Translations under genes and position numbers: made by a program
The notes under the pieces: model-generated
The model's input: only the letters and a program-made list of their open reading frames with translations
Told to the model about the DNA's origin: nothing
Database searches by the model: none
DNA from: an uncultured cyanobacterium
GTDB lineage: Bacteria; Cyanobacteriota; Vampirovibrionia; Gastranaerophilales; Gastranaerophilaceae
Length of the DNA stretch: 42,971 nucleotides
Assembly: GCA_945487905.1 (NCBI GenBank)
Contig: CALYTW010000004.1
Location: forward strand, 1-42,971
Direction of reading: 5' to 3'
Shown here: piece after piece, positions 1 through 42,971 of the stretch
How the letters are laid out: every line of letters begins with the position of its first letter
How positions within the stretch are numbered: the stretch's first letter is position 1

Positions 1-30
1 AAGGAGGTCAACCTTGATAATGACGGTTGA
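1..30 (+). CDS. 3' end of an upstream gene (partial)
   Basis: Frame 1 reads KEVNLDNDG and then meets TGA at 28-30, followed by TAA. The next gene starts 15 bases later behind a strong ribosome binding site, so this looks like the tail of the preceding gene in the same operon. Nine residues are too few to identify a product, and another frame cannot be excluded. Confidence 0.3.
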   Translation, partial: KEVNLDNDG

Positions 31-45
31 TAAAGGAGGTGCGGA

Positions 46-900
46 ATGAAAGGCGATTATCATATCCACACTTATTACTCAGACGGAGTGTTTGCACCCG
101 AAAAAATTGTTGATGTTGCTGTTGAAGCAGGCTTGGACGTCATAGCTTTGACTGACCATGACAATGTTTTGTCCTATAATGTTGCTCAAAAACATATTGA
201 AGAAAACGGATTAAACTTGAAACTCATTCAGGGGCTTGAAGTTAATACTTTGTATAAAGATTACGAAGTCCATATTCTGGGATATTTTCCGAATGTCGAA
301 AACAGCGATTTTAAGAATCTTTTGAAAACCCAGCAGCAGGCTCGTATTAAGCAGACAAAAGAAATACTTGCACTTTTGAGCAAAAAAGAAGGTATAAAAA
401 TAAAATTTGAAGATGTAAAAAATATGGTTGCGGAAGGCGGCTCAATCGGACGTCCGCATATTGCAAAAGCTATTACAAATGCAGGCGGAACAACCAATGT
501 AATGGATGCGTATAAAAAATATATTCATCCGGATTCTCCAGTATATGTGGAAAGAAAAACTGTATCTCCTTTTGATGCGGTTGAAGTAATTTATGATTCA
601 GGCGGAATCCCAGTTATTGCACATCCTTACGATATTGATATAGCTGAAACATTGATTAAAAAGCTTATGGCCTGCGGGCTTTTGGGAATCGAGGCTTATC
701 ACAGAAAACATTCGCCTGCGATTGTCGAGTATTTTTCTTCAATGGCTGAAAAGCTTGGGCTTATTGTTACCGGCGGTTCTGATTTTCATACTCCGAACAT
801 TATGAACGGACAAATTATCTTAGGCAAACATTTTGTTCCGGAGTGGATTTATGATAAATTGGTTGACACAAAAAAACATCTTGATATGGCAGAAGGGTAA
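46..900 (+). CDS. PHP-domain phosphoesterase (YciV/RNase AM-like)
   Basis: This is a metal-dependent phosphoesterase of the PHP superfamily. Cytoplasmic YciV-type members remove phosphate from 3',5'-nucleoside bisphosphates or trim RNA 5' ends. The metal ligands typical of the family are visible: HIH at residues 6-8 with D13, DHD at 37-39, E65, H76, then GRPHIA near 145, AHPYD near 194 and GSDFHTP near 246. The length of 284 residues is normal for the family. The ATG follows an AAGGAGGT ribosome binding site at the right distance. The prepilin-like gene starts 6 bases downstream and is probably co-transcribed, though the functions look unrelated. The family is secure; the exact substrate is inferred. 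Confidence 0.88.
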   Translation: MKGDYHIHTYYSDGVFAPEKIVDVAVEAGLDVIALTDHDNVLSYNVAQKHIEENGLNLKLIQGLEVNTLYKDYEVHILGYFPNVENSDFKNLLKTQQQARIKQTKEILALLSKKEGIKIKFEDVKNMVAEGGSIGRPHIAKAITNAGGTTNVMDAYKKYIHPDSPVYVERKTVSPFDAVEVIYDSGGIPVIAHPYDIDIAETLIKKLMACGLLGIEAYHRKHSPAIVEYFSSMAEKLGLIVTGGSDFHTPNIMNGQIILGKHFVPEWIYDKLVDTKKHLDMAEG

Positions 901-906
901 TATAAA

Positions 907-1497
907 GTGAATAATGCAAATAAAAGCGGTTTTACGATAATAGAAGTTTCTATTCTTCTGGTAATATTTTTAATAGTTGCGTTTCTTGTTGCACCGCTCT
1001 CACTTGATGATACAAGAATTGCAAAAAATATCTCACGCTGGAGAGGAGTGCAGGGAGATTTTGTAAACATTTTTTATTCCATTAACACGAATAAAAATCA
1101 GGATAAAACTGAATTTAAAGAACTTTTTATGAACGTTATGGAAAATGATATTAAAAATGATACCAAAACATACCGCATAAACTTTATGAACGGAAGTTTT
1201 CCGAATGATTATTACAGATTTAAGGATTACAAAAATACATACTCAAACGCAACACTTGCCGTAAAATTATTTGATGAACCGCAAGATGACGTTTACGGAT
1301 TGCTTATGTACGATGTAAACGGCAAATCTGCCCCGAATATCTGGGGAAAAGATGTTTTTGGAATGAAGATTTATGCGAACAGATTTGAACCGTTTTGTAA
1401 AGAAAAAAGTATAAGCGAACAAAAACAGGATTGTTCAAAGAACGGTTCAGGATTGTGCTGTTCAGGGTATTATTTAATGGGAGGAAACTTTGACTAA
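907..1497 (+). CDS. Prepilin-like protein with type IV N-methylation motif
   Basis: The N-terminus has a class III (prepilin peptidase) signal: a short polar leader ending in SG, then FTIIEVS with the conserved Glu at position 5 of the mature protein, then a hydrophobic helix to about residue 31. The soluble part of about 160 residues resembles nothing I recognise and ends in a Cys-rich segment (CSKNGSGLCCSGYY) that could form disulfides. The start is GTG. The product is likely a minor pilin or pseudopilin of a type IV pilus, type II secretion or competence system; none of that machinery is in the window. Its 3' end overlaps the next gene by 8 bases. Confidence 0.8.
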   Translation: MNNANKSGFTIIEVSILLVIFLIVAFLVAPLSLDDTRIAKNISRWRGVQGDFVNIFYSINTNKNQDKTEFKELFMNVMENDIKNDTKTYRINFMNGSFPNDYYRFKDYKNTYSNATLAVKLFDEPQDDVYGLLMYDVNGKSAPNIWGKDVFGMKIYANRFEPFCKEKSISEQKQDCSKNGSGLCCSGYYLMGGNFD

Positions 1498-2077
1498 TAT
1501 TAAGAATATATGCGTGTTTGCATCTGCCTCAAATGATTTGGCGGAAGTTTATTATAAAGATGCACAGCAATTGGGAATGTTGATAGCTCAAAAAGGTTAC
1601 GGAATAGTCTACGGAGGAAGCAGGAGAGGATTGATGTACGCATGTGCAGGAGCAGTAAAGCAGGCAGGTGGAAAAGTATACGGAATTATGCCCGAAAAAC
1701 TTGCGAAAGTAGGACTTGCAAACCCGGATGATTGTGATGAATTTTATATAACCAAGGGTATGAGAGAGAGAAAAGCTAAACTTGATGAACTTTCGGATGC
1801 GGTTATAGCAATTGCTGGAGGGTTTGGAACACTGGAAGAAATCTCTGAAATGATTGCACAAAAACAGCTTGGTTACAGTAATAAACCGATTGTCATTTTA
1901 AATACAAACAGTTTGTATGATCCGCTTGTAAAATTTTTTGAAAGCATTATCAATCAAGGGTTTGCTGACAAAGAGCTGAGAAAAATATATTATGTAGCTT
2001 ATTCTCCGGAAGATGCCCTGAGCTATATTGAAAATTACCGGAATGAAAAAGCATACGTTAAGTATAAGGAAAATTAA
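1490..2077 (+). CDS. LOG-family protein (TIGR00730-type Rossmann fold)
   Basis: The 195-residue protein has the hallmarks of the LOG/lysine-decarboxylase-like family, which cleaves the N-glycosidic bond of nucleoside 5'-monophosphates to release base and ribose phosphate. Visible motifs are CVFASAS at the N-terminus, YGGSRRGLMYACA near residues 41-53, MRERKAKL near 91, and AGGFGTLEE near 109. The last is the PGGxGTxxE signature with Pro replaced by Ala. The start is TTG at 1490, inside the end of the prepilin gene, with GGGAGG just upstream, so translation is probably coupled. Cytokinin activation is the plant and phytopathogen role; the bacterial substrate here is unknown. Confidence 0.85.
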   Translation: MTNIKNICVFASASNDLAEVYYKDAQQLGMLIAQKGYGIVYGGSRRGLMYACAGAVKQAGGKVYGIMPEKLAKVGLANPDDCDEFYITKGMRERKAKLDELSDAVIAIAGGFGTLEEISEMIAQKQLGYSNKPIVILNTNSLYDPLVKFFESIINQGFADKELRKIYYVAYSPEDALSYIENYRNEKAYVKYKEN

Positions 2078-2121
2078 GTCTTAAAAATTAACGGATACTG
2101 TAGGTTCAAATAAAGAACTTG

Positions 2122-2130
2122 TGCTATAAT
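2122..2130 (+). promoter_or_regulatory. Possible extended -10 element with no gene downstream
   Basis: TGCTATAAT is a perfect extended -10 motif on the plus strand. It lies between two convergent genes, so it would transcribe antisense to the PAP2 phosphatase gene. No good -35 box is visible. It could be chance in AT-rich DNA. Confidence 0.2.
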
Positions 2131-2194
2131 TCACTGAAATTAGTATACTGACTAAGTTGATTTACCCATTCCGACAAAATGTCCCGTTAAGATA

Positions 2195-2812
2195 CTAACT
2201 TCCAATAGTTTTGTCAAGAATAATATAGAGATTTACCAGAATAAATCCAATGAACATTCCGGCTAAAACATCGGTCGGAAAATGAACCCCCAAATACATG
2301 CGTGAAATTCCGACAAGAATAATGAACAAAACAAGTATTGTTATGAGAAAATGTTTTAAAAATCCGCTCAAATGTCTATGAACAAGGTATATTAAAATTC
2401 CGAAGAAACACATATTAATAAGCGAATGTCCTGATGGAAAACTGAATCCTGCCAGCGCATCTCCACAGGGTCTTTCTCTGCACATAAGACCTTTCAGCCA
2501 ATCGGTTAAGAAATACGCAAATTGGGTAAAAATTATTAGCATTGCCGTTTGTAAATAATATCTTTGTGAAATAAGGATTCCCGAGACTACAGCCATAGGC
2601 CAAATAAAATGATATCTGCCTAATTCGCTGATAAGCAGTATGATAATCTGCGGGAACGGATTTGCAACGGATTGAACACATTTCATCATAGAATAGTCAA
2701 TTTCCCGCATATTCGGTATATACATAACAAGAAGTGTTATTATAGCTACAAAAAATACAGAAACCACAATATAATGCCAGTTTATAGCTATTTCGTAACT
2801 TTTGTCTTTCAT
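2195..2812 (-). CDS. PAP2-family membrane phosphatase
   Basis: This is an integral membrane phosphatase of the PAP2 (type 2 phosphatidic acid phosphatase) superfamily. It acts on lipid phosphates such as undecaprenyl pyrophosphate or phosphatidic acid. All three catalytic motifs are present: KGLMCRERP (KxxxxxxRP), PSGH, and SRMYLGVHFPTD (SRxxxxxHxxxD). About five or six hydrophobic helices surround them. I chose the ATG at 2812 because GGAG lies 5-6 bases upstream; the frame stays open to an ATG at 2863 inside the upstream gene. It follows the RipA-like gene by 16 bases and is probably in one operon with it. Undecaprenyl pyrophosphate recycling is plausible but not proven. Confidence 0.88.
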   Translation of the reverse strand: MKDKSYEIAINWHYIVVSVFFVAIITLLVMYIPNMREIDYSMMKCVQSVANPFPQIIILLISELGRYHFIWPMAVVSGILISQRYYLQTAMLIIFTQFAYFLTDWLKGLMCRERPCGDALAGFSFPSGHSLINMCFFGILIYLVHRHLSGFLKHFLITILVLFIILVGISRMYLGVHFPTDVLAGMFIGFILVNLYIILDKTIGS

Positions 2813-2828
2813 CTTTTCTCCAAAGTCC

Positions 2829-3329
2829 TTATATTCCACTCTTAACCGTTCCGATAAGTACACTGAGTTTGTTAATAACTACAGCAATAACAGGGGTTAT
2901 TTCACTTACAAATACTGCAAAAAAGAACAATGCACCAAAGACTGCAATGATTTTTTGTATATCCGAAAACATAAATATTTTTTTGTTTTTAAATTCTTCA
3001 ATACCTTTATATTCTTCCGTAAACAATTTTACCGGTAATTTTTCTTCAATTCGTTCAAGGACATTCGAATATTTGATTTTTATTAAAGTGTTGTATGAAT
3101 CAACATTCATCCACCAGAAAGCACAAACCGCTATTCCCATTGCCGAAAATAAAAGAGTAGCTGTTATCACGTTCATAAATGTGATATTTCCGGTAAATAT
3201 CATTGCAAAAATTATTACGACAAAAGCAATCATATAAAATCGATTGGTGCTAAAATTTCTGTCAATAAAATTATCTTTTTGCTCGGCATAAAGTTTATAT
3301 TCTTCAAAAATCAATTCATCTCTGTCCAT
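2829..3329 (-). CDS. RipA-like membrane protein
   Basis: The protein has about 166 residues, an acidic N-terminus, two adjacent transmembrane helices (roughly residues 31-75) and two more near the C-terminus. The segment after the first pair, with a Trp pair, SYNTL, KYSNVLERIEEKLP and then an acidic stretch, resembles the conserved core of the RipA family of octameric membrane proteins. That family was named from a Francisella protein needed for growth inside host cells; its biochemical role is unknown. I chose ATG 3329 because GAGGG lies about 8 bases upstream; a TTG at 3347 extends the frame by six residues but has no ribosome binding site. The family call rests on motif resemblance only. 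Confidence 0.6.
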   Translation of the reverse strand: MDRDELIFEEYKLYAEQKDNFIDRNFSTNRFYMIAFVVIIFAMIFTGNITFMNVITATLLFSAMGIAVCAFWWMNVDSYNTLIKIKYSNVLERIEEKLPVKLFTEEYKGIEEFKNKKIFMFSDIQKIIAVFGALFFFAVFVSEITPVIAVVINKLSVLIGTVKSGI

Positions 3330-3364
3330 TTTTAATCCCTCATTCAATATATCTTGTATTTCTT

Positions 3365-5239
3365 TTACTCTTGCCTATTTTCTCTTTGTAAACGCACCGT
3401 ATTCATCAAGTCTTCAAATTCCTTTTCATCAAGTGTTTCTTTTTCTAAAAGTGTTTTTGCAATAAATTCCAGCATATCACGATTTTCGTTCAACAAATTC
3501 TTGGCAGCTTCATACTGTCTGTCAACTATTATTTTAACTTCTCTGTCGATATCAGCGGCAATTTCTTCCGAAAAATCTCTTGTGTTGCCAAAATTTCTGC
3601 CCATAAATACGTGTTCCTGCTCTTTGCCGTATGCAAGATTCCCCATTTTTTCACTCATTCCGTATGTTGTAACCATGCTTCTTGCAAGATTGGAAACTTT
3701 TTCCAAATCATTCGATGCACCTGTTGTTACATTATCTTTACCGTATATAAGTTCTTCGGCAACACGACCGCCCAAAATCATTGTAATTCTATCCAAAAGC
3801 TGGCTTTTTCTCATTGTCAGATGGTCTTTTTCAGGCAAAGTTAATGTGATGCCCAATGCCATACCCCTCGGAATGATGGAAACTTTGTGCAGCGAATCGC
3901 AATTTTTAAGTAGCTTTGCAAGGAGCGCATGCCCGACTTCGTGATATGCTGTATTTTCCTTTTCTTCGTCTGATATAATTCTGCTTTTCTTTTCAGGGCC
4001 TGCCATAACTTTATCGATAGCTTCTTCCAAATCAGGCATGTCAATCTCAGCTTTATCATGACGTGCGGCAAGTAATGCGGCTTCATTAAGAAGATTTGAC
4101 AAATCCGCACCGGTAAATCCGGGTGTACGTTTAGCAAGGATTTTTAAATCGACTTCTTTTGCAAGCGGTTTATTTTTTGCATGTACATTTAAAATTTGTT
4201 CTCTACCCAAAACGTCAGGTTTGTTTATAACAATCTGCCTGTCAAACCTTCCTGGACGAAGGAGCGCATTATCCAGAATATCTGGTCTGTTTGTTGCAGC
4301 AAGAATAATGATATTCGTGTTTTCATCAAATCCGTCCATTTCAACAAGCAGTTGATTAAGAGTTTGTTCTCTTTCATCATGACCTCCGCCTAAACCTGCA
4401 CCACGCTGACGGCCTACGGCATCAATTTCATCAATAAATACGATACATGGCTGATGTTTTTTAGCTTGTTCGAACAAATCTCTTACACGAGAAGCACCGA
4501 CTCCGACAAACATTTCAACGAAATCTGAACCGCTTATTGAGAAAAACGGAACGCCTGCTTCTCCTGCAACAGCCTTTGCCATCAATGTTTTACCTGTCCC
4601 TGGAGCACCTACAAGAAGGACACCTTTCGGTATTTTTGCACCCAGTTTAACGTATTTATCGGAATGTTTTAGGAAATCGACAATTTCTTCAAGCTCTTTT
4701 CGTTCTTCATCGATTCCCGCAACATCATTGAATGTTGTTTTAACCTTGTTATCCATAAGCATTTTGGCTTTGCTTTTTCCGAAAGACATTGCTTGAGCTC
4801 CGCCCGCCTGAATTGTACGAATTATAATAAACAAAAATCCGAGTACAATAAGGATGGTAATTAAGGAAGAACTCATACCAAACATTGAACCGGATTCAGA
4901 GGCTTTTGTTATATTAATATCAACATTGTTTTCTTCAAGTTTTTGAAGTATATCAGAATTTTCCGGAAAAACGACTCTGTATTGAACAGTAGGGGCTTTA
5001 ACTTCGCCATACCATGGGTTCTGAACAGGTTTGGATTCGGGTTGATTTACAGGATGTGCAATAAGAATATCTTTCCCCATATCAACATTTTTTATCTCTT
5101 TATTTTCAACTTTCTGCACAAAAGCGGTATATGAAAGTTCTTCCGTGCTGGAAGTCGGGCCTGAAAAAAGCATTGAAATAAATGCAATTACCAAAATTCC
5201 AAGTATAATATACATTCCTATTGATTGATTTTTATTCAT
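3365..5239 (-). CDS. ftsH: ATP-dependent zinc metalloprotease FtsH
   Basis: FtsH is the membrane-anchored AAA+ protease that degrades misfolded membrane proteins and short-lived regulators. The order is N-terminal helix (about 8-26), external region, second helix (about 125-141), AAA+ domain with Walker A GAPGTGKT (211-218) and Walker B IVFIDE (266-271), second region of homology with ATNRPD and RPGRFDR (about 315-334), and the M41 protease with HEVGH (433-437) and third zinc ligand Asp near 511. The length of 624 residues is typical. AGAGGGAGA precedes the ATG. The gene sits 35 bases upstream of the RipA-like gene on the same strand. Identification is secure. Confidence 0.97.
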
Positions 5240-5345
5240 AATTCTCCCTCTTTACGTTTATTTTAACACAGAAGATATTTTGTGGCTAGATAGTCACTGA
5301 GAGGGGGAAAAATATGAATGGAGAGGTATGGAGGAATGGAAAAGG

Positions 5346-5415
5346 CCGTCATTGCGAGCGATTTTTTCGTCACTCTGTGCCTTCCTTTGTCATTCTGGGT
5401 AAAGTTCATTTACCC
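5346..5415. repeat. Intergenic repeat-like segment with small hairpin
   Basis: The 228 bases between ftsH and the large unknown gene hold no convincing coding sequence. At 5346-5360 there is CCGTCATTGCGAGCG, reminiscent of short interspersed repeats that carry GTCATTGCGAG in several bacterial groups. At 5397-5415, GGGTAAA and TTTACCC form a 7-base hairpin around a 5-base loop. Only one copy is in this window, so repeat status is unproven. Confidence 0.3.
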
Positions 5416-5467
5416 CCAACTGATTTTCAAAAACACCAATTGCTGTATACTTCTTTCTCACAAAGTT

Positions 5468-7039
5468 TTAGCCCGAGAATGTTTTATAAGATTTTTCGAT
5501 ATTATCCTGAACTACTTTCTTAACAGCGTCAATTTCTGTATTTACCGCATTTCTTTCGTTATCAAGTCTTGTTAATTTCAATTCAAGATTTTTATCTTCC
5601 TGTTGGATAATTCTTGTCTTTGCGTTAATTTCTTCTTGTTTTACATCATATTGATATTTATCGTATTCATAACGAGCGTATGCATCTTGATATGCATTGC
5701 TGTCTGTTTCTTCTTTTGCTTCAAGCTTAAATGTTTTATAGCTTGTAATGTTGCCGTTGTTATCTTTAACCGGAATTTTTATCTCAGTGATTCTGCCTGA
5801 AGAATCAAAGGTTAACAAGCAGTCTTTCTTGTTTTCAACTTCTGTATACTTACCGTTTGCCTGATAATTATATGAAGTAATATAGTGAGTATTATTTACA
5901 TCAGAAAATGCTGTTGCAACATCCTGTGTCATAACAAAGTTTATAATACTCTTTCTTGTATCGGGGTCAGTTGTAAAGTATACGCTGAAATCCTGCATAA
6001 TTTTATCGTTTGTTGCATCAGCATAATCAGGAAAAGCATCTCTTATAGATTCTAAATATGCAGATATTTGGTCATCCGTTACATAACCGTTTTGAACAGC
6101 CGTATTAAGCGTATAGCAGGGAGATTCAGCTACCAGCCCAACCCAGTTATCACTGTCTACGTTGTTGTATGTACCTGCCTGATTACTCATACTTGCTACT
6201 GCAAGAGTAGCTGTTGGCGTATTTGCTAAAACATAGGTTCCGTCATCTAATTGTGTAAATTTTTCCAAATGTTCGCTTGCGTGGTATGCGTTTTGCGAAC
6301 CGTTTTCAACTACATAGTATCCGTTCAATTCACTTTCTGTATAACCGCCGCCTGTCTGAAGTGCAGGCGAAGAACCGAGATTATATGCTTCATCGTGATT
6401 AGGATCTGTTGTAGGATTGTAGTTTGGTAAACTAGCGTTATAAACTATTTTTGTAAATACTTCTTTTCCGGAATATTTTGAATTTGCACCCAAATCTGCT
6501 TCGGTTACTTCAATCAATTTAGTTCCGCTTTTTACATAATAAGTTCCTCCTGCCGTGATATTTTCGGCAAGATCTACATATTTCATAATAGTGTCACCGG
6601 TTTGAATAGGGGGGTTAGGGGAAATCCCCTGAGAAATACCTGAAATTGAATATGAAGACTGAGCTGTTCTGATATCGCTTACACCCAATGTTTCTAATTT
6701 AATTTCCCCTGTTGCTCTTCTTGCGGAAACAGTACCCGTTTCTGCCATATAATGACCTACTTTTGTATAATTAAGATCTACTGAATATGTTGTACCTGAA
6801 GGTGTAATCTGACCCAATGTAAATGTAGAAGCACCTTCTGTGCCAGTATATTTTACAGTTGTATAGTCTTGTGTAGATGGTGGTGTCGGAACATCCAAAG
6901 TTAGCAAACTGTTGTACAACGTATTTGCCTGCTGTGCAAGTGTTGTTCTCTGCTGGTTAATCTGCTGTCCTTGATACTCTATGTCACTCATGCGTGATGT
7001 TAAAGTAATTAACCTTGCTTGTGATGCTGACATACCCAT
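5468..7039 (-). CDS. Large unknown protein with helical ends, candidate surface filament protein
   Basis: I cannot assign this 523-residue protein to a named family. The first 50 residues (MGMSASQARLITLTSRMSD and on) are helical and rich in Gln, Ser and Leu. The last 76 residues form a strong heptad-like coiled coil ending in NIEKSYKTFSG. The roughly 400 residues between are rich in Thr, Ser, Asn, Tyr and Gly, like exposed beta structure, with only two Cys. There is no classical signal peptide. This layout matches flagellar axial proteins, whose terminal helices pack together around a variable middle, but I see no flagellin signature. Upstream lies a sigma-28-type promoter and a leader with two GGA motifs. 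My inference is a flagellum-associated or type III-exported protein. Confidence 0.6.
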   Translation of the reverse strand: MGMSASQARLITLTSRMSDIEYQGQQINQQRTTLAQQANTLYNSLLTLDVPTPPSTQDYTTVKYTGTEGASTFTLGQITPSGTTYSVDLNYTKVGHYMAETGTVSARRATGEIKLETLGVSDIRTAQSSYSISGISQGISPNPPIQTGDTIMKYVDLAENITAGGTYYVKSGTKLIEVTEADLGANSKYSGKEVFTKIVYNASLPNYNPTTDPNHDEAYNLGSSPALQTGGGYTESELNGYYVVENGSQNAYHASEHLEKFTQLDDGTYVLANTPTATLAVASMSNQAGTYNNVDSDNWVGLVAESPCYTLNTAVQNGYVTDDQISAYLESIRDAFPDYADATNDKIMQDFSVYFTTDPDTRKSIINFVMTQDVATAFSDVNNTHYITSYNYQANGKYTEVENKKDCLLTFDSSGRITEIKIPVKDNNGNITSYKTFKLEAKEETDSNAYQDAYARYEYDKYQYDVKQEEINAKTRIIQQEDKNLELKLTRLDNERNAVNTEIDAVKKVVQDNIEKSYKTFSG

Positions 7040-7070
7040 AATTTAGGTCTCCTTTTTCTTTTTCCTTGAC
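7040..7070 (-). promoter_or_regulatory. Leader with two GGA motifs, possible CsrA site
   Basis: On the minus strand the leader of the large unknown gene contains AAGGAAAAAG and AAGGAGACC, the second being the ribosome binding site about 9 bases before the ATG. The two GGA triplets are 10 bases apart. CsrA dimers bind pairs of GGA motifs, one often overlapping the ribosome binding site, as in the hag leader of Bacillus subtilis. This window encodes CsrA and FliW. Purine-rich leaders are common, so this is inference. Confidence 0.4.
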
Positions 7071-7074
7071 ATGT

Positions 7075-7101
7075 ATTACGGCATTTGTTCACAAAACTTT
7101 A
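7075..7101 (-). promoter_or_regulatory. Sigma-28 (FliA)-type promoter
   Basis: On the minus strand TAAA (7101-7098) is followed by exactly 15 bases and then GCCGTAAT (7082-7075). The sigma-28 consensus is TAAA-N15-GCCGATAA, so the -35 box and spacing are perfect and the -10 box keeps GCCG. Transcription would start about 30 bases before the ATG of the large unknown gene. Sigma-28 drives late flagellar and chemotaxis genes in many bacteria. Confidence 0.6.
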
Positions 7102-7119
7102 ATGTTTTAAGACAAATAT

Positions 7120-7140
7120 TTACAATTCGTTACAATTCGA
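7120..7140. repeat. Direct repeat of TTACAATTCG, possible operator
   Basis: TTACAATTCG occurs twice in tandem with a period of 10 bases, about one helical turn. It lies 18 bases upstream of the -35 box of the sigma-28-type promoter. A close relative with a period of 11 is at 12692-12713. It could be a binding site for a regulator; none is identified. Confidence 0.35.
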
Positions 7141-7195
7141 GGATGTGGAAAAACTTGCGTTTTTCAGCAAACTCATGCCGAAACCACGATGAATA

Positions 7196-8272
7196 TTAGC
7201 ATATAGTATAAACTTTTCTGTAATACAGCCAAATTCCTGCAAGAGTCAATATTATGTTAGGCATAAATGCAGCAAGCGCAGGAAAAAGCGACCCTATTTC
7301 GCCCATTGAAAGCGAAAGCGCACGTATCAAGTAGTATGCAAAAATAATTAAAATACTGAATAAAAATCCTCTGTTATAACGAACTCTGGGAGGGGTAATT
7401 GCAAGCGGAACACCTATTAGTACAAAAACTATTGTTGTAATCGGAAGTGCGATTTTATCATACAAATCTATTTTTAAATCAGGACGGTTTTCTAAGGCTA
7501 TATATTTTAAAAGCTGTAAGAAATTGTGTTCATTAGCAACATTTTTATCCATTTCTTTGGATAAATCTATTCCGAAATAAACAACCTTGTCATTGAAAAG
7601 CGTAGTGACAAGGGTTTTTCCGCTGTCGGTTATCGTGTATATTACACCCTTTTGAAATCTCCAGCCGTCTTTTGTTGTCTTACCTTCTTTTGATTGAAGA
7701 ATTTGAATGGAATCTTCTTTTGATGCATCAAGAACCGTTATATTATACAAAACTTTATCTTCACACTTGCTGACATAGAAAAGTCTTTTTAAAACGCCGT
7801 CGCTTTTAACCTCTTTGAAAGTAAAGTTTTGTTTGCCCTCAGGAATATTTTTTTGGGTAAACGCGTATAGTGCTAAATCTGTCGATTGTTTTGTCATAAT
7901 AGGAACGAGAGTTTCGTTTACCAAAAAGCTTACAAAAGCCATTACTATAGCAAAGAAAAATATAGGTTTTGCTATGCGGTTGATTCCTATTCCGCACGAA
8001 CGCATTACGGTTATTTCCGAACTCAGGCTTAATCCGTTGAGTGTCATAACCGTAGAGAGAAGTACTCCCATAGGTATTGTCATTACAAATACGGACGGCA
8101 AATGAAGAATAATTATTATAAATGCTAATCTGAATGAAATCCCGTATTTAGCTATTTGTTTAAAAAGTGTTATAAAAGTGTCTGATGCAAATATAATAGA
8201 AGTAAATACCAGAACTCCCATTATAAACATAGAAATAACCTGCTTTAAAATATATTTATCCAGCAGTTTCAT
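7196..8272 (-). CDS. LptF/LptG (YjgP/YjgQ) family permease
   Basis: This is an inner-membrane component of the lipopolysaccharide exporter, in which LptF and LptG pair with the LptB ATPase to pass LPS to the periplasmic bridge. The order is three N-terminal helices, a periplasmic beta-rich domain (about residues 140-260) and three C-terminal helices, as in the family. The N-terminal MKLLDKYILKQ is the typical family start, so I chose ATG 8272. A GTG at 8314 would add 14 residues, and neither start has a clear ribosome binding site. Only one such gene is present, so LptF versus LptG cannot be decided. It lies just downstream of the DUF721 gene. Confidence 0.88.
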   Translation of the reverse strand: MKLLDKYILKQVISMFIMGVLVFTSIIFASDTFITLFKQIAKYGISFRLAFIIIILHLPSVFVMTIPMGVLLSTVMTLNGLSLSSEITVMRSCGIGINRIAKPIFFFAIVMAFVSFLVNETLVPIMTKQSTDLALYAFTQKNIPEGKQNFTFKEVKSDGVLKRLFYVSKCEDKVLYNITVLDASKEDSIQILQSKEGKTTKDGWRFQKGVIYTITDSGKTLVTTLFNDKVVYFGIDLSKEMDKNVANEHNFLQLLKYIALENRPDLKIDLYDKIALPITTIVFVLIGVPLAITPPRVRYNRGFLFSILIIFAYYLIRALSLSMGEIGSLFPALAAFMPNIILTLAGIWLYYRKVYTIC

Positions 8273-8343
8273 TTTTCTGTATTTTATTAATAAAGATTTA
8301 ACGAACTTATCCACATAAATTATTATATAACAAATACATTTAA

Positions 8344-8691
8344 TTATTGAACATTTTCATTGTCAATTATACTCCACTTTTTGGGGTCAAATTTGATGTC
8401 GGTAAGTCTTATCCTAAGACTTTTCATATACGGTTCAAATCTTTTAAGCAAAATTACCTTGCTTAATGACAACTCTTGTGCGACAACAGGATTCTGACAA
8501 GCTACAACCATTACCCCTCCGGGAAGCATACTATATGGTTTTGATTTATTCTTATGCTTTTCGGGTAAAATATTGTCCCAAAATTTGTACATATTTGTTC
8601 TGGTTATAGCTTTTTTCAACTGCGGATTAGACATCATTGAACCAATGATATCTTCAATCCCCTCAAAATCCGTATAAAGAACCTTGCCCAT
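8344..8691 (-). CDS. DUF721/DciA-like protein
   Basis: The 115-residue protein fits the DUF721 pattern: a Trp early (FWDNILPEK), a region giving the nucleic-acid-binding core (PGGVMVVACQNPVVAQELS), then a Leu/Lys helix (KVILLKRFEPYMK) and a final strand. DUF721 includes DciA, the helicase operator that helps load DnaB in most bacteria lacking DnaC. The identification rests on this pattern and the short length. The gene starts 31 bases from the divergent NrnA-type gene and is followed by the LPS permease, probably in one transcript. Confidence 0.7.
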   Translation of the reverse strand: MGKVLYTDFEGIEDIIGSMMSNPQLKKAITRTNMYKFWDNILPEKHKNKSKPYSMLPGGVMVVACQNPVVAQELSLSKVILLKRFEPYMKSLRIRLTDIKFDPKKWSIIDNENVQ

Positions 8692-8706
8692 AATTACCTT
8701 TGTTTA

Positions 8707-8715
8707 TGATACAAT
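8707..8715 (+). promoter_or_regulatory. Extended -10 promoter, likely leaderless transcript
   Basis: TGATACAAT is an extended -10 motif (TGnTAnAAT) ending 7 bases before the ATG at 8723. Transcription would start at or next to the start codon, and no ribosome binding site is present there. The same arrangement occurs before thiL at 41306-41322. Confidence 0.4.
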
Positions 8716-8722
8716 TGTTGTA

Positions 8723-9670
8723 ATGGAATGTAATTTAGATAATATCATAAAACAATCAAAAAAGATACTGTTATTAAGCCATGTTAATCCTGACGGAGAC
8801 ACTCTTGGTTCAATGTGTGCTATGTATTCGGCTGTTTATGACAGATTTAAAATAAAACCCGATATGTCGATTGTTTCCAATATTCCGTTTAACTACAAGT
8901 TTTTGCCGAATATAAATTCGGCTCAAAGATACATAGATAATTCTTTGGTCTATGATTTGGTTATAGCTCTTGATATAGCAGCAATAGACAGAGCTAGAGA
9001 TTCAAAAACATTTTTTGATAAAGCAAAATTTACAGTGAATTTTGATCATCACAAAACGAACCCCAATTATGCACAATTTAATATTGTTGACTCGGAAGCA
9101 AGTTCATGTGGAGAAGTTTTGTTTAATTTCTTTAAAGAAAACGGCTGGAAAATAAGCAAAGATACTGCTATTTGTCTTTATACAGCAATAATGACTGATA
9201 CCGGCAGCTTTAGATTTGATAATACTACGTCTTCGGCTTTTCGTGCCGTATCGGAGCTTGTTGATATAGGTGTTAATCCCAGCGAAATATATAAAAATTG
9301 CTATGAAACAAAAACAAAAAATCTTGTCATGTTTCAAAATTATTGTGTAAATAAAGCCGTATTTTCCGAGGACAATAAAATTGTTTACACGACAGTCTAC
9401 AAAAAAGATTTGGAAAAATTTTCTGCAAAAGATGATGCAACAGACGGAATTGCGGAAACTTTGCGGGCTATTAATACCACAGAAATTGCTTTTGTTCTGA
9501 AAGAAGTTGAAAATAAATTGACAAAAGTTTCTATGCGAAGCAAACATATTGATGTAGCAAAAATTGCCGAAATTTTTGGAGGAGGCGGACACACATTTGC
9601 ATCAGGCTGTACAATAAAAGCAGGCATGGAAGATGCTGTTAAAAAAGTTTTGAAAGAGATTAAATTTTGA
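8723..9670 (+). CDS. DHH/DHHA1 phosphoesterase, NrnA-type
   Basis: This is a cytoplasmic manganese-dependent phosphoesterase. NrnA-type enzymes degrade very short RNA oligomers (nanoRNA) and may dephosphorylate pAp. The DHH domain shows SHVNPDGDTLGS near residue 20, ALDIA near 85, FDHHKTNP near 115 and TDTGSFRF near 160. The DHHA1 domain ends with GGGGHTFASG, which holds the RNA end. The length of about 315 residues is normal. I chose ATG 8723: the frame is open back to 8684, but that would run into the divergent gene and add atypical residues. The next gene overlaps the stop by 4 bases. Confidence 0.88.
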   Translation: MECNLDNIIKQSKKILLLSHVNPDGDTLGSMCAMYSAVYDRFKIKPDMSIVSNIPFNYKFLPNINSAQRYIDNSLVYDLVIALDIAAIDRARDSKTFFDKAKFTVNFDHHKTNPNYAQFNIVDSEASSCGEVLFNFFKENGWKISKDTAICLYTAIMTDTGSFRFDNTTSSAFRAVSELVDIGVNPSEIYKNCYETKTKNLVMFQNYCVNKAVFSEDNKIVYTTVYKKDLEKFSAKDDATDGIAETLRAINTTEIAFVLKEVENKLTKVSMRSKHIDVAKIAEIFGGGGHTFASGCTIKAGMEDAVKKVLKEIKF

Positions 9671-10560
9671 GTATAAAAACAAATATAAAAAATCATATAA
9701 AATTTATTAAAGGAATTATAAAATCTGTTGTGGATAATGACTTTTTCGGTATGGCATCCGAAATGGGCTTTATGCTGACAATAGGAATCTGCCCTCTGAT
9801 TTTATTCCTAACGGCAATTTTCGGGTATATTGGCAAGCACTATTTTATGAATCCGATTTTTATATTTATGCAGAATGTCATGCCTGCAGATGCCTTAAAT
9901 GTCATAAAAATAGTTCTAAACGAAGTGTTTTTCTTTTCAAAAGGCGGACTTGTAGCCGTTTTGGGATTTTGTATAACACTTTTTCTTTCGACAAACACGC
10001 TCGCTATTGTTGCAAAAGGGTTAAACAGAGCATACAAGGTTAAAGAAACCCGAAACTTTTTGTATTCAAGGCTTCTTGCACTTGTAATGGTTTTTGTAAA
10101 CACGCTCGTTTTATTTTTAAGCATAACATTAATTATCTTCGGTAAAGTAATAATCAAATTCCTCGTAACATATATAGGAATGACCGAGCATTTGGCGAAT
10201 ATTATGCTGTTTACACGTTGGCCGATTGCGTTCCTAACTTTGTTTATTATGGCATATTTGAGCTATTACATACTTCCTGATTTAACGGGTCATGAAAAAC
10301 TCCGCAGACATAGTGCATTACCGGGTTCAATATTCTTCTGCATATCATGGTTAATAGGTTCATGGGGGTTTTCGATTTACGTCAATAATCTGCACACCTA
10401 CAACTTTGTATACGGCACAATTGCCGGATTTGCGGTAATGATGATGTGGCTCTATTACACCTCAATTTTGATATTAGTCGGAGGTGAAATAAATTCTCAA
10501 TTGTATGAAAAACTTGAGCGAAAAGAAGAATTAGAAGCTATACGTGCTTCAAAGGATTAA
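9667..10560 (+). CDS. YihY/BrkB-family inner-membrane protein
   Basis: This is a 297-residue multi-pass membrane protein with about six hydrophobic helices. The features match the YihY/BrkB (UPF0761) family: an N-terminal helix followed by MASEMGFMLTIGICPLILFL, a central helix pair, and a late YNFVYGTIAGFAVMMMWLYYTS segment before the acidic C-terminus. The family was once called ribonuclease BN by mistake; its function is not established. The TTG start overlaps the upstream stop (TTGA), a 4-base overlap indicating coupled translation with the NrnA-type gene. The functional link between the two is unclear. Confidence 0.82.
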   Translation: MSIKTNIKNHIKFIKGIIKSVVDNDFFGMASEMGFMLTIGICPLILFLTAIFGYIGKHYFMNPIFIFMQNVMPADALNVIKIVLNEVFFFSKGGLVAVLGFCITLFLSTNTLAIVAKGLNRAYKVKETRNFLYSRLLALVMVFVNTLVLFLSITLIIFGKVIIKFLVTYIGMTEHLANIMLFTRWPIAFLTLFIMAYLSYYILPDLTGHEKLRRHSALPGSIFFCISWLIGSWGFSIYVNNLHTYNFVYGTIAGFAVMMMWLYYTSILILVGGEINSQLYEKLERKEELEAIRASKD

Positions 10561-10769
10561 GATAAATCATTTTGTAATACTTTTTATTTGAATCATTAAA
10601 AACATCGCTTGCTTCATCAACAGAAAACCCTTTTTGAGGATGCCTGTCGGAACAGCTTTGTGTACTTAGTTCGGAAAAATTCGCACTCAACAGTTCACTG
10701 CCGGAAGTTTTATAGTGCCGTAATGTAGTTGTTGATAATATTTTGCCCTAAAAGCAATCTCGATTTATC

Positions 10770-11336
10770 CTATTTTTTTAGTTTCATTAAAATATCATCA
10801 ACTCCGAAATCTTTTACAATTTCAAAACCGTTCTTTTTAAAGAACTCCAGTGCTGATTTTGTCGAATAAAGAGTTATTTCGTCTTTTGCAAAAATCTTTT
10901 TGATTGAATCAAGCATTGTTGTACCGACATTTAAAAATTTACTGTATGGGTTATTGTATACAAAAAACGGGTTAACCTGCATATAATCAATATTGGTTTT
11001 ATTTTTCCCCCTTTTTGATGTTTGTGTAATACCAAGAACTTTGACAGGTTTTATGTGACCCAAGTTTTCGGTTTGTTCGGTAAGCACAAAATATCTTGAA
11101 TCAACTTCGCCATATCCGTTATCTCCGGCAAATTCAAAACAATCTGCTATCAAATGTGCATCTACACCTTTATTTCCCCAAATACACGGAATTTTCTTCA
11201 TTGAACAACTGTCACTTTGTGAAAAAGGACTCATTTCTGCAAGAACAGCAGGTTGTCTTGTAATTATATGTCCATACTTACTGTTAATTTTCATAACCGA
11301 TGTATCATCTGCTTTTACCGCCTTGAAAGTAATCAT
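10770..11336 (-). CDS. GNAT-like protein of unknown substrate
   Basis: The 188-residue protein looks like a divergent GNAT acetyltransferase fold. A strand with YFVLTEQTENLG is followed by KVLGITQTSK, then YMQVNPFFVYNN and FLNVGTTMLDSIKKI, where the acetyl-CoA-binding strand and helix would lie, and a final LYSTKSALEFFKKNGFEIV, a very GNAT-like C-terminal segment. The pyrophosphate-binding RxxGxG motif is not intact. A GGAGGG ribosome binding site precedes the ATG. The first 60 residues carry several Cys and resemble nothing I know. Acetyltransferase function is an inference from the fold. Confidence 0.5.
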   Translation of the reverse strand: MITFKAVKADDTSVMKINSKYGHIITRQPAVLAEMSPFSQSDSCSMKKIPCIWGNKGVDAHLIADCFEFAGDNGYGEVDSRYFVLTEQTENLGHIKPVKVLGITQTSKRGKNKTNIDYMQVNPFFVYNNPYSKFLNVGTTMLDSIKKIFAKDEITLYSTKSALEFFKKNGFEIVKDFGVDDILMKLKK

Positions 11337-11413
11337 TTAATTTCCCTCCGATACATGGTTAAAACCCGTAAAAAAAATATTTGCGTTATTTTTTGTAAAT
11401 ATTAATAAAAATG

Positions 11414-11566
11414 TCAGTCCTTCCGTTCTTTTTCAGACGGATTAATTTCACAATCTTCAACCCATACAACAATTACACGATTCATGTCCGTGAAAGGATT
11501 GTGCGCAATTTTATCGTATTTATTTATTTTTCTGTTTAATATTTTAAAAAATGAGTTTAGTTTCAT
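11414..11566 (-). CDS. Possible small protein, 50 residues
   Basis: A short reading frame starts MKLNSFFKILNRKINKYDK and ends with an acidic, lysine-rich tail (VEDCEINPSEKERKD). It has a basic, partly hydrophobic N-terminus and a VIVVWVE strand-like patch. It sits between the terminator after surE and the GNAT-like gene, on their strand. TATAAG lies immediately upstream with TTACTG 17 bases before it, so it might be leaderless; the only ribosome-binding-like bases (AAGG) are too close to the ATG. Composition looks coding, but the evidence is thin. Confidence 0.35.
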   Translation of the reverse strand: MKLNSFFKILNRKINKYDKIAHNPFTDMNRVIVVWVEDCEINPSEKERKD

Positions 11567-11587
11567 AACCTTATACTAAACGCAAAC

Positions 11588-11627
11588 AAAAACAGTAAAT
11601 TACCATAAAAGGTAAAATACTGTTTTT
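11588..11627 (-). terminator. Rho-independent terminator after surE
   Basis: Two 17-base arms (11588-11604 and 11611-11627) pair at 15 of 17 positions around a 6-base loop. The outer ends are A5 and T5, so the hairpin can work in either direction. It lies 36 bases beyond the surE stop codon. Confidence 0.75.
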
Positions 11628-11663
11628 ATTTGTTATAAATATGGTTTAGTCCAAAATGCTTAT

Positions 11664-12458
11664 TTATTTGAACCAGTTGCAAAAATCTTCATTGCACAGA
11701 TTATCATGAAGTTCTTTCATAAGATTAATTCTGGTCATTTCATAAGTAATCGGAGTTACTGAAATAAGATTATTTCTCACTGCGGAAATATCAGTGTTTG
11801 CATCATCCGGCTCGGTAATCAATTCACCTGCCATCCAGTAATATACTTTTCCTCTCGGATCAATACGTTTTTCGTATTCGTCGGTAAACATCCTGCTCCC
11901 AAGCTCGGTTACCGCAATACCTGCAATATCTTCTTTATCAAGCCCCGGTACGTTTATGTTCAGTATTGTTTTAGGAGGAATTTTATATTTATCCAGTTTA
12001 TCAATTAATAAAGCAATAATTTCTGCCGTTACTTTAAAATCTTCATAATCCGTTTTCATACTGGCAAGCGAAGTAGCAATGCTGGAATATCCCATCATAG
12101 CGCCTTCCATAGCACAGCTTACAGTACCCGAATATAGAATATCAGCACCAAGATTTGGACCGTGATTAATACCAGAAATAACCAAATCCGGTTTTTCATC
12201 CTCCGATAAAATAGCATTGATAGCTAATTTTACACAGTCCCCCGGTGTACCCGTTGTCATCCAGCATCGTTTTGCACCATATTTGGGGTCTACTTCCTCT
12301 ACCCGAAGCGGTGTATGCAGTGTAAGCGAATGCCCCGCAGCACTTCTTTCTCTGTCAGGAGCAACAACATAGACATCATGACATGGGGATAATGCTTCAA
12401 TTAACGCACGAATACCATTAGCAAGTATTCCGTCATCATTGGAAATAAGTATTTTCAT
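11664..12458 (-). CDS. surE: 5'/3'-nucleotidase SurE
   Basis: SurE is a divalent-metal-dependent survival protein that dephosphorylates nucleoside 5'- and 3'-monophosphates and short polyphosphate. The signature is clear: ISNDDG with D8 and D9, PDRERSAAGHSLT with S39, TTGTPGDCV near 68-76 and SGINHGPN with N98, the four metal-site positions of the family. The length of 264 residues is typical. AGAGGA sits 8 bases before the ATG. The upstream region of 335 bases is shared with the divergent tandem membrane-protein genes. A terminator follows. Identification is secure. Confidence 0.96.
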   Translation of the reverse strand: MKILISNDDGILANGIRALIEALSPCHDVYVVAPDRERSAAGHSLTLHTPLRVEEVDPKYGAKRCWMTTGTPGDCVKLAINAILSEDEKPDLVISGINHGPNLGADILYSGTVSCAMEGAMMGYSSIATSLASMKTDYEDFKVTAEIIALLIDKLDKYKIPPKTILNINVPGLDKEDIAGIAVTELGSRMFTDEYEKRIDPRGKVYYWMAGELITEPDDANTDISAVRNNLISVTPITYEMTRINLMKELHDNLCNEDFCNWFK

Positions 12459-12793
12459 CCAAAAATCCTCTTAAAAAAGTAATGAACATTACATATTTAT
12501 TATAACAGTTTTTAAAAATTCCGCAATTCCAATATTTTTGGAAAATTGTTACAAAAATTTACATTACGGCATGCCCTAAAAACGTGCAGTTTGCAATTAT
12601 ACTTTCTTTAAGCGAAAAAAACAAACATATTTAATCAAAAAAATCTTGTTTAAAAATTTGTATAGTTAAAAAAACAATCAAAAATTCGTCTTTACAATTT
12701 CTTTACAATTCGAAAATATTAGGCAATTTTGAAACTGCACCGCTTTAAAATGCATGTACATATTGTTATAATCGATATGTTGCATTAGAAGAA
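12459..12793. promoter_or_regulatory. Divergent intergenic region with promoter and repeat motif
   Basis: No gene is visible in these 335 very AT-rich bases. At 12692-12713 TTACAATTT and TTACAATTCGA form a direct repeat like the one at 7120-7140. At 12764-12772 TGTTATAAT is an extended -10 motif, with TTTAAA 17 bases before it; transcription from it would start about 15 bases before the ATG of the first tandem gene. The surE promoter must also lie here but is not obvious. Confidence 0.5.
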
Positions 12794-14434
12794 ATGTGTA
12801 TGATAAACAGAATCAGTGTAGAAAACAGCAATGTAAATAGCCCTTATACATCCCGAAACAACAATCAGACGGTTACGTCTGCACCAAGTTTCAAAGGCGG
12901 GTTTGTTCCTGTGCTTTTGCAATGTGTGCAAGCCTGTGAACAAAGCCCTATGATAAATGTTGCTGTTATAGATATGTTTTCCGCAATACTTCCCAGAACA
13001 TTTGTTGAATCTTTAACCAACTGGTTTGCGGGATTTGAAGCATTCAGGCGTGAGTCATCAGGTTTAATAGTTAACTGTATGATACCGAGTGTTATAACCC
13101 TTGGTATTGCAAAGCTTATAAACAATGCAATTATGCCTAGCGGTTCAAATATGGCTTCATGCTGGGCTGATTCCAATATGCTTGAAAAATTCTCAAGTGT
13201 ATATAAGGCTTCTACTTCGGATGATAAAGTTCTTGATTCTCTCAAAACTATACTGAAAAATATTGAAGGTTATGAAGGCAATAAACTGGTTTCTTATGGC
13301 GATATTCTAACGCAAGAAGAACTTGATACATATTCTAAGAAGTTAAAAGAACTTACAGAAAAACAACAGTCAAACAAAGAACTTAAAAAGAGTATTCGAG
13401 AATTGGCTGATGAAATGGTTTCAAAAACTAAAGTATATGAAAATGTCAAAATTAACGGCGGAAGTAATCCTGCTAAGGCAAATACGGTTGAAGATATACT
13501 CAAAAACAGTGTTCAATTCTTCAAAGAGTATAAAAAAGCCGGCAGTAATGTTGACATATCCGAATTTGCAAACAAGAGCAAAAAGCTTGTACGTACAAAG
13601 AGCCTGCTTGGTTTGGGTGTCATACTTCCTCTTGCTGCCTCTATGCAGTTTATCAACAGATGGATTACAGAAAAAACATCCGGTGTAAAGGGTGCGCCTA
13701 TATACAATGATTACGGAAAAGAAGATTCTAATGCTATAAACGAAAAACAGAAGAAAGAAGGACTTTTAAGACAAAAAATTATATCCATTAGTTCAATGCT
13801 TACGGTGGGATTGCTTTCGATGATGAAAATGCCTAATATAAGCATGCTTGAATTCAAGGGAATCTTCCCGACAATGGATCAGGCAAGAATTATCTCTACA
13901 GCAACATTTATGTCCAGAATGGCTGCAGCTGAAGACAAGAATGAACTTGCGGAAGCTACAATCAGGGATATTGCAACATTCTTGAGTTTGTACTTCCTTG
14001 GAGATTATGCCGCTAAAGCAACTGCAACAATTATACAGAAAAAGACAGGCACAAGGCTGCTAAATGATACAAAGCCTCTTGAAAAAGATGCAGGATTTGG
14101 CAAGAAGGCTTGGCACTGGTTTAAGGACGTAAGTTTAAAATCTTCTAAGGAAGTTATTAGTAAGACTGAGGAAGACCTGAAATTAAAAGGTTTGAAACCG
14201 AATGAAGAACAAAAGAAAATTATCGAAAAAGAGTTGAAAAAAGCAACCGGATATCGTTCTGCTTGTCAGGTAGCTAATTTAGGTGTATCATTAGTATTAC
14301 TTGGGTTGATTATTCCAATCTTTTTACGCAAAAACACTGCGAAGAAGCATGCCGAAGATTTAATACAAGCTCAGAATGCAGTATCGTCAGATAAAAACAA
14401 ACATGAAACAGAGCAAAAAGCTGTAACAGCTTAG
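12794..14434 (+). CDS. Unknown multi-pass membrane protein with FKGG motif (tandem copy 1)
   Basis: I do not recognise a named family for this 546-residue protein. The polar N-terminus ends in APSFKGG (residues 30-36). Then come a motif region with LPRTF, AGFEAFRRESSG and a hydrophobic segment, a charged Lys/Glu-rich region (about 130-260), a hydrophobic stretch beginning LLGLGVILPLAASMQF, a second FKG site in LEFKGIFPT (near 355), a hydrophobic segment FLSLYFLGDYAAK, and a last helix LGVSLVLLGLIIPIF before a charged tail. The same motifs occur in the same order in the following gene, so the two are old duplicates. There is no classical signal peptide. The ATG has only a weak GAAGAA upstream; an ATG two codons later is equally possible. 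Confidence 0.7.
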   Translation: MCMINRISVENSNVNSPYTSRNNNQTVTSAPSFKGGFVPVLLQCVQACEQSPMINVAVIDMFSAILPRTFVESLTNWFAGFEAFRRESSGLIVNCMIPSVITLGIAKLINNAIMPSGSNMASCWADSNMLEKFSSVYKASTSDDKVLDSLKTILKNIEGYEGNKLVSYGDILTQEELDTYSKKLKELTEKQQSNKELKKSIRELADEMVSKTKVYENVKINGGSNPAKANTVEDILKNSVQFFKEYKKAGSNVDISEFANKSKKLVRTKSLLGLGVILPLAASMQFINRWITEKTSGVKGAPIYNDYGKEDSNAINEKQKKEGLLRQKIISISSMLTVGLLSMMKMPNISMLEFKGIFPTMDQARIISTATFMSRMAAAEDKNELAEATIRDIATFLSLYFLGDYAAKATATIIQKKTGTRLLNDTKPLEKDAGFGKKAWHWFKDVSLKSSKEVISKTEEDLKLKGLKPNEEQKKIIEKELKKATGYRSACQVANLGVSLVLLGLIIPIFLRKNTAKKHAEDLIQAQNAVSSDKNKHETEQKAVTA

Positions 14435-14441
14435 CAAAACC

Positions 14442-14473
14442 AAAATGCGCAAAAAAAATTATTTGCACGTTTT
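14442..14473 (+). terminator. Hairpin between the tandem paralogues
   Basis: Twelve-base arms (14442-14453 and 14462-14473) pair at 11 positions, one as G-U, around an 8-base A/T loop, and the right arm ends in TTTT. It follows the stop of the first paralogue by 7 bases and could reduce or end transcription before the second gene. Confidence 0.5.
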
Positions 14474-14500
14474 ATAGATAAAGATAGTACAAGGTAGAAA

Positions 14501-16198
14501 ATGAAATTACAACCAATTAATCAAACAGAAAATTATCAACAGAGCAGTATTAACCCTAGCTCAAAGGGCGGAGTAGATACTTTTTTCAGATACCTTGCCA
14601 CAAATCAGGCTGTAGGTGCAAATGTTGTTGACGTAGCATTTATGGTTGTTCCGAGAACAGGCAGTGATATGATAAGACGAGGCCCTATTGCTGGTGCTGA
14701 AACCTGTCGCCGTGAAGCATCAGGTACTGCTAACCATACATTAGTCGGTATATATGGTATAGGTGCAGGTGTATTAGCAGCTTTTATTATGGGCATTGAC
14801 CGCACCTACGGTACTAATTCCAACCAGATAATGGCTGCTCCGGAAACAATCAAAATTCTTGCCGAAAACAAATCTGTACAGATTAAAGATAATAAACATC
14901 AGGCTGATTATTTGCGTGAAACACTTAAAAATGTAAAAGCATTTAATCCTACTGCGGCAAAAGCCGACAAAGAAGGTTTTGTCAAACTCTCAGACCAAAC
15001 AATCGAAGAAATTGTTAAAATTCTTGATAATGCAATCAGTGACAAAGACCTTGATTATAAAAAATGGTCAAACATCAAGACTAACAATTCTCTTGATGTT
15101 GTAGTAAACAAAATTACGGCTGATACAGGAGCTCAGACCAAATATATTCTTGAATCTTCCTTGAACGAAGGCAACGATGCAAAGAAAAAAATAAGCGAAA
15201 CTAACTTAAAAACATTGCTTGAAGATATCTATAAAGTTTCGGAAGCATTTAACAAAGAAAAGGTTAGATCTGAGTTTGAGGCACAAATTAAGTCCGGCAA
15301 AGGCATTGAAGCTAATAAATATCTTAATAAATTATTTAAGTTTAAACGTATTAAATCAATTGCAGGATTTGCGATTGCAGCCGGCATTGGTATGTCAATT
15401 CAGCCTTTAAATATGTACCTGACAAAGAAAAAGACCGGACAGGACGGATTTGTAGGGGTTGAAGGCAGAAGTAAAGATGACAGCACAGGATTCAAAGTTC
15501 TTAAGGCTGCAAGTGCAGCGGCTTTCTTTGCTATGGTTTTAGGTACTCTTGGTACAGGGCCCAAGGGCTTTATGGATAAAATGGAATTTAAAGGTTTCTG
15601 GCCCACAATCAGCCAATTGAAAGGTGTATACGGTTTGACAATTATATCAAGACTGTTGGCGGCACGTGATAAAGATGAACTCAGAGAAGCATCAATGAAG
15701 GATACTCTGGGATTCTTGAGCTGGCTTGTTCTTGGCGACTTTGTAAATAAGATGACCGCTGAAGCTCTTGATAAAAAGCTTGATAAAACCGTTATGAACA
15801 GAACCGAAGAAGTAAAACAAAAAGGTTTCTGGTCAAGGGTGTTTAAATCTCAACTCAAAAACAGAGATGAAATATTGATTGAAACTCTTGCTGAAAACGG
15901 AATAGAAACAGTTAAGAAAGACGGCAATAAGACTAAAGCTATGAAATATAGCGAAATGAAGAAATGTATTGAAACACTGCCGGAAGAAGTAAAGAAATTA
16001 ACGAAGAAACGTATCCGAGTTCTTAATCTTGCACAGTTGTCAGGTTATCTGTTCTCAGGCCTTGTACTTGGTCTTGGTATTCCGAATTTGAATATTTATA
16101 TTACCAACAAACTTGACAGGCAACGCAAAGCAAAAGCAGCTATAGAAGAAGATTTAAAAACACAGAAAGAAGCAGAAGCAGTAACTACGAAAGCATAA
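14501..16198 (+). CDS. Unknown multi-pass membrane protein (tandem copy 2)
   Basis: This 565-residue protein is a diverged paralogue of the preceding one. Shared blocks are PRT followed by AGAETCRREASG (copy 1: AGFEAFRRESSG), SIQPLNMYLTKKKTG (SMQFINRWITEKTSG), MEFKGFWPT with ISRLLAARDKDELREAS (LEFKGIFPT, MSRMAAAEDKNELAEAT), WLVLGDFVNK (YFLGDYAAK), and a hydrophobic segment before the charged tail. The N-terminal motif is SSKGG, so the Phe of FKGG is lost. The middle region (about 115-270) is Lys/Asp-rich and differs most. The ATG follows AAGGTAG. The 3' end overlaps pgeF on the other strand by 14 bases. Function is unknown. Confidence 0.7.
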   Translation: MKLQPINQTENYQQSSINPSSKGGVDTFFRYLATNQAVGANVVDVAFMVVPRTGSDMIRRGPIAGAETCRREASGTANHTLVGIYGIGAGVLAAFIMGIDRTYGTNSNQIMAAPETIKILAENKSVQIKDNKHQADYLRETLKNVKAFNPTAAKADKEGFVKLSDQTIEEIVKILDNAISDKDLDYKKWSNIKTNNSLDVVVNKITADTGAQTKYILESSLNEGNDAKKKISETNLKTLLEDIYKVSEAFNKEKVRSEFEAQIKSGKGIEANKYLNKLFKFKRIKSIAGFAIAAGIGMSIQPLNMYLTKKKTGQDGFVGVEGRSKDDSTGFKVLKAASAAAFFAMVLGTLGTGPKGFMDKMEFKGFWPTISQLKGVYGLTIISRLLAARDKDELREASMKDTLGFLSWLVLGDFVNKMTAEALDKKLDKTVMNRTEEVKQKGFWSRVFKSQLKNRDEILIETLAENGIETVKKDGNKTKAMKYSEMKKCIETLPEEVKKLTKKRIRVLNLAQLSGYLFSGLVLGLGIPNLNIYITNKLDRQRKAKAAIEEDLKTQKEAEAVTTKA

Positions 16199-16898
16199 GA
16201 AAAGCAAAGTGGCGATTCTGAGTGCCGTTTTCTCTACGATATGAATAGAATAAATCGTTATTGCAGCTTGTACAATAGTGGCAGATATCAATTTTTTCCA
16301 CACCGATTTCTTGCAGTTGACGGGCATTTATTCCTTTTAAATCGACATTCTTCCCGTCCGTTAAACCCTTATGGTCTGTTACGGTTTCCAATAACGTACT
16401 CCTGACATCATCAGAAACTTCATAACAGCAAAGGCCGATAGCAGGACCTATGACTGCAATTATGTCTTTCGGATTCCCGCCCATTTTTTCCACTGTTTTA
16501 ACTCCGATTTTTTGGGCAGTTCCACGCCAGCCGGCATGGGACACAGCACCGATTCTTATTTTCGGGTTATAAAAAATCAGAGGTGTACAATCGGCAAATC
16601 TCAAATAACATGCCTGTTTGGATTTTGTCAAAATCAATCCGTCCGTATCCGGATATTCGATTCTCTCATCAACAAATTCAATATGGTCGCTGTGAGTTTG
16701 CTGCGGGGTAGCGGTTTTAATTCCCTCTCCAAGAGAGATAGTTAGGGTGGAAGCTTGTCCTCTCGTTGTAAAAAACGCAGTTACTCCTTCTAAAAAATCA
16801 CTCTTTAAAACTCTATATCCGTTAAAGTTGTCAAAATAAAAAACCAAACATCCTCCAGAACACTGTTCGATATATTTTACCCTTTTACATTTTATCAT
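16185..16898 (-). CDS. pgeF: PgeF/YfiH-type multicopper polyphenol oxidase-fold protein
   Basis: The protein belongs to the DUF152/YfiH family, now known as PgeF, which corrects peptidoglycan precursors by removing Ser misincorporated in place of Ala; related members act as purine nucleoside phosphorylases. Metal-site motifs are QTHSDHI, RFADCTPLIF, VSHAGWRGTAQK, IGPAIGLCCYEV and CHYCTSCNNDLFYSYRR. From the ATG at 16898 it has 237 residues, near family length. The frame is open to 16976, but that would cross the aspS start and add an unrelated hydrophobic stretch. It converges with the second tandem membrane-protein gene. Confidence 0.87.
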   Translation of the reverse strand: MIKCKRVKYIEQCSGGCLVFYFDNFNGYRVLKSDFLEGVTAFFTTRGQASTLTISLGEGIKTATPQQTHSDHIEFVDERIEYPDTDGLILTKSKQACYLRFADCTPLIFYNPKIRIGAVSHAGWRGTAQKIGVKTVEKMGGNPKDIIAVIGPAIGLCCYEVSDDVRSTLLETVTDHKGLTDGKNVDLKGINARQLQEIGVEKIDICHYCTSCNNDLFYSYRRENGTQNRHFAFLMLS

Positions 16899-16911
16899 GT
16901 TTCTGTTAAGA

Positions 16912-16940
16912 TTGACTAGCATTAGAAACACGAATACATA
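16912..16940 (+). promoter_or_regulatory. Sigma-70-type promoter of aspS
   Basis: TTGACT (16912-16917) and TACATA (16935-16940) are separated by 17 bases, close to the sigma-70 consensus. Transcription would start near 16947, which bears on the choice of the aspS start codon. Confidence 0.5.
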
Positions 16941-16966
16941 GGGAGATGAACAAATTGAAAACGAGT

Positions 16967-18730
16967 ATGAAATCAACTAATTGCGGTGAATTAAACCTCA
17001 ATAATTTGGATGAAGAATTAACACTTTGCGGATGGGTATCAACGATTAGAGACCTTGGCGGCATTTTATTTATAGAACTTCGTGACAGAAGCGGATTTTT
17101 CCAGCTTGTAGCTAATCCGCAAATTAACCCTCAAGTACACGAAGTGTTCTCAAAACTCAAAAGTGAATACGTTATTCAGGTGCATGGCAGAGTTTCGAAA
17201 CGTCCTGAAGAAACTTATAACGAAAAATATCCTACAGGACAGGTTGAAATGTATCCCGATGAAGTAAATATTCTTTCGGAGTCAAAAGTTTTACCTTTCG
17301 TACTTGGCGATGACAATGTTTCGGAAGATGTTCGTCTCAAGTATCGTTACCTTGATATCAGAAACGAAAAAATGCTTAACAACTTGAAAGTAAGACACAA
17401 CATTGTTCAAGCTGTAAGAAATTATTTAAACAGCAAAGAATTTTTGGAAGTAGAAACACCCATTTTGATTAAGACAACCCCCGAAGGTGCAAGAGATTAT
17501 CTAGTTCCTTCTCGTGTTCAAGAGGGGAAATTCTTTGCACTTCCCCAATCTCCGCAAATCTTTAAGCAGTTATTAATGGTCGGCGGAATCGAAAGATATT
17601 ACCAAATAGCAAAATGCTTCCGTGATGAAGATTTAAGGGCAGACAGACAGCCTGAATTTACCCAAATCGATATGGAGATGTCTTTTGTACAACAACCTGA
17701 TGTAATAGAAATGGTTGAAGGCTTGTTGGTAGACGCATTTAAGGCTGCAGGAGTTGACATTCATCCCCCGTTCAAGCAGATAACTTGGCAGGAAGCAATG
17801 GACAAATACGGTTCAGACAAGCCTGATACAAGATTCGGGTTGGAACTTTTTGATATAGGCGATATTATTCTTGAATCCAATTTTGATATTGTTAAAAATA
17901 CTTTGCTCAATGGCGGAATTGTAAGAGGTATAAAAATTGAAGGCGGTGCTAGTTATTCAAGAAAAGATATTGATGATATTACAAAACTTGCTGTTTCATT
18001 TGGCGCAAAAGCGTTAGCAAATATAATTTATCTGGAAGACGGAACAGCAAAATCTCCTGTTTTGAAATTTGTAACAGAAGAACAGGCAAAAGCTATTCAG
18101 GAAAGAGCCGGTGCAAAAGCAGGCGATATAATTTTCTTTGTGGCAGATAAACCGAAACTTGTTTATGATATTATGGGCAGATTGAGATTACATTTCGGAA
18201 AATCTTTGAATCTGATAGATGAAAGCAAGCACAATCTTCTCTGGGTTGTTGATTTTCCGATGTTTGAATGGTCTGATGAAGAAGGAAGATACATGGCAAT
18301 GCACCATCCGTTCACTTCTCCGAACCTTGAAGATTTGGATAAACTTGATAGCGGAGATTTGGGCAATGTGAAATCAATCGCTTACGATATTGTTTATAAC
18401 GGAACAGAGCTGGGCGGAGGTTCTGTCAGAATCCACTCTTCAGAGGTACAAAAGAAAATATTTAAAGCTTTAGGTTTAACGGAGGAAGAAGCATCAGAGA
18501 AATTCGGATTTATGGTAAATGCCCTTCAATACGGAACTCCTCCGCATGCCGGTCTTGCAATAGGCTTAGACAGACTGGTTGCGCTTCTTTGCAGAACTGA
18601 TTCTATCCGTGACGTTATTGCATTCCCGAAAAATGCAAGTGCAAAATGTTTGATGTCAGATGCTCCGGGAGAAGCTTCAATTCAGCAATTGAGAGAATTG
18701 CATATAAAAAGCACCGTAAAAAAAGATTAG
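16967..18730 (+). CDS. aspS: Aspartyl-tRNA synthetase
   Basis: AspRS charges tRNA-Asp in the cytoplasm. The N-terminal OB-fold (CGWVSTIRDLGG) binds the anticodon; the class II core follows with FRDEDLRADRQPEFTQIDME (motif 2), a bacterial GAD insertion, and GLDRLVALLCRTDSIRDVIAF (motif 3). I chose ATG 16967 because MKSTNCGEL aligns with the usual family start. ATG 16946 and TTG 16955 are in frame; the TTG has GGGAG 9 bases upstream, but the likely promoter puts the transcript start after that GGGAG. Leu30 matches the E. coli-type discriminating enzyme rather than His at the equivalent site in non-discriminating AspRS, a weak hint. Confidence 0.96.
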   Translation: MKSTNCGELNLNNLDEELTLCGWVSTIRDLGGILFIELRDRSGFFQLVANPQINPQVHEVFSKLKSEYVIQVHGRVSKRPEETYNEKYPTGQVEMYPDEVNILSESKVLPFVLGDDNVSEDVRLKYRYLDIRNEKMLNNLKVRHNIVQAVRNYLNSKEFLEVETPILIKTTPEGARDYLVPSRVQEGKFFALPQSPQIFKQLLMVGGIERYYQIAKCFRDEDLRADRQPEFTQIDMEMSFVQQPDVIEMVEGLLVDAFKAAGVDIHPPFKQITWQEAMDKYGSDKPDTRFGLELFDIGDIILESNFDIVKNTLLNGGIVRGIKIEGGASYSRKDIDDITKLAVSFGAKALANIIYLEDGTAKSPVLKFVTEEQAKAIQERAGAKAGDIIFFVADKPKLVYDIMGRLRLHFGKSLNLIDESKHNLLWVVDFPMFEWSDEEGRYMAMHHPFTSPNLEDLDKLDSGDLGNVKSIAYDIVYNGTELGGGSVRIHSSEVQKKIFKALGLTEEEASEKFGFMVNALQYGTPPHAGLAIGLDRLVALLCRTDSIRDVIAFPKNASAKCLMSDAPGEASIQQLRELHIKSTVKKD

Positions 18731-18760
18731 AATTCAAACATTAAAATGCTACATTACCGA

Positions 18761-18796
18761 AAATTTCTCTCTAATAAAATAAGAGAGAAATTTTTG
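18761..18796 (+). terminator. Terminator after aspS
   Basis: A perfect 11-base inverted repeat, AAATTTCTCTC at 18761-18771 and its complement at 18783-18793, encloses an 11-base loop and runs into T residues. It lies 30 bases past the aspS stop and 20 bases before the convergent folE2 stop, so it may serve both genes. Confidence 0.8.
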
Positions 18797-18815
18797 GTTT
18801 AAAAAATCCAGAATG

Positions 18816-19607
18816 CTACCCCTCTTGCTGATACGCCCACGCAGAATGATTGTGAATGCTCTCCATAGATTCACATTCAACCTCAAAAGAATCAATGATA
18901 TCATTTTTTCTCAACAGTATAACTACATCACGCAGGACATCTTCAACAAATTTCGGGTTGTTGTATGCGTGTTCAGTTACAAATTTTTCATCCTCTCTTT
19001 TTAAAAGCGGATAAAGCTCTGAAGATGCACATTGTTCAATTTGTGAAATCAAATCTTCTATCCAAATATGTTCATATTCAGGATATGTAATTTTTACTGA
19101 AACAATAGCCCGCTGATTGTGCGCACCGCATTCTGAAATTTCCTTAGAACAGGGGCAGAGAGTTGTTACCGGAACTTTTACACCCAAATAAAATTTGTAT
19201 TCTTCATCTTCCTCGCCATAATTGTCAATTACACCTTCAAACGTACAATCATAACACATCGGTGCGGTAATACCGGTTACGGGAGATTTTTTATCAATAA
19301 AATATTTAAAACTAAACTTTAAATACCCGCATTTAGCGTCTAATCTTTGCACAATTGCTTCAACGCAGCCCTTTAAGTCCGTACCCAGAGTTTTTTGAGT
19401 TCTGTATTCATTTAAAACTTCAACAAATCTGGACATGTGAGTGCCTTTATAATGTGCAGGGAGTGTCACGCCCGCAGTGGCTGATGCGTATATTACTTTG
19501 TCAGTATCATCTTTTCGCTGAACAATGAGCGGGATTTCAAAATCTTTTATTCCCACTTTTTGAATCTCAACGCCCCTGATATCTTTTCGGCTCTGTACAT
19601 CTTCCAT
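18816..19607 (-). CDS. folE2: GTP cyclohydrolase FolE2 (GCYH-IB)
   Basis: FolE2 converts GTP to 7,8-dihydroneopterin triphosphate, the first step of folate (and queuosine) synthesis. It replaces the zinc-dependent FolE and works with other metals. The signature CPCSKEISECGAHNQRA supplies the catalytic Cys and His region. Other family segments are LPAHYKGTHMSRFVE, CGYLKFSF and the C-terminal HNHSAWAY. The length of 263 residues is normal. The ATG directly abuts the stop of the small upstream gene (TAAATG), so the two are surely co-transcribed. A Zur-type site, often seen before folE2 genes in other bacteria, is not obvious here. Confidence 0.93.
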   Translation of the reverse strand: MEDVQSRKDIRGVEIQKVGIKDFEIPLIVQRKDDTDKVIYASATAGVTLPAHYKGTHMSRFVEVLNEYRTQKTLGTDLKGCVEAIVQRLDAKCGYLKFSFKYFIDKKSPVTGITAPMCYDCTFEGVIDNYGEEDEEYKFYLGVKVPVTTLCPCSKEISECGAHNQRAIVSVKITYPEYEHIWIEDLISQIEQCASSELYPLLKREDEKFVTEHAYNNPKFVEDVLRDVVILLRKNDIIDSFEVECESMESIHNHSAWAYQQEG

Positions 19608-19931
19608 TTATAAATCTATTCCTTCAAAACTCTTTTTCTCAAGTGCCAAAAGCAATTTTAATGCTGCCACACGCTGAACTGCCGGAGGAGCATTTCTTAA
19701 TAACTCAACGCCCTTCATCATCATCGGGTCATTGTCATACCAGCGGTTTCCTTTACCCTGATAAGTATTTATTATTTCGTAAACATGGTCAATAACTTCT
19801 ACCGCAACTTGTTCCTGTAATTTCAGCATAAAATCCGCAGCTTCTTTTTGAGTGCTGTCAGGCTGTAACCTCAAAAGCTCTAAGGCTTCTTTTAAAATAG
19901 GGTCACTATCATACCAGCGTTTGTTATTCAT
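19608..19931 (-). CDS. Small protein with two WYD repeats, unknown function
   Basis: I do not recognise this 107-residue protein. It is a tandem duplication: RWYDSDPILKEALELLRLQP near residue 5 and RWYDNDPMMMKGVELLRNAP near 63 start two predicted all-helical units. The first continues with QKEAADFMLKLQEQ and the second with VQRVAALKLLLALEKK. There is no signal peptide or Cys. It lies directly before folE2 with no spacing and on its own likely promoter, divergent from aroQ. Tight coupling suggests a role near folate synthesis or regulation, but this is only guilt by association. Confidence 0.65.
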   Translation of the reverse strand: MNNKRWYDSDPILKEALELLRLQPDSTQKEAADFMLKLQEQVAVEVIDHVYEIINTYQGKGNRWYDNDPMMMKGVELLRNAPPAVQRVAALKLLLALEKKSFEGIDL

Positions 19932-19951
19932 GTTTACTTCCTCTTAATATT

Positions 19952-19980
19952 TTGTACATTCTTTTCAATAATTGTATAAT
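19952..19980 (+). promoter_or_regulatory. Sigma-70 promoter of aroQ
   Basis: TTGTAC (19952-19957) and TATAAT (19975-19980) have a 17-base spacer. The predicted start near 19987 leaves a leader of about 28 bases containing CGGAGAG before the aroQ ATG. This is one of the clearest promoters in the window. Confidence 0.7.
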
Positions 19981-20014
19981 AAATGGGTATAAATGTATAG
20001 ACGGAGAGTTTTAA

Positions 20015-20446
20015 ATGAAAATATTGTTGATAAACGGTGCTAACTTAAATATGCTTGGAATAAGAGAACCTGAAAAATACGGAGAAAAATCTCTCAAAGA
20101 AATAGAAGAAGCAGTTATTGCTAAAGGCAAGGAATTGGGTGCGGAGATTTACCCCTATCAGAGCAATATTGAAGGAGAAATTGTTGAGCAAATCCAAAAA
20201 GCACTTGGGGTTTATGACGGAATTTTGATTAACGCAGGCGGATATACTCATACAAGCATTGTCATAAGAGATGCGTTATCAGCGGTTAAAATTCCTGCAA
20301 TAGAAGTTCATATGACAAATATTCATTCAAGAGAAGAATTTAGGCATACTTCTTTGCTTTCAGGGGTATGTAAGGGAACTATTGCTGGTTTTGGCGACAA
20401 CAGTTATATTCTTGCACTGGAAGGTTTAGTAAAACTTCTTGCTTAG
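20015..20446 (+). CDS. aroQ: Type II 3-dehydroquinate dehydratase
   Basis: AroQ converts 3-dehydroquinate to 3-dehydroshikimate in the shikimate pathway, acting as a dodecamer. The catalytic Tyr is Y22 (EKYGEKSL), after NGANLNMLG. Other conserved parts are YQSNIEGE, INAGGYTHTSIVIRDAL (usually INPGAYTHTS) and EVHMTNIHSREEFRH with the catalytic His. The length of 143 residues is standard. A GGAGAG ribosome binding site and a strong promoter precede it. It leads a run of four plus-strand genes. Confidence 0.95.
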   Translation: MKILLINGANLNMLGIREPEKYGEKSLKEIEEAVIAKGKELGAEIYPYQSNIEGEIVEQIQKALGVYDGILINAGGYTHTSIVIRDALSAVKIPAIEVHMTNIHSREEFRHTSLLSGVCKGTIAGFGDNSYILALEGLVKLLA

Positions 20447-20501
20447 TAAACCAAGTTAAAAATTGAACTCCCTTAATATTTGTGCTTTAATAGGTTTTAT
20501 G

Positions 20502-21710
20502 ATGAAAGAATTTAAACTTAATAACGGAATACAAGCTTGCGTTAAGATAAACAAAAACACTCCGAGAATTGCTTTATCTTTAAATTTTTCCATAAACGAA
20601 CCGGAAAAATATGCCGGAGAATATCTCCTTATGAACAGGCTTTTGTTAAAAGGTACACAAAAATATTCTTCAGAAGAATTGTCGGCTATCTTGGATGAAA
20701 ATGCAATTGATTTTTGTACGGAAATGAAATATGATTACCTCAGATTTCGTTTCGTAGCTCTTAATGAGGATTTTGAGCTTGCACTTTCTATGCTTGAAGA
20801 TATTATTAAAAATTCAACATTTGAAGAATTTGAAAAAGAGAGAGGTAAACTCAAGGGTGAACTTCTTGCTGAATTGGATTCGGCTAAAGTAAAGGTTTCG
20901 GATTTATTTACAAAAACTATTTATAAAAATCATTTTTACGGAAACAGTTACACCAGAATTCTCGAAGAAATTGACAAAGTTTCTTTTGAGGATATCGTAA
21001 GTTCATACAAAAAAATTGTTGAAAATTCCGTAAAGACAATTGCTATTGCGGGAGATATTGATTCAGAATATGCGGAAAAAATTTTGAATAAACATTTTGC
21101 GGATATTTCGGCTTCAGTTAATTTGATTTCACAAATTAATGCACCGGAAAAAGTAAACAAAGAATATGTTGAACTTATTAAAGAAGATGCCCAGCAGGCT
21201 CAGATTATCCAGGGCTGGAGAGTACCTTCAATAAACAGTGAAGATTATCCCAAACTTATGCTTTTAAATATTATTCTCGGTGCAAGCGGATTGTCTTCAA
21301 GATTATTTTTGGAATTGAGAGAGAAAAAAGGACTTGCTTATACGGTAAGAACATCTTACGAAGTATATTCAAAATCCTCTGTTTTCACTATTTATATAGG
21401 AACAGAACCTTCCAATATCCAAACATCAATTAACGGGTTTAATGAGGAAATATTCAAAATTAAAAATGTTAAAGTTTCGGACGAAGAACTTTTGAATGCA
21501 AAAAATAATCTTATCGGGAAACAGCAGTTTATAACCGAAACCAATTCTCAGCAAGCAAATTTAATGGCTTATTATTCGATTTCCGGATTCCCGTATTCAT
21601 ATCAAAAAGACATAATTGAAAAGATTAAAAGCGTTACGTCTGAAGATTTGATTGAATGTGCAAACAAATATTTTACAGACGATTACGTAATTGCAATTAT
21701 TAAACCCTAA
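20502..21710 (+). CDS. M16-family peptidase homologue lacking the zinc site
   Basis: The 402-residue protein has the two-domain M16 (pitrilysin/processing peptidase) layout. The N-terminal half aligns through NGIQACV, LLLKGTQKYSSEEL, and the FEKERGKLKGELLAELD helix. The C-terminal half has GASGLSSRLFLELREKKGLAYTV, a typical M16 segment. The zinc motif HxxEH is absent: the aligned stretch reads GEYLLMNRLLLKGT, with Leu, Asn and Arg in place of His, Glu and His. It is therefore probably not a protease by itself. Many bacteria pair an inactive M16 subunit with an active one; no active partner is in the window. I chose ATG 20502 because AGG lies 7 bases upstream; the frame is open to a TTG at 20463. 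Confidence 0.8.
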   Translation: MKEFKLNNGIQACVKINKNTPRIALSLNFSINEPEKYAGEYLLMNRLLLKGTQKYSSEELSAILDENAIDFCTEMKYDYLRFRFVALNEDFELALSMLEDIIKNSTFEEFEKERGKLKGELLAELDSAKVKVSDLFTKTIYKNHFYGNSYTRILEEIDKVSFEDIVSSYKKIVENSVKTIAIAGDIDSEYAEKILNKHFADISASVNLISQINAPEKVNKEYVELIKEDAQQAQIIQGWRVPSINSEDYPKLMLLNIILGASGLSSRLFLELREKKGLAYTVRTSYEVYSKSSVFTIYIGTEPSNIQTSINGFNEEIFKIKNVKVSDEELLNAKNNLIGKQQFITETNSQQANLMAYYSISGFPYSYQKDIIEKIKSVTSEDLIECANKYFTDDYVIAIIKP

Positions 21711-21718
21711 GGTGTTTT

Positions 21719-22312
21719 ATGGATATTCAAGTTCTCGGAAATAAAACAAACCCCTCTGTTATTGTTATAGGCGTAATCCATGGAGATGAACCGCAGGGAG
21801 AGTATTTAATAAAAGAATATTTCAAATCGCATACGAATACTGCTTTATTAATGATTCCATGCCTGAATAAAACAGGTTATGAAAAAGGAACACGAACCAA
21901 TATCAACGGAGTTGATTTAAACAGAAATTTTCCTGCAAAAAATTGGGTTGCAGGAGATAAAGGAAATTATTACGGCGGGGGTTCTCCTGCAAGCGAAGAA
22001 GAAACAAGATATGTAATGTCACTCGTTGAAAAATATAATCCCAAAACAATTTTGACCCTTCATTCTCCGTATAAAGTTGTTAATTATGACGGAGGGGGAG
22101 AAGAAGGGAAAAAACTTGCGGAAAAAATTTCTGCTATAATTGGTTATCCGATATCGGATGACATAGGCTATCCGACCCCCGGAAGTTTTGGTACATGGGC
22201 CGGAATAGAGCGAAATATACCTGTAATAACTCTTGAATTGAGTGAAGATACGGCAGTAAAAGAACTTAAAATGCCCGTGTTTAAAATATTTGAAATGCTG
22301 GAAAAATATTAA
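21719..22312 (+). CDS. M14 zinc carboxypeptidase, MpaA-like murein peptide amidase
   Basis: This is a small cytoplasmic M14 enzyme like MpaA, which cuts the gamma-D-Glu-diaminopimelate bond of recycled cell-wall peptides. Zinc ligands H21 and E24 are in GVIHGDEPQG; the third is the His of LTLHSP near 115. GVDLNRNFPAKNW supplies the substrate-binding Asn-Arg, and ITLELSED near 180 carries the catalytic Glu. At 197 residues it is compact for the family, but all motifs are present. It starts 8 bases after the M16-like gene. Substrate assignment is by family and by the neighbouring uppS. Confidence 0.8.
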   Translation: MDIQVLGNKTNPSVIVIGVIHGDEPQGEYLIKEYFKSHTNTALLMIPCLNKTGYEKGTRTNINGVDLNRNFPAKNWVAGDKGNYYGGGSPASEEETRYVMSLVEKYNPKTILTLHSPYKVVNYDGGGEEGKKLAEKISAIIGYPISDDIGYPTPGSFGTWAGIERNIPVITLELSEDTAVKELKMPVFKIFEMLEKY

Positions 22313-22323
22313 GGTTAAATATT

Positions 22324-23028
22324 ATGGAAAATATAAAAAAAATAGTAAAAGAGTGTGATTTAAAACATATCGCAATAATAATGGATGGAAACAGACGCTG
22401 GGCAAAGAATAAAGGTTTACCGTCAGCGATAGGGCATAAAAAGGGAGTTGATGCGCTTAAAAAGACAATGAGAGCGTGTGATGATTTCGGGGTAAAATAC
22501 CTCACTGTTTATGCATTTTCCACTGAAAATTGGAACAGAAAGCCCGAAGAAGTAAGTTTTTTGATGGATTTACTGGCAGACACACTTAACAATGAACTAA
22601 AGGAAATGCACGAGAATAATGTCGTAATATCGTTCATCGGAGATACTTCAAAATTGAACAACAAGCTTCAAAAAATTCTTGCAAACGCTGTTGAAACAAC
22701 AAAGAACAATACAGGTGTAAATCTTCAAATAGCTTTTAATTACGGTGCAAGAGCAGAGATAGTGAAAGCTGTTCAAGAAATTGTTGATTCAGGTCAAAAA
22801 GAAATTACGGAAGATTTAATTTCGCAGCATTTATATACAGGAAATATTCCCGACCCTGATTTGTTAATAAGAACAGGCGGAGAAATGAGAGTGTCAAACT
22901 ATCTTTTATGGCAGATTGCATATTCTGAATTTATTGTAATTCCTGATTTTTGGCCCGAATTTGATAAAGAATCTCTATCAAAATGTATTTTGGAATTTGT
23001 AAACAGAAATCGCAGATGGGGAAGTTAG
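22324..23028 (+). CDS. uppS: Undecaprenyl diphosphate synthase (isoprenyl transferase)
   Basis: UppS adds isopentenyl units in cis to farnesyl diphosphate to make the C55 lipid carrier for peptidoglycan and O-antigen. Motifs are HIAIIMDGNRRWAK with catalytic D21, YAFSTENWNRK, and RTGGEMRVSNYLLWQIAYSEF near 180-200. The 234-residue length is normal. It begins 11 bases after the MpaA-like gene, so aroQ, the M16 homologue, the amidase and uppS are probably one operon. It converges with the glycosyltransferase gene 13 bases away. Interacts metabolically with ispD at the far end of the window, which supplies isoprenoid precursors. Confidence 0.95.
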   Translation: MENIKKIVKECDLKHIAIIMDGNRRWAKNKGLPSAIGHKKGVDALKKTMRACDDFGVKYLTVYAFSTENWNRKPEEVSFLMDLLADTLNNELKEMHENNVVISFIGDTSKLNNKLQKILANAVETTKNNTGVNLQIAFNYGARAEIVKAVQEIVDSGQKEITEDLISQHLYTGNIPDPDLLIRTGGEMRVSNYLLWQIAYSEFIVIPDFWPEFDKESLSKCILEFVNRNRRWGS

Positions 23029-23041
23029 ACAAATTCAAGGT

Positions 23042-24091
23042 TCAGCCTGTTATGTTTTTAATATAATCTTTCGCAGTTTTTTTCTCGGTGTATTCGAGGA
23101 TTGTGTTGTATGAATTATTTAAAATTCTGTTTTGGTCTTTCAAATTCAATATTTTGCCCAAAACTTGTTTGATTTCTTCCGTAGTCGTTCCTGTAGTGAA
23201 TCCATTTTCTCCATCTTTGATTATTCCATCAACACCGTCATTTTTAGTACACACGGTTATACATCCGGAAGCCATTGCCTCAAGGTAAACCATTCCAAAG
23301 GTTTCGTTAACGGATGGCAGAATAAAAATATCGGATTCTCTCATTTTTGCAAGCACTTCTTTGTGTAGTAATTGACCTGTAAATATTGGCTTTGTTGAGA
23401 GACTCGTTAGGTCTTTATATTTACTACCGGAACCAATTACAGTTAATTCAATATTTTCAAATTCACTGCAAGCTTTTATAACTTTGTCGATATTTTTTCT
23501 TTTTATAAATTGCCCGCAGGTTAAAACCTTAATTTTATCCTTTTCCTGCCAATTTCTTTTAACCGGTTCAAATCCGATTCCTGACGGTGCAACAAATGTT
23601 TTTGACTCAAATTCCGGATAAAGTTTTAAAAATTTATTCTTCAATACAAACGACCGGCATGCGATTTTACTTGAATTTTTATAAGCTTCTTCCAATTCGG
23701 ATTTAAAGTAAACACTATACATAGAATTTGTTAAAACTTCTATATCCGAAACATGCACGCCTGCACAAAAATTCAAACCGAGACGGTTTGCAAAAATCAA
23801 TCCGCTGGGCATATGTGATATAACCAAGTCTGCATCTAAATTTGTTTTCACTTTATTTTCTATATTGCCCCAAAACGGAGTCAGATAATTTATATTTTCA
23901 ACATCTCCATAAATACCGCTTTTATAGAATGGTTTTTTGTGCAAAAAGGAATTAAAAAGAAAATTCGGCTTTATAACTTTAACCTCGTGTCCTAAATTCT
24001 TCCAGCTTTGTACAAAGTTATAAATAGTTTTTGGTGTATGAATTTCATTCTCATCTACCGGATATAAATCTGTTATAACAAGAATTTTCAT
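23042..24091 (-). CDS. GT4-type glycosyltransferase
   Basis: The 349-residue protein has the GT-B fold of glycosyltransferase family 4. The N-terminal domain starts MKILVITDLYPVDEN, and the C-terminal domain has KIKVLTCGQFIKRKNIDKVI, LTVIGSGSKY and the E-x7-E motif ETFGMVYLEAMASG that binds the sugar nucleotide. No membrane helix is predicted. Its ATG overlaps the stop of the ABC permease gene by one base (TAATG), so it is the last gene of that operon. Donor and acceptor cannot be read from the sequence; lipid or surface polysaccharide glycosylation is typical. Confidence 0.85.
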   Translation of the reverse strand: MKILVITDLYPVDENEIHTPKTIYNFVQSWKNLGHEVKVIKPNFLFNSFLHKKPFYKSGIYGDVENINYLTPFWGNIENKVKTNLDADLVISHMPSGLIFANRLGLNFCAGVHVSDIEVLTNSMYSVYFKSELEEAYKNSSKIACRSFVLKNKFLKLYPEFESKTFVAPSGIGFEPVKRNWQEKDKIKVLTCGQFIKRKNIDKVIKACSEFENIELTVIGSGSKYKDLTSLSTKPIFTGQLLHKEVLAKMRESDIFILPSVNETFGMVYLEAMASGCITVCTKNDGVDGIIKDGENGFTTGTTTEEIKQVLGKILNLKDQNRILNNSYNTILEYTEKKTAKDYIKNITG

Positions 24092-24963
24092 TAAATATCT
24101 CCGTATTTGTTTTTCTCAAAGCAAAGAATATTAATCAAAGAAAACAGCATTACCACAACAAGCAAGACTACAGCCATTGCTGATGCATAACCCAAATCAA
24201 GGTTTTCGAAAGCTCTTTCGTATATATAATACACTATCGTTTTAGAAGAATTTAAAGGCCCGCCTTTAGTCATAACATAAATTTCTGCAAAAACTTTCAT
24301 AGCAGAAATTGTACTGATTGTAGAAACTAGAGCAATTGTAGGCATAATATGCGGAATTGTTACTGTTAAATGTTTTTGCCAAAAGTTTGCACCGTCAATA
24401 TCACAAGCTTCGTACAAATCCTGAGGAACACTCATTAAAGATGCAAGATAAATCATCATATAATAGCCAATACCCTTCCAAATGGTAACAACAGCGACAG
24501 AAAACAAAGCCCACCGAGTGTCTGTAAGCCACCCAATCGGAGGTAAATGAAATACCGATAAAGCATAGTTTAAAATACCCTGTCCTGCAAAAAGCCATTT
24601 GAAAGCAATTGCAGCAACTACAATTGAAACTATTACGGGGAAGTATATCAAAATCTTATAAAGCGTAACTCCACGTATCTTCTGGTTAATAAGAACTGCC
24701 ACAAGCAAAGGAAATGTAACCAAAAACGGAACAGCAATAATAAGATACATAAATGTATTAAACATTACCTTATAAAAAACAGGCTCTTTAAAAAGCTTTA
24801 TATAATTATCTACCCCGTTAAATGCAGGATGATAAAGACTTGATGAATAATCAAAAAAACTCAGTCCTAAAGTTTGAAAAAACGGAATAAAAAAGAACAC
24901 TATAAGAACTGCAAAAGCAGGAAATAAAAATAAATATGGTGTGTATTTTTTGTAATAATTCAT
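24091..24963 (-). CDS. ABC sugar transporter permease (MalF/UgpA type)
   Basis: This is an inner-membrane subunit of a carbohydrate ABC importer. It has six hydrophobic helices in 290 residues, and the ATPase-contacting EAA loop reads EACDIDGANFWQKHLTVTIP near residue 195. The N-terminal half (FLFPAFAVLIVFFFIPFFQTLGLSFFDY) is characteristic of the UgpA/MalF group. The usual second permease (UgpE/MalG type) and the ATPase are not in the window. The substrate-binding lipoprotein lies two genes upstream, separated by an exporter gene. The sugar is unknown. Confidence 0.87.
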   Translation of the reverse strand: MNYYKKYTPYLFLFPAFAVLIVFFFIPFFQTLGLSFFDYSSSLYHPAFNGVDNYIKLFKEPVFYKVMFNTFMYLIIAVPFLVTFPLLVAVLINQKIRGVTLYKILIYFPVIVSIVVAAIAFKWLFAGQGILNYALSVFHLPPIGWLTDTRWALFSVAVVTIWKGIGYYMMIYLASLMSVPQDLYEACDIDGANFWQKHLTVTIPHIMPTIALVSTISTISAMKVFAEIYVMTKGGPLNSSKTIVYYIYERAFENLDLGYASAMAVVLLVVVMLFSLINILCFEKNKYGDI

Positions 24964-24978
24964 TCCTTAATTATATAC

Positions 24979-25950
24979 CTAGGTTAAAAATTCTATCAAA
25001 TATCCTGAGAATATACTTACTGCGAGCAAAATCCCAATTACCTTTATTGTGTCTTTGATATTGTTATTTTTGAGCAAAACAAGAAGTCCAAGTCCGCCGT
25101 TTGAAAGCAAACCGCTCATTGCTGCTCCGAAAGTTATTGTACCTTTAATCAACATCATCGTGATTGCGATAGATATAGCACAGTTAGGTATTAAACCGAT
25201 TACTGCCGAAGCGATGCATTGTATATAATGATGCGAACTGTTTGACAAAATTTCCGTAATAGAAAAATGTTCTAATATATAGTTTAAAATCAGTGTAATA
25301 ATTAATATAAACGAGAGTATATTGATTGTGTGTTGTACAGGGTGTAAGACCAACTCTATCTTATTTACCCCTTCAGGCTTGTGGTTACAACACCCTTCTT
25401 CGTGAACATGTTCATGAGCTTCTTCCAAAACTTCTTCAACAGAGTCTTCATGATTAATTATTTCCTGATTATTAAAATGACCGGAAACAATATCAATCAA
25501 ATATCCGCCCAAAATCGCTATCAAAAGTTTAAATCCTACAATAGGAATAATAAGATGCGCCTTTTCAGGATGTGCAAGTAAAATCGGTATAGATTCATCG
25601 GAAGTTCCGAGATATACGGCAATTAAGCATCCTCTGGTAATCATTCTTCTGGAATACAGACTGCTTGCAATAACCGAAAAACCGCATTGAGGAAAAATTG
25701 AAGCTAATGCACCAACCGCAACACTTCGTTTTCTGGCTCTTTTTATGCAGGAATCAATTTTATCCGAAAAATAAAATTCCAGAACTTCAATTAAAACAAA
25801 TATAAAAAATAAAAACGGTAAAAGATGCAGACTGTCCGTAATTGCATCCAAAACCCATTCCTCAAGAGGTAAATTCCCTACTAAATTATCAATAGGGGCA
25901 AAAATCATTTCATTAAAATCATTTATTTTTTCTAAAACAGATATCAGCAT
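24979..25950 (-). CDS. ArsP_2-type putative metal exporter with His-rich loop
   Basis: The 323-residue protein has eight to ten hydrophobic helices in two halves. It matches the putative 10-helix heavy-metal exporter family (ArsP_2/DUF2899), which also appears as putative manganese transporter. Diagnostic pieces are SIFPQCGFSVIASSLYS and LIAVYLGTSDESIPILL in the first half and IGLIPNCAISIAI in the second. The central loop is rich in His, Cys and Glu (AHEHVHEEGCCNH), a likely metal-binding site. AGGAGA lies 6 bases before the ATG. It sits between the sugar-binding protein and its permease, an odd place for an exporter. The metal is unknown. Confidence 0.7.
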   Translation of the reverse strand: MLISVLEKINDFNEMIFAPIDNLVGNLPLEEWVLDAITDSLHLLPFLFFIFVLIEVLEFYFSDKIDSCIKRARKRSVAVGALASIFPQCGFSVIASSLYSRRMITRGCLIAVYLGTSDESIPILLAHPEKAHLIIPIVGFKLLIAILGGYLIDIVSGHFNNQEIINHEDSVEEVLEEAHEHVHEEGCCNHKPEGVNKIELVLHPVQHTINILSFILIITLILNYILEHFSITEILSNSSHHYIQCIASAVIGLIPNCAISIAITMMLIKGTITFGAAMSGLLSNGGLGLLVLLKNNNIKDTIKVIGILLAVSIFSGYLIEFLT

Positions 25951-25987
25951 TCATTGTTTCTCCTAATTTATTAAACCTTGATTATAC

Positions 25988-27079
25988 CTATAAATCAAGT
26001 TTATTATTTAATTTATCGGTTAATTTCCAGTAATCTTTGCATACTGTGGATGTTTCGGATTTGTCCACAATGTCAATAAATACTTTTTCATTGTGCGTTT
26101 TGTTATTTAAAAGCTTTGCAGTGTCTATTCTCGCAGGTGTAACCAAACCTGTTTGTGTAAAATATTCCGAACTTTTTACACCGGATAAATATTGAACAAA
26201 TTTTACGGAAGCATCTTTGTGCTTTGTGTTTTTTGAAATTGCCCAGCCTGACATATCAACTTCCTGCGGACTTTCACCATACGGAAAATTCATTACCGCC
26301 CAATTAAAATCAGCTTTTTCGGAAATTTTCGGGTACATCCACCTTCCTGACAGGTATAATACAATCTTTCCCTGCAAAAACATTTGCACAGAAGTGGAAC
26401 TTCCAACTTCACTTTTCATAGGAGCGTAGTGATACTTGTTTTTTAAATCTTTATAGAACGAAATTCCCTTTTTACTTTTTTCGGAATCTATTATAAGGTT
26501 TGATGACCCGTCAATAATTCCTCCGCCAAAATAAGAAAGATACGGTTTCAACCAATAAACAGTATCTTCATAACTCAAACAAAAAGCCTTCTTATCCACT
26601 ATATTTTTACAAATATTTAATAAATCATTCAATGTCCAATTTTGGTCAGGAAGATTAGTTTTATCAAGGTTTATATAAAATACAAGACTCGATACATCTC
26701 TCGGAACAGCATATATTTTACCGTTTACACTCATGCCCTGAATCGTTTGGGGATAGAAATCACTGCTGTTAACTTTATTGCTCAAATCCTCTAGGTATTT
26801 GGAATACGCAGGCAGATAAAGATTATTTATAAATAGAACATCCGGCGGAGTATTTGAAGCGAACAACAAGTGCATTTTCTGAAAATAATTTTGCGGAACA
26901 TGCATAAAATTTACTCTTATTTTCGGATTTTCAGCTTCAAAATCGTTTATAATCTGTTTTAATACTTTGACTTCAGTTGCAGAACCCCATGAAGCAAATG
27001 TTATTTCTTCTCTTAAATCTTTACTGCACCCGCAGAAGAATAACGGCAATAATAGTATCAAAAAAAGTTTTTTTAGCAT
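25988..27079 (-). CDS. ABC sugar-binding lipoprotein
   Basis: This is an extracytoplasmic solute-binding protein of the MalE/UgpB class. The lipoprotein signal is MLKKLFLILLLPLFFCGC, with a lipobox ending at C18. The mature part shows ITFASWGSATEVKVLKQII, FEAENPKIRVNFMHVP, PPDVLFINN and later YLSGRWMYP, VDMSGWAIS and FVQYLSG, all typical of sugar-binding proteins. The length of 363 residues is slightly short but complete. Its ATG overlaps the end of the FimV-like gene by 7 bases, so expression is linked to it. The permease of the same system lies downstream. Confidence 0.88.
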   Translation of the reverse strand: MLKKLFLILLLPLFFCGCSKDLREEITFASWGSATEVKVLKQIINDFEAENPKIRVNFMHVPQNYFQKMHLLFASNTPPDVLFINNLYLPAYSKYLEDLSNKVNSSDFYPQTIQGMSVNGKIYAVPRDVSSLVFYINLDKTNLPDQNWTLNDLLNICKNIVDKKAFCLSYEDTVYWLKPYLSYFGGGIIDGSSNLIIDSEKSKKGISFYKDLKNKYHYAPMKSEVGSSTSVQMFLQGKIVLYLSGRWMYPKISEKADFNWAVMNFPYGESPQEVDMSGWAISKNTKHKDASVKFVQYLSGVKSSEYFTQTGLVTPARIDTAKLLNNKTHNEKVFIDIVDKSETSTVCKDYWKLTDKLNNKLDL

Positions 27080-29694
27080 AAATCCATCACATAATTAAGC
27101 TTGCCGTCTTTTAAATCAGCAACAAGTTTATTAGCTCCGACTCGAATTAGATACCTCAGTGTTCCATCCGCAAGAGTTTCGTGTATTCTTGCTTGAATTT
27201 TTTCACTTTTAACAGTGTCATATTCTTTTAAAACAGTTGTTTCATCTCCCTTATAAGCAAGAACGACATATCCTTTTTCTGATTTTGCCAGATAACATCC
27301 GATGCCGTTGGAGATTTCAACCAAATTCAAAACATTAAATGTGTTGTTATTTATAACAACTTTGGAAGTTTTTTTCTCTTGTACGGGTTTTTTAACCGGC
27401 TGAGAAGTTATTTTTGTTTCAGGCTTCGTATCATTGTTTAACAATCGTTGAATTTCTATGGTTTGTTTCGTTTCACGCTGCCTGCCGGCTTGTTGTCTTG
27501 CTGAGGCAGCAGTCTTTTTCTGCACATCTTCCGAATGAACTTCTTTTTTCTGTTCCGGTTCAAGTTTTTTTATCGGATTTTTTTCTGCAAGAGGTTCTGT
27601 ATTATCAAGTGTTTTTGTTTCCGCTTTTTCTTTATTTTGCGTAGTTTCTTGATTTATAGCATCCAAATCATAAAATTCCTGATTATAAATCGCCTCAAAG
27701 TCATCGTAACTTGTTTCTACCGGTTCATCAAAGTCTTCTTCATTATTTATAATTTCAAAATTTCTCGTGCCGTCGTCAAAAGGTTTGAACTGTACATTCG
27801 CAATACTGTTAAGCAAAAAATTCTCATCAGCTACAAATACCTCCGGCTCCGAATCTTCGTATTTGTCGGGATTTTCCATAACATCTTTCAAATCCGGCAG
27901 TCCTGAAATAGTAATTTTTTCTACGGAATCAAAATATGAACTGTCAACAACCTGAACCTTTTCTGAAGGCTTCGATTGATATGCACTGCTGTTATTGACT
28001 TCTTTTGCCAAATCAGGTAAATCAATATCTAATTTAAGTGTACTGACTTCATATCCCTCACTAAAATATACTGTTTCCGGTTTTGCATCGAATTCAATCG
28101 GTTTATTACCCTGTTGTTTTAATTCTTCCGCAAGGTTAGGAAGCATATCTTTTACATTTAAAGTTATTAATTCAACAGGCTTAATCTTTCTCGGTTTCGG
28201 CTGTAAAAGTGCTTGCTCCATTGCCTGAGTTTTTTGCGAGTTAGTTTTTAAATTTGTTACAAAATCAGAATCAAGTTCAACAGACATAATTTTTTTAAGA
28301 GCGATTATATCTTCTGCCGAAAAGCTTATATTTTGTTTAATTGCAAAGTCTGTAACAATATTGACCAAAGTAGAATCTTTTTGCGGTTTCTGCGATGCTA
28401 TAGGGTTGGAAACAGCATATTTTGAAAGGTTATTCATAACCTCACTGCTTATCTCAGATTGCAATAACTCATTAAAGCAGAGAATATCTTCTTCGGTAAA
28501 TTTCAATTCATTGTCTTGCAAAACCTGCTCGTAAACATCTTTATCATAAGTAAAGATTTCTTCGTCGGATTTTTCCTCATTTTCTCCTTGAAATTCATCA
28601 TCAAAAGAAAATCCGCTCAAAAAATCGTCAAGTGCATCGTTTTCTTCTTCTTCGGAAACAGTTTCAGGTGCTTTTGTCTGTTCCTTAAATAATGCATCCA
28701 AGTCCACAATATTAAGTTCTTCTTGAGATTCTTCTTCCTGAGCCTGAACAGGAGGTTTTAAAGGAATATAAGCAGTCTTTGAATAGGCAGAATCAAGCTT
28801 GTTTATTGTTCTGCTAATTTTTTTATTATCTTTTTGCGATTTTGAATTATTCTTTTTGTCTTCTTTTTCGACATCAATTTCCAATTTTTCGCCCAACACA
28901 TTACGTAATTTATCCTGAGCTTTAATATAAAAATAGGTACTCGTCATGATAATCAAAACAATCCATAATCCGAGTATATATTTTTGATTATTGTTGTTTT
29001 CGTCGCTTGTTTGGGTTTGAATATCCTCAACCGGCAGAGGTTGTTGATTGATATCGGTTTGGCTAGGAATCTCCAAGTTCACATTCTGATTGTGACTGTC
29101 GGTTTTTTCATCACGATAACTGCTTCTTTCTTGTGGTTTGGCTTCTGTTCTATATTTATTTTTTTGCTGATATGAAATATTAGAATCCCTTTGAGCATTT
29201 TGCCGGTTCATTTCACGTTGTCTTGATTCAAAATCTGCATAATCTTCTGCTTCATTACTATGTTCATCTTGTCTTGCTTCTGTACGATTTTCTTTTTTTT
29301 CAGGAATATAAAGCATACTTGTTGCATTCAGGCTAACATTGTCTGCTGTTTTTATTGTTATTCTTGTATATCCTTTGCTTCCGTTTGCATACGGCATTTT
29401 TTTTACGGTTACCGATTCAATATTTCCATCAGCCTCTGAAAGATCAGGCGAAGGTGCATTACTGTCTACTTCAGGAAGCATTATTACATAAGTATTTGCA
29501 TCTCTTTTAACAGGATTAATCGTGCCTTCATAAAGTCTTTTGGTACTCAATACCATGCTTATTTTATTTGCCCCTGAAGCTTTAAACGTCATATCCATCA
29601 GGCAGTTTTTATAATTTTCCGATGCAAAAGAACCAGTTACCGTAATAACTGATGCCAGTACTAGAACAATAGACCTCTTCTTAAAATCCTTCAT
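27073..29694 (-). CDS. Large single-pass protein with FimV-like architecture
   Basis: The 873-residue protein has an N-terminal signal peptide (cleavage near FAS, residue 25), then a periplasmic beta-rich domain of about 100 residues resembling an AMIN domain (SMVLSTKRLYEG, ITIKTADN), then a long Gln/Asn/Arg-rich linker. One transmembrane helix follows near 238-257, then a very acidic cytoplasmic region of about 500 residues with repeated PDLAEEL- or LPDLAKEV-like segments, and a compact C-terminal domain of about 90 residues (VINNNTFNVLNLVEISNGIG onward). FimV and TspA proteins, which organise type IV pili and polar signalling, share this plan, but I see no sequence proof of homology. It heads the transporter operon. 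Confidence 0.55.
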   Translation of the reverse strand: MKDFKKRSIVLVLASVITVTGSFASENYKNCLMDMTFKASGANKISMVLSTKRLYEGTINPVKRDANTYVIMLPEVDSNAPSPDLSEADGNIESVTVKKMPYANGSKGYTRITIKTADNVSLNATSMLYIPEKKENRTEARQDEHSNEAEDYADFESRQREMNRQNAQRDSNISYQQKNKYRTEAKPQERSSYRDEKTDSHNQNVNLEIPSQTDINQQPLPVEDIQTQTSDENNNNQKYILGLWIVLIIMTSTYFYIKAQDKLRNVLGEKLEIDVEKEDKKNNSKSQKDNKKISRTINKLDSAYSKTAYIPLKPPVQAQEEESQEELNIVDLDALFKEQTKAPETVSEEEENDALDDFLSGFSFDDEFQGENEEKSDEEIFTYDKDVYEQVLQDNELKFTEEDILCFNELLQSEISSEVMNNLSKYAVSNPIASQKPQKDSTLVNIVTDFAIKQNISFSAEDIIALKKIMSVELDSDFVTNLKTNSQKTQAMEQALLQPKPRKIKPVELITLNVKDMLPNLAEELKQQGNKPIEFDAKPETVYFSEGYEVSTLKLDIDLPDLAKEVNNSSAYQSKPSEKVQVVDSSYFDSVEKITISGLPDLKDVMENPDKYEDSEPEVFVADENFLLNSIANVQFKPFDDGTRNFEIINNEEDFDEPVETSYDDFEAIYNQEFYDLDAINQETTQNKEKAETKTLDNTEPLAEKNPIKKLEPEQKKEVHSEDVQKKTAASARQQAGRQRETKQTIEIQRLLNNDTKPETKITSQPVKKPVQEKKTSKVVINNNTFNVLNLVEISNGIGCYLAKSEKGYVVLAYKGDETTVLKEYDTVKSEKIQARIHETLADGTLRYLIRVGANKLVADLKDGKLNYVMDLC

Positions 29695-30017
29695 ACTCTG
29701 TATTTTAGCATAATTTTTAAAAATAATATATATCTTTACAAAAAGAGGATGCTGAAAAAGTCGAGGGGCAAATGTAAATCAGATTGTACTTAATACTGAC
29801 CCAAGGTGTGTGAGAGTCAGGCTTTTTCAATTTACTTTCAAGCTTGTAATGATATTCCCAAACCAAAGTATTTACCCCTGTGGGATAACACGTAGCCTTT
29901 TACATTTTCCTTCCAAGTCAGTAGTGATACAAGTCAAAATATTTACCCCCGAAACCGTACCCCAGAGTTTGCAGGAAATACTAGAGTTTTTCCGCAATCT
30001 CTAAACTCATCCAAATA
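29695..30017. other. Gene-free region between two minus-strand operons
   Basis: These 323 bases hold no convincing gene. They should contain the end of the CheW operon transcript and the promoter of the FimV-like gene. TGAAAAAG (29753) and CTTTTTCA (29821) form an 8-base inverted repeat around a long loop. A pair of degenerate repeats lies at 29829-29949. No clear promoter or terminator could be called. Confidence 0.4.
29829..29949. repeat. Two degenerate 45-50 base direct repeats
   Basis: The first unit (about 29831-29878) and second unit (about 29907-29949) share TTT-CTT-CAAG, then GTA-TGATA, then CAAA-TATTTACCCC, with small gaps. Their common end ATTTACCCC also occurs at 5408-5416 and near 40588. 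The divergence suggests an old duplication or a double regulatory site. Confidence 0.35.
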
Positions 30018-31037
30018 TTACACATCAGTTATTACAAGGCGTTTATCGGCAGATATTCTTTCAATATTTAATACTGTGTATAATGATGCTTCGTTAATAA
30101 ATTCACACAGATAATAACTTTCGGAAGCACCTTCCCGTGCAGGTTCTTCAAACTCAAAAATCTCATTAATTTTGTCTACCAGAAGTGCAAGTTGAAGTTC
30201 GTTGCACCTGATAATTATTACAGGCTTTTTCTCATTGATTTCTGATTTATTCTCAGTTAATGAATTGGAAGGAAGCCCCAAAAAAGACTTTAAGTCGACA
30301 ACTGTAATGTAATCACCTCTTAAATTCATTATTCCCATAATGAAATCAGGTACTCCAGGAACATGCATTATGGTTGTGTCATTTAAAATTTCTCTTACAT
30401 ACTCAAGGTATATACAATAAAAATCATTGTTCAGATTTAAGGAAATATACTTATTCTTTATCTGCCCTCCGCTTGAAGCTAAGCGGATTGCAGACTTTTC
30501 ATGCATATCTCTGGCTCTTTTGGCCATAATCCTTTTTGATTCTTCGTCCATAGGCATTAATGCAGGAATGTCCACAGGCAGGATTTTTGCATTATGATTT
30601 TTTAACAAACCTTCTATCGCATAGGTGTTTACAATAAAAATAGTTTCTTTGTCTTTTCTGTACAAAGATTCAATTACCATATTGCTGTCAGCAAAAGGTA
30701 TCTGGTCAACAAGGGATGAGTCAAAAGGTAATATCCCTAATATTTTGTCAGTTATAATACCAAAAATTACCTCATCTGTTTTTACAATAAGCAGTTCATT
30801 ATTAATACTGTACGGAGTCGCTTCTATGTCCAAATAGAACCTGATATCGACAACGCTTATTACAAAGTTGTTGTATTTCAAAAGACCTACAATATTGTTA
30901 GGAAGTTTTGATGGGTAATCAAGAGCCGGAAGCTTCATTATTTCAAGAACATTGTCGGAGTTGACGGCATATTTGTTTTCTCCGATTTTAAAATAAAGAT
31001 GAGTATTCTTCTTTTGCTCGATGTAATTATTGTTCAT
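30018..31037 (-). CDS. Protein with two CheW-like domains
   Basis: CheW adaptors couple chemoreceptors to the CheA kinase. This 339-residue protein carries two such domains. The first (about 10-150) has LYFKIGENKYAVNSDNVLEIM, PNNIVGLLKYNNFVISVVDIR and VKTDEVIFGIITDKILGI. The second (about 195-335) has KYISLNLNNDFYCIYLEYVREIL, VPDFIMGIMNLRGDYITVVDLK and LALLVDKINEI. I chose ATG 31037, where CATGAACAATAA overlaps the end of the upstream regulator gene; the frame is open to 31085 but lacks a ribosome binding site there. It is transcribed with the response regulator-cyclase. Confidence 0.88.
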   Translation of the reverse strand: MNNNYIEQKKNTHLYFKIGENKYAVNSDNVLEIMKLPALDYPSKLPNNIVGLLKYNNFVISVVDIRFYLDIEATPYSINNELLIVKTDEVIFGIITDKILGILPFDSSLVDQIPFADSNMVIESLYRKDKETIFIVNTYAIEGLLKNHNAKILPVDIPALMPMDEESKRIMAKRARDMHEKSAIRLASSGGQIKNKYISLNLNNDFYCIYLEYVREILNDTTIMHVPGVPDFIMGIMNLRGDYITVVDLKSFLGLPSNSLTENKSEINEKKPVIIIRCNELQLALLVDKINEIFEFEEPAREGASESYYLCEFINEASLYTVLNIERISADKRLVITDV

Positions 31038-32481
31038 GTACAACGACCCTGTTCCTGCCGCTTTCTTTAGCTTTATATAGAGCATCGTCTGCTGATTTTA
31101 AGATGTCTGCAGAGGATGTAAAGTCTTGATAATTCATTGTAAGTCCGATACTAACTGTAGCTTTTGACTTAATTCCGTTATATTCAAAGTCATATTCTTC
31201 AACAACACTTCTTAATCTCTGAACAGGTATCACAGCTCCTTCTATATATGTTTCTGGCATTATAATAACCATTTCTTCTCCGCCGTATCTGTACAACAAA
31301 TCAGTCTTCCTGAATGATTGTTTAAGCAAATCCGCAACAGTTTTGAGAACATAATCTCCATACTGATGTCCGTATGTATCATTGACCTTTTTAAAGAAAT
31401 CTATATCCAGTATCGCAAGTGAAAAATCCGCAGGATGACGTTTTGTACGATTATATTCCTGTTCTAAGCTGATTTCAAACTGTCTTCTGTTATAAAGCCC
31501 TGTCAAACCATCAAGAACCGACATAAATTCTTTTTCGTTATATTGATATTTCATCTTAAATATTGCAAGCAGTTCGCTTATCATAATATCAAAAAATCTG
31601 AATGATGAATAATCTACTTCTCGCCTTGTATAGAAACAAATACCGCCTATTAATTTCCTGTCAAAAATAAGAGGAATGATGATCTTAGAGGTAAAATCGG
31701 AAATCTGATAATCCACTTCTTTTCCGAGAAGCATTTTAACAACCTCAAATTTTGAATTTTTGACAGTTTTATGCTCTGCCATACTTTTAAAGAAATCTCT
31801 GCAAATATCGTTCAGCAGTGTTTTTGAGAGGTTTCTCCCGAGGGTGTCAAAATAAAGTATATTTTCCGCAAATTCATCGGGAGATGCAAAATAAATTCCC
31901 GCAACATGATATTCCACAAAAGAACTTAATAAGGAAAATAACTTTTCTACAAGAATTCTTTCATAATTCAAGAAGTCGCTTAGATTTCTGAATTCGTTTG
32001 AAAACGTACTCTTCATAAGCAGGTCGTTAAGAATATTGTTCAACTTAAATTGAGCCGTACTTGCCGATTCAGCTTTAGAAATAAGTGCTGTTTTATATTC
32101 ATCCTTTACAGGATATCTTCTTATGGTTGCATTAATTTGTGCAACAAGCTCTTTTATATCAATCGACTTAGATAAAAAGAGCTGAGCGCCTGATTTTTTG
32201 CCCCAAAAAGCATCGATTTTTTTGTCCATAACCGTTAGCAGAATTACCGGTATTTTTTTTGTTTCATCATCGTTCTTAATCATTCTGCATAGCTGATACC
32301 CGTCTATTGCCGGCATAACTATATCTGAAACAACTATGTCCGGAGCATAAGTGTATATTTTCTTGTATGCTTCAGAACCGCTGATGGCGGTTTCTATCTC
32401 AAAACCGTTTTGTTCAAGCCCGCTCTTTAAAAATTTCAATTCGGTTGCAGAGTCTTCTACCAATAAAATTTTGTATGCCAT
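31027..32481 (-). CDS. Response regulator with diguanylate cyclase (GGDEF) output
   Basis: The protein makes cyclic di-GMP from two GTP under phosphorylation control. An N-terminal receiver domain (about 4-118) has VEDS at 8-11, phosphoacceptor D53 in VVSDIVMP and the conserved Lys in LSKSID. The middle (about 150-310) resembles a GAF-type sensor. The C-terminal GGDEF domain (about 318-482) has DGLTGLYNRR, and the active loop reads GGEEM at 400-404, a conservative variant of GGEEF. RKTD five residues before it is the RxxD inhibitory site for product feedback. It overlaps the double-CheW gene by 11 bases and is divergent from the receptor gene. Confidence 0.92.
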   Translation of the reverse strand: MAYKILLVEDSATELKFLKSGLEQNGFEIETAISGSEAYKKIYTYAPDIVVSDIVMPAIDGYQLCRMIKNDDETKKIPVILLTVMDKKIDAFWGKKSGAQLFLSKSIDIKELVAQINATIRRYPVKDEYKTALISKAESASTAQFKLNNILNDLLMKSTFSNEFRNLSDFLNYERILVEKLFSLLSSFVEYHVAGIYFASPDEFAENILYFDTLGRNLSKTLLNDICRDFFKSMAEHKTVKNSKFEVVKMLLGKEVDYQISDFTSKIIIPLIFDRKLIGGICFYTRREVDYSSFRFFDIMISELLAIFKMKYQYNEKEFMSVLDGLTGLYNRRQFEISLEQEYNRTKRHPADFSLAILDIDFFKKVNDTYGHQYGDYVLKTVADLLKQSFRKTDLLYRYGGEEMVIIMPETYIEGAVIPVQRLRSVVEEYDFEYNGIKSKATVSIGLTMNYQDFTSSADILKSADDALYKAKESGRNRVVVHEQ

Positions 32482-32564
32482 ATAAACAGATATTCCAATT
32501 TTGTCGATTTTAGTATAAAATAATTATATACTAAATGTTAAAAAAAAACTATAGGAGAGAACTC

Positions 32565-33611
32565 GTGCTTGGAAATTTTAATTTTGGATTAAGTCAGAAG
32601 TTTAATATAAAATGCTGGATTGATATAGTTGTATTTACGATTCTGCTCGGTCTTTTTATATCCTTGTTCATAAGATATAACATCAACATGTATGAAGGTA
32701 TTGCATATATCGGAGCATTACTTCTGGTGTTTGTTCCTATGCATGTAATTACTAAAGATTGGATTGTAAAGTCGATAAGAAGTTCCTTATCAAAACACTC
32801 CGAAACTGTGTCCGGAGCTACGGCAGAAATGCTTGAAGTTTTTAATTCCCAAAAATTGATGCTTGACAGGCTTTGTGTAAATACGAAAAACATGTCTGCG
32901 ATGGTTGAAAAACTTAAAACTTTGGCTTCGGAAACGATTAATACTTCAAAAAGCACTGAAAAACAAATTAATCAATCAATTTCATACTCAAAGAAAGAAC
33001 ACGAAGCTGTTACAACAAATGCAGAAAAAATGCTTGTTTTAAGACAAAAAGTTCAAATGATAGCAGAATTAATCCTTGAATTATCCGAACATACACAGCA
33101 GATAGGAAATTCCATAAGTGTAGTTGATGACATAGCGGAACAAACAAACATGCTGGCTCTTAATGCTGCAGTTGAAGCTGCAAGAGCAGGAGAACACGGA
33201 AAAGGTTTTGCTGTTGTCGCAGGAGAAATCAGAAAACTTGCGGATGAATCAAAGCAGGCTATTACCAAGATTTCTTCTTTGACAAGTAATATCCAATATA
33301 CAACTAACTCTACGGTTATGGCTACGGAGGAAGGTTCTAAAGAAATTGAAAGTGTTGTAAAGGACATTGATCAGGTATCCTTGAGTTCCGAAGCATTAAT
33401 GAATCAGATTACAGAAATTTTTGAATCACTTGCAGCACTTAATCAATATGCGGAAAAACAGAGTGATATTATTGAAAAATTAAACATTCTTGATGATGAA
33501 AATATACAGTTCTCGTCAGATTTATCAGCTTTAATGACATCCGGTTCTGAAAAATTAAACAGATTGTACAGTCTGTCCGAAGGCATTAAAAATTCAGTAA
33601 CAGAAGGCTAA
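32565..33611 (+). CDS. Methyl-accepting chemotaxis protein without a sensory domain
   Basis: The 348-residue receptor has two close transmembrane helices (about 19-37 and 45-62) with no periplasmic sensor between them, followed by a long coiled coil. The signalling tip is fully conserved: [22 protein letters not shown] and [16 protein letters not shown] (about 188-228). It binds CheA and CheW but must sense through its membrane part or a partner. I chose GTG 32565 because AGGAGAG lies 5-6 bases upstream; an ATG at 32535 is in frame but places this ribosome binding site inside the gene. TATACT at 32528 may be its -10 box. CheA follows 5 bases later. Confidence 0.88.
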
Positions 33612-33616
33612 ATTAA

Positions 33617-36600
33617 TTGGATTTTCAGGATAACGAACAATATAATCAGGAGCTTATGAGTATCTTCCAAACAGAAACGGAAGATATTATTGAGCGGATT
33701 TTTGAAAACTTGATAAAACTTGAAAAAAAACCTGATGACAGAGCACTTGTAGCATCGCTTTATAGAGATATACACAGTCTTAAGGGTGCTGTAAGAATGG
33801 TCGGATTTAGTAATTTTCAAGATATTATTCATAGAATAGAAGATATTTTTGATATTGTTAAAGCTGATAATATATTTTTGGATTCCGGTAAGATAGGTGT
33901 CATAACTAAAGCCATAGAGCTTGTTTCGGGTTATATTCATGAATCAGTAAAAAATTCGAGAGAAATTATTGACGAAAATTATACACCTACGATTTCTGCT
34001 TTGGAATATATACGTGATATAGATTTAAAAACTCCTGCAAATTCCGATAATACAATGAATATGACGGCACTTAACTTGCCGGGTTTAGGCAATTTGGCTG
34101 AAATCGCAGGCTTGACTGCACCTACAGAACTTGAAAAAACTCCAAAACCTAAAGAGCCTAAAGTATCGATAATTCAGGAACATCAAGAAGAAATAAATTT
34201 TATTTTCAATCATTGTTTTGAACTTATTGACGGTATTGTTCCTGAGGAAGAATCACAGGAAACGGTAATTATAAAGGAAGAAGTTGAAAAAATATATGAA
34301 TATGTAAAAGACAGCAACTTTTATGAAGTAAAAACCGCATTAGAAGATATTATTGCCAAATTGGACTTTGTGCTTAATGCAACAAATATCTTTACCATAA
34401 GTGAAATTCTTGAAATGAGGGACACACTGAGTTCCGCTGCGGCAAAATTTAATACTTTGTGCATTGACAGTGAATCTTCAGGTTTATCTCTGTTTGATAT
34501 TTCCGAAAAAATTTCTATGCTCCAAAGCAGCAGCGTTTATGCAAAAGAAATAAAAGAAGATATAAACAATTTTAAAACTACTGTAAGTGACAACAGCATT
34601 CTTGAAATTATAAATATGCTGTTGGAAATACTCGATTTTATAACGGACAATTCTGTTCAACTTGAGGAACAGATGGTACAAACACTTAAAAGTGCATTGG
34701 AATATTGTGCATCTCCTAATGAAGGTATAGACGGAGATTTAATAATTCAGCAGTTAGAAATTATGAAACAACTGTTAGAATTAAACTTCAAAAAAGATAC
34801 CGGAATCAGCGAAATCAAGAATCTATCCGCACAGTCATCGCTTACAAGCAGAACCAATACTGAAATCAAAACTCTGCATGTAAACGCTCAAAAGCTTGAC
34901 CTGCTTGTTAATATGCTTGGAGAATTAATTATTACAAAAATCAAGGCGGAAAAAAATCTTGATAAAATTGATATTATCAAAAATTCAAATGAAATTTGCC
35001 AGAAAGATTTGCTTAAGACTTCAAATTATTTGAGATACTATAACCGTAAATACTTGCAAGCACAGGACAGCGAGCAGTACACAACTACATTTGTTAAGCA
35101 GGTATTTACTCTGCTGTCAGATATTACTCAGAATGTTTCAAGAACGATTTATGATTTGAATTCGCTTTATCGTTCATCAAAAGAAGACGATATGAAAATG
35201 CGTTTAATTATTGATGAAATGGAATCAATGGTTAAAAACATAAGAGTTTTGCCAATCTCAACAGTATTTAATTCTTTTACCAGAATGGTAAGAGATATCG
35301 CAATGGAAAAAGGAAAAGATATTGACTTTGAGATTCAGGGTAACGACACCTGTGCAGATAAAAAGATTATTGAAGAAATCAAAACTCCTTTGATTCACAT
35401 TTTGAGAAATGCTATCGATCACGGTATTGAAACCAAAGAAGATAGAATGCTTGCAGGTAAAAGCCCCGTAGGTAAAATTCTTTTGTCCGCAAAACATGAT
35501 GACAACAAAGTTGTTATAGATGTCGTCGATGACGGACAGGGATTTAATCTCGAAAAAATTAAGGAAAGGGCTGTTTCAAGAGGTTTTCTTACTCAGGAAG
35601 ATATTGATTCCATGTCAGATGATGCGATTATGAACATTATATTCTGGCCGGGATTCACCACAGGAGATTCAATTACAAGTATTTCAGGCAGAGGAATAGG
35701 GCTGGATGTCGTAAAGACAAAGATTTCTCAGCTAAACGGAAAGGTTAAAGTTATTTCTGAATACGGAAAAGGAAGCTGTGTACATATTGAAATTCCGGTC
35801 ACTCTTGCAACACTTAGGGTATTTTTGGTTAAAATATCCGAACAGACGTTTGCTATTCCGATACAGATGATTACGACTTTTGTGTTGAAAAAGCAGGATG
35901 AAATTAAAACCAATAATGGTAATCGTTCAATATTATTTAATGATAAAATTCTTCCTTTGTTTTATTTATCGGATTTTCTGGGGTTACCGACAAAAAAAAG
36001 GGGAGAAAAAGAAACAGTACTTATTATTGAAGCAGATGAAAAATCAATCGGTCTTGTTGTAGATAAACTGCTCGGCGATCAGGATATATTACAAAAGAAA
36101 CTTCCTCCGCCTCTTTACAAGGTTAAAAATATATCCGGAATTACGAATCTTGCATCGGGCGAATTATGTTTGATTCTCAATATGCAGGACATATTACACT
36201 ATGATTTTAATAAGAGTATAAACAATGCCTATCCGATAGCATTTTTACAGCAGGACAAGATATTGTCGAAGCGTGTACTTGTTGTAGACGATTCGATGAC
36301 AACGAGAACTATGCTGAAAAATATATTAACCAACATGGGCTGTTCGGTTGAAGTAGCTGTAGATCCGGACGAAGCTTTTACCAAGATGAAAGGAAATCAT
36401 TTTAATTTGATTCTGACTGATTTGGATATGCCTGTAATGGACGGATTCCAGTTTATTGAGATTCTTCAAAATGATGAAAAATATGCTGATATTCCGATAA
36501 TAGTTATGAGTTCAAACTCAAAAGTTAAAGTTTCCAACCAACTTAAAAAATATAATATAGAAGGCTATATACAGAAAGATTCGTTTGAACAGAATTCATT

Positions 36601-36643
36601 TACCGAACTTGTTAAAAAGACACTTGAAAAAATATCCGATTAA
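33617..36643 (+). CDS. Hybrid CheA histidine kinase with receiver domain
   Basis: This 1008-residue kinase starts with an HPt domain with H53 in RDIHSLKGAVRMVGF, then a helical region of about 300 residues. A dimerisation domain follows, then HATPase with HILRNAIDHGIE (N box), DVVDDGQGF and GRGIGLDVV. A CheW-like domain begins at about 740, and a receiver domain from about 885 has phosphoacceptor D935 (LTDLDMPVMDG). The fused receiver is typical of PilL/ChpA and related type IV pilus or gliding systems rather than simple flagellar CheA. The start is TTG. The 3' end overlaps the convergent coiled-coil gene by 4 bases. No separate cheY, cheR or cheB is in the window. Confidence 0.93.
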   Translation: MDFQDNEQYNQELMSIFQTETEDIIERIFENLIKLEKKPDDRALVASLYRDIHSLKGAVRMVGFSNFQDIIHRIEDIFDIVKADNIFLDSGKIGVITKAIELVSGYIHESVKNSREIIDENYTPTISALEYIRDIDLKTPANSDNTMNMTALNLPGLGNLAEIAGLTAPTELEKTPKPKEPKVSIIQEHQEEINFIFNHCFELIDGIVPEEESQETVIIKEEVEKIYEYVKDSNFYEVKTALEDIIAKLDFVLNATNIFTISEILEMRDTLSSAAAKFNTLCIDSESSGLSLFDISEKISMLQSSSVYAKEIKEDINNFKTTVSDNSILEIINMLLEILDFITDNSVQLEEQMVQTLKSALEYCASPNEGIDGDLIIQQLEIMKQLLELNFKKDTGISEIKNLSAQSSLTSRTNTEIKTLHVNAQKLDLLVNMLGELIITKIKAEKNLDKIDIIKNSNEICQKDLLKTSNYLRYYNRKYLQAQDSEQYTTTFVKQVFTLLSDITQNVSRTIYDLNSLYRSSKEDDMKMRLIIDEMESMVKNIRVLPISTVFNSFTRMVRDIAMEKGKDIDFEIQGNDTCADKKIIEEIKTPLIHILRNAIDHGIETKEDRMLAGKSPVGKILLSAKHDDNKVVIDVVDDGQGFNLEKIKERAVSRGFLTQEDIDSMSDDAIMNIIFWPGFTTGDSITSISGRGIGLDVVKTKISQLNGKVKVISEYGKGSCVHIEIPVTLATLRVFLVKISEQTFAIPIQMITTFVLKKQDEIKTNNGNRSILFNDKILPLFYLSDFLGLPTKKRGEKETVLIIEADEKSIGLVVDKLLGDQDILQKKLPPPLYKVKNISGITNLASGELCLILNMQDILHYDFNKSINNAYPIAFLQQDKILSKRVLVVDDSMTTRTMLKNILTNMGCSVEVAVDPDEAFTKMKGNHFNLILTDLDMPVMDGFQFIEILQNDEKYADIPIIVMSSNSKVKVSNQLKKYNIEGYIQKDSFEQNSFTELVKKTLEKISD

Positions 36644-37317
36644 TTTTTCTTTATAGCCCGTGAAATTTCTGCCTGTATGGAGTTGGCTTTTATAATATAT
36701 TTCGATATTTCTCTGTATTTATCAATATTTTCGCCATAGGGAGTATTTAGAGTAATAAGTGCATCTACGCTTTTATTAATACTTTCTAGCACAGAAAGCG
36801 AATTTTTAATTTTTATAACAGAGGTAATTTTTGCGGGAAGTTTTGAAATAAGCAAGTTATAAAGTTTCTTTGAAAAACTGTTTAAAAAAGATACCGGAGT
36901 TCCTATAGTTTTACTGTATATTTCGGACACTGAACCAAAAATTTTTGCAGATAAAGTTCTTTCATTGTATGAGATTAGCAAGTTTTTATATTCTTCTTTT
37001 AGGGCAATCAATTTAGCTTGCAAATCCTGCATTTTACCAAAATCTTGTATTTCTTTGCACGCATTTATTTCAGATTCAATCCGTTTTATCACTTTTTCTG
37101 TTTTGGAAATTTTATATTCCAGCTTAAGCGCATCATCGGATATTTCTCTATATGCTCCATCCTTCAATATATTTGAATCATAATCATTCAAACGCCTGAC
37201 GCCGTCACGAAACTTAACGGTGTCAAAGCTGTGCAAAGATTCTTCAAGAAAAAAATTGTTAGATTCTGAAGCAGGTTTGCCAGATAATTCAAATATATCG
37301 GAATTTTTTTCTGCCAT
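36640..37317 (-). CDS. Coiled-coil protein of unknown function in the fliW-csrA operon
   Basis: I do not recognise this 225-residue protein. The first 60 residues are polar and likely disordered (IFELSGKPASESNNFFLEESLHSF is split by no clear domain), then comes a strong coiled coil (about 62-118; KTEKVIKRIESEINACKEI). A serine-rich helical part (about 120-180) with a few amphipathic helices follows, then a basic C-terminus. No signal peptide or membrane helix is present. It is the last gene of a five-gene minus-strand operon with fliW and csrA, 26 bases after the TPR gene. A link to flagella or secretion is suggested by position only. Confidence 0.6.
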   Translation of the reverse strand: MAEKNSDIFELSGKPASESNNFFLEESLHSFDTVKFRDGVRRLNDYDSNILKDGAYREISDDALKLEYKISKTEKVIKRIESEINACKEIQDFGKMQDLQAKLIALKEEYKNLLISYNERTLSAKIFGSVSEIYSKTIGTPVSFLNSFSKKLYNLLISKLPAKITSVIKIKNSLSVLESINKSVDALITLNTPYGENIDKYREISKYIIKANSIQAEISRAIKKN

Positions 37318-37343
37318 AGATATATTATACCCAATTTAAACTT

Positions 37344-37898
37344 TTAATCCAAATTGTTAATATCTTGTTTCATTTTGATTGCGGGAAAATAATCGGGAAC
37401 AAACTTGAGACATTCGGAAAGATAAAAATCTGCTGCTTTATACTCTCCAATTCCTGCGTAATATTTTGCAAACATAAAATGCAATTCAGGGTCTTTGTAA
37501 AAAAGTTTTTTCGATTTTTCCATATATTCTACGGATGCATTATAGAGTTTATTTTCATACATTACACGTGCTATATATTTATAAACCTCACGGTTTATTT
37601 CAGACAGAAGCTCAAGAGAACCTAAAAACTGTTCTACATAGTTGATTTTTTCGTTTTTTACAAGAAAATCTAAATCTATTTCCATAAAATTTCTTATCTC
37701 AAAATATGTCGGATATCTTTCTAAATATCCCATAAGAATGTCGACAAAAGTTTTTCCCCACATGGCACGAGGAGAGTCAATTGATTCAAAAACCGCCTGA
37801 GCCGTTTTCAAATCATCATTCAGTATTGCAAGATAAGCATGCTCAATACTTCTCGGTTTAAAAATACTATCATTTTCTTCTATATCGAAAAAAAACAT
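37344..37898 (-). CDS. TPR-repeat protein
   Basis: The 184-residue protein is all-helical. Its second half has tetratricopeptide-like repeats: YIARVMYENKLYNASVEYMEKS followed by LHFMFAKYYAGIGEYKAADFYLSEC, each with the small-residue spacing of TPR helices. The first half (HAYLAILNDDLKTAQAVFESI) may be a third, diverged repeat. There is no signal peptide, so it is probably cytoplasmic and a protein-binding adaptor. It starts 18 bases after csrA in the same operon and could be a chaperone or scaffold for an export substrate, but no specific partner is visible. Confidence 0.7.
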   Translation of the reverse strand: MFFFDIEENDSIFKPRSIEHAYLAILNDDLKTAQAVFESIDSPRAMWGKTFVDILMGYLERYPTYFEIRNFMEIDLDFLVKNEKINYVEQFLGSLELLSEINREVYKYIARVMYENKLYNASVEYMEKSKKLFYKDPELHFMFAKYYAGIGEYKAADFYLSECLKFVPDYFPAIKMKQDINNLD

Positions 37899-37916
37899 CC
37901 GGTTCTCTAATTAAAA

Positions 37917-38252
37917 CTACTGATTATTTTGTTTTTTGATAATAAATTTTGGTTTATTAGGCTGGTCGTTGACAATTTCACTTGCTTCCGAGGTTTGTTC
38001 GACCTTATCATTAAGCTTGATATTATTATCCTTAAGCAGATTGGATACAGAATCAACAGAATTAAGGTTTGTATTTTTACCGACGAGATTAGCAAGTTTA
38101 ACCTGATAATAAATTTCTTCTCTATATATTTTAACATCTTTATCCGCTTCAATAGCGATTTTACACTGTCCGTTTCGAGATTCGACAATAGTAATGACAA
38201 TATTGTCATTAATCATTATTTTTTGACCGTTTTTTCTTGAAATTACTAACAT
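37917..38252 (-). CDS. csrA: Carbon storage regulator CsrA with extended C-terminus
   Basis: CsrA is a dimeric RNA-binding protein that blocks translation by binding GGA motifs in mRNA leaders. The core (1-60) is canonical: MLVISRKNGQKIMINDNIVI, then CKIAIEADKDVKIYREEIY, with Arg44-type basic residues retained. The tail of about 50 residues is rich in Asn, Asp, Lys and Ser and looks disordered; most CsrA proteins end at 60-75 residues. It lies 12 bases after fliW, the standard arrangement in which FliW sequesters CsrA until flagellin binds FliW. Identification of the core is secure. Confidence 0.93.
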   Translation of the reverse strand: MLVISRKNGQKIMINDNIVITIVESRNGQCKIAIEADKDVKIYREEIYYQVKLANLVGKNTNLNSVDSVSNLLKDNNIKLNDKVEQTSEASEIVNDQPNKPKFIIKKQNNQ

Positions 38253-38264
38253 CTATATCCTTAA

Positions 38265-38696
38265 CTAAACTTTTTTAAACAATGGAAAACTGATATCATA
38301 TCCGGAACCAGATAGTATAACTTGTCCTGCAACATGCTTATCCAAATTGAATACTAAAGGCGCAAGCAGATTAATTGTAGTACCGTGCGGGTTATCCTGC
38401 GGAATTGAAGCTATATTCATGACAAGCAAATCTTCAACTTTGCTAATTCCGAGCTTTTCTACCACTTCATCTGTCAAATTTATTGAATAATCAACATTCA
38501 TGCTGAATACTGATATTATAGGAAACGCCAAAGACGGGTCTTCTGTAGATTGAAGCCACTTGAAAAAACTGTCCTGATTAGCATCTAGAATAATAAATTT
38601 TCTAAGTTCGCCAAAACCTATTATAGGAAGTTTGAAATCAAAAATCCTATCTTCTTCAATCTCTATTTCTCCAAATCTTACTGTATTGATTTTCAT
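38265..38696 (-). CDS. fliW: Flagellar assembly factor FliW
   Basis: FliW binds flagellin and CsrA and couples filament export to flagellin translation. The 143-residue protein has the family pattern: VRFGEIEIEEDRIFDFKLPIIGFGELRKFIIL in pieces, a central SFFKWLQSTEDPSLAFPII, and LLVMNIASIPQD with TINLLAPLVFN. This central W-L-Q-S-x-E-D-P-x-L-A-F block is diagnostic. The gene is followed by csrA 12 bases later and preceded 14 bases earlier by a secreted TPR protein gene. Its presence argues that the organism makes, or recently made, flagella. Confidence 0.93.
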   Translation of the reverse strand: MKINTVRFGEIEIEEDRIFDFKLPIIGFGELRKFIILDANQDSFFKWLQSTEDPSLAFPIISVFSMNVDYSINLTDEVVEKLGISKVEDLLVMNIASIPQDNPHGTTINLLAPLVFNLDKHVAGQVILSGSGYDISFPLFKKV

Positions 38697-38710
38697 CTAC
38701 TCTTAACTTT

Positions 38711-39454
38711 CTAAAATCCGAGTGACATATTATTTGTTAACATCTCCTGAATTAACTGCGGATTCATATTTCCTGAATACATCATGTTAATCATTGAACT
38801 ATCATTACCCGTCAGAATTGATAAATCCGAGTAGGAATTTCCTCCGAAATTCATTAATCCTGCTTTTTGCAAAGTTCTGACAGCTTGAGCAATTTCATCA
38901 TTAGAAGGAACATCGGAAGATGGTGTATTCATGCTTGAAAAATCTTTGTATTCTCTAAACTTTTGAGGATCCACATCCCCCTGTCTGTTTATATCTCTCA
39001 TCATTTGCTCTATTTTGAGTTTTTCAAACATGCTTCTTGCTTCTTCAGAAAATCTGTCAGTACTTTTTCCTCTGATAAATTCATCAACCGAATTTTCATA
39101 CTTAACTTCATGACATGCTTCAGGGGATTCCAAGCATCTCTTTCCTTTTTCGGCATACTTAATCAAATTGCTGTTAGAAGGTGCAAGCGTAAGTGCTTTG
39201 TCATAATTTTCAATAGCTTCTTCCTTTTTTCCCATATGTGCTGCTGTCATACCCATATAATAATATGTAAGCGAGTTTGACGGATCCTTTTTTATTGAAG
39301 CCTCAAGCTTTTCCTGACATTGGGTGTAATTCCCCTGCTTATAGAACTTTATAGCTTCCGCTAAATCTGAATTTATATTAGTTTTGGCAAAAACTGCACT
39401 TCCTGCTGTAAGTAAGACCATTGCACTCAAAACTGCCAATAATTCCTTTTTCAT
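38711..39454 (-). CDS. Secreted TPR protein
   Basis: The 247-residue protein has a signal peptide (MKKELLAVLSAMVLLTAG, cleavage after VFA), then TPR repeats at about 28-100 (AEAIKFYKQGNYTQCQEKL, YYYMGMTAAHMGKKEEAIENYDKAL), a Cys pair region (KRCLESPEACHEV), and an Asn/Ser/Met-rich C-terminal half. I chose ATG 39454: AGAAGG is 6 bases upstream, whereas the ATG at 39460 directly abuts it. It heads the operon containing fliW and csrA. A periplasmic role in assembly of an envelope structure is plausible. Confidence 0.75.
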   Translation of the reverse strand: MKKELLAVLSAMVLLTAGSAVFAKTNINSDLAEAIKFYKQGNYTQCQEKLEASIKKDPSNSLTYYYMGMTAAHMGKKEEAIENYDKALTLAPSNSNLIKYAEKGKRCLESPEACHEVKYENSVDEFIRGKSTDRFSEEARSMFEKLKIEQMMRDINRQGDVDPQKFREYKDFSSMNTPSSDVPSNDEIAQAVRTLQKAGLMNFGGNSYSDLSILTGNDSSMINMMYSGNMNPQLIQEMLTNNMSLGF

Positions 39455-39544
39455 AAGCATCCTTCTGTTTTAAACATTACTATAATAATATTATCGCATT
39501 GCGAACAAAAACGAAATACATTATATGATTTATTATACTACATT

Positions 39545-40492
39545 TTATAATGTTAGCAATGCAGGTGTCAACAAAAAATCCGCTAACATTTTCTCAACTG
39601 AAATGTTATAGCAATTGTTCATTTCTTTTATAAAATAACAAGGACTTGTTACATTTACTTCAATTATTTTGTTATTTATAACGTCCAGCCCAGCCATTAC
39701 AATTCCGGTTTGGCAAAGCTTTTGGGCTATCGGGGTAAAGTATTCAAGCTCAGAGCTTGAAAGCTCTGATTTTACGACGAAATTATCCGAATGATTGTTA
39801 AATTTAAAATCATCGTCACTCGGCAGTTTTTTGATACTGTATGGTAGGATTTTATCTCCAAGAGTTAAAACACGAATATCTCCATTTTTAACTTCGGGAA
39901 TATATTCCTGAACCATTGCAAGCGCTGTTTCGTTTTCGGTTACGGTATTTATAATTGTATGCGTGTTGGGATCTCCGTCATAAAGATACATAACACCCGA
40001 ACCAAAACACCTGTTCAAGGGCTTAAGAACTATCTGCTTGTGTTCTTTCAAGAAGTTTTCTATATCCGACATTGAGCTTGTAACAATGTTCGGCGACATA
40101 TATTCGCTAAAATACAAACTGTGGAGTTTTTCGTTAAAACTTCTGATTGCCGAAGGAGAGTTAATCACTTTTGTATGTACAAAATCAAATATATAAGTTG
40201 CATTTATGTAATTTATATCAACCGGCGGATCGGGGCGGAACATTACCAAATCAAAAGAATCAATTTCTTTGTCCAAAATATTGTTTTTATAAAAAATATT
40301 GTTTTCCGAAACAAAACTTTCATAGCATTTTGTACGTGCGGTTTTTCCGGATAAATAAAGTTGTGGAATCGTTGTAATACAAACTTCGCAACTTCTTTCC
40401 AAAAACTCTTTAATAAGCCAAAAATTTGTTACCAGATTGTTAAATTCAAAATATTTTAACTCAACTTTATCTATTACAAAAAGTATTTTCAT
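39545..40492 (-). CDS. gshB: Glutathione synthetase-like ATP-grasp ligase
   Basis: The 315-residue protein matches GshB, which joins gamma-glutamylcysteine and glycine using ATP. Family segments are VMFRPDPPVDINYI, VINSPSAIRSFNEKLHSLYF, IVLKPLNRCFGSGV, VQEYIPEVKNGDIRVL and GLDVINNKIIEVNVTSP. Two places deviate: the usual R-x-P before the substrate loop is KKLP, and the N-H-x-GG loop reads NNHSDN, so Gly-Gly is lost. Activity may be changed, and another ATP-grasp substrate is possible. GGGGA precedes the ATG. No gshA is in the window. The lipoprotein gene is divergent. Confidence 0.75.
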   Translation of the reverse strand: MKILFVIDKVELKYFEFNNLVTNFWLIKEFLERSCEVCITTIPQLYLSGKTARTKCYESFVSENNIFYKNNILDKEIDSFDLVMFRPDPPVDINYINATYIFDFVHTKVINSPSAIRSFNEKLHSLYFSEYMSPNIVTSSMSDIENFLKEHKQIVLKPLNRCFGSGVMYLYDGDPNTHTIINTVTENETALAMVQEYIPEVKNGDIRVLTLGDKILPYSIKKLPSDDDFKFNNHSDNFVVKSELSSSELEYFTPIAQKLCQTGIVMAGLDVINNKIIEVNVTSPCYFIKEMNNCYNISVEKMLADFLLTPALLTL

Positions 40493-40615
40493 AAAAATAT
40501 CCCCTTGCCTTGTGTTACAAGTTTAGCATAAAAAAAGTAAGCGAAGCAATTATAAGGGAATAAAATGAACTTACTTACCTGTTTATTTTGCTAATATATT
40601 TACCCCTAAGCACTC

Positions 40616-40643
40616 TTGAATTAGATACAAAAAATGTTATAAT
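40616..40643 (+). promoter_or_regulatory. Promoter of the lipoprotein-thiL-ispD run
   Basis: TTGAAT (40616-40621) and TATAAT (40638-40643) are 16 bases apart, and TGT before TATAAT makes an extended -10. The leader to the ATG at 40676 is about 26 bases and contains CGGAG. Confidence 0.7.
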
Positions 40644-40675
40644 GTACATGTAGTCCTAATCCCTCGGAGCTTTAT

Positions 40676-40921
40676 ATGAAAAATTTTGCTTTTCTGTTAG
40701 TTTGTCTAACGATTGCAGGTATTTTGTTGTCCGGGTGTGCATTAAAGAACAAACCTCAGACAATAAATTATCAAGGCAGATTCAAAAAGTATCTACCCTC
40801 TGATAGTTCTTCGTCAAGGGTCGGTGCAATCGATTTAAGTGAAGGTCCAAAGCTTAAATATGAAGTAAATTTCGGACCAAACGATTTGAATTTTGACATA
40901 AAGATTAAGAACCCGTATTAA
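40676..40921 (+). CDS. Small lipoprotein, unknown function
   Basis: The 81-residue protein has a clear lipoprotein signal: MKNFAFLLVCLTIAGILLSGC, with lipobox LSGC and the lipidated Cys at 21 in two-part reading (MKNF... then LLSGCALKN). The mature part of about 60 residues is polar, with Ser-rich SDSSSSR and a final FGPNDLNFDIKIKN that looks like beta strands. GGAG lies 8 bases before the ATG. Its stop overlaps the next ATG by one base (TAATG). I do not recognise a family. Confidence 0.75.
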   Translation: MKNFAFLLVCLTIAGILLSGCALKNKPQTINYQGRFKKYLPSDSSSSRVGAIDLSEGPKLKYEVNFGPNDLNFDIKIKNPY

Positions 40922-41289
40922 TGGAAGATTTAAAAAACAGAAAATTTGTCAGCAGGCTAATAATATCTGTATTGACAGAGCAGAGAAATGTAAGAGAAGC
41001 GATAAAACTTTTTCCTGAAACAAAAGACAGGAATATTGAGTGTGCTTATCATGCACTTGTACATTATGAAGCAGACGAGGATTTACGAAAATACGATATT
41101 GAATATCGTGATGCGCAGAATGAGTATTTGGAATATATTGCTCAAACTCTTGACAGCGGAAAAGATTTGCCTAAAAACATAATTAACGAATATAAGCCTT
41201 ATTACACAGGTTATGCCCATTTGTGGAACAATTCGTTCAAGGGTATGATTAAGGAATTTTTAAGGTTTATAAATATCGAACAAAGTTAA
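40921..41289 (+). CDS. Small helical protein, unknown function
   Basis: The 122-residue protein is predicted mostly helical and cytoplasmic, with no signal or membrane segment. Notable stretches are RLIISVLTEQRNVREAIKLFP, split by no motif I know, then YHALVHYEADEDLRKYD and a C-terminal YAHLWNNSFKGMIKEFL. Translation is coupled to the lipoprotein gene through the TAATG overlap, and thiL follows 32 bases after its stop with its own promoter element. No family recognised; coding status is supported by position and composition. Confidence 0.65.
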   Translation: MEDLKNRKFVSRLIISVLTEQRNVREAIKLFPETKDRNIECAYHALVHYEADEDLRKYDIEYRDAQNEYLEYIAQTLDSGKDLPKNIINEYKPYYTGYAHLWNNSFKGMIKEFLRFINIEQS

Positions 41290-41305
41290 AACAATATGTC
41301 TTGCG

Positions 41306-41314
41306 TGTTATAAT
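41306..41314 (+). promoter_or_regulatory. Extended -10 promoter of thiL, likely leaderless
   Basis: TGTTATAAT ends 7 bases before the ATG at 41322, so a transcript from it would begin at the start codon. No ribosome binding site lies between. A weak TTAAAA is 17 bases upstream. The spacing equals that before the NrnA-type gene at 8723. Confidence 0.5.
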
Positions 41315-41321
41315 AAAATCT

Positions 41322-42185
41322 ATGAAGGAACTTGATTTTATTGAAATTATTAACAAACGAAACAATACAGGTCTTTTGGGGGATGATTGTGCGTTTTTAA
41401 AAGAATTTGGAATTGTCATTTCTCAGGACAATTTTGTTGAAAATGTGCATTTCAAAAGAGAGTGGGCAACTCCTTATCAAACCGGGTATAAAGCTTGTGC
41501 CGTAAATATTAGCGACATATTAGCTTCCGGCGGTAAACCCGAATATATAACAGTAGGATTATCAGTTCCTCCCGATATTGATGAAAATTTTATAAAAGAG
41601 CTTTATCGTGGAATAGAATCCGGTTTGTACGGTGCAAAAATAGCGGGAGGAGATATTACCGGCGGAGATAAAATTTTCATTTCCATAACCGCCATTGGTA
41701 GCACAAAAGGGCGAAAAATATCTTCCAGAAGCCATGCCAAAGATAGTTATACAGTAATTACCTGCGGAGAATACGGTAAGAGTTCTTTAGGATTAAAAGA
41801 ACTTTTGGAAGGTAAAAGGGGTGGAGATAACATAAAAAATCATCTTGAACCGGCACTGAACCAAGCTTTTTCCGAACAAATTGCTTCCAAAATCAAGACG
41901 GATTATGCAATGATGGACACTTCAGACGGCTTAGCGGATGCTTTGTTCAGGATTGCGTACTCATCAAATGTTACAATAGAAGCCGATTATATTGAAGGGA
42001 TGTTTGGGGCAGAGGATTACAACCTCGTAGCTTGTGTTCCGAACGATTTTTTGCAGGAAATAGATAATTATTATGTCATAGGTAGTGTTACAAATTTCGA
42101 CGGTTGTTTTCTGAAAATAGGAGATAAAAGATACTCAAATTATGATGAACTCGGTCTTTACGACCACTTTAAAGGAGATATTTAA
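41322..42185 (+). CDS. thiL: Thiamine-monophosphate kinase
   Basis: ThiL phosphorylates thiamine monophosphate to thiamine pyrophosphate, the last step of the cofactor pathway. Motifs of the AIR synthase-like fold are present: LGDDCAFL, SQDNFVENVHF, NISDILASGGKPEY, GGDITGGDK and MDTSDGLADALFR. From ATG 41322 it has 287 residues, shorter than the usual 310-330, mainly at the C-terminus. The frame is open to a TTG at 41301, but that codon precedes the likely transcript start. It overlaps ispD by one base (TAATG). Other thi genes are absent here. Confidence 0.92.
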   Translation: MKELDFIEIINKRNNTGLLGDDCAFLKEFGIVISQDNFVENVHFKREWATPYQTGYKACAVNISDILASGGKPEYITVGLSVPPDIDENFIKELYRGIESGLYGAKIAGGDITGGDKIFISITAIGSTKGRKISSRSHAKDSYTVITCGEYGKSSLGLKELLEGKRGGDNIKNHLEPALNQAFSEQIASKIKTDYAMMDTSDGLADALFRIAYSSNVTIEADYIEGMFGAEDYNLVACVPNDFLQEIDNYYVIGSVTNFDGCFLKIGDKRYSNYDELGLYDHFKGDI

Positions 42186-42832
42186 TGAATTGTTCTTTAA
42201 TAATAACAGCAGGCGGTACTTCTTCAAGATACGGAAAAACCAATAAACTTTTGGAAAAAATTGACTCGGAAACGGTTATCGAACATTCCGTAAAACCTTT
42301 TTTGGGTTTTAAAGAAATTGCGGAAGTGATAATTCCTTCAAACAAGCTTATAATCAACGAATTGAGGCAGATTTTCAACAATCCGAAAATAAAATTAATT
42401 GATGGGGGCAGTACAAGACAGGAATCTGTCTATAAAGCTTTACTGCAGGTAGAAAACGAATATGTTATTATCCATGACGGCGCAAGACCGTTGATTACGG
42501 AAAAAATTATTTCGAATGTTCTTAATCAGGTAAAGAAATACGGTGCAGTATCGGTTATGACAAAGACTACAGATACAATAAAGGAAGTTGACGAAAACGG
42601 TAAAATAATAAAGACAATTGACAGGAGTAAATTATATAATACACAAACTCCTCAGGCATTCAGAACCGCAATACTAAAAGAAGTTCACGAAAAATATCGA
42701 GGTAAATCTTTTACGGATGACTGTTCAATGCTCGAAGAATCCGGATTTGATGTTTTTATTGCAGAAGGAGACTCAACCAATATTAAAATAACTTCAAAAA
42801 GCGATTTGGATTTTGCTAAACTTTACATTTAG
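42185..42832 (+). CDS. ispD: 2-C-methyl-D-erythritol 4-phosphate cytidylyltransferase
   Basis: IspD transfers CMP from CTP to methylerythritol phosphate in the non-mevalonate isoprenoid pathway. The nucleotide-binding start reads ITAGGTSSRYGKTNKLL, with R15 and a Lys in the place of the usual PKQ motif. Other conserved parts are GGSTRQESVYKAL, VIIHDGARPLI, TDTIKEV, NTQTPQAFR and FTDDCSMLEESG. At 215 residues it is near family length. It is translationally coupled to thiL. IspD products feed uppS, found elsewhere in the window. Confidence 0.94.
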   Translation: MNCSLIITAGGTSSRYGKTNKLLEKIDSETVIEHSVKPFLGFKEIAEVIIPSNKLIINELRQIFNNPKIKLIDGGSTRQESVYKALLQVENEYVIIHDGARPLITEKIISNVLNQVKKYGAVSVMTKTTDTIKEVDENGKIIKTIDRSKLYNTQTPQAFRTAILKEVHEKYRGKSFTDDCSMLEESGFDVFIAEGDSTNIKITSKSDLDFAKLYI

Positions 42833-42861
42833 CCTTAATTAAATTTTAATCTCTCTATTGT

Positions 42862-42971
42862 CTAAATAATACTGTCAATTTTCAAAATAAATTTAATAAC
42901 ATTATCGTTTAATAGCAGCCCCTTGCCTTCCTCTTTGTCAACCTTTTCGTTAAGCTCGCTCTTGAGTGCGA
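42862..42971 (-). CDS. Partial C-terminus, possibly phage tail-like
   Basis: A minus-strand frame open to the window edge ends at TAG (42862-42864). It reads ALKSELNEKVDKEEGKGLLL and then about 15 hydrophobic-rich residues. LNEKVDKEEGKGL is typical of repeated stretches in phage tail-fibre or tail-associated proteins, which usually continue with S-x-NDYT; here NDN is followed by an unrelated tail, so the gene may be truncated or frameshifted. Only 35 codons are visible. Confidence 0.35.
   Translation of the reverse strand, partial: ALKSELNEKVDKEEGKGLLLNDNVIKFILKIDSII

What the first reader, a model, noticed from the sequence alone, without database searches (positions are those of the whole stretch)
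5468..7039. Candidate new filament or appendage protein with flagellin-like layout
Seen: a 523-residue protein with a helical, Gln/Ser-rich N-terminus, a 76-residue C-terminal coiled coil and a long Thr/Ser/Asn-rich middle, no classical signal peptide. Known: axial flagellar proteins have terminal helices around a variable centre and leave by type III export without a cleaved signal. Inference: with a sigma-28-type promoter upstream and fliW-csrA in the same window, this may be an unrecognised flagellum-associated or type III-exported structural protein.
Basis: partly seen in the sequence, partly recalled or inferred. Interest (0 to 1): 0.75.

Follow-up and report, generated by a model that had tools for sequence, protein, structure and literature searches.

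The report
Filament-like export protein of gut cyanobacteria
The gene encodes one of a large, unrecognised family of proteins built like the subunits of bacterial flagella, found even in gut relatives of cyanobacteria that have no flagellar filament, which suggests that their supposedly decayed flagella are a working second export machine with its own surface parts.

Summary
The 523-aa ORF is real. It has conserved N- and C-terminal helices around a variable middle, no signal peptide, and a sigma-28-type promoter (about 0 expected in the window; 5 sites in the genome, 3 of them before members of this family). It belongs to a multicopy family with no detected Pfam, NCBIfam, PHROG or PDB relative, found in 241 of 241 genomes of its order (Gastranaerophilales, by near relatives' titles). 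AlphaFold gives confident terminal helices (2-46, 447-522). Structure comparison is dominated by flagellins, FliD, FlgL, FlgE and rod proteins, at borderline scores. In a class-wide sample, all 78 family-positive genomes carry an FlhA-type export gate; 54 gate-less genomes lack the family. It does not track flagellin: 57 family-positive genomes have none. It tracks one FlhA clade belonging to a second flagellar-type export system (FliE/F/H, SctQ-FliPQR, FlgB/C/F) that lacks detectable FliD and flagellin, and often sits 6-15 kb from it. Best reading: axial-type (filament, tip or cap) proteins exported by this second system, which earlier papers read as a decaying flagellum. Export and assembly are inferred.

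The parts
5468..7039 (-). 523-aa ORF, member of the MGMAASQAR family of putative axial-type type III substrates
6902..7036 (-). conserved N-terminal helix, residues 2-46 (family signature M-G-M-x-A-S-Q-A-R)
   Evidence: AlphaFold pLDDT mostly above 90; residues 1-60 median pairwise identity 72%
6719..6862 (-). beta-rich segment after the N-helix, residues 60-107
5702..6715 (-). variable middle, residues 109-446 (largely unpredicted 109-230; beta sheet 386-445)
   Evidence: median pairwise identity 22%; low pLDDT 109-229
5474..5701 (-). conserved C-terminal helix, residues 447-522
   Evidence: pLDDT about 95 over most of it; residues 448-523 median pairwise identity 63%
7076..7101 (-). sigma-28-type promoter TAAAGTTT-N11-GCCGTAA, 36 bp upstream of the start codon
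7049..7053 (-). ribosome-binding site AGGAG
   Evidence: sequence

Best explanation
The gene encodes an axial-type structural protein (terminal helices that would pack into a tube or cap, variable head exposed) that is exported unprocessed by a second flagellar-type type III secretion system, defined by its own FlhA clade, and assembled with its paralogues beyond the FlgB/FlgC/FlgF-type rod as a non-flagellin surface filament, tip or cap. A FliA-type sigma factor transcribes this and other members. Shown here: the ORF, the family, the two-conserved-ends-plus-variable-middle architecture, the predicted fold, the sigma-28-type promoters, co-occurrence with and proximity to the second export system, and absence of flagellin and FliD in many carriers. 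Inferred: export, which machine does it, assembly, and the exact role (filament, tip or cap).
For: (1) Both ends conserved (72% and 63% median identity) and the middle not (22%) across 43 members, the pattern of flagellin-like proteins. (2) AlphaFold terminal helices in the window protein and in a 324-aa member from a flagellin-less genome, mean pLDDT 86.6; the best structural matches are mostly flagellar axial proteins; Foldseek's two best for the short model are flagellar filament-assembly/cap complexes, E 0.03 and 0.12. (3) Class sample of 156: 78 of 78 family-positive genomes carry FHIPEP, 0 of 54 FHIPEP-less genomes carry the family. (4) Family-positive taxa form one 100/100-supported FlhA clade; family-negative FlhA2 taxa form its sister. 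(5) 57 family-positive genomes lack flagellin; 7 of 7 of those examined lack FliD but keep FliP, rod and SctQ/FliN-type proteins. (6) In about 24 genomes of several genera a member lies 6-15 kb from FlhA2 (coordinates); in the loci read (genera g2, g4, g11) it heads a conserved gene set near FliE-FliF-FliH-FlhA2. (7) sigma-28-type promoters before 44 of 131 members against 0.07 in shuffles; FliA/WhiG-type sigma gene divergent from the C50 member and beside the rod operon in flagellin-less genomes.
Against: No experiment shows export. No sequence-profile link to any axial protein: none in PDB sequences, none to rod proteins of the same lineage. Structure scores are borderline for helical proteins (Z about 8-9; Foldseek E above 0.001), and unrelated proteins with long paired helices also rank at the top (7ylm, 6rw8). 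Helix-helix covariation is inconclusive (Neff 19). Co-occurrence is phylogenetically clustered, so it represents few independent events. Four order genomes (G045, G122, G219, G239) have the family but only partial FHIPEP matches, perhaps assembly gaps. Multi-copy dispersed genes with variable middles also fit secreted effectors or adhesins.
Confidence: 0.6

Rival explanations
1. Secreted effectors or adhesins of the second type III system: the conserved N-terminus is the export signal, the conserved C-terminal coiled coil a chaperone- or partner-binding region, and the variable middle the active part. They are exported but do not build a filament.
For: Multi-copy, dispersed, several monocistronic, highly variable middles; the neighbouring 272-aa gly-rich protein with a moderately hydrophobic segment could be translocon-like.
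Against: Both ends are conserved, including the last residues, and match paired terminal helices of axial proteins; effectors usually share only the N-terminal signal.
Confidence: 0.25
2. An accessory protein of the genuine flagellum of this genome (flagellin, FlhA1 and FliD are present), e.g. a sheath or minor filament protein.
For: Own genome has flagellin, FliD and FlhA1; sigma-28-type promoter.
Against: The family is as abundant in flagellin-less genomes, with the same promoter type there; flagellated f10 genomes lack it.
Confidence: 0.08
3. A cytoplasmic coiled-coil or S-layer-like protein unrelated to type III export; the association is a by-product of shared ancestry.
For: No sequence link to axial proteins; association clustered by clade; four genomes with only partial FHIPEP matches.
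Against: Recurrent proximity to the FlhA2 operon, sigma-28-type promoters, exclusive occurrence with the FlhA2 clade, fold resemblance.
Confidence: 0.07

Closest known systems
Flagellin FliC and hook-associated FlgL
   Same: Conserved N- and C-terminal helices around a variable domain, no signal peptide, sigma-28-type promoter; VIA Z 8.1-8.8 over both ends
   Different: No Flagellin_N match; shorter N-helix, one long C-helix; occurs in genomes without flagellin
Filament cap protein FliD
   Same: Best Foldseek matches of the 324-aa member are chains of filament-assembly/cap complexes (E 0.03 and 0.12), VIA Z about 9
   Different: No FliD_N family match; multi-copy; FliD itself is absent from the flagellin-less carriers
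Rod and hook proteins FlgG, FlgE
   Same: Two terminal helices joined through beta structure; 58-59 residues of both termini superpose at about 1 A on FlgE (3a69)
   Different: No Flg_bb_rod or Flg_bbr_C match; no profile similarity to the rod proteins of the same lineage
Injectisome needle, tip and translocon proteins (SctF, EspA, IpaD/LcrV)
   Same: Would occupy the same place beyond the basal body; a SctQ-FliPQR gene order accompanies the system
   Different: No match found by any search; base is flagellar (FliE, FliF, FlgB/C/F); no injectisome secretin was searched for
'Incomplete flagella' of Gastranaerophilales (Di Rienzi 2013, PMC3787301; Soo 2014, PMC4040986)
   Same: The same leftover flgC, flgG, fliF, fliH, flhA set without filament and cap was reported
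   Different: They read it as degeneration or loss; here it is a separate, conserved FlhA clade with its own substrate-like family

Membership tests
Flagellin | Match to Flagellin_N (PF00669) | tested here: not met
   hmmscan of the window protein against Pfam lists no flagellin family even at E 10
Flagellin | Conserved terminal helices around a variable domain | tested here: met
   pairing itself is seen only through structural superposition
Flagellin | Occurs with a flagellum | tested here: not met
   57 family-positive genomes lack flagellin
FliD cap protein | FliD_N (PF02465) match | tested here: not met
   not among Pfam matches at E 10; family-positive flagellin-less genomes have no FliD_N match
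Rod/hook FlgE/F/G | Flg_bb_rod and Flg_bbr_C motifs | tested here: not met
   no Pfam match; no profile similarity
Flagellar axial-protein fold (broad class) | Structural similarity to axial proteins | tested here: inconclusive
   axial proteins dominate the VIA lists at Z 7-9.6, below the level the tool calls safe for helical proteins; Foldseek E above 0.001
Type III secretion substrate | No cleavable signal peptide | tested here: met
   no hydrophobic N-terminal segment
Type III secretion substrate | Occurs only with an FlhA/SctV export gate | tested here: met
   78 of 78 with, 0 of 54 without; four order genomes have only partial FHIPEP matches
Type III secretion substrate | Export depends on the gate | not testable with these tools
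   needs a mutant or heterologous assay
Injectisome (non-flagellar T3SS) for the FlhA2 system | SctV-type export gate | tested here: not met
   FlhA2 scores under the curated cut-offs of both FlhA (705 of 772) and SctV (593 of 692), nearer FlhA
Injectisome (non-flagellar T3SS) for the FlhA2 system | Outer-membrane secretin SctC | not tested
   no secretin search was made

The most novel reading that the evidence does not exclude
Gastranaerophilales carry a previously unrecognised second flagellar-type secretion machine whose external part is built from this expanded family of filament-like proteins instead of hook and flagellin, used by non-motile gut bacteria for contact or delivery; their 'decaying flagellum' is really this machine.
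Probability: 0.5. Interest if true: 0.88.

Novelty: new variant of a known kind. Interest (0 to 1): 0.72.

Why it matters
Published work reads the partial flagellar gene sets of non-motile gut Melainabacteria as degeneration (PMC3787301, PMC4040986). A distinct FlhA clade kept across the order, with its own multi-copy, filament-like, sigma-28-type-driven protein family, makes another reading testable: a working non-motile export machine in a very common gut lineage. It would also add a new axial-type protein family to a class known for a few ancient members.

Tried and rejected
Sequence homology to known families: none in Pfam, NCBIfam or PHROGs beyond chance, none in PDB by profile. Profile link to rod proteins of the same lineage: none. 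Short 107-aa operon neighbour as a minimal family member: hhalign E 0.001 but probability 21% over 38 residues, so a lead only. Covariation between the terminal helices: weak antiparallel trend, p 0.05-0.19, inconclusive. Flagellum-specific function: rejected by distribution. FliW-CsrA in the window as support: set aside, 31 kb away. A flagellin alignment failed on a coordinate error and was not repeated. Family hits in records titled Candidatus Ruminimicrobiellum (L176) and Fusobacterium (L230) were treated as probable mis-binning, not checked. Injectisome needle/tip families did not appear in the structure lists, which excludes nothing.

Full report
Observation. The ORF at 5468-7039 (-) is genuine: ATG start, AGGAG 9 nt upstream, 523 aa. 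There is no hydrophobic N-terminal segment. A sigma-28-type promoter, TAAAGTTT-N11-GCCGTAA, lies at 7076-7101 (-); 100 shuffles of the window gave none. In the whole 1.66-Mb genome the pattern occurs five times, each time a short distance (under about 70 bp) upstream of an ORF, and three of the five ORFs are members of this family (C4, C15, C50). FliW and CsrA are in the window but 31 kb away.

The family. The own genome has three paralogues (386, 387 and 604 aa) sharing both ends. A profile finds the family in 241 of 241 genomes of the order, 50 genera, always with several matches. Near relatives in GTDB are nearly all titled Candidatus Gastranaerophilales or Melainabacteria, or are unnamed gut isolates, which places the organism. 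In 43 members the first 60 residues have 72% median pairwise identity, the last 76 have 63%, the middle 22%. No Pfam, NCBIfam or PHROG family, and no PDB sequence, matches convincingly.

Structure. AlphaFold gives an N-helix (2-46) and a C-helix (447-522), both at pLDDT about 95 over most of their length, beta structure next to each, and a largely unpredicted stretch 109-230. A 324-aa member from a flagellin-less genome is predicted throughout (mean pLDDT 86.6): helix 2-47, beta-rich head, helix 249-323. Foldseek finds nothing at E below 0.001 for either, but its two best for the short model are flagellar filament-assembly/cap complexes (E 0.03, 0.12). VIA-align lists are dominated by flagellins, FlgL, FliD/cap complexes, FlgG-type rod and FlgE hook, aligned over both ends at Z 7-9.6. 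For helical proteins such scores can mean only a common arrangement, and a few unrelated proteins rank as high, so the fold assignment is suggestive, strengthened by which proteins fill the list.

Distribution. In 156 genomes of the class, 78 have the family, 102 have FHIPEP/FlhA and 30 have flagellin. All 78 are FHIPEP-positive; none of the 54 FHIPEP-negative genomes has the family (Fisher p 5e-23, not corrected for shared ancestry). 57 of the 78 have no flagellin. FHIPEP-positive but family-negative genomes (24) belong to three other families. A tree of 32 FlhA proteins separates a flagellar FlhA1 clade from an FlhA2 clade; within FlhA2 the family-positive taxa form one fully supported clade and the family-negative taxa its sister. 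So the family follows one FlhA2 clade. Four order genomes have only partial FHIPEP matches.

The second system. In flagellin-less genomes an operon carries FliE, FliF, an unassigned protein, FliH and FlhA2; elsewhere a SctQ/FliN-type protein precedes FliP, FliQ and FliR, and a FlgF/G-FlgF/G-FlgB-FlgC operon lies near a FliA-type sigma gene. Seven of seven examined lack FliD and flagellin. FlhA2 falls below NCBIfam's cut-offs for both FlhA and SctV, nearer FlhA. In about 24 genomes a family member lies 6-15 kb from FlhA2 (coordinates). In the loci read, that member heads a conserved set: family member, 272-aa gly-rich protein, 90-aa and about 108-aa helical proteins, and a 205-aa-type protein. 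Because there are many copies per genome, single cases of proximity could be chance; the repeated gene set in genera g2, g4 and g11 is the stronger point, though it may be one inherited arrangement.

Promoters. Of 131 distinct members with enough upstream sequence, 44 carry a sigma-28-type promoter against 0.07 expected in shuffles; these include members from genomes without flagellin. A FliA/WhiG-type sigma gene is divergent from the C50 member in the own genome.

Interpretation. A base with rod proteins but no known cap or filament, always accompanied by a multi-copy family with axial-like architecture and flagellar-class promoters, is best explained if that family supplies the external part. 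Whether members build a filament, a tip or a cap, or are released effectors, is open. Membership in flagellin, FliD or rod/hook families was tested and not met at sequence level; the claim is 'works like', not 'is'.

Prior knowledge. Di Rienzi et al. 2013 (PMC3787301) noted a gut genome lacking filament, cap, junction and ring genes but keeping others, and read it as reduction. Soo et al. 2014 (PMC4040986) read partial sets as non-functional and inferred loss. Searches of the held library for type III secretion in this group found no paper whose title or abstract describes a second system; the library is incomplete.

Noticed in passing
G000:C67 (L034:3872-5338) and equivalents in other order genomes: A separate protein of about 490 aa matching only the C-terminal cytoplasmic part of FlhA; in one genome (L040) it sits near FlgE, FlgD, FliK-like and FliJ-like genes.
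   Followed up: partly
L035:3188-4033, L070:14926-15744, L148:4584-5402: A conserved 272-283-aa gly-rich protein with a moderately hydrophobic segment follows the operon-type family member in the loci read; possibly translocon-like.
   Followed up: partly
L146:1526-3997 and L141:1549-2067: The other two sigma-28-type sites in the genome precede an 823-aa EF-hand-like protein and a 172-aa protein: candidate co-regulated substrates.
   Followed up: no
L150:1469-2530 and 18561-19622: Two family copies of the same 353-aa length, identical over the 120 residues compared, about 17 kb apart; similar equal-score pairs occur in other genomes.
   Followed up: no
upstream of L002 and L041-L069 operon-type members: A different conserved upstream element, roughly TTGACTTTT followed by ATTAAA, in place of the sigma-28-type promoter; not confirmed by the pattern tried.
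   Followed up: partly
families f10, f11, f12 of the class (L120-L129): A sister FlhA2 clade without this family: a related system whose external part is unknown.
   Followed up: partly
window 30018-36643: Chemotaxis cluster (CheW, GGDEF response regulator, MCP, CheA hybrid) in the same window.
   Followed up: no
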